A stretch of 64,000 bases of DNA from Roseovarius sp. SCSIO 43702 (GTDB lineage Bacteria > Pseudomonadota > Alphaproteobacteria > Rhodobacterales > Rhodobacteraceae). Location of the stretch: contig NZ_CP080623.1 of assembly GCF_019599045.1 (NCBI RefSeq), forward strand, positions 3,246,501 through 3,310,500, given 5' to 3'. This document shows, piece after piece, positions 1-64,000 of the stretch (the first letter of the stretch is position 1; each line of letters opens with the position of its first letter). The translations under genes were made by a program, and so were the position numbers. The notes under the pieces were generated by a model that saw only the letters and a program-made list of their open reading frames with translations, ran no database searches and was not told where the DNA came from.

Positions 1-350
1 TCAACAAACAAGTTGCGGGTCGTGTCGAAATCTACGCTCTCATCGCGATACGGGCGGAGGGTCTTGGCAATTGGCGCGTTCGCCGTGATCAGGGCCTCAC
101 GCTTGCCTGGCCAGTTCAGATGGTAACGCTCCTGAGGCCCCTCAACGATGTTATCGGATAGCTCCTGCCGCAGTTGATCGAAGTCTACCTTCAACGCCAG
201 CTTGCCGTCTTCGTCTCGCGCCTCGGATACGCAGCCGGGGAAAAGAGCACGGATCTTGGCGATGTTGTCCTGCGTCAGGTCCGGGCTGTGCATCTTCAGT
301 TTTTCGACACCTTCGAAAGACACCGGTTGCACTTGGTTGTCGTCGCTCAT
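1..350 (-). CDS. Type III restriction-modification DNA methyltransferase (Mod), N-terminal part, runs off the left edge
   Basis: Only the first 116 codons are present; the frame stays open to the window edge. The translation starts MSDDNQVQPVSFEGVEKL and continues with the segments MHSPDLTQDNIAKIRALFPG and VEGPQERYHLNWPGKR, a pattern I recognise from the N-terminus of type III (beta-class) adenine methyltransferases. These modify DNA and, with the Res helicase-nuclease, restrict unmodified DNA. The DPPY and FxGxG motifs lie outside the window, so catalysis cannot be checked. The ATG at 350 is 19 bases after the DUF4391 stop, so it is probably co-transcribed with the helicase and DUF4391 genes. 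A res gene would be expected further left. The family call is from memory of the N-terminal pattern. Confidence 0.8.
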   Translation of the reverse strand, partial: MSDDNQVQPVSFEGVEKLKMHSPDLTQDNIAKIRALFPGCVSEARDEDGKLALKVDFDQLRQELSDNIVEGPQERYHLNWPGKREALITANAPIAKTLRPYRDESVDFDTTRNLFV

Positions 351-369
351 GCTCGTTCCTCCACCCTGT

Positions 370-1041
370 TCAGTCGGGCTTTTTCAAATGGTCAAGGGCC
401 TTCTGCGCCTCTTGCAGCTGTCCATGCAACGTCATTTTGATGTTGAATTGCGTCTCGCGTTTCATCTTTGATTTCAACTGGCTGATCTCGCGCTCCTTGG
501 CCTTGATCGCCTCGAGCCTCTCCAGGCTCGCGTCGATGTCCTCTTCCGCAGCCGGTTCAATCGGCATCAGGGCCGTGAGCAGCTGATCGTAGAGTCCGCC
601 GAGGTTCAGCGACACCGGCAGGGCCGCGCACTCTGTCTCTTCCGGCAACCACGCGCTGCGCAGGTGTTCCCCAACCAGCACCCACTTGGCGCTGTCTGCC
701 TCCGAAGGGCGCTTGCGGGCCGCGGCGACCTGTATCTGACCATCCCGACGAAGCTCGAAGATCAACGGGAAGGGGACCGCGCGATCGATCGCGCGCAGGA
801 CGTCGGGGTGCAACTCTGTGGTCTTGAGCGTCAGGCGGAACACCTGGATCTCCGGCACCTGCTTGGTGGCAGGTAAACGGATCGTCTCCGGCGCCAGCTT
901 GTAGGCCCAGGTGATCTGGTCCAACTCTTTCACGAAGCGGTCTTTCAGCGCTGTGCTCGCGCCCACGGCGTCGTAGATGCGGGCCTTCGGCACCACGCGC
1001 TTCAGCTGAGCCTGGTCGGGATATCGGAAGAGCGCAGTCAA
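370..1041 (-). CDS. DUF4391 domain protein
   Basis: A 223-aa protein that fits DUF4391: an N-terminal segment FRYPDQAQLKRVVPKARIY, a central part with VPFPLIFELRRDGQIQVAAA, and a long C-terminal coiled coil (residues about 165-220, with LERLEAIKAKEREISQLKSK). The family is found beside SNF2-type helicases and type III Mod genes; its biochemical role is not known to me. The start overlaps the helicase stop by 4 bases (ATGA), so translation is probably coupled, and mod follows after 19 bases. The coiled coil suggests it bridges or oligomerises helicase and methyltransferase, which is inference. Confidence 0.75.
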   Translation of the reverse strand: MTALFRYPDQAQLKRVVPKARIYDAVGASTALKDRFVKELDQITWAYKLAPETIRLPATKQVPEIQVFRLTLKTTELHPDVLRAIDRAVPFPLIFELRRDGQIQVAAARKRPSEADSAKWVLVGEHLRSAWLPEETECAALPVSLNLGGLYDQLLTALMPIEPAAEEDIDASLERLEAIKAKEREISQLKSKMKRETQFNIKMTLHGQLQEAQKALDHLKKPD

Positions 1042-4000
1042 AGCTGGTCTCTCACGACAATGAAGGCAATCAGCTCGAAGTCATCGATGCCCGCGATGGT
1101 ATGCGTCAGGGCTGAAGTGTGGCCTCCTGCGAACAGGCTGTCGATGTCACGCTCCTCCTTCACCTCGATCATCGAGCGAATAGCATCACTCAAGAGCGCG
1201 GAGTATTTCTCCATGCTCCGGCCATCCTTGGTCTCCGCGTTGAAGGCTTCGCACAGGTCCTTCACAGGAGCGGGGTGTGACTTACAGCTGGTGCGCACGA
1301 GGTCGAGCAGACGTTTCACCTGCGTCTGGTCGACGACCACCTCCCCGTCTTCCGAGATGTAGACCAGGTAGTATGGGTGGAGCCGGTTCTGATGGTTGAT
1401 GTTCACCGTGTCATGGATGTTGCGCAGGGCGAAAATAACCCCCGGGACCAGTCCGCGCTTCGCGTCGGAAGGCACCACGGCGTGCAGCCCGTTCGGCACT
1501 GTTGCGAGGTCGCCGTTCTCCTTGATGTAGTTGAGGAGATCCATGCGGAAGTCATTGAGCCCAAGATCAGTGATCGAGATCCCGGTCTTCACGTCTTCCA
1601 ACTCGATCACCTCGTTCTGGAGGCGCTGAAGCTGCTCCTTGCGGTAGGCTGTCTCCGAGCTCTTGGCCGTCAGAACGTTGTCTTCCCCGGTGCCGGTCAC
1701 ATCGACAATATGCATCCGGTTCTCAACCCGTTCCTTCAGGTTGATATACTCGTCCAAGGAAATGTCCGGCCAGTAATTCGACAGCTGGATCGAGGTGTTC
1801 GGTGAGCCGATGCGGTCGATCCGTCCGAACCGTTGAACGATGCGAACCGGGTTCCAGTGGATGTCGTAATTGACCAGGTAGTCACAGTCTTGAAGGTTCT
1901 GACCTTCGGAAATGCAGTCCGTTGCGATCAGGATGTCGAGTTCAGTCGGCTCGTCCGGGAGGATCTTGTCCTTCTCTTTGGCGACCGGTGAGAACAGCGT
2001 CAGAACGGACTGAAAATCGAACGGCTTTCCGAGGGTTGTCTTGGGATTACCTGTCCCGGTGACTATGCCAGTATGAACGCCTGCCGAATCCTCAAAATGA
2101 GGTGCCAGCTGAGCGTAGAGATACTTCGCCGTATCAGCGAAAGCCGTGAATACAATGACCTTGCGGTTCCCGGGGTTGAGCGGCTCGGCCATCTTTCCCG
2201 AGATCTCGTTGACCAGATGCTGCAGCTTCGCGTCGTCCTCCGGCTCAACCCGGTTCATTTCGACGATCAAGCCATCGATGATGATCTGGTCGGCTGAAAG
2301 CTCCTGCTTCCAGGCTTTGACGTCCATGTCGGCGAGTGCGATCTTCACGGTTTTCCCGACTGAAAGACCTGAGAGATCATCATCCTCTTCGGCGAGTTCT
2401 TCGTCGATTTCGAGCTCCACGATGGAGTCGGAGCCACCCAAAGCCTCAAAACGAGCGATGGCCTTCAAGGTGCTCTCGATGTTCTTCGAAAGGGATCCCA
2501 GTGTCATGCGAAAGGCATGAACCGAGCTTTCAAGCCGTTTCAATAGATTGGTCGTCATGAGGGCTTGCAAGCTTCGTTCACGGTCAGCTTGTCTGAGTGT
2601 GCCCTTTCCGCCTTCGGTCCTGGTGTCGTAGAGCTCTTCGTATTTCCTGACGCGGCTCGGATAGATGTAGTTGACAGGCGCGTATACTGCCATTTTTAGA
2701 CCAGTCAGCTGGCCATAAATTTCATTAAAGCCAATGATGTCTTCGCGGGTCGTGATCGGGAGATGGTGCGACAAGGGCGGCAGGCGAGCCGGAAACTTTC
2801 CGATATCTGCAGTATCGTAAAAGGTCTCGATGTGTTTGCGAGATCGGGCAATCGTCACGGCATCCAGAAGCTCAAAGAAGTCAAAGTCTAACTTCCGCAA
2901 GATGGTTGCGGCTGTCCGCTGCTCGGGGGGCAGCTCCGACCAAGCATTGAATGCCATCTGGGCTCGTCGAAAAATCTCCTCGACAGATGTCTTCGTCCGG
3001 AGGTTCTTGCTCAAATCATCTGACTGCCCTTCGTAGGCCAGAGCAAGCTGGTTGCGCAGGTCGGTGAAGCGATTGTTGACCGGTGTGGCGGACAACATCA
3101 GGACCTTGGTCTTGACCCCAGAGCGGATCACCTTGTTCATCAATCGCTGGTAGCGGGTCTCGCGATCCTTGTAGACATCATTATTCCGAAAATTGTGGGA
3201 TTCATCAATTACAACAAGGTCATAGTTTCCCCAGTTAATACGATCGAGTCGCATGCCAAAAGACTCTCCAGAAGTTCGCGATAAGTCAGTATGGCAGAGG
3301 ACGTCGTACCGGAAACGGTCCTTCGCAAATATGTTTGTAGTGAGATTTGCGTTATAGTTTCTCCAGTTGTCCACAAGCTTTTTTGGGCAAAGAACCAGAA
3401 CGTCCCGATTTCGAAGTTCATAGTATTTTACGACCGCCAGAGCTGTGAAAGTCTTGCCGAGCCCTACGCTATCAGCGAGGATGCACCCATTGTAAGTTTC
3501 TAATTTGTTAATGATACCTACCGCGGCGTCCTTCTGGTAGTTGAAGAGCTTCTTCCAAACCAAACTATCCTGGTATCCGGTCTTATCATTTGGCAACACA
3601 TCCTCGTCTACCTCCGAGAGGAAGTCTGAAAACAAGTTGTAGAGGATAACGAAGTAAATTCTTTCGGGACCATTCTCATGATAAACGGACTCGATATGAT
3701 CCAAAACCTGTGACGTCACATCACTAAGCTTCTCGCCATCGGACCACAATTGATCGAACAGGCTGAGGTAAGTCTTTGTGAACTGTGGTTCGTCGATAGC
3801 TTGCGAGAGGCTCGAAAGGGCATCCCCGGCTTGGTAACCAAGGTCCACTGCGGTGAAGCCAGAAAGAGGCGTATAGGCGGTGTCGCTCGCCGGCGTTCCA
3901 ACATGAGCAAACTGCTGCATGGGTGCGCTTGTGGCGTTCGACCGGAAACGAGCTTTCCTTCGAATCCAATTTGCACATTCGCGAGCAACCGCCCGCTGTG

Positions 4001-4298
4001 TCATTTTGTTGCGAAGCTTTATTTCAAACTCACCACCAGATACTGCTCCCTCTCTTATCTCACTCGGAATAAAGAACTGACGGCGCTCTTTTCTAATCTT
4101 GTCTACCGCACCGTTTGGAACAAACGTTGGAGATGTAAAGATAAACCGAAACTCATCGATTTCTTCGAGTTGGTCTCTTAGCGCTTCGTATGCATAAATT
4201 GAAAAATAGGCAGCGGCGATCGATAGACGATCGGCACCTTGGAGTGACGATTTTAGGTCGTCGCCAAGCAAAGTCGTCACATTATCAACGATCCGCAC
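1038..4298 (-). CDS. SNF2-family helicase with N-terminal phospholipase-D-like domain
   Basis: A 1086-aa protein. Residues about 1-110 look like the PLD-like domain often fused to such helicases (TSPTFVPNGAVDKIRKERR). A superfamily 2 ATPase core follows: Walker A ADSVGLGKT at about 275-283, a DESH box in VVIDESHNFR at about 362-371, SATPVNNR as motif III, and QRFGRIDRIGS as motif VI at about 835. It probably translocates on DNA using ATP. The start is GTG at 4298, with GAGG just upstream and an upstream stop ending at 4302. It is the first intact gene of a helicase-DUF4391-mod transcription unit. A C-terminal region after about 900 has no domain I recognise. I see no catalytic HKD motif, so the PLD part may not be active as a nuclease. 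Confidence 0.85.
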   Translation of the reverse strand: MRIVDNVTTLLGDDLKSSLQGADRLSIAAAYFSIYAYEALRDQLEEIDEFRFIFTSPTFVPNGAVDKIRKERRQFFIPSEIREGAVSGGEFEIKLRNKMTQRAVARECANWIRRKARFRSNATSAPMQQFAHVGTPASDTAYTPLSGFTAVDLGYQAGDALSSLSQAIDEPQFTKTYLSLFDQLWSDGEKLSDVTSQVLDHIESVYHENGPERIYFVILYNLFSDFLSEVDEDVLPNDKTGYQDSLVWKKLFNYQKDAAVGIINKLETYNGCILADSVGLGKTFTALAVVKYYELRNRDVLVLCPKKLVDNWRNYNANLTTNIFAKDRFRYDVLCHTDLSRTSGESFGMRLDRINWGNYDLVVIDESHNFRNNDVYKDRETRYQRLMNKVIRSGVKTKVLMLSATPVNNRFTDLRNQLALAYEGQSDDLSKNLRTKTSVEEIFRRAQMAFNAWSELPPEQRTAATILRKLDFDFFELLDAVTIARSRKHIETFYDTADIGKFPARLPPLSHHLPITTREDIIGFNEIYGQLTGLKMAVYAPVNYIYPSRVRKYEELYDTRTEGGKGTLRQADRERSLQALMTTNLLKRLESSVHAFRMTLGSLSKNIESTLKAIARFEALGGSDSIVELEIDEELAEEDDDLSGLSVGKTVKIALADMDVKAWKQELSADQIIIDGLIVEMNRVEPEDDAKLQHLVNEISGKMAEPLNPGNRKVIVFTAFADTAKYLYAQLAPHFEDSAGVHTGIVTGTGNPKTTLGKPFDFQSVLTLFSPVAKEKDKILPDEPTELDILIATDCISEGQNLQDCDYLVNYDIHWNPVRIVQRFGRIDRIGSPNTSIQLSNYWPDISLDEYINLKERVENRMHIVDVTGTGEDNVLTAKSSETAYRKEQLQRLQNEVIELEDVKTGISITDLGLNDFRMDLLNYIKENGDLATVPNGLHAVVPSDAKRGLVPGVIFALRNIHDTVNINHQNRLHPYYLVYISEDGEVVVDQTQVKRLLDLVRTSCKSHPAPVKDLCEAFNAETKDGRSMEKYSALLSDAIRSMIEVKEERDIDSLFAGGHTSALTHTIAGIDDFELIAFIVVRDQL

Positions 4299-4301
4299 CC
4301 T

Positions 4302-4565
4302 CTACCTCATGTTCTTCAAGTCTTTTTGCGTTTGTCTCAGACTATAGCCTGTGCTGGCGAGCGCAACGTCTCGAATCGCCGGTTCTGACCAGCCTCGGAA
4401 GGCCCGCATCTCTGCGAGGTCGTCGGCACTGAGGTTGAGGACCTCTGCATGCTTGGCCGAGGGCTCTTCGGTCTGCCGATCAGTTGCCTGAAACGGGAGG
4501 TCGGAGCAGAATATACGACCGACTTCGACAATCGGGCCGCCAAATACTACGCGGGCATATACCAA
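4302..4565 (-). pseudogene. 3' fragment of an unidentified gene upstream of the helicase
   Basis: The open frame encodes about 87 residues ending in LRQTQKDLKNMR, three bases before the helicase GTG. The only possible start is TTG at 4565 with no convincing Shine-Dalgarno sequence, and an in-frame TGA lies 18 bases further upstream. The IS256-family element begins about 48 bases beyond. This looks like the C-terminal remnant of the gene that once headed the helicase operon, cut off by the IS or by a linked deletion. No matching N-terminal part is visible on the far side of the IS. Function unknown. Confidence 0.45.
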
Positions 4566-4612
4566 CGGACGTTCGCACCCGTATCAAGCCGCCCGGGTCA
4601 CGTCCGTCAAGT

Positions 4613-4625
4613 TGGTGTAATTTCG
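4613..4625 (+). repeat. Left terminal inverted repeat of the IS256-family element
   Basis: TGGTGTAATTTCG here matches the reverse complement of 5944-5956 without mismatch. The two sides diverge both inward and outward from this core. Confidence 0.7.
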
Positions 4626-4645
4626 CGGATGGCCTGAGTGCATGA

Positions 4646-5851
4646 TCAGGCGGCTTCTGTTGTGATGCTGAGAATGGGGTCGATCTCTTCGGTGTCGATC
4701 TGGGCGAAGGCCTCGACCATCATGTAGCGGCTTGCGGTCTGCCATTCGTCGTTCTGTTCGAACAGCACCGCGCCGATCAGGCGCATGATGGAAGCCTCGT
4801 TCGGAAAGATGCCGACGACGTCTGCCCGGCGCTTCACCTCCTTGTTGAGGCGTTCGATCGGGTTGGTCGAATGCAGTTTCGTGCGATGCTGTCGGGGAAA
4901 GGACGTGTAAGCCAGCACGTCGTGTTCGCTTGCGTCCATCAGGTCGGCGAGCTTGGGCCAGCGTGGACGCAGCTGCTCGGAGACCTTGCGCCAGGTCTCG
5001 CCGGCATGGGCGCGGTCGGGCTGGTCGAAGACCTGCCGGATCGCGGCGGCGACGACGGTGTGCTGACCGCGGGAGACATGCGCGAGTGCGTTCCTCATCC
5101 AGTGAACGCGACATCTTTGCCAGGTCGCCTCAAAGACCCGGGCAATGGCGGCCTTGAGACCGGTATGCGCATCGCTGATGACCAACCTGATACCGCCGAG
5201 GCCACGGGCCTTCAGCGAGCGCAGGAACTCGGTCCAGAAGGTCTCGGCCTCCGAAGGTCCGATCCCCAGACCGATGATCTCGCGCCGCCCCTCGGTGTTG
5301 GCGGCGACGGCGATTATGGCTGCGACCGGCACGATGCGCCCGCCCTGGCGGACCTTGAGATAGGTGGCATCCAGCCAGAGATAGGGCCACTCGCCGCTGA
5401 GCGGGCGGTTCAGGAACTCGCCGACGCGCTCGTCGATGTCCTTGCAGAGCTTTGAAACCGTGCTCTTCGAAATGCCCGAGAGCCCCATCGCCTGGACCAG
5501 ATCATCGACACGCCGGGTCGATACCCCGCCGATCCACGCCTCCTGAATGACCGCGACCAGCGCTTGCTCCGAGGTCTTGCGGGCCTCGAGGAAGCCGGGA
5601 AAGTAGCTGCCCTGCCGGAGCTTCGGCACCCGCAGGTTCAGCGTTCCCAGACGGGTATCGAGGGCGCGCTCCCGATACCCGTTTCGCCAGGTCGTGCGTT
5701 CGCCGCTGCGCTCGTGCCGACCGGCGCCGATCAGGCCCTCGACATCGGCCTCCATGATCAGCTGCAGAACCGCCTCAGCGACAGCGCGTAGGAAGTCGCC
5801 CTGGTCGTGCTTTGCGAGAAGCTCGGAAAGGTCCATGTTCGTCTTGGTCAT
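4646..5851 (-). CDS. IS256/Mutator-family transposase
   Basis: A 401-aa DDE transposase that moves the surrounding IS. The start at 5851 (MTKTNMDLSELL) is preferred because GGAG lies just upstream; the frame is open further but carries no better site. Features typical of the family are the N-terminal motif ERTTWRNGYRER, first Asp in LWLDATYLKVR, second Asp in LVISDAHTGLKAAI, a C/H motif in WQRCRVHWMRN and the catalytic Glu in NPIERLNKEVKRR. The reading frame is complete, so the element may still be mobile. No sign of frameshift. Confidence 0.93.
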   Translation of the reverse strand: MTKTNMDLSELLAKHDQGDFLRAVAEAVLQLIMEADVEGLIGAGRHERSGERTTWRNGYRERALDTRLGTLNLRVPKLRQGSYFPGFLEARKTSEQALVAVIQEAWIGGVSTRRVDDLVQAMGLSGISKSTVSKLCKDIDERVGEFLNRPLSGEWPYLWLDATYLKVRQGGRIVPVAAIIAVAANTEGRREIIGLGIGPSEAETFWTEFLRSLKARGLGGIRLVISDAHTGLKAAIARVFEATWQRCRVHWMRNALAHVSRGQHTVVAAAIRQVFDQPDRAHAGETWRKVSEQLRPRWPKLADLMDASEHDVLAYTSFPRQHRTKLHSTNPIERLNKEVKRRADVVGIFPNEASIMRLIGAVLFEQNDEWQTASRYMMVEAFAQIDTEEIDPILSITTEAA

Positions 5852-5943
5852 CGGGGTCTCCGTGTGGTCCGTGGTTGAAGTCGCCAAACTCCACCTCGAC
5901 CATACACCTCGATGGCCACCCGGGATCACACCGTCGACGGCGC

Positions 5944-5956
5944 CGAAATTACACCA
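5944..5956 (-). repeat. Right terminal inverted repeat of the IS256-family element
   Basis: CGAAATTACACCA here is the exact reverse complement of the left end at 4613-4625. Confidence 0.7.
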
Positions 5957-6187
5957 CGTGCTCGGACACTAACGCCGCCCGAGTGTGTGTTCGGGAACGT
6001 TCAATCGATCATCGCATCGACACTACCACTCCGCCAAAAGGCTCGACGCGACTTAAACTTCCGCTTCCCGGAATTTCTTCTTCGTGCCGAGGCGAAGTAG
6101 CCAACCTCCTTTTCGTGAGACCGGCAACTTCGAGCGTGTCGCTGCGGCGCCCAAAGTTGCTCTGGATGAGATGGAGGGCACGAACGC

Positions 6188-7282
6188 TTGGCAAACCCAT
6201 GGACACCAATCTGGAACGAAAAACACGCCGCTTGGGCCATCGACTTTCGGGTGGGGCCACGCCGCATCCGCCGAAGGCTCCCAATAGCCGATAAGTCCCA
6301 ACGCAAGATTGCCGAGAAGCTGGCGGAAAAAATCTATCACTCAGCTTGGCGGGACGAGCTTCAGGCCGAACAGAGGCCGAGGAAGACATCCTTCGTCAAG
6401 GCAGCGGAATTGTACGAGGCAAGCGGGGGAGAGGCCCGGTTCCTGCCAAAGCTCAAGCGGTATTTTGGGCGCGATACATCCATCGAGGACATCGACGAGG
6501 TTCGCATCATGGAAGCTGCCGCAGCTCTCTACCCGGAAGCGCGACCCGACACGATCCGGCGTCAGGTGCGTGTTCCCATACGTTCAATACAAAATTTCGC
6601 CGCTGGGAAACGTCGACAGAAGTCGACCGACACGCGGAGGGTTCGCTGGCTCAGCCCAGAAGAGGCAGAAAGGATGCTTCACGTAGCCAGCGATCCTGAT
6701 GCGATTGCTCTGCGTGACCCACGACGTGAGACATTGCGCAAGATCGCCTTCATGCTCGGCACCGGTGCGGGGCCCGGCGAGACGATGGCGCTCGATGGAA
6801 AAGGTTGGAACCCCGCCACACGAGAGTGGTGGCTGCCGGGCACTAAGACGACTTTTCGCCCGCGCTTCGTCTTCCTGCCAAGGCGCGCGCTTGAGCTGAT
6901 TGGCGAGATACCAGCCGAAGGTCCGGCCTTCCCGGCTCCTAATGGCCGACCCTACAAAATCCATCCAAACCGGGGCGCTCAGATGGCGCTCGCCTTCGGA
7001 AAGGTGCGCGATGCAGCCGGATTAGGCCCGGACGTCGTCCCCTACACGCTTCGTCATACTTGGGCGACCTGGTTTTACGCTCAGACCAAGGACTGGGCCG
7101 CTTTGCTCGATCATGGCGGATGGGGGCGCTCGGACACTGCAAACCGCTACAGGAAGATCGCGCCAAAGAACCTTGCGAACCAGCTTCTTGCCTATGGTTG
7201 GGACTTTCGGCCTGAGGAAGGTGAACCGGTTCGTTTCGGTGAGCTGATATCGGTTCGGTTTCGTTCAGACGAACCGGAATGA
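6188..7282 (+). CDS. Tyrosine recombinase / phage-type integrase with an altered Arg-I position
   Basis: A 364-aa integrase. The N-terminal 150 residues form the arm/core-binding part and the catalytic domain follows. Visible active-site elements are the beta-strand Lys in GTKTTFRPRFVFLP, HxxR in YTLRHTWATW, the His of LLDHGGWGRSD and the nucleophile in TANRYRKIAP. The box that normally holds the first catalytic Arg reads GTGAGPGETMAL; where many relatives have Arg there is Gly (codon GGG, one base from CGG). The start is TTG at 6188 because upstream codons give no better option. It sits directly beside the IS and probably marks a former end of an integrated element. Activity is doubtful if the Arg really is missing. 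Confidence 0.85.
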   Translation: MANPWTPIWNEKHAAWAIDFRVGPRRIRRRLPIADKSQRKIAEKLAEKIYHSAWRDELQAEQRPRKTSFVKAAELYEASGGEARFLPKLKRYFGRDTSIEDIDEVRIMEAAAALYPEARPDTIRRQVRVPIRSIQNFAAGKRRQKSTDTRRVRWLSPEEAERMLHVASDPDAIALRDPRRETLRKIAFMLGTGAGPGETMALDGKGWNPATREWWLPGTKTTFRPRFVFLPRRALELIGEIPAEGPAFPAPNGRPYKIHPNRGAQMALAFGKVRDAAGLGPDVVPYTLRHTWATWFYAQTKDWAALLDHGGWGRSDTANRYRKIAPKNLANQLLAYGWDFRPEEGEPVRFGELISVRFRSDEPE

Positions 7283-7355
7283 TCTTCTCTACGCACCTGC
7301 CGCCCGAATCCAGATCTAACTTTGCGGGCGGGATCACTAAGAAATGGAGGCGCAA

Positions 7356-7745
7356 ATGCATCCGTCCAGAACCACCCTACTCACCGCGCCGATTCCCATT
7401 GCCATCTCATTGGAGCTCGCACTGGATTGCCTTCACGGCTATCTGGACTGCGAACTGGGGAGCTTGGAGGACCTGCTCGACACTACGGATCAGGTACTTG
7501 CGATCGATGACATATGCACACTCAGCAAAATAAACTTGGATCGGTATGGCGAGCCGCTCGATACAAGACAAAAGCTCGAGCTCGCAATGCTGTGTCTGAT
7601 GCGCCTGTATGAGACCGTATGGTATACGCCGCGAGATGATCCGTCCACTGCCAATGCAGCCACAGCGCTCGATAATTGGTTAAACAGTGCGGAGGTCATA
7701 TTAAAAGAAATAATCGACATAATATACCACTCCTTGGCGTCGTGA
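7356..7745 (+). CDS. Hypothetical protein, 129 aa
   Basis: Not recognised. The start at 7356 (MHPSRTTLLTAP) is chosen because GGAGG lies 5 bases upstream; an in-frame ATG at 7344 would place that ribosome binding site inside the gene. The protein is mostly alpha-helical and acidic, with many Leu residues and only a few basic ones. It lies 73 bases after the integrase stop on the same strand and could be a co-transcribed accessory gene of that element. No transmembrane segment and no known motif. Confidence 0.5.
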   Translation: MHPSRTTLLTAPIPIAISLELALDCLHGYLDCELGSLEDLLDTTDQVLAIDDICTLSKINLDRYGEPLDTRQKLELAMLCLMRLYETVWYTPRDDPSTANAATALDNWLNSAEVILKEIIDIIYHSLAS

Positions 7746-7874
7746 GTTTAACGCCGATAGGGGCAGCGTAAGATTCGGCATCGATGGTTCAATCTCTGGA
7801 AGCTGATGGCCGTAGCCGTGTAGGATGAAAGACAACCGTTCACCCGGTGCCAGAAAGTTGACATGCGAGGGGAC

Positions 7875-8126
7875 TTAGAGAACTCCGAGTTTGACTGCGG
7901 CGTGGCTGGCCGCGGTATTCCTCACATATCTGACATCGAGCGGCACGCCTTCGGCTTCGCCTTTGCAGATGGCGACCAGGGCCGTGAGGTCGGCCGCTCC
8001 CAACTTGGTCTGGCTACATATTCGAAGTAGTGCGTCGCGCTGCCACACCGGTAGTTCCACCGACCAATTTAGTATGTCGGCAAGCACTGCTGTCTCTTTA
8101 GTGAGATCATCTCCCTGCGCTTCCAC
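7875..8126 (-). pseudogene. Short ORF, possible N-terminal remnant of an AAA-type ATPase
   Basis: An 83-aa ORF starting at GTG 8126 with AGAGGGG upstream. The segment DILNWSVELPVWQRDALLRI followed by LTALVAICKGE resembles the N-terminal helical region of large AAA-type ATPases that accompany nuclease genes in islands; this is recalled similarity, not a search. The frame stops before any Walker motif, and no downstream part is seen before the plus-strand gene ending at 7745. It follows the predicted nuclease gene by 71 bases on the same strand. It may be a truncated partner gene or a genuine small protein. Confidence 0.4.
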
Positions 8127-8197
8127 ATTTCGCCCCTCTTGCCAAGTCTGCTTTGGCCGCCTTTCTCCCTTGAAGCTTATTTCCGGCGCCCACTGGT

Positions 8198-9322
8198 TCA
8201 GGTGCTGCCGATGATGCGGCGCTCCTCACCGAGCGGGATGATCCAGCCGCCGGCTCGATCAGGTCGGGAAAATTCATCTGGACCCACAATCTGCGTCAGG
8301 CGGGTACGAACTGTTTCCATATCCGCATCTATAGCGGCGCGGATAAGGTCACGCTCGATGCCGACGAAAACCGGCCGGAGGTTGAGGCGAGCGAGCGCCT
8401 CCTGATCTGCAGGCGCGACGTCCGTCTCAGTGACAGGCCCGGCACGAGTAACGATCCCTCCGACCAGCGCGCCCAAGGTTGTGTCTTTTTCTACTTCTTT
8501 TACCGGCACAGCATCCAACAATGTTCGCACGCGTCGGAGGTCACCTTGTAGCCTCCGCTCGAAGGGCTGGCGGGTCAGGCCGCGGAGGGCGCTGGCGAGT
8601 TCGGCATGCCCGAGCGATTTGATGAGATTGGCGATATGGAGGCGTAGAAGCCCGATGAAAAGAGCATCTATCTCCTCCGTTTTGATCGGCTCGCCTTCAT
8701 CCACCGGATCGCGGACTGAGAGGTGAGCGTTGGTCGGACGTGGCGCCGCAATTCCCCATCTTGTCGCAATCGCGATCCGCTTCACTGTAACCTTACTTCC
8801 TCCGGCGGTGATATCTATCCGTCCGGCCTGAGCCCAGGCGCGGCTCAAGGCCTTGGCCGGGCCGGCAGCATCATGGCAGCCTTTTGCCTCCGCCACGGTC
8901 AACGAGGACAGATCCGATGCACAGGCAATCCAGTCGGGTAAGTCTCCGCGGGACAAGCGCGTGACTTTGACCTTGCGGCGCCGATCGAGGTCGACAACGC
9001 GGCTGCCGAGGTGCGCGAAAATCGAGAGGTGGAAGTAGCGCTCGAGATAAGCTCGAGCCACAAAACGGCCGAACAAGCCGGATAGCGCGACCTTAACTTC
9101 CCGGGCCTGTCCAAGCGGTTCCCGAAAGACAAAGGGGGTCCCGGCGCCGGTTGGCGTCAACAATGCTTCCAAGATAGACCACGCGCCATATGCAGCCCCT
9201 GGAGTCTGCAAGACTTCGCGAATTCCAGCGTCTTCGATCTCCGAGATTTTCAAGTCAACTGTCGCCCCAGTGACGGGACTCAATGCTGCCGGATCGAAAC
9301 TGTGCAGGAAGGTCCTTGTCAT
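8198..9322 (-). CDS. Hypothetical protein with a PD-(D/E)XK-like nuclease signature, 374 aa
   Basis: Not assigned to a named family. Residues 129-147 contain Pro-Asp, a 14-residue strand region and Glu-Ala-Lys (LPDWIA followed by LTVAEAKG), the arrangement of the PD-(D/E)XK nuclease fold. The rest is a mixed alpha/beta N-terminal part and a helical C-terminal part rich in Leu and Arg. The start at 9322 (MTRTFLHSFDPAAL) is the first ATG. It precedes the 83-aa possible ATPase remnant by 71 bases and follows the PIN gene by 219 bases in the same direction. The nuclease assignment rests on one motif and is tentative. Confidence 0.6.
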   Translation of the reverse strand: MTRTFLHSFDPAALSPVTGATVDLKISEIEDAGIREVLQTPGAAYGAWSILEALLTPTGAGTPFVFREPLGQAREVKVALSGLFGRFVARAYLERYFHLSIFAHLGSRVVDLDRRRKVKVTRLSRGDLPDWIACASDLSSLTVAEAKGCHDAAGPAKALSRAWAQAGRIDITAGGSKVTVKRIAIATRWGIAAPRPTNAHLSVRDPVDEGEPIKTEEIDALFIGLLRLHIANLIKSLGHAELASALRGLTRQPFERRLQGDLRRVRTLLDAVPVKEVEKDTTLGALVGGIVTRAGPVTETDVAPADQEALARLNLRPVFVGIERDLIRAAIDADMETVRTRLTQIVGPDEFSRPDRAGGWIIPLGEERRIIGST

Positions 9323-9541
9323 AGCGCCAAAGCTCGCTCAACAGAACAGATCCCGAAAACGAGCGGTAGCTTGCTCAATGATTGGAGGGACATCATTCGC
9401 GTAAACATTTTTTGCATCATTCTAAGCGACGAAGCCGAATGCAATGATCGAAGTCAAGTATTCACGGCCGAACCATGATCTATTCTTCAATCATTAGACA
9501 GTCACACGTCGTCAGGTTCGACTTTTCTGGAGAGATCAGGC

Positions 9542-10177
9542 TTAGTTATGGGATGGATTAAACCAGATACGGGACCGCACTTCCCGTGGCAAGGATGTGC
9601 AGGACATTGCGGCTTCCGGACCAATGATCTCACATACTCTGGAAACGAGTTCCTTTGGAACACGCATTCGTGCGATGCGCAGTGCATTCAGTAAGGCGTT
9701 GGCCTGTCCGCTTTCTTCCAGAAGATTTCTCACAAGATCGCTGGTCAACAGCCCAGCGGTCGAGACAACAGCCAGCTCGGGATACATTTCCGAACATAAA
9801 AGACGTGCCTTTCTTTCGTCAATCAGGGCTACGCCGGAAAGTTCGACGGCACAGCCGATGGTTGACGCTTCGCCGTCGTCAAGGGTGCGCAGCGTCGATC
9901 CGTCGATAAGACTTTCATAGACGGTCAGGGCATCCTCGCCCAGGTTGACACGGTGTGCGTGGCCCTGCTTGCAGAGCTCGTCCAAAGCATCGGCGTCGTG
10001 ATACCCGTTCCGGCGGCCATTCTCCAGTTCGGCGGAGACATTCTCGGGAACGGCAAAGCGGCAGGGAAGTCCTCCGAGTATATCGGCGGCGCGGCCTGTT
10101 GCGTTCAGATTGATAAGAACACTCGTATCGGCGATGAAAACGGCATCTGGATCAGCGAGGCAGTTTAACCAGGTCAT
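9542..10177 (-). CDS. PIN-domain ribonuclease-like protein
   Basis: A 211-aa protein starting at ATG 10177 (MTWLNCLADPDAVF), overlapping the end of the protease gene by 26 bases in another frame. PIN landmarks are present: first acidic residue in FIADTSVLINLNATG, then Glu in NVSAELENGR, a DDGEAST segment and Asp in GVALIDERKARLLC. These coordinate a metal and usually cleave RNA, as in VapC toxins. The C-terminal 60 residues are a helical extension. Long overlap with the upstream XRE-protease gene suggests a toxin kept under control by that partner. It could also be the effector of the whole four-gene operon. Targets cannot be predicted. Confidence 0.8.
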   Translation of the reverse strand: MTWLNCLADPDAVFIADTSVLINLNATGRAADILGGLPCRFAVPENVSAELENGRRNGYHDADALDELCKQGHAHRVNLGEDALTVYESLIDGSTLRTLDDGEASTIGCAVELSGVALIDERKARLLCSEMYPELAVVSTAGLLTSDLVRNLLEESGQANALLNALRIARMRVPKELVSRVCEIIGPEAAMSCTSLPREVRSRIWFNPSHN

Positions 10178-11345
10178 TTTCCTCGCCTTCTTCAGCCGCT
10201 GCGCTATCGAGCAAGGCACGAACGCTGTATCTGTCCAGATGGAGAAGGCGCAGGAGCTGACCTTCGCTGTAGATGCCCCGCTTCCAGGCCTCACCGGCCA
10301 AAAGCGCCAGCCGTGGCGGCAGCGTGGTGCCGGTTTCCGAGATCGGGAAGTGGCTCTGCGGAAGGTCTCCCAGAACCTGACGGGCTTGCTCGTCGGTGAT
10401 GCCGCCATTCGCCTGAAACCAGTCCCACGTTCCCTTTCGAGCAAGACCCAGTTCTTCCAGACGGCGGACCATGGCTTCGCGGGCCACGCCGAACGCATGT
10501 GCAAGCAGAATGATATGGCGTCGGGTCAGATGAGAGTGACCGGCCGTAATGTCCTGGAAGCGCTGACGAACGGCGCGGGACGGCGTCAGGAAGCCACGGG
10601 AAAAGCTGTTGGCATAGCGCTCTTCGCGAGAAACGAAGAGCGAGCTTTCGGTCAGCACTTCCGGCTCGCGGCGAGACGATATGAAGTGCCCGAGTTCGTG
10701 TGCGGCGGTCGTCATAAGCCGGGAGCGGGGATGCAACGCATTCAGGAGCATGCAGGCCCCGGCCCGATCGTCATAAGCGAAGAGCCCAGAGATTTTTGAG
10801 TTCAGCGGACAAAGATAGACCCGGATGCCGAGCTGAAGATCCAGAACGGAGACGATATCGCCGACAGGCCCCGGCCCGATACCCAGCCAATCGCGCAAGT
10901 CCTGAGCATCCGCTTCGGCCTGTGCAACAACGGAGCGGTTATCTCCCGGCAGGATCGGGCGCTCCGGCGGATACCGACGTTCCCGATGAATCCCGAGGGC
11001 ATTTTCCAGCTCAAGCTCCGCCGAGACAAGATCGTTAAGGAGGCGGCTCGACGACTCAACGGCATCGTCTTCGCTCTCACTGAGCTTCCGGAATTGCGGG
11101 GCAAGGTTGAGCTGAACCGCTTCCCGTCGGAGGATCGCGTTCGCGGAAGTGCCGTAGGCTGCGGCGAGCTTCTGCAACTCGTCGATGCGAATCCGGCGCT
11201 GACCTTTTTCTATTGCAACGACGGTCGTTCTGGCCGCTCCGATAACCCCGGCGGCGTCTGCCTGGGTCTTCTTCGCTTCTTCGCGGGCAAGCCTCAGGCG
11301 TTCGCCGATCTCCCGATCCGATAGTCTTTCTGCGGTGGCGTTCAT
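10152..11345 (-). CDS. XRE-type regulator fused to an ImmA/IrrE metallo-endopeptidase
   Basis: A 397-aa protein. Residues 10-65 form a helix-turn-helix XRE domain (IGERLRLAREEAKKTQADAA). Residues about 150-255 are the ImmA/IrrE zinc protease: HELGH at 216-220 and a downstream Glu in EERYANSF near 241. Proteins of this type cleave a repressor or a toxin-antidote partner when triggered. The start at 11345 gives an ATGA overlap with the QueC-like gene; the longer frame to 11411 would overlap it by 70 bases. It lies between the QueC-like and PIN genes, so it may both repress the operon through the HTH and act as the switch that frees the nuclease. Confidence 0.88.
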   Translation of the reverse strand: MNATAERLSDREIGERLRLAREEAKKTQADAAGVIGAARTTVVAIEKGQRRIRIDELQKLAAAYGTSANAILRREAVQLNLAPQFRKLSESEDDAVESSSRLLNDLVSAELELENALGIHRERRYPPERPILPGDNRSVVAQAEADAQDLRDWLGIGPGPVGDIVSVLDLQLGIRVYLCPLNSKISGLFAYDDRAGACMLLNALHPRSRLMTTAAHELGHFISSRREPEVLTESSLFVSREERYANSFSRGFLTPSRAVRQRFQDITAGHSHLTRRHIILLAHAFGVAREAMVRRLEELGLARKGTWDWFQANGGITDEQARQVLGDLPQSHFPISETGTTLPPRLALLAGEAWKRGIYSEGQLLRLLHLDRYSVRALLDSAAAEEGEENDLVKLPR

Positions 11346-12709
11346 AGTTTGCCACGCCGCCTTTCCGCCAGGAAAGAGCGGGCTCCCAAGCTGTTCATGT
11401 AGGTCTCCCATTCGGTTTTGTGTTGTTCGAGCAGGGCTCGCAGGTGGGTTTGCGTCTCATCGATGGACGCGCCGAGTGCCAGACCGAGCTGTGCGGCTTG
11501 GACGCGAACCTCCGGCCGCGCCGCGTCTTCGGCCATATCGGCCAGATGGTCGAGATGCAGGAACCCGGCATGGGCGTATTCCGCGAAGGCACCTCCGGCA
11601 TGCCGAAAGCGCGGATCGACCGCCGCCGCAAGGTCCGGGGCGCTCAGGTCGGGTGCAGCGTACACGTCAGGCCGCTCACAAAGCCCAGCCGCATGAACGC
11701 TCATGCGTCGAAGCATGCAGGCAGCACAGACGCCGCATTGCCGCCATTCCCCGGCGATGGACAGCCAACGGCTGCTACGCCAGCAGGAGCGGGTATCCCA
11801 CCAATCTTGCCCCTCAGGCAGGGCAGCATACTCCCGAAGGGTCTGGCCTTTCGTGTGCCAGAGCCGCGGGAAGCGGAATCGGATATCTCGCCCGAACAAG
11901 GCGCGGAAATACCGCTCCATCTTCCGTGCAAACACAGGATGGTTCCGATAATCGGGGTAGGCGTGTGCCACGCCGACCAGTGCAGGCCCGATAGCGCCTT
12001 GTCCGCTTTCAGGAATGACGATTTCAGCAGCACCGGATAGGTAGGCGGCGACGCCGGCGATCGAAGAGAACTTGAACCCCCGGTTTCTCGCCGTGGAATC
12101 CCTGTTCGGCCCGATATTCGAAAGCTCATATGGGACACCGGCGAAGGGGACAGGCTGGGCGAGCCCTCGCCGTCGCTTTGGCGTGCCGGTACCGAGCCTG
12201 ACCTTCACAAGCCGGTTGCCCATCTCCTGGCGCAGCAATCCTGCAACCACCCTCGAGTCCATGCCGTCGCTATAGGCGATGACCGCTCGGGTATCGGGCG
12301 AAAGATCAAAATGCGCCGTCGGGACGGCAACAGATGGTGACGTTCTTTGCGAGAATTCGAAAGACCAGTCGTCGCCGGTCAGAAAGCCGACAGCATCGAT
12401 CAGAGCGTTCTCAACTTCTCCGGCCTGCCATCGCGCCGCATCGTGGACCGGTATGTTCAGAGCGAAGATACGACGCCAGCCATGAGCCGGACGTCGAACG
12501 GTGCGGTCGGCATACTCGACGGCCGCAGCGACGAGCATGGCATCAAGCACAACCGGTTCCCGGTCGGCAAAGGCATAGGTCTCAAGGGATGCCGTCGAAA
12601 ATCTGATAGCATCGATGGACAATCCCCGATTCCCGGCACGCGCGATTGCGCCAGGCTCCAGAAGATCGATGGCGGTTTCAGGAATCTGCGGTGCGTTGGT
12701 GACGGTCAT
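11342..12709 (-). CDS. QueC-like PP-loop ATPase (7-cyano-7-deazaguanine-synthase family, divergent)
   Basis: A 455-aa protein, about twice the size of housekeeping QueC. The first 135 residues are an extra N-terminal domain. A modified PP-loop YSDGMDS lies at 146-152 (the usual form is SGGxDS), a strand with VIPESGQGAIGPAL resembles the QueC core, and zinc-binding Cys residues are at about 309, 325, 328 and 331 (QCGVCAACMLRR). QueC turns carboxydeazaguanine into preQ0 with ATP and ammonia; QueC-like proteins in Qat and type IV CBASS islands act in defence. Start and stop overlap both neighbours by 4 bases. No other queuosine gene is nearby, so a role in tRNA modification is unlikely. Function in this operon is inferred. 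Confidence 0.82.
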   Translation of the reverse strand: MTVTNAPQIPETAIDLLEPGAIARAGNRGLSIDAIRFSTASLETYAFADREPVVLDAMLVAAAVEYADRTVRRPAHGWRRIFALNIPVHDAARWQAGEVENALIDAVGFLTGDDWSFEFSQRTSPSVAVPTAHFDLSPDTRAVIAYSDGMDSRVVAGLLRQEMGNRLVKVRLGTGTPKRRRGLAQPVPFAGVPYELSNIGPNRDSTARNRGFKFSSIAGVAAYLSGAAEIVIPESGQGAIGPALVGVAHAYPDYRNHPVFARKMERYFRALFGRDIRFRFPRLWHTKGQTLREYAALPEGQDWWDTRSCWRSSRWLSIAGEWRQCGVCAACMLRRMSVHAAGLCERPDVYAAPDLSAPDLAAAVDPRFRHAGGAFAEYAHAGFLHLDHLADMAEDAARPEVRVQAAQLGLALGASIDETQTHLRALLEQHKTEWETYMNSLGARSFLAERRRGKL

Positions 12710-13284
12710 AGCGGCATCGCCGGGCCGTCGTCGATCCCGGTCCTCCGCACAAGAGACGTGGCGCGTGAGGCCTGCACTTCGGTCTGACTGTGGCGACGGG
12801 CAATATCACCGAAATCGCACCGACCGCCGACGGCAGCGAGACGGTCGCGCATATGGCGGGCGCTACGGTCTCCGGCCTTGCGCTGATAGTGCTCTTCGAT
12901 GCTGCGGCTGTGGCTTCGGAAGTTGCGGTCGAGTGCATACTGGAGCCCGCGTTGGCAGGCCGTTTCTCCCCGATCTCCTTCCAGAACGGCTTGGATAGCT
13001 CCATCTATGGCTGCGTTGCCGATTGCCGACCCGCGACATTCAATCCTGGAACGGTCAAGTTCGGTCACGACCGCGTCTCCATCTTGAGCGAACAGAGAAA
13101 TTTCCGGGCCGACGCCGAGGATGCTGCGCAGGGAGCGGATGGGTACCTCGCGGAGGTCGCGCTCAAGTGCTCTCAAAGTCGCATCGGCAACATCGGAAAT
13201 CGACCATGCGTCTTTGGAGGCCCGCTCGGCGACAGGCTTCCAATGCGACTTCAGGGGCAGGCTTCTATGCGGTCCGTCACTCAT
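12706..13284 (-). CDS. Hypothetical protein, first gene of the QueC-like operon, 192 aa
   Basis: No known domain. It begins MSDGPHRSLPLKSHWKPV at 13284, where AAGGAGG stands 5 bases upstream; the frame is open to 13413 but that part would cross the promoter repeats. It has an N-terminal helical part (AWSISDVADATLRALERDL), a central beta-like segment, and a basic C-terminal half rich in Arg and His with a disordered tail. Its stop overlaps the QueC-like start (ATGA). A small partner protein upstream of a QueC-like enzyme recalls Qat and type IV CBASS layouts, where the partner is thought to be the substrate modified by the enzyme, but I see no sequence match to either. Confidence 0.6.
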   Translation of the reverse strand: MSDGPHRSLPLKSHWKPVAERASKDAWSISDVADATLRALERDLREVPIRSLRSILGVGPEISLFAQDGDAVVTELDRSRIECRGSAIGNAAIDGAIQAVLEGDRGETACQRGLQYALDRNFRSHSRSIEEHYQRKAGDRSARHMRDRLAAVGGRCDFGDIARRHSQTEVQASRATSLVRRTGIDDGPAMPL

Positions 13285-13294
13285 GGCGACCTCC

Positions 13295-13355
13295 TTGTCA
13301 GGTTGATAAGCCAGTTGACCTGACAATGTCAACATCTCTGAGGTGCGCACCTGAC
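13295..13355 (-). promoter_or_regulatory. Promoter and repeated operator of the QueC-like operon
   Basis: On the minus strand TTGACA, a 17-bp spacer and TTATCA form a plausible sigma-70 promoter. It is embedded in repeats of ACCTGAC: 13318-13324 and 13349-13355 on plus, and 13297-13303 in reverse. A 20-bp element at 13314-13333 has arms GTTGAC and GTCAAC around the -35 box, and AGGTGCGCACCT at 13341-13352 is a perfect palindrome. The position and symmetry fit autorepression by the XRE protein of this operon, which is inference. Confidence 0.55.
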
Positions 13356-13519
13356 ATCGGGAGCTGAGGGCCTCTGCAGCAACCTTGCGGCGCTGCAGAG
13401 GTTCTGGCTGCATATCTTGCCGAGACGTGGAGCTCGCTCACCTGACCGACACAGTCTGTAGTGGTTCTGAGAAAGAAAGGGCGGCTCTTGCCGCCCCGTG
13501 CTTGTGATGTTTTCCCTCG

Positions 13520-13918
13520 CTACGGTTCTTGCCAGCTACTCAAGGCTGCTTCGATGCGCGCATAGGCCTGAAGGATCTCATGGTTTGAATGCCTCCCGTC
13601 GCAGCATTGGTGGCCGTAAGTGTCCGCGCCAGAATGGTTTATCTCGTAGCCGAGTGCGAGGAACGCTTCGCGTGCCGCCGGGCTTGGGGAAACAGGATGT
13701 CTCGGGGAAGTCATCACCGTGATGCCTGCGATCTCACGGCCGTATTGGACGTAGTGTCGGTCGACCCAGACGAGGGCCGACGGTAAGCGGTACTTCTGGA
13801 CGAGCCATAGCGTGACATCGCAGATGTCCTGCTCGAGACCGAATTCCTCCGGGTAGACACTCAGACGGCGCTGTCTCGCGACCTGCAGGGCACATAGCGG
13901 TGCGGGCTTACCCGGCAT
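13520..13918 (-). CDS. Hypothetical protein, 132 aa
   Basis: Not recognised. It starts at ATG 13918 and overlaps the end of the preceding 116-aa gene by 11 bases, so the two are likely co-transcribed. The sequence has a mixed composition with a central segment DICDVTLWLVQKYRLPSALVW, a Cys pair in YGHQCCDGRHSNHE and a helical C-terminus. Small genes of this kind, usually of unknown function, are common on alphaproteobacterial plasmids and islands. It is unrelated in sequence to the neighbouring QueC-like operon and separated from it by 235 bases. Confidence 0.5.
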   Translation of the reverse strand: MPGKPAPLCALQVARQRRLSVYPEEFGLEQDICDVTLWLVQKYRLPSALVWVDRHYVQYGREIAGITVMTSPRHPVSPSPAAREAFLALGYEINHSGADTYGHQCCDGRHSNHEILQAYARIEAALSSWQEP

Positions 13919-14258
13919 GGCGGAACCTCGCGAGCAGCTCGCTCACGCGCGCGCCGTGCCATCGTGCCATGTCGGAGGCCGGCAGGCTGCGCTCATGGCT
14001 GATCCGGTCCAGCACGGAGGGTGCTTGCTGCGACAGGATGCGACGGATGTCGAGGAGAGCCTGCTCGACGGCATCGGCATCGGGGAACCGTTCGGAGACC
14101 GCCCCATGCAGATCGCAGAGAGCGTCAAACCCGCTTCGGTCGTCGAGCGCATCCAGGAGGTCGCAGAGGCTCGCGCCGTGCCGGCGCAGATGTTTTTCTG
14201 TCGCCGCCACCGCGTCGAAGCGGACTTGGCTGGTGTTGACAGTAGTGGAGTTGAGCAT
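13908..14258 (-). CDS. Hypothetical protein, 116 aa
   Basis: Not recognised. The start at 14258 (MLNSTTVNTSQVRFDAV) is preferred because GGGAGAA stands 5 bases upstream; the frame extends to 14426 but without a better ribosome site. The protein is almost entirely helical, with Leu-rich amphipathic stretches such as LCDLLDALDDRSGFDALCDL, and charged. It is the first of a two-gene unit with the 132-aa gene. A perfect palindrome lies just upstream and may control it. Confidence 0.5.
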   Translation of the reverse strand: MLNSTTVNTSQVRFDAVAATEKHLRRHGASLCDLLDALDDRSGFDALCDLHGAVSERFPDADAVEQALLDIRRILSQQAPSVLDRISHERSLPASDMARWHGARVSELLARFRHAG

Positions 14259-14269
14259 GATTTTCTCCC

Positions 14270-14283
14270 TTTCATGCATGAAA
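14270..14283. promoter_or_regulatory. Perfect 14-bp palindrome upstream of a small hypothetical gene
   Basis: TTTCATGCATGAAA equals its own reverse complement and lies 12 bases before the start codon of the 116-aa gene, just behind its ribosome site. It could be an operator or an mRNA element. Confidence 0.35.
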
Positions 14284-14387
14284 ACGGTGCTGGTGGTGCC
14301 TGATTCATCGGCGTCATAGTCCGTGCATCGTGGGGGAGAGGTGGGTTGGGCTGGCTCCTTTCGTTTGGTGACTTGCGCGGGTGCCTT

Positions 14388-14404
14388 GTCCTGATGATCA
14401 GGAC
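14388..14404. promoter_or_regulatory. 17-bp inverted repeat, possible operator
   Basis: The 8-bp arms GTCCTGAT and ATCAGGAC surround one central base. The element lies about 130 bases upstream of the 116-aa gene, at a distance that suits a promoter region. Confidence 0.35.
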
Positions 14405-14478
14405 ATTGGTCATTCTCCGGGAGCACGAAGGAAAAAGAGGTAGGCTGGCCGATTTTCCTTGTTGAGCGGCTGCGTCAC

Positions 14479-14509
14479 GCCGGCCGCCGCGCTGGACGCG
14501 GGGCGGCCG
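14479..14509 (-). terminator. Strong GC hairpin downstream of the 131-aa gene
   Basis: The 9-bp arms CCGGCCGCC (14479-14487) and GGCGGCCGG (14501-14509) flank a 13-base loop, 11 bases past the stop of the gene ending at 14520. There is no clear T run, so it may terminate weakly or protect the mRNA end. Confidence 0.4.
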
Positions 14510-14519
14510 GGGGCGAACA

Positions 14520-14915
14520 TCAGAGGATCCGGCTGACTTCGCTTGGAGTGATCCCCGCGCCGCGCAGCACATCATCGAGACCGTCAGCGAGCAGGCAGAG
14601 TTCAGGCACGATAGGATCCTCGGGCTCGAGCAGGTTGAAGCATCCTTCGCTCCCCCATTCGTCTTCATCGGCCTCGTCGAAGAAGAGGATCGCGCGCAGC
14701 TGGAGAAGCAGGCGCCGGAGACGGCGGGGGATCGACCCGGGCTGTTCCAAGCCGTCGCGGATCGCGTTGAGGAGCCGCGCGCCGCGCCTGTCTGCGAGCA
14801 GAACGGCTGCATTGCCGAGCGCCTCGTCGTGATGAAAGAAAAATTCCCTCAGTGCCAGCTCGCCGGCCGACATCGAGCGGGCTTCGGTGCTGGTGGTTAC
14901 TCTCGAATGAAACAT
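14520..14915 (-). CDS. Hypothetical protein, 131 aa
   Basis: Not recognised. Start at ATG 14915 (MFHSRVTTSTEARSMSAG) with AAGGAGG 5 bases upstream, a near-ideal ribosome site. The protein is helical with a basic middle (IPRRLRRLLLQLRAI) and an acidic C-terminal half (DEADEDEWG). It is a single-gene unit followed by a GC hairpin. Such short acidic proteins are typical of the cargo of conjugative and integrative elements; a role as antirestriction or regulatory protein cannot be judged from sequence. Confidence 0.55.
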   Translation of the reverse strand: MFHSRVTTSTEARSMSAGELALREFFFHHDEALGNAAVLLADRRGARLLNAIRDGLEQPGSIPRRLRRLLLQLRAILFFDEADEDEWGSEGCFNLLEPEDPIVPELCLLADGLDDVLRGAGITPSEVSRIL

Positions 14916-15370
14916 GGAGACCTCCTTGTGATTGTTTCGTCCGGGCTTCGTCCCGGGTCAGGAAGGAGGGGAGGTCCTTTGCGCTGTCCGTCGCAGTGCC
15001 TCGCGCCGCGGCTGGAGGGCGCCGAAATCAGCGAGCGGTCAGATGTTGGATGGTCACTGCTGCGGGACACCTCGCTTGTTTCGTCTGTCACAAGCGAGAT
15101 TGGCCGGATGCGCTGGAGGCGAAGCATTTTTCCGGGTAAAAAATGAAAGAGTCTGCTTTTTTGCCCCCGGCATCTTCGCGGGCGCGCGCAGCAATGAGAG
15201 CGTCTAAATCCGGGTGTAAGATGTCGTCCCGATTAACAAGGGGATGACACCTACGTGCACGGGGTGTTCAAGGACAAGATAGCAAGCACGGGTGTAAAAA
15301 AGCCCATTGATCAGACGTTCGAATTACTCAGACACAGGTCAAACAAGCGCCTATGAATATGCTGGCCATC
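14916..15370. other. Non-coding stretch of 455 bases between two minus-strand genes
   Basis: No convincing gene is seen. It contains the ribosome site of the 131-aa gene at its left end and a hairpin with perfect 9-bp arms, CTCGCTTGT at 15071-15079 and ACAAGCGAG at 15090-15098, with a 10-base loop. The stretch 15130-15310 is richer in A and T than its surroundings, fitting a promoter region for the 131-aa gene. Confidence 0.4.
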
Positions 15371-15994
15371 TCACGGTAGAGCACCTTGAAGATCATCCAA
15401 ATAGCCGTCGCACCCGGAGAAATAGCCGTCCAGTCCGTGCATCACATCCGCAAGCTGATGTAAGTCAATTTCTTGATGTGCAAGCGCTACGAGTTCTCCT
15501 TTAGTATCGACCGGATAACGATAGGAGAAGGATCGTGGATCGACCCTTGCGAATTCCAGGACGATCTCCCCAACGATCCTGTCGGCGCCTTCAGCGTCTT
15601 CATGACCGTATCTTTCAAGAACCTGCGAGAAGGTTTCCCAAAGCACCTTTAGATCGTGAGTATTCCAATTGGCAGGAATGCCCACGGTCTGACCGTAGGT
15701 GGCAATCAAATACTTCAGCGAAAGCTCTATGAATTGCCGGTAGTTAAAGACAACCGGAAAGACCAAGGTATCGCCTTCATGGCGGTCGCGCGCGACATGG
15801 GCGACCATAAGGTCGGCGGCCGTCTTGTAGCCGGTCATCATCATGACCATGCGACCATGACCGACCTGGTCGATGTAGGCGTTCTGACCCCAGTTATCCG
15901 ACTGCCTAAACGGCACATCTCCTTCTGTTGGCCATCGAAAGTCCGTTCGAAGAAGGGACTGGAAGTCAGGTTTCTCTGTCGTCTCGTCTGTCAT
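15371..15994 (-). CDS. Hypothetical protein paired with DUF2971, 207 aa
   Basis: No firm family. The segment VVFNYRQFIELSLKYLI followed by THDLKVLWETF resembles, weakly, the helical core of HEPN-like proteins, and the C-terminal part HQEIDLHQLADVMHGLDGYF is also helical. A canonical HEPN RxxxxH motif is not evident. The start is ATG 15994, 29 bases after the stop of the DUF2971 gene on the same strand, so the two probably form a unit. Such pairs on islands are often toxin-antidote or phage-defence genes, but nothing here proves it. Confidence 0.55.
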   Translation of the reverse strand: MTDETTEKPDFQSLLRTDFRWPTEGDVPFRQSDNWGQNAYIDQVGHGRMVMMMTGYKTAADLMVAHVARDRHEGDTLVFPVVFNYRQFIELSLKYLIATYGQTVGIPANWNTHDLKVLWETFSQVLERYGHEDAEGADRIVGEIVLEFARVDPRSFSYRYPVDTKGELVALAHQEIDLHQLADVMHGLDGYFSGCDGYLDDLQGALP

Positions 15995-16023
15995 ACGTCC
16001 GGCAATCCCATCGCCCCCCGTGA

Positions 16024-16986
16024 CTATTCTGAGCCGTCACGCGGAGCTTCCTCGACATCAAGATCGTCAAAGGCCTCGATGTAGCTGCGGGCGCGGCGCG
16101 GGAAGTGCGCCTCAAGCTCGTCGACGTCCATGCGGCACTTGCGAAGCTTGAAGGTCCCACGTTGCTCCCGCATTTCATAGAATTGGATCGGCCGTTGACG
16201 GTCATCGAGTGCTCTGAAGATCGTGTACTTCAGGGCGGACCCACATCTCATCCCGAAAACAACCTCTTCCAGTTCCAAAGGACAGTCCTGCAGGCCCCGG
16301 TTTCCAATGAGCCGCCACTCCTGCTCGTAGCGCCAGGAACTGGCCTTGCGCAGCAGGACGGCATCGTCGACGCGTCGCCGCGCAGCCGGGTCATGATCCA
16401 TGATGGCAACATCACTCGCCTTGACGTTTCGGCTACCTCCATAGTCGATTTTCTTGAGTCGATCTGCCGAGTCTTTCGGAACCGAATATCCGGCGCATAT
16501 GCCTCGGTGCTGATCGCCATAATGGCTCCACATCAAAGGACATGTGGCTCGGGCGCCAAACGACACGATGCCTCTGTCGTAGCGCCTCAAAAGCTCTTCC
16601 TCGAGATACTGTGTCAGCAGAAAAAGCTCCGGATCCGCCATCTCAAAGGTGGGATCTCCGGCGTTGTACCTGATCTCGCTCAACAGCCGGTCGGCGCGCT
16701 TGCGGCTATGGCGGGCGATGTGTTCGATAGTCCGTGGCCCGCGGTATTTCAGGGACTTCGCCGCCGTCGTCATCTCAGCGTTCGTGCGCTGCTCAACGAG
16801 ATGGCTCAGGATCCGCTCGAGCTCATCAGCGGAAATGTCACCTTCGACGTTGGGCCGGCTGTCGAGCGGATCGTTGAAATCGGCTGGATCGGAGAAGTAG
16901 AGTTGATCGGCCACCAGCATGTCGAGCACCCTGCCACTGAAGGCGCGATACTTGAAAACTCGGCGGGGTGGGGTGTGCTCGTTCAA
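16024..16986 (-). CDS. DUF2971 domain protein
   Basis: A 320-aa protein with the DUF2971 hallmarks: FKYRAFS and LYFSDPADFNDPLDSRP near the N-terminus, CPLMWSHYGDQHRGICAGY in the middle and WRYEQEWRLIG further on. The family has no settled activity that I know of, but its members are common in islands near abortive-infection genes. The start is set at TTG 16986 (protein NEHTPPRRVF after the initiator) because AGGAGG lies 5 bases upstream; a TTG at 17001 would put this site inside the gene. It precedes the 207-aa gene by 29 bases. Confidence 0.8.
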   Translation of the reverse strand: MNEHTPPRRVFKYRAFSGRVLDMLVADQLYFSDPADFNDPLDSRPNVEGDISADELERILSHLVEQRTNAEMTTAAKSLKYRGPRTIEHIARHSRKRADRLLSEIRYNAGDPTFEMADPELFLLTQYLEEELLRRYDRGIVSFGARATCPLMWSHYGDQHRGICAGYSVPKDSADRLKKIDYGGSRNVKASDVAIMDHDPAARRRVDDAVLLRKASSWRYEQEWRLIGNRGLQDCPLELEEVVFGMRCGSALKYTIFRALDDRQRPIQFYEMREQRGTFKLRKCRMDVDELEAHFPRRARSYIEAFDDLDVEEAPRDGSE

Positions 16987-17336
16987 GTCTTCCTCCTGCA
17001 ATCGTGTTACCTTCGATGCCTTTTTATTGCGCTAATCGTCCGCGAGAAACCCGCTGCCTCGCTATGCTTGCTGCCTGACAACTCATTGGTGGGAATCGTG
17101 AAGTCGGAGACGACAACAGCCTCGTTCTCGCCGCCGGACCAATCGCCGCTACTCATCCGTGCAAGCTATGCTCGGTCTTTCCGAATGTCATCGACAAGTT
17201 CTGAAGCACATTGGCTGCTCGGTCCCTGCGGTAAGGATCGGTGCTGAGCCAGCTACGGTCGGGTGCTGCTATCTAATCGGTGGCCGACGCCTTGGAGCGC
17301 CAGGAGCTGATGTTCATCAGCAGGCGACTTTTCCCT
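16987..17336. other. Non-coding stretch of 350 bases between the DUF2971 unit and the recombinase module
   Basis: Short open frames cross this region but none has a ribosome site or a recognisable product. It holds the upstream region of the DUF2971 gene (with AGGAGG at its left edge) and the 3' flank of the recombinase gene that ends at 17337. I see no strong hairpin or repeat. Confidence 0.35.
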
Positions 17337-19007
17337 TTAGCATAGCACTTCCAATTCCATCTCGATTGGCGGGAAGTGCTTTTCAATGATGTCATTTGAG
17401 AAGCCCGAAAGTAGGAGGCCGTTCGCTTCGAGAAGCAATGCGTCGTGCATGGCTTTCCCTTGATAAAATCGTGCCGTTCTCGAGTCCCGCTGTGCACACA
17501 GAGAAAGCGCCATCTCCACGCCTTTTCTACCCATCCTTCCGAGTTCCGTATGGACAACGGTGCGGGCGATATGTGGACCACATTCGATGTGACGTTGCCA
17601 AAGGTTCGCCACTCGTCGGTTCGACATGTGTCGGCCATTCGCATGTGCAAACAGAGCTTGTTTCGACTGAAGCGCTTCCTGTCGCTTCATGCCAAGGTAT
17701 GTCTCGTCGCATCCACGCAACAGCAGCGCGTCGAGAAATGGCGTGACGAAGTCACAGACCTCCCCGTGGAACTCCGTGCCGCATTTACTGGTGCGTATAT
17801 CGAGCCGATACCGCTGCCCGGTATGGGTCATATGAACACCCCAAAGAAGATTAGTGTCTTTCACACGCAGCGGGATCAGCGAGAAAAGCGCCAGCGTGGC
17901 GGCCGCGTTCAGCTTCGCCACGCGGAGTTCGAGGGATCGTTCGTTTCGAGAGGCTGCGAGCAAGTCAATGGCGCGCCCGAGCACACCGTCCACCGAGTCC
18001 AGCTCGTCCAGTCTGGCAAACTTTTTGGGGATATCTGCCCGCTTCTTGCGGAAAAAATCCTGCTCTATGTTGCGCAGGTCTGCCATGATCTCTCGATCGA
18101 GGCCAAGCACCTCCGCAAACCGTCTGAGGGCGGAAATATTGATCTCGATCGTCGCGTTTGTCGTCCCGCGTCCCTTGAGCTCGTTCACAAGTGCTAAGGC
18201 CGTTCCTCTGTTGATCTCGCACGGCAGCTCGAGGTCCTGGCAACAGAAACATAGCGTCCGGAGCGCAGTCTCTACAGTAGGGAGAAAACCCGGCGAGAGC
18301 GGTGTGCCTTCGCCGCCGCCGGCTTCCACACCAGCGAGAATATTTTGCCACTCCGTCGGCAAGGCGGAACTGCTCACTGACTTCTCGAGCGGCCAACTGG
18401 AACGCACTTTTCTCCCGGACCCGAACCGTCTCGCCCGTAAGGCCGAAATCGCCAGGTCAAGTTCTACCGCCACGCATGGAATTTGCGGGATCTCCAGCTT
18501 TTCGAACGTCGCCTTGAGTGCGGTCAGTGGAACCTCCGTAGCCCACTTTCCGGCAAACTCGACATAGTCATGGGAATTGGGAAAACGGATGCGGCGTTCG
18601 TGAAGATACCGCAACCACTCATCAAGGCGGCTGACCTCATGTATATGGAGATTGTCCATCCTGCTCTGGGGGAGGAACGACAGCCACCACTCAGCTTGCA
18701 GGATCTCGCTTCTCATCCGAACGCCATCGACGCGCCGCCTGTGGTCGACCACGGCCGCGTGCAATTCCGTTCTCAGAAATTCCCGATCTGGCAACACGCC
18801 GAGAAGAGATTTCTGAAGGTCGGCCAGGACGCCGCGGGTCGCAACATCCGCGGCGAAATCCAGAAAGACAAAGCGATCAACATGGGGGACGTCGCGATCC
18901 TTCAACCAGCGCTGAAAGCGCTGGATCCGAAGGGTGTGCTTGCCACGCGGACGGTCCCCCGGTTGGATCCTGAGGAGATCGCACGACGAGATCGGGTCAT
19001 GCTGCAC
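17337..19007 (-). CDS. Divergent tyrosine recombinase, second of a pair, 556 aa
   Basis: The C-terminal half follows the tyrosine-recombinase plan: a possible Arg-I box LIPLRVKDTNLLWG, a beta-hairpin with RLDIRTSKCGTEFHGE, then VVHTELGRMG where HxLRH is expected, and RTARFYQGKA with the likely Tyr nucleophile. The HxxR box is degenerate (no Arg at the usual place) and the second His is replaced by Gln. The N-terminal 200 residues are unassigned. It overlaps the first recombinase by 11 bases, so the two are made together and may act as a heteromeric complex, as in multi-recombinase island modules. Whether this subunit is catalytic is uncertain. Confidence 0.7.
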   Translation of the reverse strand: MQHDPISSCDLLRIQPGDRPRGKHTLRIQRFQRWLKDRDVPHVDRFVFLDFAADVATRGVLADLQKSLLGVLPDREFLRTELHAAVVDHRRRVDGVRMRSEILQAEWWLSFLPQSRMDNLHIHEVSRLDEWLRYLHERRIRFPNSHDYVEFAGKWATEVPLTALKATFEKLEIPQIPCVAVELDLAISALRARRFGSGRKVRSSWPLEKSVSSSALPTEWQNILAGVEAGGGEGTPLSPGFLPTVETALRTLCFCCQDLELPCEINRGTALALVNELKGRGTTNATIEINISALRRFAEVLGLDREIMADLRNIEQDFFRKKRADIPKKFARLDELDSVDGVLGRAIDLLAASRNERSLELRVAKLNAAATLALFSLIPLRVKDTNLLWGVHMTHTGQRYRLDIRTSKCGTEFHGEVCDFVTPFLDALLLRGCDETYLGMKRQEALQSKQALFAHANGRHMSNRRVANLWQRHIECGPHIARTVVHTELGRMGRKGVEMALSLCAQRDSRTARFYQGKAMHDALLLEANGLLLSGFSNDIIEKHFPPIEMELEVLC

Positions 19008-20826
19008 TGGGAAACTCCTTCGTCAGTTCCTGCTGGCCGGCGAGCACCAGTTTTTCGTGATCGATCCAGGCGTAATTGTCCCGGCAGACCGCCTCCGTGT
19101 CACCGAGACGTGCGGTGACGAGAGACCAGTTCCCGGGGTTTTCCGCGACAATGATCGAGGCCTGACCGTGACGGAACATGTGCGGATTCAGACCGGGAAA
19201 CCCACATTCGGCTGCACAGTCGGACCACCACGACTTGAACGTTGCGTAAGGCAGAGGCCGCCCCTGTTTCTGGACTGCCGGAAAGAAATGAACGTTGTCC
19301 TTATGGTCGCCAAAGAGCGGCCGGATGACCTTTTCATACCAGCGAAGCGTTTCCAGACCGCGCAACCGGCTTGTTGCCGATATTGTCGCAAAAAGCGGCT
19401 TGCGGTTCTTCACGAACGCAGGCGGCATCATGATGCGCCCGTCATCCGCCTTGCGATGTCCGAGGCAGAGCCAGGCGGCGCTGCCGCGGAAGGTCGTCAT
19501 CAAGACGCTTGAGACGCGCGCCGGGATTGCATCGGTTTCCAGGGCCGCGAAGGCCGCACATGTCCCGAAGCGACGCGCCTTCTCGAGGTGCCGCTCGGCT
19601 TCACGGCCCGTCGTCATCTGGGCTGCCTCCAGGTGCAGGATGGCCTTTTTCCTGAGTTGGATGTGAAGCGACAGGAACCGAATTCGCGCGTTCATGTCGG
19701 TGACGACCTTCCTACAGAAGGAGCGGAGGCGCGGGGACATCTCGGTCCGATTTCGGCGACCGATCTTCAGCCACGAGTCGGTTTTCAAGATCGTCCTGAC
19801 AGAAGACGCATCTTCGCCGTTGCGCTCCAGCAGTGGAATGAGGCAGTCGAAATAGCCCCAAGCCGTGCGAGGCGTGATGGCCCCGGGCCCATCATTTTTA
19901 TGCAGGTCGCGAAGCATTTGAACGACAGCGACCAACACGCGCTCATCGAAGGCCGACGCGATGGTGTTCAGTCCGACAAGTTGCAAAGCGCCGGCGCGTT
20001 CTGCCGTCGTGAGAATCTTCTTGGCGGCATTGAGGTAGGGCTTGGGGGAGACACCGCCCACAAAGGCATTGTCTGTAATGGACCAAAGGCCCCTTGAGGC
20101 CAGGTCGACCCAAGTTTCCAGCTCCTGCATCAACGGCTCCGGAATCGCGACTTTCTCAGCGCGTTCTGGCCGGACGAAGCCAATGGGCTGCGTTGGGAGG
20201 ATACGCTGTAGCCGCCGATCCGTTATGACCCGTGACTGATCGATGAGATCGAGGGCCTCTACGACAGCGTCCTTTGCCGCGGGCGTGGGTGCCGCCCGGT
20301 AAAGGCACAAAGCGACGTCCGGATCGATGTCGCTCACCCGGACCTCCAGCTTTCTGGCGGTATCCGCGCAGCTTTGGATACAGATGAGCCGCTTCGGATG
20401 ACGCTCGAACGGTGAGGGAAAGCCCTTCTCTGCGATTTCTCCCAGCACAGCCAAAAGCGAGGCCCAATCGTCGCGCCGCGCCCGGCGTTCCTTCTGAGCC
20501 GCGATGATGCCAGTCGCGCCATTGATAGCCGCCGAAACGTTGCGCTTCCAGCGCTTTGCAGCGCAGAAGGTCTTGCCCCAAGAGCGATCGTAGTCCCTGT
20601 TCGGAAAAATGCTCTGAAATTGCTCCGTGCAAGCGGGAATTCGGTCAGGCACCCGACCGATCAGCCTTGCCGCTTTTCGGACGGCTTGCGCATAGGTTCG
20701 TCGAGCGGTTTCCCCGAGAGGGCATTCGTCGCGTTCGAGCCACTCGAGCACATCCTGGAGGTTCTTCTCTCCGGCTGCTTTGTCGCCAAGACCATGAAAA
20801 CTATCTTCAAAGGGATTGAAAGTCAT
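18997..20826 (-). CDS. Tyrosine recombinase, first of a pair, 609 aa
   Basis: A large recombinase for site-specific integration. In the C-terminal region ARVSSVLMTTFRG is the likely Arg-I box, LNPHMFRHGQAS is HxxRH, and LGDTEAVCRDNYAWIDHEK holds the Tyr nucleophile. About 400 residues precede this domain, more than in phage integrases. The start at 20826 (MTFNPFEDSFHGLG) has AAGGA 10 bases upstream; an ATG at 20835 directly touches that site and is less likely. Direct repeats that may be binding sites lie just upstream. It is followed by a second, divergent recombinase with 11 bases of overlap and preceded by a small DNA-binding gene. Confidence 0.75.
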   Translation of the reverse strand: MTFNPFEDSFHGLGDKAAGEKNLQDVLEWLERDECPLGETARRTYAQAVRKAARLIGRVPDRIPACTEQFQSIFPNRDYDRSWGKTFCAAKRWKRNVSAAINGATGIIAAQKERRARRDDWASLLAVLGEIAEKGFPSPFERHPKRLICIQSCADTARKLEVRVSDIDPDVALCLYRAAPTPAAKDAVVEALDLIDQSRVITDRRLQRILPTQPIGFVRPERAEKVAIPEPLMQELETWVDLASRGLWSITDNAFVGGVSPKPYLNAAKKILTTAERAGALQLVGLNTIASAFDERVLVAVVQMLRDLHKNDGPGAITPRTAWGYFDCLIPLLERNGEDASSVRTILKTDSWLKIGRRNRTEMSPRLRSFCRKVVTDMNARIRFLSLHIQLRKKAILHLEAAQMTTGREAERHLEKARRFGTCAAFAALETDAIPARVSSVLMTTFRGSAAWLCLGHRKADDGRIMMPPAFVKNRKPLFATISATSRLRGLETLRWYEKVIRPLFGDHKDNVHFFPAVQKQGRPLPYATFKSWWSDCAAECGFPGLNPHMFRHGQASIIVAENPGNWSLVTARLGDTEAVCRDNYAWIDHEKLVLAGQQELTKEFPSAA

Positions 20827-20844
20827 GGGTGTCATTTCCTTGTT

Positions 20845-20965
20845 TTGGCCGTTCATCGTTCAGATTGGCCGTTCTTCGTTGTGACGAAGCGGAAATTGAC
20901 AGGCACTCTGCAAGAAAAGTCGCAACAATCTTGCCGGGTGTTTGTCATCTTTTCCGTTCTTCGTC
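20845..20965 (+). repeat. Three direct repeats upstream of the recombinase genes
   Basis: TTGGCCGTTCATCGTT at 20845-20860, TTGGCCGTTCTTCGTT at 20865-20880 (20 bases later, two helical turns) and TTTTCCGTTCTTCGTC at 20950-20965. In addition GGGTGTCATTT occurs at 20827-20837 and 20968-20978. Spacing and location suit binding sites for the recombinase or its small DNA-binding partner. Confidence 0.55.
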
Positions 20966-20976
20966 GGGGGTGTCAT

Positions 20977-21486
20977 TTAATCGTTCCCGGTGGCCGCAGA
21001 TCGCGCTGCAGCCCACGGATCGAATGAGTTGCACACGGGATTTCGCTGCCGGGGCTTCGAGGCCTCAGGCGAGATCATCGCCGTCGTCGAGGCGCGCTTG
21101 TAGTGAGGCACAGGCAATCCTGCCTGCCAGGCGCGCAGCTGTGCCCTTCGCCAGAGCATTGGCTTTTTCCGGAGCGGGATAGGGTCCGGAAAGCTCGCAT
21201 CTGGCTTCGCCAAGCCGCGTCGCCTGGCGGAGCGCGGTGACTCCCCCAGGATGCCTGCGACGTCGTCCGCCGTGCAGTGTGGCAGCTTCAGTTCGTCCCA
21301 GCGCGATCGGGGAGGCGGCGCGAGCCCCTCGGCTCTCCAAATGGAAGACCACGCGTATCGGCCGCTGACGTTGCGGACGCCGATTTTCCGCGCGAGCTCA
21401 CGGGCGGCCCTGGCCGAAGGCAGTCTCCAATACGTAGCGAGCTCTTCGGCACTCGCCGAACCCGGATCCTTGCTGTTGGTCTTCAT
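20977..21486 (-). CDS. Small DNA-binding protein of the recombinase module, 169 aa
   Basis: A 169-aa basic protein. Two similar segments, LATYWRLPSARAARELARKI and a second with DDVAGILGESPRSARRRGL, look like winged-helix or AlpA/excisionase-type helix-turn-helix units. The start is ATG 21486, with AAGGAGG on the complementary strand 5 bases upstream. It is 150 bases upstream of the two recombinase genes on the same strand, with the direct repeats between them. I suggest an excision or recombination-directionality role; a transcriptional regulator is also possible. No family name is certain. Confidence 0.6.
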   Translation of the reverse strand: MKTNSKDPGSASAEELATYWRLPSARAARELARKIGVRNVSGRYAWSSIWRAEGLAPPPRSRWDELKLPHCTADDVAGILGESPRSARRRGLAKPDASFPDPIPLRKKPMLWRRAQLRAWQAGLPVPHYKRASTTAMISPEASKPRQRNPVCNSFDPWAAARSAATGND

Positions 21487-21730
21487 GTCGGAGCCTCCTT
21501 CTGGAAAGGAGATCGGATCGTGCAGACCCGGCCGGAAACGGCGTTGGCAGTTTCAAGAGCGCGTTCGGCCTGCGCGGCCTCACAAAACGCTTGACGCGTC
21601 CGAGGGCGCTTTCGCTGTAGGGGAAATTGACCAGATCTTGCCCAAACTCGGTGCCGTTCAGTGCCTCTCAGTGCCACTTGAGCCGGTTTTCGGGTGTGGT
21701 AAGGTTTTTCAGCGGAAGGGCAGAATCGCC

Positions 21731-21760
21731 TTGTAATCCCTATGTTTGCTTGGCTATACG
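21731..21760 (+). promoter_or_regulatory. Predicted promoter of the tRNA-Ser gene
   Basis: TTGTAA at 21731-21736, a 17-base spacer and CTATAC at 21754-21759 fit a sigma-70 promoter ending 8 bases before the tRNA. Its presence means the island to the left does not cut the tRNA from its promoter. Confidence 0.5.
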
Positions 21761-21767
21761 CGTCGAC

Positions 21768-21857
21768 GGAGACGTGGCCGAGTGGTCGAAGGCGCTCCCC
21801 TGCTAAGGGAGTAGACCCGCAAGGGTCTCGTGGGTTCGAATCCCATCGTCTCCGCCA
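21768..21857 (+). tRNA. tRNA-Ser (anticodon GCU)
   Basis: The 90-base sequence folds as a class II tRNA: acceptor GGAGACG pairs with CGTCTCC (21847-21853), the anticodon arm CTCCC-CTGCTAA-GGGAG shows anticodon GCT, a long variable arm TAGACCCGCAAGGGTCTC follows, and the T arm GTGGG-TTCGAAT-CCCAT is standard. The discriminator is G and the CCA end is encoded. It reads AGC/AGU serine codons. It marks the boundary between accessory island and core genes. Confidence 0.96.
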
Positions 21858-22023
21858 CCCACCCCATATCACACGATCCGCGCGGTCTGTCGCATTGATC
21901 GACCCTACCAACCTCCCCGGAACCATATCGCGCCCCTGTCCCGCAGGGCGTCCGCACCGTTAAGGGTTTCGTGACTCCGGGGCGGAAGGATCGGGCGCGA
22001 CATTCACCCGTGGAGGACCCGCC

Positions 22024-23781
22024 TTGTCCGATTTCGCCCAGACTTCCCCGCATCTCGCCCTGCCCTATCTTCAGCCCGCGCAGGCCCAGAAACACGTCAC
22101 CCACAACGAGGCGCTGCGCCGGCTCGATGCGCTGGTCCAGATCGCGGTGGTCTCGGCCGCGCGGACGGCGCCGCCCTCCGCACCCATCGCCGGCGCGCGG
22201 TATCTTCTGCCCGGCGACGCGACCGGGGCCTGGGCCGGGCAGGCCGAGGGCACGCTGGCGGTTCACGAGGAAGACGGCTGGGCGTTCTATCCGCCCCGTG
22301 CCGGCTGGACCGCATGGGTCGAGGACACCGCGCGGCTGAGCGTGTTCGACGGGACAGCCTGGCGCGATGCGACGGCCCTGCCCGAGCTTCAGAACCTGCC
22401 GCAACTGGGCGTCGCGACCGTGGCCGACGAGACCAACCGCCTGGCCGTCGCGGGCGACGCCACCTTGCTGACCCATGCCGGTGGCGACCACCGGGTCAAG
22501 ATCAACAAGGCCGCGGCCGCCGATACCGCCAGCCTGCTGTTCCAGACCGGCTGGTCCGGCCGGGCCGAGATGGGCACGGCGGGGACCGATGATCTCGAGA
22601 TCAAGGTCAGCGCCGACGGCACCACCTTCCACAGCGCGCTGGTGGCCGAGGCCGCCACCGGGCGCGTCCGCTTCCCGCAAGGGGCCGAGGGGATCGCTCC
22701 CGCCGCGTTCGGCGACGGACCGCTCGCCACGACGAGCTACATCAACTCGCGCGGAACGGATCTCGTGGCGAACGGCACCGGGCTCCTCGGCAACGGCTAC
22801 AACTATCCGGCGGACTTCACCTACGATCCGCAGATCGCCCCGAACCTGCCCGCCAGCTTTGCCTTCGCCGGGCATTACCCGGGCCTTCGGTTGATGGACG
22901 AGCGGCTCGCCGTCGATCCCAACCAGGTCTACCGCCTGTCATCCTATCTTCGGCAGGAGGGGCTTCCCGGCGACTGGACGGCCCATCCGCGTGGCGAGCG
23001 GCACAAGCACTACATGGGGCTGCTCTGCCATGACCGTGACGGGTTGGCGATCGAGGCCCCCCACCACAAGCGCTATCACCATGCCGGCATCGACAGCCGG
23101 ACCACGCTCGCCGCACCGCTGGCGCCGGGCGACACGGTGATCCACCTGGCCGACGCGTCGGGCTGGAACCAGGACACGGCGGCAAGCTGGGCGCGCGGCA
23201 TCATCCTTTTCGGATACCGCAACGCCGAAGGGTTCCTCTACGAGGATTACAGCCGCCTCGTGATGTTCGACCTGTTCGACCTCGGCCAGGTCGACAAGAC
23301 CGCCAACACCGTCACCCTGAACCAGCCGCTGCCGAGCCTCTTCCACAATCCCGCCGATCCGTCCGGGGTCTGGCCAGCGGGCACGGCGATCGCCAATTCC
23401 ACGTCGGGCAGCTATTACAAGTACAGCTTCTACGCGTCCTTCGTGCCGTCCGAGACCGACCGCTGGTTCCGACTGACGAACCATATCGGCGGGATCGACC
23501 GGTCCGGCACCGACAGGTCCGGCAATTTCGCCCCCGGCACCGCCTTCGCGAGCGTGCTGTGGTTGCCGAACTACACCAACCGGCCCGGCGGGGCCGATGG
23601 CCATCCCGATACCGGCGCCGCGCACAAGGTGTGGTTTGCAGGCGTTTCCGTCACGCCCGAGCCGCTGGCGGTGATGCAGCCCGCGGCCTCGGGCGGGCAG
23701 GAGATCAAGGTGCCGCAGGGCGATTTCGCGAGCGGCGCGCTGACGCTGGTTCCGGCCGGACTACGGACCGAGATGCTCTGA
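22024..23781 (+). CDS. DUF2793 domain protein, phage-tail-like, 585 aa
   Basis: The first half is DUF2793: the segment TSPHLALPYLQPAQAQKHVT is followed by HNEALRRLDALVQ, then PPSAPIAGARYLLPG, GWAFYPPRAGWTAWV and LPELQNLPQLGV. This domain occurs in tail or attachment proteins of Rhodobacterales gene-transfer-agent-like and prophage elements. The second half, from about residue 230, is a different region with Trp/Tyr-rich beta-like sequence (DWTAHPRGERHKHYMGLL) and may bind or process a glycan. The start is TTG 22024 with GGAGGACC upstream. It stands alone just after tRNA-Ser; no capsid or tail genes are near, so it is a lone tail-type protein rather than a prophage. Confidence 0.78.
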   Translation: MSDFAQTSPHLALPYLQPAQAQKHVTHNEALRRLDALVQIAVVSAARTAPPSAPIAGARYLLPGDATGAWAGQAEGTLAVHEEDGWAFYPPRAGWTAWVEDTARLSVFDGTAWRDATALPELQNLPQLGVATVADETNRLAVAGDATLLTHAGGDHRVKINKAAAADTASLLFQTGWSGRAEMGTAGTDDLEIKVSADGTTFHSALVAEAATGRVRFPQGAEGIAPAAFGDGPLATTSYINSRGTDLVANGTGLLGNGYNYPADFTYDPQIAPNLPASFAFAGHYPGLRLMDERLAVDPNQVYRLSSYLRQEGLPGDWTAHPRGERHKHYMGLLCHDRDGLAIEAPHHKRYHHAGIDSRTTLAAPLAPGDTVIHLADASGWNQDTAASWARGIILFGYRNAEGFLYEDYSRLVMFDLFDLGQVDKTANTVTLNQPLPSLFHNPADPSGVWPAGTAIANSTSGSYYKYSFYASFVPSETDRWFRLTNHIGGIDRSGTDRSGNFAPGTAFASVLWLPNYTNRPGGADGHPDTGAAHKVWFAGVSVTPEPLAVMQPAASGGQEIKVPQGDFASGALTLVPAGLRTEML

Positions 23782-23793
23782 GCTTTCGCGAAC

Positions 23794-23824
23794 GGGGGCG
23801 GCCCTCATCACGGGAACCGCCCCC
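23794..23824. terminator. Bidirectional hairpin between convergent genes
   Basis: GGGGGCGG (23794-23801) pairs with CCGCCCCC (23817-23824) across a 15-base loop. It lies between the 3' ends of the DUF2793 gene and nbaC and can end transcripts from both sides, though T runs are poor. Confidence 0.55.
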
Positions 23825-23837
23825 CGGGCATGCTCGG

Positions 23838-24401
23838 TCAGAGCTGAACCCAGTCGGCGGGCGGCTTGCCCTTGCCGGGGTGGACCTCGCCGCAACCGGG
23901 GCAGGTCCGCGCCTCGGTGCTGTTGTGGAACTTGTCGTAGATCTTGGGCAGCGCCGTCACGATCCCGTCCGGCCCGTCGAGCGTCACTTCCTCGCGATGC
24001 ACGAGGCCCTCGCAGTTGAAGCAATACCACTCGAACCCCTCGGTCATTCCGGGCTGACGCGGGGCCTCGACGACGATCCCGATCGACCCTTCCTGCGGAC
24101 GCTGGGGCGCGTGCCGGACATGCGGCGGCAGCATGAAAACCTCGCCCTCGCGCACCGGCACGTCATAGATCTTCCCGCCATCGGCGATCTTCAGCATCAT
24201 GTCGCCCTTCTGCTGAAAGAACCATTCCTCGACCGGATCGTCGTGAAAATCGACGCGGGTGTTGGGGCCGCCCACGACCATGACGATCATGTCGCCTTCC
24301 TTGTGCAGCAGTTGGTTGCCCACGGGCGGGCGCAACTTGTCGGCGTTCTCCTCCACCCATTTCTTGAAGTTGAACGGCTTGAGTGTCGGGTGATTTGACA
24401 T
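23838..24401 (-). CDS. nbaC: 3-Hydroxyanthranilate 3,4-dioxygenase
   Basis: A 187-aa cupin enzyme that opens 3-hydroxyanthranilate to 2-amino-3-carboxymuconate semialdehyde. Iron ligands are in place: His53 and Glu59 in RVDFHDDPVEEWFF and His97 in PPHVRHAPQRP; Arg49 and Arg101 for substrate binding are also kept. The second, rubredoxin-like metal site is present as Cys127/Cys130 (WYCFNC) and Cys167/Cys170 (TCPGC). Start at 24401 (MSNHPTLKPFNF) with AGGAAAG upstream. It is the last gene after the DapA-family and EamA genes, in the same region as kynU, so it takes the kynureninase product further. Confidence 0.93.
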   Translation of the reverse strand: MSNHPTLKPFNFKKWVEENADKLRPPVGNQLLHKEGDMIVMVVGGPNTRVDFHDDPVEEWFFQQKGDMMLKIADGGKIYDVPVREGEVFMLPPHVRHAPQRPQEGSIGIVVEAPRQPGMTEGFEWYCFNCEGLVHREEVTLDGPDGIVTALPKIYDKFHNSTEARTCPGCGEVHPGKGKPPADWVQL

Positions 24402-24512
24402 GTGCTTTCCTCCGGCTGGCACTGCATCTCCAGAGGCAAGCGTAAGTCAACTTGCCCCGAAGAAATAATGAATTCCGGGAAATCCGTTATCGGTTATCCC
24501 GATAGCGGGATG

Positions 24513-25397
24513 CTATGACATCAGGAGGACCGTGCCCGCGACGGCAAGGAGCGCGGGCAGCCATATCCGCCGCGCGGTCACGGCCCCGGCCCCGATCAGG
24601 ACCACACCCAGAAGGGCGGTGAAGAAGACTTCGAGCGACCCCAGCGTCGCGACCACGACGACCGGGGCGGATTTCAGCGCGAAGAACTGGAATATCTGCC
24701 CCGCGCTCAGTGCCGCCGCCGTGAGCCAGTGCCAGGGCCCCCGGTCGGTCAGCAACCGGCGCAACCGCGCGGGACCGCCGGCGCGGGTCAGCGCGGCACC
24801 CATCATCCACGCAAGGCCCGCCAGCGCGCCGATGAAGGTGCCGAACGCAGCGTCGGGAAGCTGATCGAGCCCGTGGCTTCGCAGCACGTAGGAGACCGCG
24901 TAGAACGCCGCCGACCCGACGCCCAGAAGCCAGCCGAGCCCCGGGCCGTCCCCCGGTGTCCGCGCGGGCCGGCCGATATGGAGCATCACACCCGCAATCA
25001 CCAGACCGGCCCCGAAATAGGTCTGCGCGGCGGGAAACTCCGCCAGGAACACCACCCCGATCGGCAGCGCGATCACCGGCGTCAGGCGCCGCAGCAGGCT
25101 GGCCGCCACGGGGCCGATCTGCTCGGTCGCGCGGTACATCGTCGTGCGCCCCAGAACCATCGAGAAGAGCCCCGCCGCGAGAAAGACGGCGATGGGTTCG
25201 ACCGCGTCGAGGCTCGCCACCGCCGCGAGACGGACCTGCCCCCAGCCCAGCCACAGGGCGCCGGACACCGCCGCCGTCAGCACGACCGACAGGAACACGC
25301 CGTTGTCGCCGCGCGCCGAGGCCTTGCCCCTGACGATCGTGACCCCGGCCAGCCCGTAGGACAGGGCCGCGAGGAGCGCGAACCCTTCGCCGGTCAT
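24513..25397 (-). CDS. EamA/DMT-family transporter
   Basis: A 294-aa membrane protein with about ten hydrophobic segments in two homologous halves, the plan of drug/metabolite exporters. Typical elements are ALSYGLAGVTIVRGKA in the first segment, FSMVLGRTTMYRATEQIGP and VIALPIGVVFLAEFP ending the first half, and SLEVFFTALLGVVLIGAG near the end. Substrate unknown; the position between a DapA-family lyase and nbaC suggests export or import of an amino-acid or aromatic intermediate. It starts 10 bases after the lyase stop. A small hairpin (24496-24511, arms ATCCCG/CGGGAT) lies just beyond its stop. Confidence 0.88.
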   Translation of the reverse strand: MTGEGFALLAALSYGLAGVTIVRGKASARGDNGVFLSVVLTAAVSGALWLGWGQVRLAAVASLDAVEPIAVFLAAGLFSMVLGRTTMYRATEQIGPVAASLLRRLTPVIALPIGVVFLAEFPAAQTYFGAGLVIAGVMLHIGRPARTPGDGPGLGWLLGVGSAAFYAVSYVLRSHGLDQLPDAAFGTFIGALAGLAWMMGAALTRAGGPARLRRLLTDRGPWHWLTAAALSAGQIFQFFALKSAPVVVVATLGSLEVFFTALLGVVLIGAGAVTARRIWLPALLAVAGTVLLMS

Positions 25398-25407
25398 GCC
25401 GCAAGCA

Positions 25408-26361
25408 TCAGAGTTTCAGGCCGCAATTCTCGAAGGCTTTCGACGTCGCGGCCTTTTCCGCGTCGGTCAGTTCCAGCATCGGGTGACGCACGCGCCCGCC
25501 GACCTGGCCCAGCAATTCCTGCCAGTATTTGCCATGCGCCGTGGGCTTGCCGCCGGGCCTGGTGCGCTTGATCGCGTCGCGCACCGGGTCGAGGCTGTCG
25601 CGCACGCGCCGCGCCTCGTCGAACTTTCCGGCAAAGGCCAGCTCGGTATATTCGCGCATCCGGCGGTCCTTCGCGGTCTGCAACTGGTAGGGCGGCGAGG
25701 AACAGAGGTAAAGCTGCCAGCCCAGTTCCTCGATATTGTCGAGCCATTCTTCCTCGGACGAGGTCGAGACCAGGATCTTGTCACCCACCATCTTCGTCAG
25801 CCGCGCATACATCTCGCGCGGGACCGAGTATTTGATCGCCATGATATTGGGCAGCTCGGCAATGCGCGCGCAGGTCTCGGGCTCCATCAGGTAGCCGCTG
25901 TCGGGATGGCTCCACATGGCGATGCCGATATCCAGACGGTCGCAGAGATACTTGTAATAGTTGTAGAGAACCTCGTCGCGCTCATGGCAGAAGCTCAGCA
26001 TCGGCGCGTGCACCACCACGTAATCCGCGCCGCACTCCTGCGCATGGCGGCCAAGCTCCAGCACGGTATCGACGTTCTGGTCCGAGATCGACATGATCGT
26101 GCCCGCCTTGCCCGCGCACTCGTCGGCGGCGATGCTCATGTTGCGCTTGCGCTCGTCCACGGACATCGACCAGAACTCGCCCTGCTTGCCCGCGATGAAG
26201 AGGCCCCGGATCTCCAGGTCGTCGATCCAGTGACGGATATTGCGCCGCAGCCCCGCCTCATCGAGCGCGAGGTCATCGTCGAACGGGTTGAGCGCGGCGG
26301 CCCAGATGCCCCGCATCGTCTCGCGGGCATGGGCCTTGGCCTCGTGCTTTGCATATTCCAT
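25408..26361 (-). CDS. DapA-family (dihydrodipicolinate synthase-like) lyase
   Basis: A 317-aa TIM-barrel protein of the class I aldolase / N-acetylneuraminate lyase family. The Schiff-base Lys is in NIMAIKYSVPREM and the Tyr region in EVLYNYYKYLCDRL; the N-terminal GIWAAALNPFDDDLALD is the usual TPF-type start. Family members cleave or form pyruvate-derived aldol adducts. The start is set at 26361 (MEYAKHEAKAHARETM) with CGGAG upstream, rather than the longer frame to 26457 that would cross the divergent promoter. It heads an operon with the EamA transporter and nbaC. The exact substrate is unknown; classic lysine synthesis is unlikely because key active-site signatures differ and the context is catabolic. 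Confidence 0.85.
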   Translation of the reverse strand: MEYAKHEAKAHARETMRGIWAAALNPFDDDLALDEAGLRRNIRHWIDDLEIRGLFIAGKQGEFWSMSVDERKRNMSIAADECAGKAGTIMSISDQNVDTVLELGRHAQECGADYVVVHAPMLSFCHERDEVLYNYYKYLCDRLDIGIAMWSHPDSGYLMEPETCARIAELPNIMAIKYSVPREMYARLTKMVGDKILVSTSSEEEWLDNIEELGWQLYLCSSPPYQLQTAKDRRMREYTELAFAGKFDEARRVRDSLDPVRDAIKRTRPGGKPTAHGKYWQELLGQVGGRVRHPMLELTDAEKAATSKAFENCGLKL

Positions 26362-26448
26362 GGTAGGGCTCCGAAGGATCGTGGCGGTTGCTTCGCCACC
26401 ACTAAAACGCCCGGATCGCATGAATGCCAATCGGAACGGCCTGAATTG

Positions 26449-26469
26449 GCTATCCAAAAATACTATAGC
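26449..26469. promoter_or_regulatory. Candidate LysR-type operator in a divergent promoter region
   Basis: GCTAT (26449-26453) and ATAGC (26465-26469) form an inverted repeat with an 11-base A-rich spacer, the T-N11-A type of site bound by LysR regulators. It lies between the DapA-family operon and the divergent aspartate dehydrogenase gene, and a LysR gene follows the latter. Confidence 0.4.
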
Positions 26470-26517
26470 AATCGCGCTGGAGTTTCATTTATAGACTCCG
26501 GGTGAGGAGAGACGCTT

Positions 26518-27300
26518 ATGAAGATCGGACTTGTCGGCGAAGGTGCCATCGGTCGTTTCGTGGCGGAAAAGCTCGGCGCGGCCGGGTACGGCCCGCACGT
26601 GGTGCTCGTGCGGCCCGCGCGGCTGGACGGGCCGAACGGTACGCGCGTCCGCCGCGTCGGGAGCGTGGCCGATCTACCCTCCGATCTCGATCTGATGGTC
26701 GATTGCGCCGGGCACGCGGCGCTGATCGAACACGGCGCGGCGATCCTCGGGCGCGGCATCGACCTGATTACCGTGTCACTCGGCGCGCTGGCCGACCCGG
26801 ACCTGGAGCGGTCCCTCACCGACGCGGCACGATCCGGCTCCGCGCAGCTTCACCTCGCAAGCGGCGCCATCGGCGCGCTCGACTGCCTGCAGGCCGCACG
26901 GGTGGGCGGGCTCGCCGAAGTCACCTACACGGGCCGCAAACCCCCCGCGGGCTGGCGCGGCTCCCCGGCGGAGGACCGCATCGACCTCGACCGCCTGACC
27001 GCCGCCGCCACCCATTTCGACGGTACCGCACGGCAGGCGGCAACGGAGTATCCCAAGAACGCCAATGTCGCCGCCGCCGTGGCACTCGCCGGGATGGGCT
27101 TCGACAAGACCCGCGCGCGGCTGATCGCCGATCCGGACGTGACCGCCAATATCCACGAGATCCACGCCTCCGGCACTTTCGGCAGCTTCAGCTTCCGTAT
27201 CGAGGGCAAGGCCCTGCCCGACAACCCGCGCAGTTCCGCCCTCGCCGCGATGAGCGTCATCGCCGCCATCGAGCGCCGCCGCGCCCCGGTCACGACCTGA
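26518..27300 (+). CDS. nadX: Aspartate dehydrogenase (NadX/DUF108 family)
   Basis: A 260-aa NAD(P)-dependent dehydrogenase, usual length for the family. The Rossmann motif is LVGEGAIGRFVAEKLG near residue 4. The C-terminal domain shows the family signature EYPKNANVAAAVALAGMGF, then NIHEIHASGTFGSF and LPDNPRSSALAAMS; the His of NIHEI is the catalytic base in studied members. It oxidises L-aspartate to iminoaspartate (quinolinate precursor) or works in reverse. It starts at ATG 26518, with GAGGAGAG upstream, and is followed after 7 bases by the LysR gene, so both are co-transcribed. Its presence next to kynurenine genes may link to quinolinate/NAD or to amino-group recycling. Confidence 0.85.
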   Translation: MKIGLVGEGAIGRFVAEKLGAAGYGPHVVLVRPARLDGPNGTRVRRVGSVADLPSDLDLMVDCAGHAALIEHGAAILGRGIDLITVSLGALADPDLERSLTDAARSGSAQLHLASGAIGALDCLQAARVGGLAEVTYTGRKPPAGWRGSPAEDRIDLDRLTAAATHFDGTARQAATEYPKNANVAAAVALAGMGFDKTRARLIADPDVTANIHEIHASGTFGSFSFRIEGKALPDNPRSSALAAMSVIAAIERRRAPVTT

Positions 27301-27307
27301 GGCACGC

Positions 27308-28252
27308 ATGGTCTCCAACCACACCCGCATCGTCGACCGCGCCCTTACGCGCCTCAAGCTGCGTCAGCTTCGCCTGCTGGTGAAGGTGGGCGAACATGGC
27401 AACATCCAGCACGCCGCGCGCGATCTGGGCATCTCGCAGCCCGCCGCGACCAAGATGATCCAGGATCTCGAGATCGACTTCGAGGTTCAGCTCTTCGAGC
27501 GCACCAATCGCGGCGTCGTGCCCACCGTCTTCGGCGAGGCGCTGATCCGGCACGGCAAGCTCATCTTCGCGCAGGTCTCGACCGCCGCGCAGGAGCTCGA
27601 TGACCTGAACGAGGGCAACAGCGGCCGCGTCGTCGTCGGCACCCTGCTCGCCGCCTCCCCCAACCTCCTGCCCCGGGCCATCAAGCGGCTCCTGCAGACC
27701 CGGCCCAACGTCGCGATCAAGATCGTCGAGGGCACCAACGAGGCGCTGATGCCCGCCCTGCGCTCGGGCGAGATCGACATGATCGTCGGCCGCCTTCCCA
27801 GCCACCGGCACCGCGCCCGGATCGAGCAGGAGACCTTCTTCGACGAACGGGTGATGATCGTCGCCGGCCCGCAGCATCCGCTCGCCGGGGCCGCCGACGT
27901 CTCCTTCGAGCGGCTCAAGCCCTATGGCTGGATCCTGCCCCCGGTCGAAACGACGCTCCGGCGGCAGACCGACCAGTTCTTCATCAAGCAGGGGCAATAC
28001 CTGCCCGCTATCGTGATCGAGTCGGTCTCCTACCTCGCCAACCGCGCGCTTCTGCGCTCGCATGACCTGATCGGGTTGCTCCCGGCCCACGTGGCGGCGC
28101 TCGACGTCGAGGCCGGGCTTCTGGCCTCGATCGACTGGGACGTGCCGTTCGGCGGGCGGCCCGTCGGCGTCTCCTATCGCGGCAAGAACAGCCTTTCGCC
28201 CGCAGGCCGCGCCTTCCTGTCCGCCCTGCGCGACGAGGCGGCGGCGAGGTGA
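27308..28252 (+). CDS. LysR-family transcriptional regulator
   Basis: A 314-aa regulator with an N-terminal winged helix (LKLRQLRLLVKVGEHGNIQH, then AARDLGISQPAATKMIQDLE) and a C-terminal effector-binding domain of the GbpR/PcaQ type (GRVVVGTLLAASPNLLPRAI). The start is ATG 27308, 7 bases after the aspartate dehydrogenase stop. The candidate T-N11-A site in front of the aspartate dehydrogenase gene suggests that it controls this divergent region and perhaps the aldehyde dehydrogenase after it. Effector unknown; a kynurenine-pathway intermediate would fit. Confidence 0.9.
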   Translation: MVSNHTRIVDRALTRLKLRQLRLLVKVGEHGNIQHAARDLGISQPAATKMIQDLEIDFEVQLFERTNRGVVPTVFGEALIRHGKLIFAQVSTAAQELDDLNEGNSGRVVVGTLLAASPNLLPRAIKRLLQTRPNVAIKIVEGTNEALMPALRSGEIDMIVGRLPSHRHRARIEQETFFDERVMIVAGPQHPLAGAADVSFERLKPYGWILPPVETTLRRQTDQFFIKQGQYLPAIVIESVSYLANRALLRSHDLIGLLPAHVAALDVEAGLLASIDWDVPFGGRPVGVSYRGKNSLSPAGRAFLSALRDEAAAR

Positions 28253-28360
28253 GTTGCCGGGGTATCACGGAAACCGATACCAGTATCCGTTCAATTCAAT
28301 TGAGCCAATTGCCGCGAATATGTGACCTTCGTCCCGACAGCATGACTTCGAGAGGGTCCC

Positions 28361-29797
28361 ATGAGCAACTATCCCGATCTCAAACTCTATATCGGCGGTG
28401 AATGGCGCAAGACGCCCGAGGACATGGCGGTCGTCAACCCGGCGACCGAGGCCGAGATCGGCCGCCTCCCCCGCGCCCGTGTCTCGGATCTCGACGACGC
28501 GCTGAGCGCGGCCGAGGACGGGTTCCGCACCTGGCGCCGCACCGCCCCCCGCGACCGCGCCGATCTCATGCTCAAGGCCGCGCGGCTCCTGCGCGAGCGG
28601 CAGGAGGAGATCGCGCAATCCATCACCGCCGAGCATGGCAAGCCCCTCAAACAGGCGCGGCTCGAGGTGATCCGGGGCGCCGAGTTCATCGAATGGGACG
28701 CGGGCGAAGCGACCCGCACCTATGGGCGCGTCATCCCCTCGGCCCACGGCGTGCGCTACATCGTGCATCACGAGCCGGTGGGCGTGGTGCTGGGCCTCTC
28801 CCCCTGGAACTTCCCCATGAGCCAGCCCTGCCGCAAGATCGCGGGCGCGCTGGCCAGCGGCTGTTCGATCATCCTCAAGGCCGCCGAGGAAACCCCGGCC
28901 GGCGCGCAGCATATCGTGAAGGCGTTCCACGACGCGGGCCTGCCCGCGGGGGTGCTCAACCTCGTATTCGGTGAACCGGCCGAGATCTCCGGCCACCTGA
29001 TCGCGCAGGAACCCGTACGGCTGGTGGCCTTCACCGGCTCGACTGCCGTGGGGCGGCACCTGACCACGCTCGCGTCGGAAAACATGACTCGCGTGCTGAT
29101 GGAACTGGGCGGCCATGCGCCGGTCATCGTCTGCGAGGATACCGACGTGGAGAAGGCGGCCATCAGCAGCGCCGTCCGCAAGTACCGCAACGCCGGGCAG
29201 GTCTGCACATCGCCCACCCGCTTCTTCGTGCATGAGAGCATCTTCGAGCCCTTCGTCGAAGGCTTCGTCAAGCGCGCCAAGGCCACCGTCGTCGGCAACG
29301 GCATCGAGGACGGCGTCGAGATGGGGCCGCTGGCCAACGACCGCCGCGTGCCCGCACTGTCGGCCCTGGTCGAGGACGCGCGCGCCAAGGGGGCGGAGGT
29401 GCTCACCGGCGGCGGACGGATCGGCAACAAGGGTTATTTCTTCGAACCCACCGTCCTCGCCAACGTGCCCGAGAACGCGAATGTGATGCAGGAGGAGCCC
29501 TTCGGCCCGCTCGCCGTCATCAACCCGGTGGCGTCACTGGACGAGGCGATTTCCAACGCGAATGCAACGCCCTTCGGCCTCGCCGCCTACGGCTTCACCA
29601 ACCGCGCCGACTATATCGACCGGATGACCGACGAGGTCGAGGCCGGCAACATCTCGTTCAACACGCTCGAGGCGTCGCTGCCCGAGACCCCCTTCGGCGG
29701 CGTGAAGTCCAGCGGCTATGGCCGCGAGGGCGGCACCGAGGGGCTCGAGAATTACATGAACGTCAAGAACATCTCGCACAGCATGGAAATCGTCTGA
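28361..29797 (+). CDS. NAD(P)-dependent aldehyde dehydrogenase (succinate-semialdehyde-dehydrogenase-like)
   Basis: A 478-aa enzyme of normal length. Catalytic residues are Cys282 in NAGQVCTSPTRF, Glu248 in LMELGGHAPV and Asn150 in SPWNFPMSQP, with Lys173 for the cofactor. Closest in look to the SSADH group (DVEKAAISSAVRKYRNAGQV, and SLPETPFGGVKSSGYGREGG near the end). It oxidises a semialdehyde to the acid; in a kynurenine context 2-aminomuconate semialdehyde is one possible substrate, but no ACMS decarboxylase is in view. Single gene with its own 108-base upstream region. Confidence 0.9.
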   Translation: MSNYPDLKLYIGGEWRKTPEDMAVVNPATEAEIGRLPRARVSDLDDALSAAEDGFRTWRRTAPRDRADLMLKAARLLRERQEEIAQSITAEHGKPLKQARLEVIRGAEFIEWDAGEATRTYGRVIPSAHGVRYIVHHEPVGVVLGLSPWNFPMSQPCRKIAGALASGCSIILKAAEETPAGAQHIVKAFHDAGLPAGVLNLVFGEPAEISGHLIAQEPVRLVAFTGSTAVGRHLTTLASENMTRVLMELGGHAPVIVCEDTDVEKAAISSAVRKYRNAGQVCTSPTRFFVHESIFEPFVEGFVKRAKATVVGNGIEDGVEMGPLANDRRVPALSALVEDARAKGAEVLTGGGRIGNKGYFFEPTVLANVPENANVMQEEPFGPLAVINPVASLDEAISNANATPFGLAAYGFTNRADYIDRMTDEVEAGNISFNTLEASLPETPFGGVKSSGYGREGGTEGLENYMNVKNISHSMEIV

Positions 29798-29803
29798 GCA
29801 CGG

Positions 29804-29829
29804 GGGCCGGTTCGGATCAGGACCGGCCC
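29804..29829. terminator. Bidirectional hairpin between convergent genes
   Basis: GGGCCGGT (29804-29811) pairs perfectly with ACCGGCCC (29822-29829) across a 10-base loop. It sits between the aldehyde dehydrogenase and sulfatase genes and overlaps the sulfatase stop region. Confidence 0.55.
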
Positions 29830-31430
29830 TTGGGCGCCTTCTTGCCGCGCGCGACATCGGCCTCGTCGTAGAAGCCGATCCAGATGCCCTCATCCATCTC
29901 GATCTCGGTCAACGCCTCGACCCGCGCGTCGCTCATCGTGGTCCGGTTGCGCAGCCGCTCGGTCCAGCGCAGCAGCGCGGCGCCCAGCCTCTCGCGCGTG
30001 GCGGCATGGGCGGGATCGTCACCCAGATCGGTGAACTCCTGCGGATCGCTGTCCAGATCGAACAGCATCGGGCGATAGCCGGTCACATGCACCATCTTCC
30101 AGCGCCCGTCGAAGAGCATCACCGCCCGGCTGTCGCGCACCGCGCTCCCCAGCAGCACCCGCGCCTCGCGAAAGGCGAAATCATATTCCGAAACGGCGAT
30201 GTCGCGCGGCCAGCCTCCTTCGCCGTGCAGAAGCGGCAGCAGCGAATGCCCTTCGAGGATGTGATCCGGCACCGCGCCCCCCGACGCCTCTATGAAGGTC
30301 GGGACAAGGTCGATCGCCTCGACAAGGTCGCTATTGACCTGCCCGCGCGTCGCGTCGGCGCGGCGGTCCGGGTCGACCACGATCAGCGGGATGCGCACCG
30401 ATTGCTCGTGAAACAGCTCTTTCTCGCCCAGCCAGTGATCGCCCAGGTAATCGCCGTGATCCGAGGTAAAGACGATCAGCGTGTCGTCCAGCTTTCCCGC
30501 CTCTTCGAGGTGCCGCATCAGCACCCCGATCTGGTCGTCGATCTGCGTGATGAGCCCCATATAGGCCGGGATCACCGCGCGGCGCACCTCGTCGCGGGAC
30601 ATGCATTTCGACGTGCGATGCGCTTGGTAGGCGGCGAGCAGCGGATGGGGATCCGCGCGCTCGGACTCATCGCGGGTGGCGGCGGGAACATCGTTTGCGC
30701 CATACATCTCATGATAGGGCGCGGGCGCGATATAGGGCCAATGCGGCTTGATATAGCTCAGATGCAGGCACCACGGATCGTCGCCCGCCTGCGCGATGAA
30801 TTCGATGGCGCGAGTAGTGGTGTAGTTCGTTTCCGAATCCTCGGCACGCACCCGCGCGGGCCGGCGGGCGTTCTTCATCAGCCAGCCTGAAAGGATCGCG
30901 CCATCCGCATCCTCGGCGGAATTGGCCCAGTCCTGCCACGGATTCTCGCCCTCGTACCCTTGGGCGGCGAGGTAGTCGTTGTAATGCGACGGCTGCTTGC
31001 CCCCCGTGGGATGCACGCCATCCAGCCTGTCCCACACCTCGAAGCCGCATTCCGCCACCAGCGCGCCGATCTCCGACGCCTTCGACACGCCCAGACGCTC
31101 CATCCCCTCGGTATCGGCGGTCATGTGGGTCTTGCCGCAGAGCACCGTGCGCAGGCCCAGCGGGCGCAGGTATTCGCCCAGCGTCCGCTCACCCAGCTTG
31201 AGCGGCACCATGTTCCACGTCGATCCGTGGCTGCGCACATAGCGCCCGGTATAGAAGCTCATCCGGCTCGGCCCGCAGATCGGCGATTGCACATAGGCCC
31301 GATCGAAGCGCAGGCCGCGTTCGGCCAGCGCGTCGATATTCGGGGTGCGGATCGACGGATGGCCCGTGCAGCCGAGGTAATCCCACCGCAGTTGATCGCA
31401 CATGATGAAAAGGATGTTCTTCGCGGTCAT
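29817..31430 (-). CDS. Sulfatase-family hydrolase (arylsulfatase or phosphonate monoester hydrolase type)
   Basis: A 537-aa alkaline-phosphatase-superfamily enzyme. The formylglycine motif CxPSR is present: Cys52 in SPICGPSRMSFYTGRY. Metal ligands are visible in IMCDQLRWDYLG near the N-terminus and FTSDHGDYLGDHW in the middle. There is no signal peptide, so it acts in the cytoplasm and needs formylglycine modification of Cys52. The gene start overlaps the kynU stop by 4 bases (ATGA), so both are translated together. A sulfate ester or phosphoester of an indole or kynurenine compound would make sense as substrate, which is inference. Phosphonate monoester hydrolases share this layout and cannot be excluded. 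Confidence 0.87.
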   Translation of the reverse strand: MTAKNILFIMCDQLRWDYLGCTGHPSIRTPNIDALAERGLRFDRAYVQSPICGPSRMSFYTGRYVRSHGSTWNMVPLKLGERTLGEYLRPLGLRTVLCGKTHMTADTEGMERLGVSKASEIGALVAECGFEVWDRLDGVHPTGGKQPSHYNDYLAAQGYEGENPWQDWANSAEDADGAILSGWLMKNARRPARVRAEDSETNYTTTRAIEFIAQAGDDPWCLHLSYIKPHWPYIAPAPYHEMYGANDVPAATRDESERADPHPLLAAYQAHRTSKCMSRDEVRRAVIPAYMGLITQIDDQIGVLMRHLEEAGKLDDTLIVFTSDHGDYLGDHWLGEKELFHEQSVRIPLIVVDPDRRADATRGQVNSDLVEAIDLVPTFIEASGGAVPDHILEGHSLLPLLHGEGGWPRDIAVSEYDFAFREARVLLGSAVRDSRAVMLFDGRWKMVHVTGYRPMLFDLDSDPQEFTDLGDDPAHAATRERLGAALLRWTERLRNRTTMSDARVEALTEIEMDEGIWIGFYDEADVARGKKAPKGRS

Positions 31431-32623
31431 GTCACGAGCGAGCGCTTCTGGAACCTCTCATCCTTCCAGCGTTCCTCCTTCAGGATCGCCTCCAGCTTGT
31501 CCACCGCGCCCAGGATCTCGGCCTCCCCGATGAAAAGCGGCGTGATGCCGAAGCGCATGACATCCGGCGCCCGGAAATCGCCGATCACGTTGTCGGCGAT
31601 CAGCGCCTGCATCGCGGCATAGCCGTTCTCGTATGCAAACGAGACGTGGCTGCCCCGCGCCATCGGGTCGCGCGGGCTGACCAGTTTCAGCGCGGGACAG
31701 CGCGATTCGACCTCGCGGATGAAAAGCTCGGACAGGTCCACCGATTTCGCGTGCAACGCGTCCATGTCCACTTGGTCCCAGATATCCAACGCGCCCGACA
31801 GCAGCACGAAGGATGCAATGGACGGCGTGCCGATGCGCATCCGCTCGATCCGGCCGGGCATGGGGCGGTAATCGGTGTCGAAGGCAAAGGGCGCCTCGTG
31901 CCCGTACCAGCCCGAAAGGAACGGCTCGACCGTATCCAGAAGGCGCGGCGCCACGTGGATGAACGCGGGCGAACCCGGCCCGCCATTCAGGTACTTGTAG
32001 GTGCAGCCGATGGCGAAATCCGTGTCGCACCCGCCCACATCGACCGGCACCGCGCCCGCCGAATGCGCCAGATCCCAGACCACGACCGCGCCGACGGAAT
32101 GCGCCTTGTCGATGATCGCGCGCATGTCATGGCGCCGCCCGGTGCGGTAATCTACCTCGGTAATCATCACCACGCCGACCTCCTCGGTGATGCCGGCCAT
32201 CAGATCCTCGGGGTCCGGCGTGCGCAGCGTGTAGCCGGCATCCTTCAGCTTGATCAGCCCCTCGACCATGTAGAGATCGGTGGGAAAATTGCCATTGTCC
32301 GACAGGATCACGTGGCGATCCGGCACCATCGCCATCCCGGCGGCGACCGCCTGAAACACCTTGATCGAGAGGGTATCGCCCACAACGGTCGTCCCCTCGG
32401 GCGCGCCGATCAACCGTCCGACACGGTCGCCCAGCGTGTTGGTCTGCATGAACCAGTTTTTCGTGTTCCAGCCCTTGATGAGCTCGGTGCGCCATTCGTC
32501 GTTGAGGAAATCCGTCATCGCCGGCACGGACGCCTTCGGCATCGGCCCCAGCGAATTGCCGTTCAGATAGATCATGCCCTCCGGCAGGTCGAATTGCCGG
32601 CGCATCGCCTCGAAATCGGTCAA
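31427..32623 (-). CDS. kynU: Kynureninase
   Basis: A 398-aa PLP enzyme that splits kynurenine or 3-hydroxykynurenine into (hydroxy)anthranilate and alanine. Signatures: LPEGMIYLNGNSLGPMP at the N-terminus, SDNGNFPTDLYM, VWDLAHSAGAVPVD with the PLP-contacting Asp, and the Schiff-base Lys210 in GCTYKYLNGGPGSPAF. The start is set at TTG 32623 (after GAGGATGAGACA), which gives the usual N-terminal length; a GTG at 32677 in frame is an alternative. It is followed by the sulfatase gene with 4 bases overlap, and works upstream of nbaC located 7 kb away on the same strand. Confidence 0.93.
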   Translation of the reverse strand: MTDFEAMRRQFDLPEGMIYLNGNSLGPMPKASVPAMTDFLNDEWRTELIKGWNTKNWFMQTNTLGDRVGRLIGAPEGTTVVGDTLSIKVFQAVAAGMAMVPDRHVILSDNGNFPTDLYMVEGLIKLKDAGYTLRTPDPEDLMAGITEEVGVVMITEVDYRTGRRHDMRAIIDKAHSVGAVVVWDLAHSAGAVPVDVGGCDTDFAIGCTYKYLNGGPGSPAFIHVAPRLLDTVEPFLSGWYGHEAPFAFDTDYRPMPGRIERMRIGTPSIASFVLLSGALDIWDQVDMDALHAKSVDLSELFIREVESRCPALKLVSPRDPMARGSHVSFAYENGYAAMQALIADNVIGDFRAPDVMRFGITPLFIGEAEILGAVDKLEAILKEERWKDERFQKRSLVT

Positions 32624-32788
32624 TGTCTCATCCTCACGTTGCAATAATCGCGGCCAATCGCCTGCCTCAACGTACACGAAAAGAGCGTCCCGCGCGTCGC
32701 CTCACGGGGGAAATGGATATTCGAAAAGCTGATAGCGAACCGCCGCGACACACCGCGAAGGTTGGCGCCGCGACGCGGCCTCACCGGG

Positions 32789-33616
32789 CTATGCGCTGCG
32801 CCCCGTCACATGCCCCGCGTCGCGCAGGGACCGGCGCTCGGCAGTCGTCACCGCGTCCACCAGCATCCATGTCACGAAGAACGACACCGCGCCGGCCAGG
32901 TACATCATCATCGAGAAGACCACGTAGGCGCGCGCCTGCGACGATGACGAAACACCCTCGGCAAAGATCATCCCGATCAGCAGCCCGAAGGCCACGTTGC
33001 CCCAGAACACCCCCCACCAGAGCGGCAGAAGCCAGTGCCGATCCTGCGTGATCCCGAACCCCGTGACCAGGTTGCGCATCGCTTCGTAGGGTTTCCAGAA
33101 GAACGCCACCGGCACGAAATACCAATAGACCGCGCCCGCGGGTGTCACCGATTGCGGCCCCCTGAGCGCCACGAGCGTGTCGGTGCTCTTCTTCTTCCAC
33201 ACGAGATAGAGCACCGTCGCCACGATCGAGGGCAGAAGCGTGACCGCCAGCAGGCCGGGGCTTGTCTCGAGCGCGAGCGTCATCGCATAGCGCGCCTCGG
33301 GCGTGCCCTGCACCGCGATCAACACGGCCGCGATGATCGAGACACCCGCCGACGCGTGCAGGAAGATCGCAAGCGTGCGGGCGATGCCGGTGACGTCCTG
33401 CGCGGCGGGCCGCGGCCCAGCGGGCGCGGCGGCGGTCAGCGGCGCGGCGGCCTGCGTGCCGGTGGGCAGGGGCGCGCCCGTGGCCCCCGCCTCCACCGCG
33501 CTTTCGCCGCCCCGCGCCACGGCTGCGCCCAGCGCCTCGCGGATATCCTCGAATTCGGCGCGCGTGATCTCGCCCCGCGCGAACCTCTCGGCGGCGATTT
33601 CCATCGCTTTCGACAT
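32789..33616 (-). CDS. SHOCT and DUF4328 domain membrane protein
   Basis: A 275-aa protein. Residues 5-30 are a SHOCT motif (AAERFARGEITRAEFEDIRE), followed by a low-complexity Ala/Pro linker (about 45-75) and then a membrane domain with five to six hydrophobic segments. The core YWYFVPVAFFWKPYEAMRNL matches DUF4328. Function is unknown; SHOCT segments are thought to mediate oligomerisation. It stands between kynU (165 bases) and the demethylation operon (100 bases from its last stop) on the minus strand and is probably a separate unit. Confidence 0.75.
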   Translation of the reverse strand: MSKAMEIAAERFARGEITRAEFEDIREALGAAVARGGESAVEAGATGAPLPTGTQAAAPLTAAAPAGPRPAAQDVTGIARTLAIFLHASAGVSIIAAVLIAVQGTPEARYAMTLALETSPGLLAVTLLPSIVATVLYLVWKKKSTDTLVALRGPQSVTPAGAVYWYFVPVAFFWKPYEAMRNLVTGFGITQDRHWLLPLWWGVFWGNVAFGLLIGMIFAEGVSSSSQARAYVVFSMMMYLAGAVSFFVTWMLVDAVTTAERRSLRDAGHVTGRSA

Positions 33617-33715
33617 GGTCTTCGGCCCCTCTCCGTCCCTCTCCCGCGCGGGATCATGGCGCGCCCCGGCCTCCCGATCAAGACTTGGCTTGCCGGGCGC
33701 CGCATCCGGGCTTGC

Positions 33716-35671
33716 TCAGACCGCCGCGCCCGCCCGCAACCCCTCGAGCACGGCCTCCTCGACCGTGCGCGGGCTCAGGCAGTCGCCGATCTCGTGCAAC
33801 TCGCCCGCCCACCCGTCGAGCGCGCGGGCAAGCGCCGTGTCCGGCGCGTGACCCAAGGCGGTGACAAGCGTATCGGTCGCTTCCATCTCCACCGGCTCGC
33901 CGCTCAGGACATGCTGGAACCACGCGCTTTCACCGTCCGCCCCGAAAAGCCGCAGGTAGGGCGCGATCTCGACCCCCAACCGATGCAGATCGCCCAGCCA
34001 CTTGTCGCGGACATATTGCGGTATCGCCTGTCCCGCCATCGGCGCGTTGACCGCCAGCCGCACGTGGCAGCCCTTCCGCGCCAGCATCTCGGCAAGGCCC
34101 AGCCCCACCCAATCCGCGCGCCAGTCCGCGATCACGACCCGCGCGCCGGTGTTGGCCCCGTCGAGCACCTGCCACGCATCCAGCACATGCGCCTCGTCCA
34201 CCCCCTCGATCGCCGGCGCATGGGGCCGCGCGCCGGTGGCGGCGATCACGACCTCGGGCGCTTCCGCCTCGACCATCGCGCGCGTGACGGGCGCCTTCAG
34301 CCGCACCGCCACCCCCGCGCGTTCGACCTCGCGGGCCAGGTTCGTCGTCACACCCCCGAACTCCGCCCGCCCCGGCAGCGCCTGCGCCAGGTGCACCTGC
34401 CCGCCCAGCCGCCCGGACGCCTCGCAGAGCGTCACCTCGTGGCCGCGCCGCGCCGCGGTCACGGCGGCCTTCATCCCCGCCGGCCCGCCGCCTGCCACCA
34501 GCACCCGGCGCGGCCGCTCCGCCGGCTCCATGCGCCCGAACTCGAGCTCGCGCCCCGTCTCGGGCCGCTGGATGCACGAAATCGGATAGCCGTTCAGCAT
34601 GTGCCCGATACAGGCCTGGTTGCAGGCGACGCAGGCCCGGATATCGTCAAACCGCCCCTCCTGCGCCTTTGCGGGCATGTCAGGGTCCGAGATGAGCGCG
34701 CGCGTCATCCCGCACATATCCGCCTGCCCGGTGGCCAGTATCCCTTCCGCGTCCTGCGGCTGGTTGATCCGCCCGGCGACAAAGACCGGCAGGTCCACGC
34801 GCGCCCGGATCGCGGCCGCCAGCGGCGCGGTATAGCCCACCTCGCAGGCCATCGGCGGCACGATATGCGTCGACCCGGCCAAGCCCGCCGAAGTGCCCGC
34901 CGCCACGTTGAGGTAATCGAGCACGCCATCCCCGGCCAGCGTCACGGCGATATCGGCCATCTCGACCTGTTCCAGCCCGTCGTGATCGCGATCCTCGCCC
35001 GAAAGACGCAACCCTACGACCAGCCCGTCACCCGCCCCGGCCCGCACCGCCTCCAGCACCTCGCGAACGAAGCGCAGGCGGTTGTCATCACTGCCGCCAT
35101 AGGCATCCGTGCGGCGGTTGATCCGCGGGTTCAGGAACTGGCTCAGGAGGTAGCCATGCGAAGCCACCACCTCGATCCCGTCAAGCCCCGCGCGCGCCAT
35201 CCGCCCGGCCGCCGCGCCGAAGCCCGCGACGATCTCGCGGATCATCGCGACCGGCATCTCGCGCGGCATGACGTGGAACCGCTCATTGGGCACGACCGAG
35301 GGCGCATGCGCCACCGGCAGCGTCCCGTCCGCGGCAAGGCCCATCTCGCGGCCCGGATGCGTCAGCTGCCCGTAAAGCCGCGCGCCATGCGGCTGCACCG
35401 CGCGGGCCAGCATGGCATATCCCGCGATGCATGCATCGTCATGGGCCCCGATCGCAGCGCGGCCCGAGTCGCCCGAAGGATGCGCCCGAGCAGCCTCGAG
35501 GATGATGAGCCCCGCCCCACCCTCGGCGCGCGCCGCGTGATAGGCCGCCATCCGCGCGGTCGGCTGGCCGTTCTCGAGCATCACCGTCATGTGCCCGGTC
35601 GAGAAGATACGATTGCGTATGGTCTGCCCCCGGATCGTCAGCGGCGAGAAGAGGTGGCCGAGCGCCGTCAT
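33716..35671 (-). CDS. FMN/FAD oxidoreductase, N-methylproline-demethylase / DgcA-like
   Basis: A 651-aa two-domain flavoenzyme: an old-yellow-enzyme barrel (LFSPLTIRGQTIRNRIFST, SHGYLLSQFLNPRINRR), a 4Fe-4S site CVACNQACIG plus a later Cys in PISCIQRPE, and an FAD/NAD Rossmann domain (VLVAGGGPAGMKAAVTAA). It resembles enzymes that demethylate N-methylproline in stachydrine breakdown and DgcA of dimethylglycine breakdown. Unlike its two paralogues it lacks the Cys for covalent FMN (STGHM at that place). The start at 35671 overlaps the 61-aa gene by 4 bases; a longer frame to 35734 would overlap more. Last gene of the long betaine-type operon. Confidence 0.87.
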   Translation of the reverse strand: MTALGHLFSPLTIRGQTIRNRIFSTGHMTVMLENGQPTARMAAYHAARAEGGAGLIILEAARAHPSGDSGRAAIGAHDDACIAGYAMLARAVQPHGARLYGQLTHPGREMGLAADGTLPVAHAPSVVPNERFHVMPREMPVAMIREIVAGFGAAAGRMARAGLDGIEVVASHGYLLSQFLNPRINRRTDAYGGSDDNRLRFVREVLEAVRAGAGDGLVVGLRLSGEDRDHDGLEQVEMADIAVTLAGDGVLDYLNVAAGTSAGLAGSTHIVPPMACEVGYTAPLAAAIRARVDLPVFVAGRINQPQDAEGILATGQADMCGMTRALISDPDMPAKAQEGRFDDIRACVACNQACIGHMLNGYPISCIQRPETGRELEFGRMEPAERPRRVLVAGGGPAGMKAAVTAARRGHEVTLCEASGRLGGQVHLAQALPGRAEFGGVTTNLAREVERAGVAVRLKAPVTRAMVEAEAPEVVIAATGARPHAPAIEGVDEAHVLDAWQVLDGANTGARVVIADWRADWVGLGLAEMLARKGCHVRLAVNAPMAGQAIPQYVRDKWLGDLHRLGVEIAPYLRLFGADGESAWFQHVLSGEPVEMEATDTLVTALGHAPDTALARALDGWAGELHEIGDCLSPRTVEEAVLEGLRAGAAV

Positions 35672-35853
35672 TCCCCGCTCGCGTCGCGCAGCTTCTCGCG
35701 CTTCTCCGCCAACCCCTGCTTGCGCGCGTCGCAACTTGAGCAGCCGTAGTCCGGCTCCGCCGTAACCTCGCCGCCGCCCCGGGTGATCAGCACCACACCC
35801 GCCGCCAGCGCCGCCATGCCCAGCACCCCCGCCAGAAGCGCCGCCCGCCTCAT
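35668..35853 (-). CDS. 61-aa membrane-anchored CxxC protein
   Basis: A short protein with one N-terminal hydrophobic segment (LLAGVLGMAALAAGVVLI), then a small periplasm-facing or lumenal part with CSSC (YGCSSCDARKQG) and a charged helix KQGLAEKREKLRDASGE. It overlaps its upstream (ferritin-like) and downstream (flavoenzyme) neighbours by 4 bases each, which is good evidence that it is a real gene. The CxxC may carry a metal or a disulfide and could serve electron transfer for the demethylation pathway. No family known to me. Confidence 0.65.
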   Translation of the reverse strand: MRRAALLAGVLGMAALAAGVVLITRGGGEVTAEPDYGCSSCDARKQGLAEKREKLRDASGE

Positions 35854-36332
35854 GGCGCGGCCCGTTCCAGGTAGGCGCGCAGGTGGCGCGCGCTGTCGGC
35901 CTCTCCCTTCGCCTCGGCCTCGAGGAAGGCGATCGCCGCCGTCTCGTGGCGCGTCAGTTCCCGCAGTGCGGGCAGATCGCGTTCGGGGGCCATCGCCTCG
36001 AGCCGCGCGAAATCCTCCATGTAGCGCGGGAACTCCCTGCGCCAGCGCGCGATCAGCGCGTCATACTCCGCCCCGACCGACGCCGCCTGCTTGCGCCCCT
36101 CTGCGTGCAGCTCGTCGCGCGGGCGCGGGGTCAGGCCGTGTCGCTGCAAAAGCGGGGCGGTCACCTCCGCCGCGCGCGTCTCCACATCCGCCAGAAGCTG
36201 CATCTTCTCGCGCGCGTCCCCCTCCAGCCGCTCGGCGATCGCGGTGAAATAGGCCTCCCCCTCGATCTCCTCCTCGTAATAAAGTTGAAGCGTCTCGAGA
36301 TAGGTCTGGCCGGGAACAGGTTCATCGTTCAT
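35850..36332 (-). CDS. Ferritin-like (rubrerythrin-type) protein
   Basis: A 160-aa all-helical protein with acidic/His residues spaced like a diiron four-helix bundle: LQLYYEEEIEGEAYFTAIAE in the first helix, LLADVETRAAEVTAPLLQR in the second, and RHETAAIAFLEAEAKGE in the last. It lies in the middle of the demethylation operon with 4-base overlaps on both sides. A role in formaldehyde or peroxide handling, or in supporting Fe-S flavoenzymes, is plausible because oxidative N-demethylation releases formaldehyde and can make reactive oxygen. Family call is from helix patterns only. Confidence 0.65.
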   Translation of the reverse strand: MNDEPVPGQTYLETLQLYYEEEIEGEAYFTAIAERLEGDAREKMQLLADVETRAAEVTAPLLQRHGLTPRPRDELHAEGRKQAASVGAEYDALIARWRREFPRYMEDFARLEAMAPERDLPALRELTRHETAAIAFLEAEAKGEADSARHLRAYLERAAP

Positions 36333-38410
36333 CGCTCGCCCTCCTCGCGTAGATGCACGCCCTCGTCCGTGCGTCCCACGTCCACGCGGTCATGGCGCAA
36401 CGGGCGCGGCGCCTCGTCCAACTCGCGCGCATAGCGATGCCCGGCATAGACCGCCGCCGCGATGATCGCGGGCGCGTTGCAATCCCCGATCCGCGCAAGC
36501 GTGAAGGGCAACTCGCGCCCCCCGAGCGCCTGCCACAGCGCATCCTCCGGCGCGCGCTGCGTCACCATCACGACCGCATCCGCCGGGCGCGCGCTTTCCG
36601 CACCCGTGTATTGGCACCGAAGCCGCACTTCGCCCCCGTCGAACCACGTCAGCGCCTGCGACACCACGCAGTCCACCCCCATCGCCATCAGGTGCGCGCG
36701 CACCCGCCACCGCTCCGAGGTCTTGCCGGCCCAGTCCGAGATCGCGTCGCGCGGGGTCACGAGCGTGACGCCCCGCCCCGCCTGGCGCACCATCTCGGCC
36801 ACGGCACCGCCCATGTAATAGCCGTCCTCGTCATAGACCACGACGCGGCCCTCGGGCATTCGCCCGGCCAGGATGTCGTCGGGGGTGAAGATCGCCGCAC
36901 CCTCCCCGGCCACTGCCGCGCGCACGCCGTCGTCGAACCGGTCCCGAAGCCAGCGCGCCCCGGTGGCCAGCGCCACGTGATCGGCGCCCACGGCCAGCAC
37001 GTCCTCGGCCCCCATCCGGCTCGCACGGAAAATGTCCACATTCACCATCTCGCGCATCTGCCCCTCGCGCCAGTCGCGCACGCGCGCATATTCCGCGAAT
37101 CCCGGCATCGTCGCCTCGCGCGTGACCCGCCCGCCCAGGTGCTCCTCCGCCTCGGCCAGCATCACCCGGTATCCCCGTTCGCCCAGCGCCCGCGCGGCCT
37201 CGAGCCCGGCAGGCCCCGCGCCCACGATCAGCACGCTCTCGCTCTCGCCCTTGGGGTTCATCCGCTCGGGATGCCACCCCTTGCGCCACTCCTCGCCCAT
37301 CGTGGGGTTCTGCGTGCAGCGGATGGGCGTGCCGATACTGTCGCCCGAGTAGCAGATGTTGCAACCGATGCACTCGCGGATATCCCCGACGCGGCCCTCC
37401 TCGATCTTCTTCGGCAGGAACGGGTCGGCGATGGACGGGCGCGCGGCCCCGATGAAATCGACCACGCCGCGCCGCACCCATCCCGCCATCGTGTCGGGCG
37501 AGGTGAAGCGGCCCACCGTCACCACGGGCTTCGTCGTCACCTGCTTGACCCACGTCATGTAGGGCTCAAGCGCCCCCTCCCGTGCAAACCGCGACACACC
37601 CATCTCGAGGCTGTAGTCGGCGATGTTGATGTCCCACAGGTCCGGCAGTTCGGCCATCATCTCGAGCATCTCGCGCCGCTCGCCCGCGATGGGGCGGCCG
37701 TCCTCGCCGATCTCCTCGTCCGCCGCGAAGCGGACGGCCACGGCACAGCGGTCGCCCACCGCCTCCTTCGCCTCCTCGATCAGTTCGCGGACAAGGCGGG
37801 TGCGGTTCTCGAGACTGCCGCCATATTCATCCATGCGCCGGTTGATCCGGGGATGCAGGAAGTTCGACAGAAGGTAGGTATGCGTCGCATAGACATAGAC
37901 GATGTCGAACCCCGCATCGCGCGCCCGGATCGCGGCCTCCCGGTGCCAGCGGCGGAAGTCACGGATATCGGCCTTGTCCATCGCCCGCGCCTGGAACGGA
38001 TGACCGGCAAGGTTGGGCATCGCGCCCACGTCCATCGGCACCTCGCGCGTCAGGATATTGGCCGACCGCGCCCCGCCATACCAGAGCTCGGCCGCCGCCA
38101 GCGCCCCGTGCTCGTGCACCTTCTCGGTCATCAGCCGATGCGCCCGCACGTCGCTTCCGTCCCAGAGCGACGCCGACGGATGCGGCAGGTCGTCCGAGGT
38201 GGGATGGATCGAGTTGTATTCCGTCGACACCACGCCCCAGCCGCCCTCGGCCTTGATCCCCCGCATCGCGGCCAGGGTGCGCGGCCGCAGGTAGCCCATG
38301 CCGGTGCAATGCGGCACCTGGTAGAAGCGGTTCTTCGCCGTCACCGGCCCGATCTTCACCGGCTCGAACAGGATGTCATAGCGCGGATCACGCGTGGTAT
38401 CGCGGGGCAT
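36329..38410 (-). CDS. Trimethylamine-dehydrogenase-like flavoprotein, paralogue 2
   Basis: A 693-aa protein closely following trimethylamine/dimethylamine dehydrogenase. Cys35 in NRFYQVPHCTGMG corresponds to the Cys that binds FMN covalently; IVYVYATHTYLLSNFL holds the active-site Tyr and His; ECIGCNICYSG with a later Cys (PIRCTQNP) ligates a 4Fe-4S cluster; VLIVGAGPAGLEAARALG starts the ADP/FAD-binding domain. Such enzymes oxidise methylated amines to the lower amine plus formaldehyde and pass electrons to ETF, which is not in this window. The start at 38410 overlaps the upstream paralogue's stop by one base (TGATG). The duplicated gene suggests two steps of one pathway. Confidence 0.88.
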   Translation of the reverse strand: MPRDTTRDPRYDILFEPVKIGPVTAKNRFYQVPHCTGMGYLRPRTLAAMRGIKAEGGWGVVSTEYNSIHPTSDDLPHPSASLWDGSDVRAHRLMTEKVHEHGALAAAELWYGGARSANILTREVPMDVGAMPNLAGHPFQARAMDKADIRDFRRWHREAAIRARDAGFDIVYVYATHTYLLSNFLHPRINRRMDEYGGSLENRTRLVRELIEEAKEAVGDRCAVAVRFAADEEIGEDGRPIAGERREMLEMMAELPDLWDINIADYSLEMGVSRFAREGALEPYMTWVKQVTTKPVVTVGRFTSPDTMAGWVRRGVVDFIGAARPSIADPFLPKKIEEGRVGDIRECIGCNICYSGDSIGTPIRCTQNPTMGEEWRKGWHPERMNPKGESESVLIVGAGPAGLEAARALGERGYRVMLAEAEEHLGGRVTREATMPGFAEYARVRDWREGQMREMVNVDIFRASRMGAEDVLAVGADHVALATGARWLRDRFDDGVRAAVAGEGAAIFTPDDILAGRMPEGRVVVYDEDGYYMGGAVAEMVRQAGRGVTLVTPRDAISDWAGKTSERWRVRAHLMAMGVDCVVSQALTWFDGGEVRLRCQYTGAESARPADAVVMVTQRAPEDALWQALGGRELPFTLARIGDCNAPAIIAAAVYAGHRYARELDEAPRPLRHDRVDVGRTDEGVHLREEGER

Positions 38411-40461
38411 CAGCTCTCCTCCGGCGCGAGCTGGGCGATCTCGCGGGCGAAGGGCACCGCGTCCGCCGCGCGCTCGCCCAGTTCGCGCGCATAGCGATGG
38501 CCCGACCACACGGCGGCGGCGATGGTGCCGGGGGCGAGCGCGTCACCGATCCGGGTGACATTTTCGGCCCCCGCCTCCTGCAGCGCGTGCCACAGGTGCT
38601 CTTCGGGGCGGCGCATCGTCACCGGCACGACACAGGCGCAGGCCACCTGCGTTTCGCGACCCGTGTAGACACAGGCCAGCGTCACCCGGTCCCCCGCGAT
38701 CGCCGAGAGCGTGTGCAGGGGCACGATGCGCACGCCCATCTCCATGAGGCGCGTCTGGATGCGTCCCTGCTCGAGCGTGAACCGCGTCCATTCCGACACC
38801 ACCGGCGCCGGCGTGACGAGCGTGACGGCATGACCTTCCGCGCGCAGCTTCTCGGCCAGCGCGCCCCCCATGTAATAGTGATCGTCGTCGAAGATCACGA
38901 CCGGCCCCTCGGGCGCCTTCCCGGCCATCACGTCATCGGGGCCGAGGATGGTCATGCCCTTCGCGGCGGGGATGGGGCCCGCATGGCTCCGCCCCTCGCC
39001 GGTGGTCACCCAGTGCGCGCCGGTGGCCAGCGCCACGTGATCGGGCGCAAGCTCCGCGATCATCGCCGCGTCCACCTCGCTTTCGAGATAGACCTGCACA
39101 TTGGGCATCTGGCCGATCTGGTAGGCGCGGTAATCCACCACCCGGAACCACGCATTGAGGCCCGGCAATTCCCGCTCCCGCAGGAGCCGCCCGCCCAGCG
39201 CGCTGCCCTTCTCCGCCAGCGTCACCTCGTAACCCCTCTGCCCCAGCGCCCGCGCGGCCTCGAGCCCCGCCGGACCCGCGCCCACCACCAGCACGCTTTC
39301 CCTTCTGTGCGCGCGCGCGATGCGCTCGGGATGCCAGCCGCGCCGCCACTCCTCGCCCATGGTCGGATTCTGCGTGCAGCGAATGGGCGCGACCTGCTGG
39401 TCCCCCGAGACGCAGATGTTGCAGCCGATGCACTCGCGGATATCCTCGACCCGCCCCTCCTCGATCTTCTTCGGCAGGAACGGGTCGGCGATCGACGGGC
39501 GCGCGGCGCCGATGAAGTCCATGTGCCCCGACTTGACGAGCGACACCATCCTGTCGGGCGAGGTATAGCGCCCCACGCCCACCACCGGCTTTGACGTCAC
39601 CTCCTTGACGAACCGGGTGTAGTCCTCCTGGAAGCCTTCCTCGGCGAAGCGCGAGGACTGGCTGTCATGCTCCCAGGCCGAGACGTTCACATCCCATAGG
39701 TCCGGCAGGTCGGCCAGCATCTCCACCAGGTCGCGCCCCTCGTTCCCGGCCTCGATCCCCGCCGGGCCGCTCAGCTCATCGACGGCGAACCGCAACGCGA
39801 TGGCGCAACTGTCGCCCACGGCCTCCTTCGTGTCCTCCAGCACCTCGCGCAGGAGGCGCGCACGGTTCTCGAGGCTCCCGCCATATTCATCGCTGCGCGT
39901 GTTTCGCGCCCGGCTCAGGAAATGCATGAGCACGGTCAGCTGGTGCCCCGCATACACGTAGATCACGTCGAATCCGGCCCGCTTCGCGCGCGTCGCGGCC
40001 TCCACGTGCAACCTGCGCATCTCGCGGATGTCGGCGCGGTCCATCGCGCGCACCTGCACCGGAAGATGCGCATCCACCGGGCGCACCGACGGCCCCACCG
40101 GCACCTCGCGACTGTAGAGGTTGGCCGCCGCCCCGCCCGGATGGGCAAGCTCGATCCCCGCGAGCGCGCCATGCGCGTGCACCGCGTCGGTCATCCGCGC
40201 CATGTAGGGAATGTCGGCGTCGTCCCAGAGCCGCCCCTCGTTATAGGGCGTGCTTTCACCCGAGACGTGGAAATCCACCTCCTCGGTGCAGATGACGGCC
40301 CAGCCGCCCTCGGCCTTGATGCCCCGCATCCGCGCGACCGACGAGGGGTGCATCCGCCCCATCCCGTTGCAATGCGGCACCTGGTAGAACCGGTTGCGCG
40401 CCGTCACCGGGCCGATGCGCACCGGCTCGAACAGCACGTCGTAACGCGGATCGCGGCTCAT
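38410..40461 (-). CDS. Trimethylamine-dehydrogenase-like flavoprotein, paralogue 1
   Basis: A 683-aa protein of the same family as its downstream paralogue. Cys31 (NRFYQVPHCNGMG) is the covalent-FMN Cys, IYVYAGHQLTVLMHFL the substrate pocket, ECIGCNICVSG and PIRCTQNP the 4Fe-4S ligands, and VLVVGAGPAGLEAARALG the nucleotide-binding start. It begins with a 4-base overlap to the betI-like gene. Compared with paralogue 2 the barrel region shows different pocket residues, so the substrates probably differ. The linked BetI-like repressor and amine-type importer suggest a quaternary ammonium or N-methyl compound; trimethylamine itself is not proven. Confidence 0.88.
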   Translation of the reverse strand: MSRDPRYDVLFEPVRIGPVTARNRFYQVPHCNGMGRMHPSSVARMRGIKAEGGWAVICTEEVDFHVSGESTPYNEGRLWDDADIPYMARMTDAVHAHGALAGIELAHPGGAAANLYSREVPVGPSVRPVDAHLPVQVRAMDRADIREMRRLHVEAATRAKRAGFDVIYVYAGHQLTVLMHFLSRARNTRSDEYGGSLENRARLLREVLEDTKEAVGDSCAIALRFAVDELSGPAGIEAGNEGRDLVEMLADLPDLWDVNVSAWEHDSQSSRFAEEGFQEDYTRFVKEVTSKPVVGVGRYTSPDRMVSLVKSGHMDFIGAARPSIADPFLPKKIEEGRVEDIRECIGCNICVSGDQQVAPIRCTQNPTMGEEWRRGWHPERIARAHRRESVLVVGAGPAGLEAARALGQRGYEVTLAEKGSALGGRLLRERELPGLNAWFRVVDYRAYQIGQMPNVQVYLESEVDAAMIAELAPDHVALATGAHWVTTGEGRSHAGPIPAAKGMTILGPDDVMAGKAPEGPVVIFDDDHYYMGGALAEKLRAEGHAVTLVTPAPVVSEWTRFTLEQGRIQTRLMEMGVRIVPLHTLSAIAGDRVTLACVYTGRETQVACACVVPVTMRRPEEHLWHALQEAGAENVTRIGDALAPGTIAAAVWSGHRYARELGERAADAVPFAREIAQLAPEES

Positions 40462-41117
40462 TCCGCGCCGGCTCCGAAATGCCGCGGAAAGATCGCGGCG
40501 AGGTAGGCCGCCACCCGCGCCCGTGCATCCTCGGCCCCGAATTCCTCGGGATAAAGCAGCATGTTGAGCCAGAACCCGTCATACATTCCCTCGAGCGTGA
40601 CCGCCACGTCGCGGGGCGTCACCGCGTCATAGCCCCCGGCCTCGCAGATCTCGGCGCACAGCGCCGAGGACGCCTCCCACCGCTCCTCGTCGACGCTCGA
40701 CATGACCTCGCGATAGGCGCCGCGGAACTCCGGATCGCCGTAGAAGGCGAACCAGACGGTGAGCTTGCGCCGGTTGCAGAGATCGGGATGGAACTGCGCC
40801 CGTGCCATCGCCGCCAGCCGCGCCTCGGGCGCCTCGCCCGCCGCCGCGATCGCGCCGCGCCAATAGCGCAGGTATTCATCCGCCAGGTGGCGCAGCGTCT
40901 CCTCGAACAGCGCGCGCTTGGTCTTGAAGTGGAAATTCACCAGTCCCAGCGACAGCCCCGCGATACCCGTCACCGTCGTCATCGTCGTGCCCGGAATCCC
41001 GTGCCGGCTGATCGACTCGATGGTGGCGTCGATCAACTGCCGGCGCCGCACTTCGCGCGACGCGGTGCGGCGGACGGGCCTTTGACCCGTGTCGAGGTTC
41101 ACGCTCGCCTTGCTCAT
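40458..41117 (-). CDS. BetI-like TetR-family repressor
   Basis: A 219-aa regulator with N-terminal helix-turn-helix RRRQLIDATIESISRHGIPG then TTMTTVTGIAGLSLGLVNFH, and the BetI-typical continuation FKTKRALFEETLRHLADEY and CNRRKLTVWFAFYGDPEFR. BetI represses choline-to-betaine genes and is released by choline. Here it sits inside the operon, between the importer and the dehydrogenases, 34 bases after the ATPase and overlapping the next start by 4. The palindrome ATTGAAT-N4-ATTCAAT in front of the operon is its likely operator. The ligand is probably the imported amine or betaine. Confidence 0.88.
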   Translation of the reverse strand: MSKASVNLDTGQRPVRRTASREVRRRQLIDATIESISRHGIPGTTMTTVTGIAGLSLGLVNFHFKTKRALFEETLRHLADEYLRYWRGAIAAAGEAPEARLAAMARAQFHPDLCNRRKLTVWFAFYGDPEFRGAYREVMSSVDEERWEASSALCAEICEAGGYDAVTPRDVAVTLEGMYDGFWLNMLLYPEEFGAEDARARVAAYLAAIFPRHFGAGAE

Positions 41118-41151
41118 CTCCAGCCCGCCTCGGTTCCGGGCGCGGCCCGCA

Positions 41152-42255
41152 TCACTCCGGCGCGAGGACGACGACCGCCGATTCGTCCCAGCTCAGCCAG
41201 ACATCGCTGTCCCAGTCGTCGCCCGCGACGCGCACGCCGGTGTTCTGTTCCGACACGGCGATGGGTTTCGAGGCGCCGTCGACCTCGACGAAGTAATGGC
41301 TCCGCTCGCCCAGGTAGGCGGCGTTGCCCATCCGCCCCTGCACCGAGTATGCGGGCCCCGCGCCGTTGGGCCGTTCTTCAGACAGCACGAACTTCTCCGG
41401 CCGGATCGCCACCTGCACCTTGTCGCCTTCGGAAAAATGCCGCTCCCCGCTCGTGCCCGTCAGCGTGCCGAGCCCCTCGGCCTCGACCACCACCTGCGGC
41501 CCCTTCGCCTCGCGCACCTTGGCATCGAAGAAGTTCATCGTCCCGATGAAGGATGCCACGTGCCGGTTCTTCGGCCGCTCGTAGAGACCCGAAGGCGTGT
41601 CGAGTTGCAGCACCCGTCCGTGGCTCATCACCGCGATCCGGTCCGACAGCGTCAGCGCCTCCTCCTGGTCGTGGGTGACGAAGACGAAGGTGATGCCCAC
41701 CTGCCGCTGAAGGCTGCGCAGCTCGAGCTGCATCTGCTCGCGCAACTGCTTGTCGAGCGCACCCAGCGGCTCGTCGAGCAACAGCACCTTGGGCCGCAGG
41801 ATCAGCGCGCGCGCCAGCGCGATCCGCTGCCTCTGCCCGCCCGAAAGCTCGTTGGCCTTGCGGTCGCCATACTCGGGCAGCGCGATCAGCTCGAGCATCT
41901 CGTCCACCATCTCGTAGCGCTTCGCCTTGCTCAGCTTCTGGCGGCGCAGGCCGTAGGCGATGTTGTCGCGCACGTTGAGATGCGGAAAGATCGCGTAGCT
42001 CTGGAACACCATGTTGACCGGCCGCCGGTGCGGCGGCACCGAGGTCATCGGCTGACCGTCGATGTAGATCTCGCCATTGGTCGGCGTCTCGAACCCCGCG
42101 AGCATCCTCAGAAGCGTGGTCTTGCCGCAGCCCGACGATCCCAGGAGCGAGAAGAACTCCGCCTCGGCGATATCGATGGTCACATCGTCGATGGCCTGGA
42201 AACTGCCGAAATACTTGTCGACATTCTGGATGGAGATATAGGCGCTGTCGCTCAT
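41152..42255 (-). CDS. ABC transporter ATPase, PotA type (amine/betaine operon)
   Basis: A 367-aa ATPase of the spermidine/putrescine-type CUT1/PotA group. Walker A is GSSGCGKTT at about 39-47, signature LSGGQRQRIALARAL, Walker B LLLDEPLGALD, then H-loop VFVTHDQEEALT; a C-terminal TOBE-like regulatory domain follows (GDKVQVAIRPEKFVLSEE). Drives uptake with the two permeases, whose genes precede it, with a 4-base overlap. The conserved partner set D-B-C-A is complete, so this is a full importer for a cationic or zwitterionic amine. Confidence 0.93.
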   Translation of the reverse strand: MSDSAYISIQNVDKYFGSFQAIDDVTIDIAEAEFFSLLGSSGCGKTTLLRMLAGFETPTNGEIYIDGQPMTSVPPHRRPVNMVFQSYAIFPHLNVRDNIAYGLRRQKLSKAKRYEMVDEMLELIALPEYGDRKANELSGGQRQRIALARALILRPKVLLLDEPLGALDKQLREQMQLELRSLQRQVGITFVFVTHDQEEALTLSDRIAVMSHGRVLQLDTPSGLYERPKNRHVASFIGTMNFFDAKVREAKGPQVVVEAEGLGTLTGTSGERHFSEGDKVQVAIRPEKFVLSEERPNGAGPAYSVQGRMGNAAYLGERSHYFVEVDGASKPIAVSEQNTGVRVAGDDWDSDVWLSWDESAVVVLAPE

Positions 42256-43079
42256 TTGGTCTTTTCGCCCTTTTTCGGGCCGCCGAAGGCGGCGTCACGG
42301 TTGATCCACTGGCCGAGGAAGACGATCACGAAGGATGTCGCGATGATCATCGACGACAGCGCGAGGATCGACGGGAACTCCTGCGGGAAGCGAAGCTGAC
42401 CCCAGATATACATGGGCAGCGTCGGCTCCGTCCCGGTGAGGAAGAAGGCCATGATGAACTCGTCGAACGAGATCGTGAAGGTCAGCAGCAGGCTCGCGAG
42501 GATGCCGGGAAAGACCATCGGGAAGGTCACCCGCCAGAAGGTCCACCACGCGTTCTCGCCCAGATCCGCGCTCGCCTCCTCGATCGAGCCGTCGAACCCC
42601 TCGAAGCGCGGCAGAAGCGTCGCGATCGCGAAGGGCAGGCAGACGATCATGTGTCCGATCGTCACCGTGTAGAGGCTCAGCGGCACGCCCATCTGGCTCA
42701 GGAGAACCAGCAGCGCCACGCCGAAGATGATCCCCGGCACCACCAGCGGCAGCATGACGAAGCCCACGATCGGCCCCTTGCCCGGCATCCGGTAGCGCGT
42801 GATCGCCTTCGCGGCGAAGACGCCCAGGCCCGTGGCGCAGATCGCCGTGGCGATCCCCACCTTCACGCTGTTCATCAGCGCGTTCCACACCGGCTCGCGC
42901 TCGAAAAGCTCGCCATACCACTTGAGCGTGAAGCCCTGCAGCGGGAAGCGCACGTAGATCGAGTCGTTGAAGCTGAAAAGCGGCAGGAACAGGACCGGCA
43001 CGTAGAGGAAGATCAGGAACAGGATCGCGTAGATCTGCAACGGCCTGTTCGGGCGGTTGATGTAATTCTTCTCGCTCAC
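42252..43079 (-). CDS. ABC transporter permease, PotC type
   Basis: A 275-aa membrane protein with six predicted segments. The EAA loop, which touches the ATPase, reads IEEASADLGENAWWTFWRVT. The N-terminus is cytoplasmic (MSEKNYINRPNRPLQIYAIL). It overlaps both the PotB-type and the PotA-type genes by 4 bases. The wording FNDSIYVRFPLQGFTLKWY before the second segment is typical for PotC/PotI proteins. Confidence 0.92.
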   Translation of the reverse strand: MSEKNYINRPNRPLQIYAILFLIFLYVPVLFLPLFSFNDSIYVRFPLQGFTLKWYGELFEREPVWNALMNSVKVGIATAICATGLGVFAAKAITRYRMPGKGPIVGFVMLPLVVPGIIFGVALLVLLSQMGVPLSLYTVTIGHMIVCLPFAIATLLPRFEGFDGSIEEASADLGENAWWTFWRVTFPMVFPGILASLLLTFTISFDEFIMAFFLTGTEPTLPMYIWGQLRFPQEFPSILALSSMIIATSFVIVFLGQWINRDAAFGGPKKGEKTK

Positions 43080-44017
43080 AGGATACGGTCCTTCACGATC
43101 TTGGTGGTTACCATGAAAATGCCCGCGATGGCCGCGATGCAGAGCATCAGGATGATCGCGAGCGTCGCGCCCATGGGCCAGTTGTTGACCGGCCCGAACT
43201 GAAGCTGGATCAGGTTGCCGATCATCAGCCCGTCAGGCCCGCCCAGAAGCGCGGGCGTGATGTAGTCGCCCGTCGTGGGGATGAAGATCAGCAGGCTCGC
43301 CGCGATCACGCCCGGAAGCGACAGCGGGAAGGTGACGCGGAAGAACCGCGCGACCGGCCCGTCGCCCAGGTCCGTCGCCGCCTCCAGCAGCGAGCGGTCG
43401 ATCTTCTCGAGCGAGACGTAGAGCGGCAGGATCGCGAAAGCGGCCCAGGCATGGGCCAGCGTGATCACCACCGCGTTCGGGCTATAGAGCAGGAACTCGA
43501 GCGGTGCGCGGATCAGCCCCGCGGACATCAGCGCCGAGTTGATCACCCCCTCGTAGCCAAGCACCACCTTCCACGCGAAGACCCGCAGCAGGTAGCTTGT
43601 CCAGAAAGGAAGCGTCATGAGGACGATCCACAGCATCTTGTTGCGGTGAACGTGAAACGCCACGTAATAGGCCATCGGGTAGGACAGGACGACCGTCGCC
43701 ACCGTCGCCCAGCCCGAGATCCAGAGCGACCGGCCCAGAAGCGCGCCGTAAAGCGGCTGGTTCCACGCGGCTTCGTAATTGGCCGTCGTGGGCGTCATGT
43801 CGAAGCCGAAGCCCTGCGCGGTCCAGAGGCTCATGGTGACGAGGATGATGAAGGGGATCACGATCCCCAGCGTCAGGAAAAGAAGCGTCGGGCTGATGAG
43901 CGTGTATCCCCGCGCCACCTCGCTGCGCTGAAGCAGGCCGGAGAAGCCGCCGCGCGACGCGGGCTTGGGCTCGGGCCTCTCGACGGCTTCGGAAATCTGG
44001 GCTGGACTGTCGCTCAT
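43076..44017 (-). CDS. ABC transporter permease, PotB type
   Basis: A 313-aa inner-membrane subunit with six segments after a 35-residue hydrophilic N-terminus. The first segment contains YTLISPTLLFLTLGIVIPF and the EAA loop reads LLEAATDLGDGPVARFFRVT. It forms the pore with the PotC-type subunit. The gene lies 113 bases after the binding-protein gene, with a strong hairpin between them, and overlaps the next gene by 4 bases. Confidence 0.92.
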   Translation of the reverse strand: MSDSPAQISEAVERPEPKPASRGGFSGLLQRSEVARGYTLISPTLLFLTLGIVIPFIILVTMSLWTAQGFGFDMTPTTANYEAAWNQPLYGALLGRSLWISGWATVATVVLSYPMAYYVAFHVHRNKMLWIVLMTLPFWTSYLLRVFAWKVVLGYEGVINSALMSAGLIRAPLEFLLYSPNAVVITLAHAWAAFAILPLYVSLEKIDRSLLEAATDLGDGPVARFFRVTFPLSLPGVIAASLLIFIPTTGDYITPALLGGPDGLMIGNLIQLQFGPVNNWPMGATLAIILMLCIAAIAGIFMVTTKIVKDRIL

Positions 44018-44093
44018 GTCGGGATCGCCTTTCGCTCGGGAAAAGGACGGTGCTCGGGGGCGACCGAAAGCCGCCTTCCGGCCGTGGCGTCAT

Positions 44094-44123
44094 GGCGGGG
44101 CGGACGCGATGGACCGCCCCGCC
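44094..44123 (-). terminator. Intercistronic hairpin between the binding-protein and permease genes
   Basis: A perfect 10-bp stem, GGCGGGGCGG (44094-44103) with CCGCCCCGCC (44114-44123), and a 10-base loop lies just after the binding-protein stop. There is no T run on the minus strand, so it probably stabilises the upstream mRNA or attenuates read-through, a usual way to make more binding protein than permease. Confidence 0.55.
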
Positions 44124-44130
44124 AAGCGGA

Positions 44131-45258
44131 TCAGAAACCCGCCTTGATCTGCTCGAACGTGGCGTTCATCTTCGATTCCCACTCCTGCGTTTGCGGGATC
44201 TGGAAATGGCCCGCGCTCAGGATCTCGGTGGGATCCTTGCTCAGGCCGAGACCCGTCAGCGTCTCCTCGTCGAACTCGTCATAGGTCTTGGCGTTCGAGT
44301 GGCCGTAGCCGTAATCGCCCACCAGGAACTTGCCGGTCTCGACGCTGAGCAGCGAGTCGATCACGTCATAGGCCGCCTCGAGATTGGGCGCGTCCTTGTG
44401 GATCATCAGCCCGCAGACCCAGGTCAGCGCGCCCTCCTTGGGTTGCGCGAACTTGACCGGCACGCCCTCGTTCTGAAGCTCCACCGCCGACGAGTTCCAC
44501 GTCAGCGCCGCGACAAGCTCGCCCGAGGCCAGCGCCTGTTCGAGGGTCGTCGTGTCGTCGGTATACATGCGGATCAGCGGCCGCTGCTCGCGCATGACCG
44601 CGCCGATCTTCTCGAACGCCTCGTCGGTGTCGAGCTGATCGAACGGCACACCCGCCTTGATCGCGCCGACCCACCACGCATCGGCTCCCGCGCCGAGGCT
44701 GCCGAGACGCCCCTCGTAGCGCTTGTCCCAGAGCATGTCCCAGCTTTCCTCGCCCTCGAGCTCGAAAAGGTCCGTGCGGTAGGTGATCGAGCTTTGGCCC
44801 CAGTCGAAGGGAATCATCCAGTTGCCACCACCCTCGGCATCGTTGCCCTGGAGGTCGATGAGCTCGGGGATGATGTCCGCGCCATGTGTCAGGCGCGAGC
44901 GGTCGACGGGCTGGAACAGGCCCGAGGCCGCCCAGCGCGGCACCGACTGGTTGCAGGGGTGCGACACGTCCACGACGAAGCCGCCGCGGATCTTGGTGAG
45001 CGCCTCCTCGGACGCGCCGAAAATGGCGAAATCGGGGTTCTCGCCGCCATGCTTCTCGCGGTATTCGGCAAAGAACTCGGGGATATCGTAGCCGCCCCAG
45101 GTGAAATAGGTCGCCTGATCGCCTTCCGCCGCGCGCAGCGCCTTGGCCCCCAGCGGCACCGTGGCCATGCCCACGCCCGCGGCCATCAACGAGCGGGTAA
45201 AGGCGCGGCGGCTCATCTTGCCTTCGCGGACCGCACCCAGTTGATCCAGAACATCCAT
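44131..45258 (-). CDS. Periplasmic binding protein, PotD type, Tat-exported
   Basis: A 375-aa solute-binding protein. The N-terminus has a twin-arginine signal (MSRRAFTRSLMAAGVGMATV at about 15-34) ending near ALRAAEG. The mature protein follows the PotD/PotF fold: ATYFTWGGYDIPEFFAEYRE, then WMIPFDWGQSSITYRTDLF. It binds a polyamine-like or betaine-like ligand and delivers it to the permeases. It is the first gene of the 11.5-kb operon and lies directly behind the operator-promoter. Tat export suggests folding, perhaps with a cofactor or metal, before export. Confidence 0.9.
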   Translation of the reverse strand: MDVLDQLGAVREGKMSRRAFTRSLMAAGVGMATVPLGAKALRAAEGDQATYFTWGGYDIPEFFAEYREKHGGENPDFAIFGASEEALTKIRGGFVVDVSHPCNQSVPRWAASGLFQPVDRSRLTHGADIIPELIDLQGNDAEGGGNWMIPFDWGQSSITYRTDLFELEGEESWDMLWDKRYEGRLGSLGAGADAWWVGAIKAGVPFDQLDTDEAFEKIGAVMREQRPLIRMYTDDTTTLEQALASGELVAALTWNSSAVELQNEGVPVKFAQPKEGALTWVCGLMIHKDAPNLEAAYDVIDSLLSVETGKFLVGDYGYGHSNAKTYDEFDEETLTGLGLSKDPTEILSAGHFQIPQTQEWESKMNATFEQIKAGF

Positions 45259-45375
45259 GTCGTAACTCCCTGTTATGTCGCGGCCGGCGTCTCCCGGCCC
45301 CTGGTCTCCGTCAGTGCGGATGCCCGCGCTGGCGGCCTGTTGTGGAAAACCGGCACGGCCCTCCCTGACCGCCCG

Positions 45376-45416
45376 ATTGAATACTCATTCAATTCGGTGT
45401 AACCCCGCCCTGTCAA
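45376..45416 (-). promoter_or_regulatory. Promoter and BetI-like operator of the betaine-type operon
   Basis: On the minus strand TTGACA (complement of 45411-45416), an 18-base spacer and TTGAAT make a promoter. The -10 box lies inside the palindrome ATTGAAT-ACTC-ATTCAAT at 45376-45393, with perfect 7-bp arms. The size, symmetry and AT-rich arms resemble the operator upstream of E. coli betT/betI, so the operon's BetI-like protein would block RNA polymerase directly. Confidence 0.65.
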
Positions 45417-45499
45417 GAAAACTTTTCCCGGCGCGGGTGCGCGCCGCCACCTGCACACGCATCGCCCGGACCCGGTTCGCGCCATGCGGGAGGGTCACG

Positions 45500-46114
45500 A
45501 TGTTGCACATGCCCGCCGATCCCCTGCCCGACGAGGCGCTCGTGATCGACACGCCGCGCCTTCGCCTGCGGCCCTATGCGCAGACCGACCTCGCGCTCGC
45601 CACCGCCACGCTCACCGACCCCCGTGTCACGCGCTATGTCTGCGATCCCAAGACCCCCGCCGAGGTGGCCGCGCTCATGCCGCTCATCACGCGGCGCGGC
45701 GCGGGCGGCCGCCTCGGCATGTGGGCGGTCGAGCGCCGCGACACCGGCGCGACGATCGGGGACGGCATCCTGACCCCCCTGCCCATCGACGCGCCGGATA
45801 CGGACTGGGCCTCGCTCGACCCCGGCCGCTACCCCGATGCCGAGATCGAGGTGGGCTACATGCTCCTGCCCGAGGCCTGGGGCCAGGGCTTCGCCACCGA
45901 GATCTGCACCGCGCTCCTGCGCTTCGCCTTCACCCGCACGGCGCTTGCTGAAATCGTCGCCATCACCGACCCCGACAACGCCGCGTCCCAGCGCGTCCTC
46001 GTCAAGTCCGGCATGATCCCCGAAGGCGCGCGCCGCGCCTATGGCGAGACCTGCCCGGCCTTCCGGCTCACCCGCGACCAGTGGCACGACGGGGCGACGC
46101 AGCCGGAGCCCTGA
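45500..46114 (+). CDS. GNAT-family N-acetyltransferase (RimJ/RimL type)
   Basis: A 204-aa acetyltransferase. Start at ATG 45500 (MLHMPADPLPDEALVID) with GGGAGGG upstream. The fold shows the RimJ-like start LVIDTPRLRLRPYAQTDLAL, the acetyl-CoA strand-loop in EVGYMLLPEAWGQGFATEIC and the late helix ITDPDNAASQRVLVKSGM. It transfers acetyl to an amine or a protein N-terminus; the actual target is unknown. It stands alone, divergent from the betaine-type operon and converging on the second Pot operon, with a hairpin at its 3' side. Polyamine or amine acetylation would fit the neighbours. Confidence 0.9.
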   Translation: MLHMPADPLPDEALVIDTPRLRLRPYAQTDLALATATLTDPRVTRYVCDPKTPAEVAALMPLITRRGAGGRLGMWAVERRDTGATIGDGILTPLPIDAPDTDWASLDPGRYPDAEIEVGYMLLPEAWGQGFATEICTALLRFAFTRTALAEIVAITDPDNAASQRVLVKSGMIPEGARRAYGETCPAFRLTRDQWHDGATQPEP

Positions 46115-46138
46115 AAGAACGTCGTCCCGCAACGCGAA

Positions 46139-46165
46139 GCGGGCCGCCCCACCGGAACGGCCCGC
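46139..46165. terminator. Bidirectional hairpin between convergent genes
   Basis: GCGGGCCG (46139-46146) pairs with CGGCCCGC (46158-46165) across 11 bases. It lies between the acetyltransferase gene and the second binding-protein gene and can end both transcripts. Confidence 0.6.
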
Positions 46166-46188
46166 CACAGATCACCGCTTGCGCGACC

Positions 46189-47223
46189 TCACTTCTTCAG
46201 GTTGGTCCAGATCTGGTCATAGACCTTCTGGGTCTCCTCGTCGCAGACCTCGATGAACTCCGACTTCATGCCCTCCGGCGGGTTCTGCTCGGGCATGGTC
46301 TTGAGCTCCTCGTCGAGATACTCGTCCACGCCCTTCACGCCCGCCTTGTAGCGCGCGTAATTCGTGATCGCGCCGGCGTTCTCGGGCTCGAGGATGAAAT
46401 CCATGAACTTGAGCGCATTCTCGCGGTTGGGCGCGTCCTTGAGCAGGACGGCGTTGTCCATCCACACGATCATGCCCTGCTCAGGGTATGCGTATTCGAC
46501 ATTCGCCCCCTCCTCGCGCGCCTTGGCGCCGAACCCGTTCCAGATCATGCCCGCCGCCGCATCGCCCGAGACAAGCACCTCCTTCGCGGTGTCGGAGTTG
46601 AACGAGGCCCAGAACGGCTTGGCCGACAGCACCAGCTCGTTGAGCGCCTTGAGCTGGTCGCGATCCGTGGTGCATTGCGGAATGCCCAGGTGCAGCGACG
46701 CCAGCGTCAGCGTCTCGCCGGGCGTGTCGAGCACGTTGATCTTGCCCTTCAGCTCCTCCGGCGGGTTGAAGATGATGTCGGTGGTGTTGATGTCGCCGTC
46801 ATAGACATCGCGGTTCACCATGAACGAGGTCGAGCCCCACTGGTAGGGGATCGAATGCTTGCGGCCCGGATCGAAGGGCGGATCGGCCCATTCCTCCTGG
46901 ATGTTGTCCTTGTTCTCCAGCTCGCCCTCCTCGATCGTGTCGAGCAGGCCGTTATTGGCCATGATCTTGACCATGTAGTCGCCCGGAAACGCGATGTCGT
47001 AGGTGCCGATCGCGCCCGCCTTGAGCGACGCCAGAAGCGCCTCGTTCGAATCGAACGTGTCCATCGTGACGTCGACGTCGTATTCCTCCGAGAACTTGTC
47101 GAGGATCTCCTGCGGGATGTATTCGAACCAGTGATAGAGGACGAGCTCGCCCTCCGCCTGCGCCGCCGTCGCGCCAAGCGCGAGCGCCATGGCCGTCGCG
47201 GTGGTCTTCAGCATGATCTTCAT
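46189..47223 (-). CDS. Periplasmic polyamine-type binding protein, PotD/PotF type
   Basis: A 344-aa binding protein with a Sec signal peptide (MKIMLKTTATAMALALGATA then AQAEG). The mature start GELVLYHWFEYIPQEILDKF and the inner motif SIPYQWGSTSFMVNRDVYD are typical of PotD/PotF. The start has AAGGAGG upstream. It is the last gene of a minus-strand A-B-C-D operon, 34 bases after the PotC-type gene. It differs strongly from the Tat-exported binding protein next door, so the two systems take different ligands; putrescine, spermidine or agmatine suits the aguA neighbour. Confidence 0.92.
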   Translation of the reverse strand: MKIMLKTTATAMALALGATAAQAEGELVLYHWFEYIPQEILDKFSEEYDVDVTMDTFDSNEALLASLKAGAIGTYDIAFPGDYMVKIMANNGLLDTIEEGELENKDNIQEEWADPPFDPGRKHSIPYQWGSTSFMVNRDVYDGDINTTDIIFNPPEELKGKINVLDTPGETLTLASLHLGIPQCTTDRDQLKALNELVLSAKPFWASFNSDTAKEVLVSGDAAAGMIWNGFGAKAREEGANVEYAYPEQGMIVWMDNAVLLKDAPNRENALKFMDFILEPENAGAITNYARYKAGVKGVDEYLDEELKTMPEQNPPEGMKSEFIEVCDEETQKVYDQIWTNLKK

Positions 47224-47257
47224 GTCTTTCCTCCTTGTTGAACTTTTCTCTTTCGGA

Positions 47258-48064
47258 TCAGGTGAGCCTGTCCTTCCGGCTCACGAAATACGAGATCGTG
47301 ACCATCAGGATAGACACCCCCAGAAGCATGGTCGAGATCGCCATGATGTTGGGCTTGATCCCCTGTTTCACCGCGCCGAAGATCGCCGTGGGCAGGGTCT
47401 CGACCCCGGCGCCCTTGACGAAGTTGGTGATGATGAAATCGTCGAGCGAGATGATGAAGGCCAGCAGGAAGCCCGAGATGATCCCCGGCATCATCATCGG
47501 CAGCAGGATGCGCGTGAAGGCCTGCCGCTTGGTCGCGTAGAGGTCGAGCGCGGCCTGCTCGTAGGTATCCTCGATCCCCTGCATCCGCGCCGCGATGGGC
47601 ATGTAGGCGAAGGGGATGCAGAACGCGATATGCGCCAGCAGGATCGTCAGGTATCCGCGCGTGAACCCGATCGCGTTGAAGAAGATGAGCGTCGCCACCG
47701 CCGTGACGATCTCGGGCACCATGAGCGGCATGCTGATCAGGCCGAGCGACAGCATCCGCACCCGGAACTGCCCGCCCCGGACGATGGACGTGGCCGCCAG
47801 CGTCGCGATGATCGTGGCCGTCGCCGCCGCCGTGATCGCGATGGTGAAGCTGTTCCACGCGGCAAGCTTGTATTTCTCCGATTCCGGCCCGGTGAACACG
47901 TCCACGTACCACCGCAGGCTGATCCCCTCCCAGTTGGTGATCGAACGGCTGTCGTTGAACGAGTAGATCGTCACCACCACCAGCGGCGCATAGAGGATGA
48001 CGAGGCACAGGATCGTCATCGGCAGGAAGCCGGTATAGCGCTTGATGTCGTTGCGCGCGGCCAT
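47258..48064 (-). CDS. ABC transporter permease, PotC/PotI type (polyamine operon)
   Basis: A 268-aa six-segment permease. The start at 48064 ([18 protein letters not shown]) overlaps the PotB-type stop by one base (TGATG); the longer open frame to 48346 is shadow. The EAA loop reads [20 protein letters not shown]. The segment [20 protein letters not shown] before the second membrane span is typical for this subunit. Confidence 0.92.
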
Positions 48065-48992
48065 CACGTCGCCTCCTTCTGCGCGCGCGCCTGGTAGCGG
48101 GCGAAGACGATGAGAATGATCAGCACCGAACTCAGCAGGATCATCGATGCCGCCGCGCCGAAGGGCCAGTTGCCCGCGTTGCCCTTGAACTGCTCCTCGA
48201 TGAGCGAGCCGATCATGAAGTTCTTGGCACCGCCCAGCAGGTCCGGCGCGAGGAACGAGCCCAGCGACGGCACGAAGACCAGGATGCAGCCCGCGATCAC
48301 GCCGGGCTTCACCGCCGGAAGCAGGATGCGGCGCAACGTGACCCACTTGCTCGCGTAGAGGTCCGCCGCCGCCTCGCTCAGCGCGAAATTGTAGCGCTCC
48401 ACGCTGGCATAGATGGGCAGCACCATGAAGGGCAGGTAGCTGTAGAACAGGCCGAGCTGCACCGCGAAATTGGTGTTCACGATCCGCAGGGGATCGTCGA
48501 TGAGACCCGTGGCCAGCAGCAGATCGTTCACCGGCCCGTTGTCACGCAGCATGAACTTCATCGACACCGTGCGGATCAGGAGGTTCACCCAGTAGGGAAT
48601 CGTGATGAGAAAGACCCAGACCGGCCGCACGTTCTCGGGCCGCGTCGCGATGAAATAGGCGGTGGGAAAGCCGATGACGAGGCTGAGCAGCGTCGCCGCC
48701 CCCGCCTGCCAGATCGACCGCCAGAAGATGTTGATATAGGTCCACTCGATCTGGCACGGCTCGTCGCCGAAGAGCCCCCGGCTACAGAAGAACTGGTCAT
48801 AGGCGGCCAGGCTGAACTCCCAGATGACGCCGCCCCGGAATTCCTTGGTGAGGAACGAGTAGACGAGCATCATCAGCACCGGGATCAGCACGATGCACAC
48901 CAGCACCACCCAGGACGGCAGCAAGAGCCAATAGCGCGCCTCCGCGTAGGTGTCCGTCCGCGCCGTTCCGCCCGTGGCCGCCCCTCCCGCCA

Positions 48993-48993
<1 letters not shown>
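48064..48993 (-). CDS. ABC transporter permease, PotB/PotH type (polyamine operon)
   Basis: A 309-aa permease starting at ATG 48993, which overlaps the ATPase stop by one base (TGATG). It has six membrane spans, an EAA loop [20 protein letters not shown], and a periplasmic insert with two Cys ([16 protein letters not shown]) between the first two spans. It forms the channel with the PotC-type subunit. The insert with two Cys may form a disulfide, a small difference from E. coli PotB. Confidence 0.92.
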
Positions 48994-50105
<1,112 letters not shown>

Positions 50106-50346
50106 GTCTCTCCCTCTCGCCCCCTGTCCGGGCCTGCTCCACGCTCGGGCATCCGGCCGGGGACGTCAAGTTGTCGCACCCCTCCGGCGCGGCCCGGCAG
50201 AGCATATGGCCCCGCATCTCAAGGGAAAGTCGGCCTTGCGAAACCAATGGTTAGGCAGTCGCTAAGCCGGGTGCGGCCCGAAAACTGGGCGAGTCGCGCC
50301 TCATGGTGTATCGTCCCGGCGCATGACACAACCCAGGGGTGCCACC

Positions 50347-51384
50347 ATGACCCGCCATGCCCGACTCACGCCGAAATCGGCCGGCTTCTCCATGCCCGCC
50401 GAATGGGCGCCCCACGCCCGGACGTGGATGATGTGGCCCTCCCGACCCGAGGTCTGGGACGACATGGCCGCCACCTGTCGCGCCTACACGGCCGTCGCCC
50501 ATGCGATCCGCGACTGCGAGCCGCTCACCATGCTCGTCCGCCCCGAGGACGCCGCGACGGCCCGCGCCATGCTGGGCGCCGATATCGACCTGCTCGAGGC
50601 GCCCATCGACGACAGTTGGGCGCGCGACGCGGGGCCGTGCTTCCTGGTGAACGCGGCGGGCGAGCGCGCGGGCGTCTCCTTCCGCTTCAACGCCTGGGGC
50701 GGCAAGTATCACCCCCATGACGGCGACGATGCCGCGGGTTCCGTGATCCTCGACGCCGCCGGCGTCCGGGCCTTCGCCTCCGATCTCGTGGCCGAGGGCG
50801 GCGGCATCGCCGTGGATGGCGAGGGCACGATCCTCACCACCGAAAGCTGCTTTCCCAATGCCAACCGCAATCCCGACTGGACGCGCGACGCGATCGAGAG
50901 CGAACTGAAGGAGATGCTGGGCGGCGACAAGGTGATCTGGCTCCCCGGCAACGCGCTCGAGACCGAGACCGACGGGCATGTCGACGGCATCGCCGCCTTC
51001 GTGGCCCCCGGCGTCGTCATGGTCGAGGCGCTGACGCCCGATGCGGGCGAATGGCACCGCATCGCCGAGGACAACATCGCCGCGCTCACCGGCCAGACCG
51101 ACGCACGGGGCCGCCCGATCACGCTCGTCCGCATCCCCGAGGCGTCCGACGCCGACAGCGGCGGACATGACGACCGGTTCTGCCGCAGCTACGTCAATTC
51201 CTACATCTGCAACGATGCCGTCATCATGCCCGAATACGGCATCCGCACCGATGACGAGGTGCGCGAGATCTTCGAGGGCCTCTTCCCCGCCCGCCGCATC
51301 CTCGGCGTCCCCGTCTCCGCCATCGCCATCGGCGGCGGCGGCATCCACTGCATCACCCAGCAGGAGCCGGCGGGGCGGGGGTGA
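50347..51384 (+). CDS. aguA: Agmatine deiminase
   Basis: A 345-aa enzyme that converts agmatine to N-carbamoylputrescine and ammonia. The guanidine-modifying fold is recognised from PAEWAPHARTWMMWPSRPEV at the start, DDSWARDAGPCFLV, TETDGHVDGIAAFVAPG and the catalytic Cys335 in GGGGIHCITQQEP. The start at 50347 (MTRHARLTPKSAG) has AGGGG 7 bases upstream and is preferred over ATG 50323, which lacks one. It is divergent from the PotABCD-type operon, so agmatine uptake and breakdown are likely coupled. AguB (carbamoylputrescine amidase) is not in the window. Confidence 0.93.
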   Translation: MTRHARLTPKSAGFSMPAEWAPHARTWMMWPSRPEVWDDMAATCRAYTAVAHAIRDCEPLTMLVRPEDAATARAMLGADIDLLEAPIDDSWARDAGPCFLVNAAGERAGVSFRFNAWGGKYHPHDGDDAAGSVILDAAGVRAFASDLVAEGGGIAVDGEGTILTTESCFPNANRNPDWTRDAIESELKEMLGGDKVIWLPGNALETETDGHVDGIAAFVAPGVVMVEALTPDAGEWHRIAEDNIAALTGQTDARGRPITLVRIPEASDADSGGHDDRFCRSYVNSYICNDAVIMPEYGIRTDDEVREIFEGLFPARRILGVPVSAIAIGGGGIHCITQQEPAGRG

Positions 51385-51501
51385 TCCGAAACGGTCGTGA
51401 AATTTCGCCCTAAAATTTCACGATATTCACATCAGCATACCTGACCTTTCCCGACCGCGCGCACCGTTAAACCGGCCTCCGGACCGCCTGCGCACCGACG
51501 C

Positions 51502-51537
51502 GATACCGACGTGGATACCGACGTGGATACCGACGTT
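51502..51537 (+). repeat. Three tandem 12-bp repeats in an intergenic region
   Basis: GATACCGACGTG occurs at 51502-51513 and 51514-51525, and once more as GATACCGACGTT at 51526-51537. It lies between the 3' ends of aguA and the amidohydrolase gene, where convergent transcripts end. Several GTTAA motifs stand around it. A copy-number-variable element or a protein-binding array are both possible. Confidence 0.6.
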
Positions 51538-51641
51538 GCGAAATGCTCCCGTAACCCCTGTTAACCAAGGCCCCGCGCGCCGATTCGCGGTACGAGACCC
51601 GCACATGCCGTCCCGGTCCGTTAACATCCCGTCAGGACGGG

Positions 51642-52796
51642 TTAATCCCGCGCGCCGCGTCGCGGCAGCCGGTCCCGCACCAGCGCGTGCCAGAACGCGG
51701 CGCCGATGGGCAGCAGCGCGTCGTTGAAATCATAGTCCGGCGCGTGCAGCGGCCGCCCGTGCGCGCCCGTCTCGCCATTGCCCAGAAGCAGCAGGCACCC
51801 CGGCACGCGCGCCGTGAACTGCCCGAAATCCTCCGAGAAGCTCATCGGCTCGCGATCCGCGATCACGGTCAGGCCCTCGGCCCGCGCCGCGCGCAGCACG
51901 GCCTCGGTCGGGCCGGCCGCGTTGATCGCCTCGACGAAGGCCGCCTCGAAACCGAAGCCCGCCCTCACCCCGTGCGCCGCCGCCACGCCCTCGACGATCC
52001 GCCGCATGAACCCCGCGACCGCCACCCGGTCATCGGGCACCCTTGCGCGCACGTCACCCCGCAGCACCGCGCGCCCCGGCAGCACGTTGCGCGCACCATC
52101 GGTCTCGATCTCGGTCACTGACACCACGACCCCCGCGCCGGGGGCCATGCGCCGCGCCACCACCGTCTGGAGCGCAAGGACGATCTCGGCGGCCACGGTC
52201 ATCACCTCGGCCCCCGCCTGCGGCATCGAGGCATGTCCGCCCTGCCCCTCGAGCGTGATCTCGAACAGGCTTTCCGACGCGCAGATCTGCCCCACCCGCG
52301 TCGACACCTCGCCCAGAGGCGCGCCCGGCAGGTTGTGGATCGCGTAGACCTCGCTCATCGGGAACCGCTCCAGCAAACCCGCCTCGATCATCGCCTGCGC
52401 GCCCCGCCCGTTCTCCTCGTCCGGCTGGAACAGGAACACGACCCGGCCGTCGAAATCGCGCGCCCGGGCCAGCCGCTCGGCCGCGCCCAGAAGCATCGTC
52501 ATGTGCCCGTCATGCCCGCAGCCATGCATCCGGCCCGGCACCTCGCTCGCGTGGTCGCGCGCGCCCGTCTCGGAGATGGGCAGCGCGTCCATGTCGGCAC
52601 GCAACCCGATCGTGTCGTTGCCCCGCCCGGCGCTCAGCACGCCCACGACGCTCACCCCGTCCTCGTGCACCTCGACCCCCAGCTCGCGCAGCCGCTCGGC
52701 CACCCGCGCCCGCGTCTCGGTCAGGTCGAACCCCGTCTCGGGCCGGCGATGGAACGCCCGGCGCATCGCGGTCAGCCTGTCGGCGAAATCGGTCAT
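51642..52796 (-). CDS. M20-family amidohydrolase (hippurate-hydrolase-like)
   Basis: A 384-aa metallo-amidohydrolase. Metal ligands are in MHGCGHDGHMTMLLG (Cys/His), FQPDEENGRGAQAM (Glu-Glu) and IHNLPGAPLGEV (His), with a late His in AHGRPLHAPDYDFND. Dimerisation domain in the middle (GQGGHASMPQAG). It cleaves N-acyl amino acids or similar amides. The start at 52796 overlaps the LysR stop by 4 bases; a longer frame to 52877 is rejected. Co-transcribed with the LysR regulator and divergent from a TAXI-TRAP importer, whose ligand is therefore probably its substrate. Confidence 0.9.
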   Translation of the reverse strand: MTDFADRLTAMRRAFHRRPETGFDLTETRARVAERLRELGVEVHEDGVSVVGVLSAGRGNDTIGLRADMDALPISETGARDHASEVPGRMHGCGHDGHMTMLLGAAERLARARDFDGRVVFLFQPDEENGRGAQAMIEAGLLERFPMSEVYAIHNLPGAPLGEVSTRVGQICASESLFEITLEGQGGHASMPQAGAEVMTVAAEIVLALQTVVARRMAPGAGVVVSVTEIETDGARNVLPGRAVLRGDVRARVPDDRVAVAGFMRRIVEGVAAAHGVRAGFGFEAAFVEAINAAGPTEAVLRAARAEGLTVIADREPMSFSEDFGQFTARVPGCLLLLGNGETGAHGRPLHAPDYDFNDALLPIGAAFWHALVRDRLPRRGARD

Positions 52797-53755
52797 CCAT
52801 CCTCTCCGTCCGGGGGCGTCTCGACGCGCGGCTCGCTCCCCAGTTCCTCCATCAGGCGCAACACCTCCTCGCGCCACGCCGCGCGCATCGTCTCGGCCAA
52901 GACCGAGACCGGGCGGAACCGCGGCGCGAGAATCGCATAGCGATAGCGAAGGTCCTCGGCCAGCGGACGGATGGTCACATCCGCCATCGCAGCGCCCGCC
53001 GCGTTAACATGTGCAACGGTCAGAGGGTCAAGGATCGCGCAACATTTTGCGGCTATCACGAATTGCAGGATGGGCAGGAAGGTCTGGCTTTCGATCACCG
53101 GGCGGAACCGCAGCCCCCTGGCCCCGAACGCCTCGAGCACCTCGCGCTGATGCACATGCCCCGCCTGCAGCGCGCCCATCGGCATGCCGTCGAGATCGGC
53201 AAGCGAAACGGCGCGCGCCTCCGCCAGCGGATGCGTCCCGTGGACCGCGACGAAACACCGGCCCGACAGGATCTCGGCGTCGTAGAGGGTCTCGGCCTCG
53301 GGGGTGTCCTGTGCGTCGGCAAAGGCGAAGTCGATGCTCTGCGCCCGCGCCAGCTCGGCGATCTGAACCGAACTGCGCGCCGAGAGCGACACGGTGATCT
53401 CCGCGTCCTCCTTCATGTGCCGCGCGACGAAGCGCGGGAACAGCATCGACACCGGCCCCGGCATCGCCGCGATGCTGAGCGCCCCCGCCCGCCCCTCGCG
53501 CAGGCTCTGCATCGTATGGCGCACCCGGCTCATCTGGCTCAGAAGCGCGCTCGCCTCGGTCAGCAGGTAATGCGCCTCCGGCACGGGCTTGAGCTTGCGC
53601 CCGTCGCGCTGAAAGAGGGTCAGCCCAAGCTGATCCTCCAGCGCCCGGATCGCCGCGCTCACCGCCGGCTGGGTGCGCCCCAGCTTCTGCGCCGCGTCGG
53701 AAAGCGAGGCCGAGGTCATGGCCGCGTGAAAGGCTGTAAGCTGCGAGAAATTCAT
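52793..53755 (-). CDS. LysR-family transcriptional regulator
   Basis: A 320-aa regulator: winged helix MNFSQLTAFHAAMTSASLSD then AAQKLGRTQPAVSAAIRALE, linker helix, and effector domain (GALSIAAMPGPVSMLFPRFV). Start at ATG 53755; six codons upstream is an alternative ATG at 53773. It is divergent from the TAXI-TRAP operon with a short inverted repeat between, and coupled to the M20 gene by a 4-base overlap, so it likely controls both directions in response to the imported compound. Confidence 0.9.
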   Translation of the reverse strand: MNFSQLTAFHAAMTSASLSDAAQKLGRTQPAVSAAIRALEDQLGLTLFQRDGRKLKPVPEAHYLLTEASALLSQMSRVRHTMQSLREGRAGALSIAAMPGPVSMLFPRFVARHMKEDAEITVSLSARSSVQIAELARAQSIDFAFADAQDTPEAETLYDAEILSGRCFVAVHGTHPLAEARAVSLADLDGMPMGALQAGHVHQREVLEAFGARGLRFRPVIESQTFLPILQFVIAAKCCAILDPLTVAHVNAAGAAMADVTIRPLAEDLRYRYAILAPRFRPVSVLAETMRAAWREEVLRLMEELGSEPRVETPPDGEDG

Positions 53756-53776
53756 CCCGAAATGATAACCCAATTC

Positions 53777-53793
53777 TATCGAAACAAAAGATA
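53777..53793. promoter_or_regulatory. Candidate LysR operator between the divergent regulator and TRAP operons
   Basis: TATC (53777-53780) and GATA (53790-53793) form a short inverted repeat with a 9-base A-rich spacer in a 118-base AT-rich divergent intergenic region. The region is the only place for both promoters. Confidence 0.3.
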
Positions 53794-53873
53794 TTCAAAT
53801 TTGCATTTATTCCGCCCTCCGTTACGGTGAGCGGGATGACTCGTGGCCCATGCCACTCATTTGGGAGGAAAAT

Positions 53874-54884
53874 ATGACGTTATTCTCGAAACTTACCGGG
53901 GCGGCCCTCGCGCTCGGGTTGACCGCGGGCGCCGGTCTCGCGCAGGAACCCACCTTCTTCCGCATCGGCACCGGCAGCGCGGGCGGCACCTACTTCCCCA
54001 TCGGCGGGACCATCGCCAACGGCATCTCCTCGCCCCCGGGCTCGCGCCCCTGCGAGGAAGGCGGCCAGTGCGGCGTGCCGGGTCTCATCGCCATCGCGCA
54101 ATCCACCACCGCCTCGGTCTTCAACAACACCGCCGTCCAGAACGGTGAGCTCGAGGCCGGCCTCGCCGCCGCCGACGTGACCCGCGAGCAGTATCTCGGC
54201 GAAGGCACGTTCGAGGGCAAGCCGCACGAGAAGCTGCGCATCGTCGCCAACCTCTATCCCGAGGATCTGCACCTCGTCCTGCCCGAGGGCCAGTCGATCG
54301 AAAGCCTCGCCGACCTCGAGGGCAAGCGCGTGGGCATCGCACAGGCCGGGTCGGGCACGCAGGTCGCCGTGCTCAAGATGCTCGAACTCTGGGGCGTCAA
54401 CCGCGACAACATGGACGAGGCCGAACTGAACAACAGCCAGTCCGCCGAACGCCTCGCCGACGGTCAGCTCGACGCCTATTTCTACGCCGCCGGCTGGCCC
54501 GTCGCCGCGATGGTGCAACTGGCCACCACCAAGGGGATGGAACTGCACAGCTTCTCCGAGGAGGATCTCCAGAAGATCAACGAGGCCATCCCGGCCTACA
54601 TCCCGTCCACGATCCCCGCGGGCGTCTACGAAGGCGTCGATTACGAAGTGAAAACGCCCGCCGTGTCGGCCCTTCTGATCGTGTCCTCCGACCTCGACGA
54701 GGACCTGGTCTACGGCATCACCGAGGCGCTCTGGAACGACAACACGCGCAACCTTCTCGACAACGGTCATGCCAAGGGCAAGCAGATCACCCTCGATACG
54801 GCGCTCGACGGGGTCATGAACCTCGGCGTGCCGCTTCATCCGGGGGCCGAGAGGTTCTACAAGGAAAAAGGCATGATCGAGTGA
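53874..54884 (+). CDS. TAXI-family TRAP transporter solute-binding protein
   Basis: A 336-aa periplasmic protein with signal peptide MTLFSKLTGAALALGLTAGA ending near GLAQEP. TAXI signature: FFRIGTGSAGGTYFPIGGTI, IAIAQSTTASVFNN and ADLEGKRVGIAQAGSGTQVA. Start at 53874 with GGGAGGA upstream. It captures an organic anion for the fused TRAP permease 100 bases downstream. TAXI proteins usually bind glutamate-like or aromatic anions; here an N-acyl amino acid is a guess from the M20 neighbour. Confidence 0.93.
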   Translation: MTLFSKLTGAALALGLTAGAGLAQEPTFFRIGTGSAGGTYFPIGGTIANGISSPPGSRPCEEGGQCGVPGLIAIAQSTTASVFNNTAVQNGELEAGLAAADVTREQYLGEGTFEGKPHEKLRIVANLYPEDLHLVLPEGQSIESLADLEGKRVGIAQAGSGTQVAVLKMLELWGVNRDNMDEAELNNSQSAERLADGQLDAYFYAAGWPVAAMVQLATTKGMELHSFSEEDLQKINEAIPAYIPSTIPAGVYEGVDYEVKTPAVSALLIVSSDLDEDLVYGITEALWNDNTRNLLDNGHAKGKQITLDTALDGVMNLGVPLHPGAERFYKEKGMIE

Positions 54885-54984
54885 TCCGGCCTGCCTGACG
54901 ATCGGCGAGGGGGCGGCGCGCGTGACACGTGCCGCCCCTTTCCGTCTCGGGCACCGGCAAAAGCACAAGCGGGAGGGGCAAGCC

Positions 54985-57201
54985 ATGACGAACGGCAGCA
55001 AGGACGTGGCCGAGGAACTGACAGCCGAAGAGCTTTCGGCCATCGAGCAGAAATACGACGAGGGCGCCGCCACGCGCTCGGTCAGCCCCCGCTTCGCCGC
55101 CTTCCTGCGCTACGTGGCGCTGACCTTCGCGGTCTATCACTACCTCACCGCCGGCTTCGCCCTCCCGGCCGATTTCTGGCACATGGGCTGGCACCTGTCG
55201 GGCCTCTTCATCCTCATCTACGCGCTCTACCCGCTGGTCAAGACGCGCACCGCCTTCGATCTCAACACCGGCGCGCTGCGCCTCGGCGGGGTGCCGTTCT
55301 TCGACGTGATCCTGATGGTGCTGGGCGTCGCGGCCTCGCTCTACGTGGGGCTCGCGTGGCGCGGCATTCCGGCGCTGGGGATCGAGGAAATGACCTTCCG
55401 CATGGGCAATCCGAACGGCTATGACATGCTTTTCGGCGTGATCCTCATCGTGCTCGTGCTCGACATCGCGCGGCGGACGCTGGGCTGGATCCTGCCCGCC
55501 ATCATCTGCCTTTTCATCTCCTACGCGCTTTTCGGCCCCTATTTTCCGGGCATCCTTCAGCATCCCGGCGTCAAGCCCAACACCTTCGTCAGCTCGATGT
55601 ATTTCCCGCAGGAGGGGATTTTCGGCGTCACGCTCTGGGTGGTCTCGACCATCGTGTTCCACTTCGTGCTCTTCGGCGTCATCGCGCAGCGCACGGGTCT
55701 GGGGCAGCTCTTCATCGACAACGCCACCATCCTCGCCGGGCGCTACACGGGCGGACCGGCCAAGGTTTCGGTGGTCTCCTCGGCCTTCTTCGGCACGATC
55801 TCCGGCTCCTCGGTGGCCAACACCGTCTCGACGGGCGCGCTCACCATTCCCAACATGAAGCGCCTGGGCTATCCGGGCCACTTCGCGGGCGGGGTCGAGG
55901 CCGCGGCCTCGGCCGGCGGGCAGATCACGCCGCCCATCATGGGCGCGGCGGCCTTCATCATGGCCGAGTTCCTCGAACTGCCCTACACCACCATCGTCAT
56001 CGCGGCGATCTTCCCGGCGCTCCTGCATTACGTCGGCGTCTTCGCCGTGGTCCACCTGATGGCGCGCAAGCTGGGTCTCCAGGGTCTCGCGAAGGAAGCA
56101 CTGCCCAAGCTGGGTGCGGTCTGGCGCGACGGCTGGGCCAATATCGTGCCGCTGGTGGGGCTTTTGGTGGTGCTCTTCTCGGGCTACACGCCCTACATGT
56201 CGGCCTTCTGCGGCATCTCGCTCGCGCTCATCGCGGGGATGAGCCGCTGGAAGGAGCCGCTGTCGCTGGTCTACATGGTCGGCTTCATCGCCTTCGTCAT
56301 ATGGAAATACATGGGCGGCGGGTTCGATTTCACCATGTCGGGGATCCTCGTCGCAGCCGCCCTTCTGGGCGCGCTCAACCCGCAGGACCGCATCGGCCTG
56401 AAAGAGATGGGCGATACGTTCGAGACGGGGGTGAAATACGCCCTCGCGGTGGGCGCGGCCTCGGCCGCGGTGGGCATCGTGATCGGTGTCATCAACACCA
56501 CCGGCGTGGGTTTTCGCATCGGCTTCATGGTGACGCAGGCGGCGACCAACCTCGGCAACGACCTCGCACCCCTTTTCACCTACGGCGCGTTCGAGCTTTT
56601 CTCGGTGCAGGATCTCACGCTGTTCCTCAGCCTCGTCTTCATCGCGCTCGCCTGCATCCTGATGGGCGCGGGCGTGCCGACGACGGCGCTCTACATCATG
56701 CTCGTCTCCGTGGCGCAGCCCGCGCTGGCACAGCTCGGTATCCCGCCCATCGCAAGCCACATGTTCGTCCTCTACTACGGCGTCGTGGCCGAGATCACGC
56801 CACCCGTCTGCACCTCGGCCTACGCCGCCGCCGCCATCGCCAACTCGAACCCGTTCCGCACCGGCATCTCGGCCTTCACGCTGGGGCTGGGCAAGGTCGT
56901 GGCACCGATGGCCTTCGTCTATGCGCCGGTGCTTCTCATCGTATCCTCCACCGGCTTCGACCTGTGGGAGTTCACCTATACCGCGACCACCTGCATCATG
57001 GGCGTCATCGCGCTCTCGGCGGCCGTGGTGGGTTACTGGCTCACGCCCATGAACGTGGTGTTCCGCTGGCTCATGGGGTTCGCCGGGATCGTCTTCATCG
57101 CGCCCTCGCTCCAGGCCGATCTCGTGGCGCTCATCATCGCCGCGCCCGCGATCATCTCGCAGGTGATCGCCAAGCGCCGCGTCAACGCCGCGCCGGCCTG
57201 A
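54985..57201 (+). CDS. TRAP transporter permease, fused 4TM and 12TM subunits
   Basis: A 738-aa membrane protein, the fused DctQ/DctM form that goes with TAXI binding proteins. Start at 54985 (MTNGSKDVAEELTAEELS) with GGGAGGGG upstream. About 16 hydrophobic segments are visible. Typical stretches are SSAFFGTISGSSVANTVSTG, AAASAGGQITPPIMGAAAFI and AEITPPVCTSAYAAAAIANS in the DctM part. Uses the ion gradient instead of ATP. Directly followed (4 bases) by the amino-acid oxidoreductase. Confidence 0.93.
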   Translation: MTNGSKDVAEELTAEELSAIEQKYDEGAATRSVSPRFAAFLRYVALTFAVYHYLTAGFALPADFWHMGWHLSGLFILIYALYPLVKTRTAFDLNTGALRLGGVPFFDVILMVLGVAASLYVGLAWRGIPALGIEEMTFRMGNPNGYDMLFGVILIVLVLDIARRTLGWILPAIICLFISYALFGPYFPGILQHPGVKPNTFVSSMYFPQEGIFGVTLWVVSTIVFHFVLFGVIAQRTGLGQLFIDNATILAGRYTGGPAKVSVVSSAFFGTISGSSVANTVSTGALTIPNMKRLGYPGHFAGGVEAAASAGGQITPPIMGAAAFIMAEFLELPYTTIVIAAIFPALLHYVGVFAVVHLMARKLGLQGLAKEALPKLGAVWRDGWANIVPLVGLLVVLFSGYTPYMSAFCGISLALIAGMSRWKEPLSLVYMVGFIAFVIWKYMGGGFDFTMSGILVAAALLGALNPQDRIGLKEMGDTFETGVKYALAVGAASAAVGIVIGVINTTGVGFRIGFMVTQAATNLGNDLAPLFTYGAFELFSVQDLTLFLSLVFIALACILMGAGVPTTALYIMLVSVAQPALAQLGIPPIASHMFVLYYGVVAEITPPVCTSAYAAAAIANSNPFRTGISAFTLGLGKVVAPMAFVYAPVLLIVSSTGFDLWEFTYTATTCIMGVIALSAAVVGYWLTPMNVVFRWLMGFAGIVFIAPSLQADLVALIIAAPAIISQVIAKRRVNAAPA

Positions 57202-57205
57202 GCCC

Positions 57206-58477
57206 ATGGCGACGGACGCGCCCGTCACGGTGCTGGGGGCCGGTATCGTCGGCATCTGCACCGCCCTCTCGCTGGCGGAGCGCGGGGTGCCCGTGCGCCT
57301 CGTTGACAGGGGCGATCCGGGGCAGGAGACCTCCTACGGCAACGCGGGCGTCATCTCGCCCTGGTCGGTGATCCCGCAATCCATGCCGGGTCTCTGGCGC
57401 CAGGTGCCCCGGCTCATGTGGGGCCACCACCGCCCGTTGGGCGTGCGCCTCGGCTTCTGGCCGCGCATGATCCCCTGGGGGCTGCGCTTTCTCGCCAACG
57501 GTTCCGAGGCGCGGGTCCGCGAGGTGGCCGACGCGATGTCTGTCCTCTGCGCGCCTTCGGTCGATCTCTACCGCCGCCACCTCTCGGGCACCGGCCACGA
57601 GGGCCTTCTGGTCGACAGCAGCTATGTCCACGCCTTCCGCGAGTCTTCCCGCGCCACGCTCGACGCGCTCGACGCGCGCATCCGGATGGAAAAGGGCGCG
57701 CGACTCGAGATCATCGGCGCGGACGAACTCCGGCGGCTCGAACCCGCCCTATCGCCCCGGTTCGAGGCCGCGCTCCTGATCCATGGCCAGGCCCGCGCCC
57801 TCGCCCCCGGACGCATCGCCACGGTGCTGACCGACAAGGCGCGCGGCATGGGCGTCGAGGTGATCCGCTCCGAGACCCGCGCGCTCGTCCGCTCCGGCGA
57901 GGGCTGGCGGATCACCTGCGCCGATGGCACCTATGACGCCCCGCGCGTCGTCGTCTCGATGGGCGCCTGGTCCATGCGCCTCCTTGCGCCGCTGGGTCTC
58001 CGGCTCCCGCTCGTGGCCGAGCGTGGCTATCACGTCGAATTCGCCGACCCGGGGATCACCCTCGCGAACTCCGTCACCGACACGGACGCGAAATTCGTCG
58101 CAAGCTCCATGGAGGGCGGGTTGCGCGTCGCCGGTCAGGCCGAGTTCGGCCATGTCGACGCGCCCCCCGACCCGCGCAAGCACGCGCGCCTCATCCGCCT
58201 TGCGCAGGAGGCGCTGCCGGGGCTCGACACGGCGCGCCCGACCCTCTGGATGGGCCGCCGCCCCTCCTTCCCCGACAGCCTTCCGGTCCTCGGCGCCGTG
58301 CCGGGCCTGCCGGGGTTGCACGTCAATTTCGGACACTCGCATTACGGGCTGATGATGGCGCCGAAATCCGGCGAGATACTGGCCGAGATCCTCACCGGCA
58401 CCACGCCCAACGCCCCGCTCGCCCCCTACCGGGCCGACCGCTTCGACCGAGCGGCGCGCGCGTCATGGACGTCTTGA
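57206..58477 (+). CDS. FAD-dependent D-amino-acid-dehydrogenase-like oxidoreductase
   Basis: A 423-aa protein of the DAO/DadA family. FAD-binding motif VLGAGIVGICTALSLAERG at the N-terminus; substrate domain with LVAERGYHVEFADPGITL and the C-terminal GLHVNFGHSHYGLMMAPKSG that closes over FAD. It oxidises an amino acid (possibly the D form or an N-substituted one) at the membrane. It starts 4 bases after the TRAP permease and probably processes the transported compound. Confidence 0.88.
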   Translation: MATDAPVTVLGAGIVGICTALSLAERGVPVRLVDRGDPGQETSYGNAGVISPWSVIPQSMPGLWRQVPRLMWGHHRPLGVRLGFWPRMIPWGLRFLANGSEARVREVADAMSVLCAPSVDLYRRHLSGTGHEGLLVDSSYVHAFRESSRATLDALDARIRMEKGARLEIIGADELRRLEPALSPRFEAALLIHGQARALAPGRIATVLTDKARGMGVEVIRSETRALVRSGEGWRITCADGTYDAPRVVVSMGAWSMRLLAPLGLRLPLVAERGYHVEFADPGITLANSVTDTDAKFVASSMEGGLRVAGQAEFGHVDAPPDPRKHARLIRLAQEALPGLDTARPTLWMGRRPSFPDSLPVLGAVPGLPGLHVNFGHSHYGLMMAPKSGEILAEILTGTTPNAPLAPYRADRFDRAARASWTS

Positions 58478-58551
58478 CGCGGGTTATCCGAGAACCGCGG
58501 GGAACCCCGGCGGCGGCTATGGGTAGGTATCAGGCAAGGCAGGAGGATGTC

Positions 58552-58761
58552 ATGACCAAGTTCAAGGTCGGCGACCATGTGAAATGGAATTCCGAGGCGG
58601 GCTACGTGACCGGCAGGATCACGAAGATCCACACCAGCGATTTCGACTACAAGGGTCACACCCGGCGCGCCTCGAAAGAGGATCCGCAATACGAGATCGA
58701 GAGCGACAAGACCGATCATGTCGCGGCCCACAAGGAAGATACGCTGACGAAGATCGACTGA
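58552..58761 (+). CDS. DUF2945 (HVA1/Tudor-like) small protein
   Basis: A 69-aa protein starting MTKFKVGDHVKWNSEAG at 58552, with AGGAGG 6 bases upstream. KVGDHVKWNSEAGYVTGRI and the end ESDKTDHVAAHKEDTLTKID are the family pattern for DUF2945, an SH3/Tudor-like fold also called hypervirulence-associated. Function unknown. Its stop overlaps the next start by one base (TGATG), so it is a unit with the DUF488 gene, a pairing often seen in alphaproteobacteria. Confidence 0.9.
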   Translation: MTKFKVGDHVKWNSEAGYVTGRITKIHTSDFDYKGHTRRASKEDPQYEIESDKTDHVAAHKEDTLTKID

Positions 58762-59312
58762 TGGCGAGCGGCTTCCGCACCGTCGGTCATTCAAACCGGA
58801 GCTTGCAGGAATTCGTCGACATCCTGCGCGCCGCCGGGGTGCAGGTGATCGCGGACGTGCGCAGCTTTCCCCGGTCGCGCAGCAATCCCGCCTTCAATAT
58901 CGACAGCCTGCCGGACGACCTTCGACGCTACCAGATCGGCTATCGTCACTTTCCAGATCTCGGCGGGCGGCGAAAGATCCAGCCCGAGGTTCCGGATACG
59001 CTGAATGCGTTCTGGCGGAACCGCAGTTTTCACAATTACGCGGATTACGCGCTGTCCGATCGGTTCGGCCGGTCCTACGACGAGCTTCTCGAGCTCGGCC
59101 GGGACCGTCGGGTTGCCATCATGTGTTCGGAGGCCGTCTGGTGGCGGTGCCACCGCCGCATCATCGCGGACTACCTTCTTCTCGACGGGAAGGACGTCTT
59201 TCACCTGATGGGAAACAAGCGCGAGGAGACCGCCACTCCCACGCCCTCGGCCACCAGGACCGGGGACGGAAAGGTGATCTATCCCGCCGCTGCCGCGGAT
59301 ACGCCCTCATAG
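58761..59312 (+). CDS. DUF488 domain protein
   Basis: A 183-aa protein with the DUF488 signatures: TVGHSNRSLQEFVDILRAAG, IADVRSFPRSRSNPAFN, and the Cys motif AIMCSEAVWWRCHRRIIADY. It starts at 58761, overlapping the DUF2945 stop. Members are conserved but uncharacterised; the Cys/His motif suggests a nucleotide- or metal-related role. The C-terminal 25 residues are low-complexity. Convergent with hpsN. Confidence 0.9.
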   Translation: MASGFRTVGHSNRSLQEFVDILRAAGVQVIADVRSFPRSRSNPAFNIDSLPDDLRRYQIGYRHFPDLGGRRKIQPEVPDTLNAFWRNRSFHNYADYALSDRFGRSYDELLELGRDRRVAIMCSEAVWWRCHRRIIADYLLLDGKDVFHLMGNKREETATPTPSATRTGDGKVIYPAAAADTPS

Positions 59313-59390
59313 ACCCCCGCACTCCCCCGGACGCGCCCTACCGTCGAGCGATGGCAAACGGCGTCTGCCGGGCCACCACAGCCTGGAGGC

Positions 59391-60668
59391 TCAGGCTGGC
59401 CGCGGCCTCAACCGCAATTCGGCGGCGCGCGCATGGCCCTCCATCCCCTCGACCCGGCTGATGCGCGCGGTGCGCAAGGCCAGCTCGTGCGAGGCCGCCG
59501 CGTTGCAGCGCTGCCATGTCACCGTCTTGGTGAACTTGTGAACCGATAGCCCGCCGGTATAGCGCGCCGCGCCGCTGGTCGGCAGGACGTGGTTGGGGCC
59601 CGAGGTCTTGTCGCCGAACGCAACGGTGGTTCCATCCCCCAGAAAGAGCGAACCATAGGCCGTGAGCCGGCCCAGCCACCACTCCAGGCCCTCGGCCTGC
59701 ACCTGCAAATGTTCGGGCGCGTAGCGATCCGCCACCCGGGCGGCCTCTTCGCGGGTGTCGCACAGGATCACCTCGGCGCGTTCGGCCCAGGCGGTGCGGG
59801 CGGCGCCTGCGTTCGGTGCGGGCAGGCTGTCGATCACGGACGGCACTCGGGCCATCACATCCTCCGCCAGCGCCCGGTCGGTGGTTACCAGCCAGACGGG
59901 GCTGTCCGCCCCATGCTCGGCCTGGCTGATCAGGTCCCAGGCGACGGTTTCGGCAGAGGCGGTGTGATCGGCGACGACCAGCGAATCCGTCGGCCCCGCG
60001 AACATGTCGATGCCGATTTCGCCGAACAGCATACGCTTGGCCTCGGCGACATAGCTGTTGCCGGGACCGACGAGGATATCGGCGGGCCTGCCCCCGAAGA
60101 GACCTCTGGCCATGGCGGCAATCCCCTGCACGCCGCCCAGATTCAGGATCAGGTCGGCGCCGCAAAGATCCATGGCGAAGACGATGGCGTCGGGGATGCC
60201 GATCTCGGCGCGGGTCGGCGACACGGCGGTGATATGCGGCACGCCCGCGACCTTGGCCGTGGTGATCGTCATCAGCGCGCTGGCAATATGGCTGTAGCGC
60301 CCGCCGGGCACGTAGCAGCCGGCGCTTGAGACCGGGATCTGCTTTTGACCGGCGATGAGGCCCGGCATGACCTCGACCTCGCACTCGCCCATCGTCGCCT
60401 TCTGCGCCTCCGCAAAGCGCTGGATGTTCGCCTGCGCAAAGCGGATGTCGGCCTTCAGGTCTTCCGGCACACGGGCGCAGGCGGCGCGGCGGGCCTCTTC
60501 CGACAGAACGATCTCGCCGGTCCAACCGTCCAGTTTCCGTGCGTAATCGCGCGCCGCCGCCTCGCCCTCGCGCGCGATATTGGCCAGCATGATGGCGACG
60601 ATGTCCCGAATATCCTTGTTCTCGGTCGCAGGGCGGGCATCGGCGGATTTCAGATAGGTGATGGCCAT
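59391..60668 (-). CDS. hpsN: Sulfopropanediol 3-dehydrogenase (histidinol-dehydrogenase family)
   Basis: A 425-aa zinc- and NAD-dependent dehydrogenase. It has the histidinol-dehydrogenase fold: VSSAGCYVPGGRYSHIASAL, LILNLGGVQGIAAMARGLFG, zinc ligands in ISQAEHGADSPVWL and VEGMEGHARAAELR, and TSGPNHVLPTSGAARY. The N-terminus MAITYLKSADAR and the neighbouring cuyA indicate HpsN, which oxidises 2,3-dihydroxypropane-1-sulfonate to sulfolactate, rather than HisD; no his genes are nearby. Start 60668. The gene ends the operon and converges on the DUF488 gene. Confidence 0.87.
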   Translation of the reverse strand: MAITYLKSADARPATENKDIRDIVAIMLANIAREGEAAARDYARKLDGWTGEIVLSEEARRAACARVPEDLKADIRFAQANIQRFAEAQKATMGECEVEVMPGLIAGQKQIPVSSAGCYVPGGRYSHIASALMTITTAKVAGVPHITAVSPTRAEIGIPDAIVFAMDLCGADLILNLGGVQGIAAMARGLFGGRPADILVGPGNSYVAEAKRMLFGEIGIDMFAGPTDSLVVADHTASAETVAWDLISQAEHGADSPVWLVTTDRALAEDVMARVPSVIDSLPAPNAGAARTAWAERAEVILCDTREEAARVADRYAPEHLQVQAEGLEWWLGRLTAYGSLFLGDGTTVAFGDKTSGPNHVLPTSGAARYTGGLSVHKFTKTVTWQRCNAAASHELALRTARISRVEGMEGHARAAELRLRPRPA

Positions 60669-60672
60669 GGCG

Positions 60673-60810
60673 TCAACTCGATCTCATCTGGATGTGGTCG
60701 CGGATCGCGCGGGCACGCACGGGCGGCACCCGCCGGCCCGTGTCGATCGGCAGCGGAACGTGATCCGCCTCGCCCCCCTTCAGAAGCCGCTGTCGAAGCA
60801 TCATGCCCAT
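60673..60810 (-). CDS. 45-codon ORF between cuyA and hpsN
   Basis: The ORF starts two bases after the cuyA stop and ends four bases before the hpsN start, filling the gap exactly. It encodes MGMMLRQRLLKGGEADHV then PLPIDTGRRVPPVRARAIRD, a basic Arg/Pro-rich peptide. There is no good Shine-Dalgarno sequence, but the end of cuyA could couple translation. It may be a true small protein or the left-over end of a deleted gene. No family recognised. Confidence 0.4.
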   Translation of the reverse strand: MGMMLRQRLLKGGEADHVPLPIDTGRRVPPVRARAIRDHIQMRSS

Positions 60811-60812
60811 GA

Positions 60813-61826
60813 TCAGAGCGTGACCCAGCGATCGCTGTTGTCGAAGGCGAAATCATAGCCCCCGAGGGCCGCCGCGCCGCCCGTATGAAGGAACACCACC
60901 CGTTCACCCTTGAATTCCCCCTTGCGCGCAAGGTCGATGAGGCCAGCCGCCCCCTTGGCCGAATAGCACGGATCCAGAAGGATCCCCTCCAGTTCGGCGA
61001 ACATGCGAATCGCCTCGAGGCCGCTTGTCGTGGGCAGGCCGTAACCCTCGCCGACGTAATCGGTGTTGGCGATGACATGCCCGCGCTCGACGACGCCGGG
61101 ACAGCCCAGCTTCTCGGCCGTCCTGCAGGCGAGGTCATAGACCATCTGCTCCTGCTTGGGCTGGGGCGCGCGGGTGCCGATGCCGAGCACCGGGATCTGC
61201 GCATTCATGGCGCACATGCCCGCCACGAGGCCCGCCTGGGTGCCGGATGATCCGGTGGCATGCACAATGCGGTCGATCTTGAGGCCCGTTTCATTGACCT
61301 GGGCCAGCAACTCGAAGGCGCAGTTCACGTAGCCCAGCGCGCCTGTCGGATTCGATCCACCGCCGGGAATGACATAGACCTTGTGTCCCTCGGCGCGCTT
61401 CTTCTCCGCGGCGCGCTCCATCTCGGCGGGCATGTCATGGCCGCCGGGAAACTTCTGCGTCGTCGCGCCGTGCAGATGATCGAGCAGGACGTTGCCATTG
61501 CCGTTGTAGTTGGGATCGTCATAGCCGGTGCGATCCTCCAGAAGGATGTGGCAACCCAAGCCGAGCTTGGCCGCGGCCGCAGCGGTCTGCCGGCCGTGAT
61601 TGGTCTGGGTGGCGCCCTGGGTCATCACCATGTCCGCGCCCTCCTCCAAGGCTTCGGCCATCAGGAATTCCAGCTTGCGGGTCTTGTTGCCACCCGTCGA
61701 GAGGCCGGTGCAATCGTCGCGCTTGATCCAGAGATCGACGCCCAACTCCCTCGACAGGCGTTTCATGGGTTCCAGAGGGGTGGGCAGATGGGCAAGGTTG
61801 ATGCGCGGGAAGCGGGACAGGTGCAT
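60813..61826 (-). CDS. cuyA: L-cysteate sulfo-lyase (D-cysteine desulfhydrase / ACC-deaminase family)
   Basis: A 337-aa PLP enzyme. The Schiff-base Lys48 is in [13 protein letters not shown]; other signatures are [20 protein letters not shown] and [15 protein letters not shown] (phosphate loop). CuyA releases sulfite, ammonia and pyruvate from cysteate. Sequence and context (hpsN) favour CuyA over D-cysteine desulfhydrase. Start at 61826 with AGGAGGAC upstream, 56 bases after the oxidoreductase stop. Confidence 0.87.
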
Positions 61827-61882
61827 GGTAGAGTCCTCCTGATTGAGAGTTGTGACCGACCCGAGCCCCGGGTCATGCGGCG

Positions 61883-64000
61883 CTACGCCCGCATCAGCGC
61901 GTGATCCGGGTCATAGGGCGACGGCGCGATGACGGTGGCCCCCACGAGATCGCCGCAAAGATCGATCTGCATGGCGCTTCCTTCGCCGCTCAGACCCGGC
62001 TCGACGAAGGCATAGGCCAGGTTCAGTCCGACGCGGTGGCCCCAGTCGCCCGAGGTCACCGTGCCCACGACCTTGCCGTCCTGCATGACCGAGGCGCCGC
62101 CGCGCGCGGGGGCATGATCGGCGTCCAGCGTCAGCGTCACCAGCTTCCTGTTCGGGCCGGTCTCGCGACGACGCAGAAGCGCCTCCTTGCCGATGAAATC
62201 ACCCTTGTCGAGTTTGACGAACCGGTCCAAGCCGGTCTCGAACGGATCGAACTCCGTCAGGAGATCGGCTTTCCAATGCAGGAAACCCTTTTCCATCCTC
62301 ATGGACTCGACGGCTCGCGCACCGAAGATTGTCAGCCCATGCGCCTCGCCCGCCGCCCGCAGTGCCAGGTAGGCGGCATGGAGCGAGGCATTCGGAACAT
62401 GTATCTCGTAGGCAAGCTCGCCGGAGAAGCTGACGCCCAGCACGGTGGCCGGGGCGAAACCGATGAAACATTCGCGAACGCTGAGCCACGGGAAGGCTTC
62501 GCGCGACCAGTCGCCACGCGAACAGGCCGAGAGGACGGCGCGTGCCTTGGGCCCGGCCAGCACGAGGATCGTCTGGTCATTGGTCAGGCTGCGGATCGTG
62601 ACGTCTTCATCGCCCCTCAGATGCGCCCGAAGCCAGTCCATGTCGTGATATTCGCTCGCCGCCGCCGAGCCGTACCAGACGCGTTCGGGCCCCCGGTCGC
62701 TGGCGGGCAGGTTGGCGATCGTCGCCTCGCCCTTGACCATGCCATGATGGTTCAGGAGGTATCCCAGCCCGACACGGCCCGCGCGCTTCGTGACAGTGCC
62801 GCAGACCATGCGATCGAGGAAGCTGTGCCGGTCCGCCCCGGTGATTTCGAACCTGTTGAAGCCGTTGACCTCGCAGAGGCCCACGTTCTCCTGCACGTTC
62901 CGGATCTCGGCGGCGACGATGGGTGTCGCCTCGTCGAAATCGAAGCCGAGGGTGGGGTGAAAATCGGGGTCCGGCTTGATGTAGTCGACCCGTTCCCATC
63001 CATTGACGACGGTGAACTCCGCACCTTCGGCGGCAAGGATCGGCGTCAGGGGCGTGGTCTTGGCAGGGCGGCCCGCCGGGCGATGCTCGTGCGGAAAATG
63101 AAAACGGAACTCGTTCTGGTAGTCCTCGATCGCCTTGAGCGCCGTCAGCTCGACATTCGCATGGCCGGTAAACCGGCGCGGATCGATGACCCATGTGTCA
63201 TAGCACGCCTCGCCATGCACGATCTGCTGCGCCAGAAGCCAGCCATGCCCGCCGCCCTCGCCCAGACCCGCGCGCAGGCCGATGATGCAATAGGCGTTGC
63301 GCTTGCCGGGGATCGGGCCGACCAGCGGCGCACCGTCGATCGTGTAGGTGATCGGGCCGTTGACGACGCGCTTGATGCCGACCTCGGCGAGGACCAGCAT
63401 CCGCTCGAACGCGCCTTCCAGCACGTCCATCACGCGGTCCAGGTCATCGGGGCACAGATCGTTGGAGAAGTCCGGGCTGATCCCGTCCATGCCCCATGTC
63501 TTGCAGCCCTGTTCGTAAAAGCCCACGAGAAGCCCGTTCTTCTCCTGGCGCGAGTAGTAGTCCGAGATCGGGCAGCGCAAGAGCGGCATGCGGTGGCCCG
63601 CCTCCGCGATCGCCGGGATGTCCTCCGTGACGAAATACTGGTGCTCCATCGACGCGACGGGATGATGCACGCCCATCATCGCCCCCACCTCGTTCACGCG
63701 GTAGCCGCAGGCGTTCACCACGATATCGGCGTCGATCTTGCCCTTGTCCGTTTCGACCGTCCAAGTGTCGTCGGCCCTTTGGATCAGACCCGTCACACTG
63801 GTCTGGCGATAGACCTCGGCACCGGCCTTGCGCGCGTGAAAGGCCAGCGCCTGGCAAAGCTGCGCCGGGTCGATATCGCCATCTTCGCCATCCCAAAGGC
63901 CGCCCAGCAGGTTATCGGTCGAAATCAGCGGATGGCGGCGGGCGCATTCCTCGGCGTCGATCACCTCGTAGGTGACACCCATGCCGCGCGCCATCGAGGC
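61883..64000 (-). CDS. Dimethylglycine/sarcosine-dehydrogenase-like protein (FAD oxidase plus GcvT domains), 5' part missing
   Basis: The frame is open to the window edge; about 705 residues are seen and roughly 100 N-terminal residues with the FAD motif must lie outside. The visible part starts in the FAD domain ([20 protein letters not shown]), continues with the middle FAO_M-type segment ([20 protein letters not shown]) and ends with the GcvT folate-binding aminomethyl-transferase domains ([37 protein letters not shown]). Such proteins demethylate dimethylglycine or sarcosine with tetrahydrofolate. Operon with cuyA and hpsN, so it may act on an N-methylated sulfonate-related amine; that is inference. 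Confidence 0.88.

Follow-up and report, generated by a model that had tools for sequence, protein, structure and literature searches.

A conserved four-gene operon of Roseovarius sp. SCSIO 43702 combining QatBC-like and RosmerTA-like gene pairs: a candidate defense system

Four overlapping genes of Roseovarius sp. SCSIO 43702, here called P1, QC, XI, and PN, form a widely conserved unit that somewhat probably acts as a compact anti-phage or anti-mobile-element system, in which a QatBC-like module (P1 and QC) and a RosmerTA-like module (XI and PN) would be connected by a signal path proposed below. The conserved gene unit, its motifs, the predicted folds, a conserved operator sequence, and the surrounding defense genes support a defense operon that places the two pairs under one probably autorepressed promoter. 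The window, that is, the whole stretch of 64,000 nucleotides analyzed, corresponds to G000:C1:3246501-3310500 of the 3.6-Mb host genome and holds the four genes on its minus strand.

13296..13332, minus strand: promoter-operator, reading TTGACATTGTCAG (13332-13320), 18 bases, CTGACA (13301-13296), then GGAGG
13290..13294, minus strand: GGAGG ribosome-binding site of P1, assigned from the sequence and from a GG.gg stretch in the consensus of aligned upstream regions
12706..13284, minus strand: P1, 192 aa, all-alpha, N-terminus MSDGPHRSLP, AlphaFold2 pLDDT 88.5; candidate QatB-like substrate/sensor
11342..12709, minus strand: QC, 455 aa; putative QatC-like ATP-dependent ligase
10152..11345, minus strand: XI, 397 aa, XRE helix-turn-helix and ImmA/IrrE (M78) metalloprotease; proposed autorepressor and antitoxin
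9542..10177, minus strand: PN, 211 aa, PIN-like nuclease; proposed toxic effector

The overlaps are those described by an earlier sequence-only reading: ATGA at 12709-12706 and at 11345-11342, and 26 bases shared by XI and PN. That reading extended the operon up to 13355, where the end part is DNA upstream of the first gene; the start of P1 is most likely 13284, directly after GGAGG (13290-13294).

Conservation of the unit was assessed in 88 loci, eight from plasmids and 80 from genome contigs, re-annotated by means of profiles that started from proteins of the window. The genome loci are the best 80 of 105 found with two patterns, one of them MSDGPHRS. The order P1-QC-XI-PN is kept in 86 of the 88 loci, split genes being counted as present, and in the remaining two (L015 and L053) the contig end comes first. 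QC lies in two frames in six loci (L015, L016, L024, L025, L048, and L049), and further split genes are XI in L035, QC in L116, and P1 in L121; in L093, a short locus of a same-genus genome, P1 and QC are visible before the sequence is cut. The P1-QC junction is -4 or -1 in 83/88 loci, the QC-XI junction -4 in 60/87, and the XI-PN junction -26, -23, or -8 in 81/86. Because order and junctions are kept despite identities as low as 27% for P1 and 38% for QC, the unit is more than a chance neighborhood, which is also ruled out by the distance matrices of the four proteins, correlated at 0.86-0.91 (86 sets). By record title the carriers belong to Alpha-, Beta-, and Gammaproteobacteria, Geomonas, Acidobacteria, Caldilineaceae, Planctomycetales, and Entotheonella; those outside the Proteobacteria, Geomonas aside, may be misbinned, since they are MAGs, some on contigs below 10 kb (L035 and L080). 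Co-occurrence outside close relatives, the check proposed with the sequence-only reading, is thus found across several classes or phyla by title.

The operon is also carried by plasmids: P1 as query recovered relatives from 16 plasmid records. With tblastn, QC matched 95 plasmid records, 25 of the 60 listed at 37% identity or more, and XI matched 137, of which the top 25 among the 45 listed reach at least 48% and the next 29%. The top 25 for XI are the same 25 records as for QC, and no other XRE-ImmA protein among the listed plasmid matches exceeds 29% identity to XI. All of these 25 but LR723678 are covered for P1, and all 24 contain it: the P1 search accounts for 16, among them the Sinorhizobium fredii record, which matches only in part because P1 lies there in two frames, and reading of the sequences for eight. 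Chromosomal copies include those of the host, on a single 3.6-Mb contig, and of L052, L058, and L087, titled as chromosomes. Among 60 relatives of the host, the host included, a clear P1 match occurs in the host and one same-genus genome (G034) only, and two weak matches (E 6e-4 and 9e-4) carry stops; such patchy presence is as for a horizontally moving cassette. QC matches are found in 13 of 385 genomes of the host's class, the best four candidates per genome being scored. The host and two further genomes reach at least 635 bits, each with all four genes. The other ten score 54-122 bits, show no match to P1, XI, or PN within the DNA covered, and have upstream of the QC-like gene an MGTS-type QatB ORF in seven cases and a GH-type ORF in three.

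Literature on QueC includes a Biochem J 2026 paper (PMC13329287). As noted from the sequence alone, QC combines a changed PP-loop, SDGMDS (residues 147-152), with retained zinc cysteines (C309, C325, C328, and C331); ESGQG (234-238) and YPDYRNHP (251-258) are further motifs. The large size of the protein, given earlier as twice normal, reflects extensions of QatC type at both the N- and the C-terminus, which take part in a fold match to QatC over the full length. QC scores 109.2 bits against the QatC equivalog NF041925, below the 280-bit cut-off, and 18.1 bits against canonical QueC (TIGR00364), below the cut-off of 150.3 bits, and the latter score rules out an ordinary queuosine gene. The QueC-like label is refined: QC is a remote QatC homologue, not a free-standing QueC, and is closer to Qat than was first thought.

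With qatABCD the operon shares a QatC-like protein whose fold match includes both extensions, a small all-alpha partner gene directly upstream with a conserved N-terminus, and the zinc site CGxCxxCxxRR. The QC family differs from Qat in the loop, S[DEN]G[ML]DS in place of SGGLDS, and in YxDYRNHP in place of STRTTHP, the paired Thr at the base site being absent. Its companions are an XRE-ImmA and a PIN-like protein, P1 begins MSDGP where QatB begins MGTS and is not identified as a QatB by sequence comparison, and the four operon proteins match no QatA or QatD model. Membership of qatABCD is ruled out by the sub-cut-off QatC score, the missing QatA, MGTS-type QatB, and QatD, and the loop and base-site differences. 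The host has a separate qatABCD-like locus (L122, G000:C1:1279000-1292000) with an MGTSNAFGG QatB ORF and a QatC-like ORF of 499 aa, whose 664-aa first ORF and 262-aa last ORF (QatD size) are assigned by size and place only. A third QueC-like pair occurs at L123, L124, and L128 (G230, G377, and G172), with a (M)GHIRLGxLPxSKKW protein directly upstream. This protein looks helical and has Leu9 and Trp15 at P1's positions, and in 120 listed relatives the MGH N-terminus is found in 115, all 115 with Trp15. The QueC-like protein of the GH-type pair differs from QC in its 620-639 aa where complete and in SGGLDS and TR(S/T)THP, and no gene matching XI or PN lies near it within the DNA covered. The GH-type pair may be another N-terminal-substrate system.

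Type IV CBASS (Cap9 and Cap10) resembles the operon in its QueC-fold ligase, in CDG-recognition residues like the YxD element, and in a partner protein with a conserved N-terminus. It differs in that QC has long extensions, the P1 N-terminus is Ser/Thr rather than Gly, and some carriers of the operon have no detected CDG pathway. No CD-NTase or Cap10 match was obtained in PADLOC for ten window proteins, the four operon proteins included, in keeping with the earlier remark that other Qat and CBASS genes are missing here.

XI matches Pfam M78 (9.3e-14) and HTH_3 (3.2e-12) and carries HELGH at 216-220, with H216, E217, and H220 invariant in 93/93, which agrees with the XRE-ImmA/IrrE call made earlier. 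In PADLOC, used without a curated cut-off, several RmrA models match XI (4.6e-21). The PIN call for PN holds through the family, not through PN's own Pfam score: PF01850 is matched by five of 19 family members scanned (best 5.2e-6) and not significantly by PN itself, and acidic residues are conserved at D17 (92/93), E50 (93/93), D101 (93/93), E103 (93/93), and D120 (90/93). PN also matches PADLOC PDC-S70 (7.1e-13). The likeness to RosmerTA (RmrA/RmrT) lies in an XRE-ImmA protease of RmrA type adjoining a nuclease-like gene; the difference is that P1 and QC precede XI and PN, whose antitoxin and toxin roles are candidate assignments. According to the NetFlax paper (PMC10440598), ImmA antitoxins of RosmerTA pair with varied toxins, and PIN-like partners are predicted. 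PN is probably an effector restrained by XI.

The promoter region gives XI a second putative role. TTGACATTGTCAG contains a -35-like TTGACA, and the operator includes the inverted repeat TTGTCAGGT (13326-13318) / ACCTGACAA (13303-13295). The first element, at two mismatches or fewer, precedes P1 in 90 of 97 loci (51 exact); of 970 windows placed at random in these loci, which could overlap the true site, 11 have it. CTGACA, at one mismatch or none, accompanies it in 80 of the 90, with a spacing of 17-18 in 77 of these, and the host genome (3.6 Mb) contains a single copy of the full pattern. Since no operon protein other than XI has a recognized DNA-binding domain, autorepression through this operator is the natural reading and, judged from the sequence, very probable. 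The conserved operator, which the sequence-only reading had missed, points to a double role of XI, autorepressor and protease.

CapH and CapP offer a further parallel, an HTH repressor and an M78-type protease with a conserved operator over the promoter, and they differ in that XI joins both domains in one protein and is the third gene of its operon. The strongest rival explanation, possible but rather unlikely, builds on this parallel: P1-QC would itself act as the effector, in the way of QatBC against lambda, XI would be only a fused CapH-CapP-type DNA-damage switch raising expression, and PN an accessory nuclease. It draws on the matches of XI to capP (8.6e-14) and capH (3.5e-8), on the conserved operator, and on two papers, which report that QatBC alone is enough against some phages (PMC13279940, Nat Commun 2026) and that CapP, activated by ssDNA, cleaves the repressor CapH and controls defense operons (PMC13373217, EMBO J). 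In PMC13373217, however, CapH and CapP regulate varied operons, whereas the XI type stands only with QC in 25/25 listed plasmid matches; PN, moreover, is missing only at sequence ends and keeps its acidic residues.

The surroundings of the operon are rich in defense genes. Its plasmid neighbors include AbiE, restriction enzymes, E2/ThiF ubiquitin-like genes, and Shedu. At 18 of the 80 genome loci, with ORFs called mechanically and at most eight taken per locus, 136 flanking proteins match 141 PADLOC models at 1e-10 or better, against 19 for 137 arbitrary proteins of the same 18 genomes; these are counts of models, not proteins, one protein alone matching 29, and the ratio is inflated because models overlap in the proteins they match. 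AbiE, BrxL, JetD, and defense reverse transcriptases are among the first 25 of the 141 listed. Within the window, a DUF2971 protein (16024-17001, PADLOC PDC-S31, 5.5e-41) and a weakly HEPN-like protein (15371-15994, E 0.014) are candidate defense genes near the operon. Three adjacent ORFs at 17337-21486, which we take to be recombinase-like, adjoin a tRNA-Ser gene at 21768-21857, together suggesting a mobile island. Past the downstream end of the operon lie a 374-aa ORF (8198-9322) with no family match in Pfam, PADLOC, or NCBIfam and a presumably transposase-like ORF (4646-5929). Pattern scans of IMG/VR contigs and a tblastn search of phage records with QC gave no relative, and phage-borne cargo is rejected on these searches. 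PADLOC, Pfam, NCBIfam, and PHROGs yield no described four-gene system, and the open-access literature no published one, in line with the earlier reading, which did not recognize a named system.

A toxin-antitoxin-like stabilization of mobile elements, with XI as antitoxin, PN as toxin, P1 and QC conditioning them, and phage defense as a by-product, is improbable. Carriage by at least 25 plasmid records and the resemblance of XRE-ImmA and PIN proteins to toxin-antitoxin parts speak for it, set against the chromosomal copies, the defense-rich flanks, and the cost that four genes including a ligase would presumably have for mere addiction.

In the QatBC-like pair, both termini of P1 are conserved. 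MSDGPHRSLP is near-invariant among P1 relatives, a claim that rests on loci found through QC, since with MSDGPHRS as search pattern the near-invariance in the 80 genome loci and part of the 92% figure are built in. Many relatives have a conserved D-x-G element at the C-terminal end (G187 in 93/95), commonly as DEGP or DDGP/DDGV; it lies at about 12706-12740 and resembles P1's own N-terminal DGP. Nucleobase-to-protein conjugation in immunity is reported in a type IV CBASS preprint (PMC11996544) and proposed for Qat in PMC13279940, where the reaction and the restriction of phages are left unresolved. P1 is proposed to be a QatB-like substrate/sensor of QC, and conjugation of a nucleobase-like molecule to its N-terminus is slightly favored. 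That QC instead releases a small-molecule signal, a modified nucleobase, with P1 as carrier or regulator, is very improbable: QC does keep a QueC-like YxDxR where Qat enzymes have STRTT, and S[DEN]GxDS is unusual, but the invariant P1 N-terminus and the QatC-type extensions, part of which binds QatB in Qat, favor a protein substrate.

The origin of the conjugate depends on the 7-deazaguanine pathway of the carriers. The host has no QueC over the cut-off and no PTPS/QueD, and the QueE model used gave no match in it; the last is weak evidence because that model is also negative on G424, which has QueC and PTPS. Among 50 other carriers from the 80 genome loci, QueC is over the cut-off in 35, PTPS is present in 36, and neither in ten; carriers lacking both include isolates by title (L009, L013, and L024). 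The QueC count of 35/50, against 53/144 genomes of the host's class, comes from a sample that mixes classes and is not comparable as enrichment. Tgt is present in 12/12 genomes tested, 11 of them carriers without QueC and QueD, the host included, pointing to salvage of 7-deazaguanines. In the host and ten of the 50 carriers, therefore, the conjugate is not host-made CDG, or is salvaged, or QC uses another substrate. The earlier model, in which QC would mark P1, XI sense the state, and PN be released, gains a partner with the near-invariant N-terminus that it predicts, and its simplest version is opposed by these carriers.

In the preferred reading, QC would bind ATP, activate a carboxylate-bearing, nucleobase-like molecule, and attach it at the N-terminal amine (Ser2 or Thr2 once Met is removed) of P1, seated in its active site. 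The mark would arm P1 or change its state on infection. Meanwhile XI would bind the operator, repress the operon, and keep PN silent until its protease is triggered by armed P1-QC or, in the manner of the CapP protease and of PprI (PMC10904395), by ssDNA. Loss of XI would then derepress the operon, and PN would cut RNA and so bring the cell or the invader to a halt. How P1 would act on XI is the most tentative step, this link being judged a little short of even.

The operon presents an independent QatBC-like pair with a QueC-like YxDxR, found also where no CDG pathway was detected in the host, and accompanied by a conserved operator and a module that is a candidate effector. It opens three questions to testing: which molecule is conjugated by QatC-like enzymes, whether Gly is required as the N-terminal residue, and by what route the mark is read. 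It is possible, though on balance doubtful, that the operon is a third QueC-based immune system, in which a conjugate other than host-made CDG is placed on an N-terminal Ser/Thr of a small helical sensor and the mark controls a metalloprotease that is both repressor and antitoxin of a PIN nuclease. If true, the operon would couple protein-nucleobase conjugation to the proteolytic release of a toxin.
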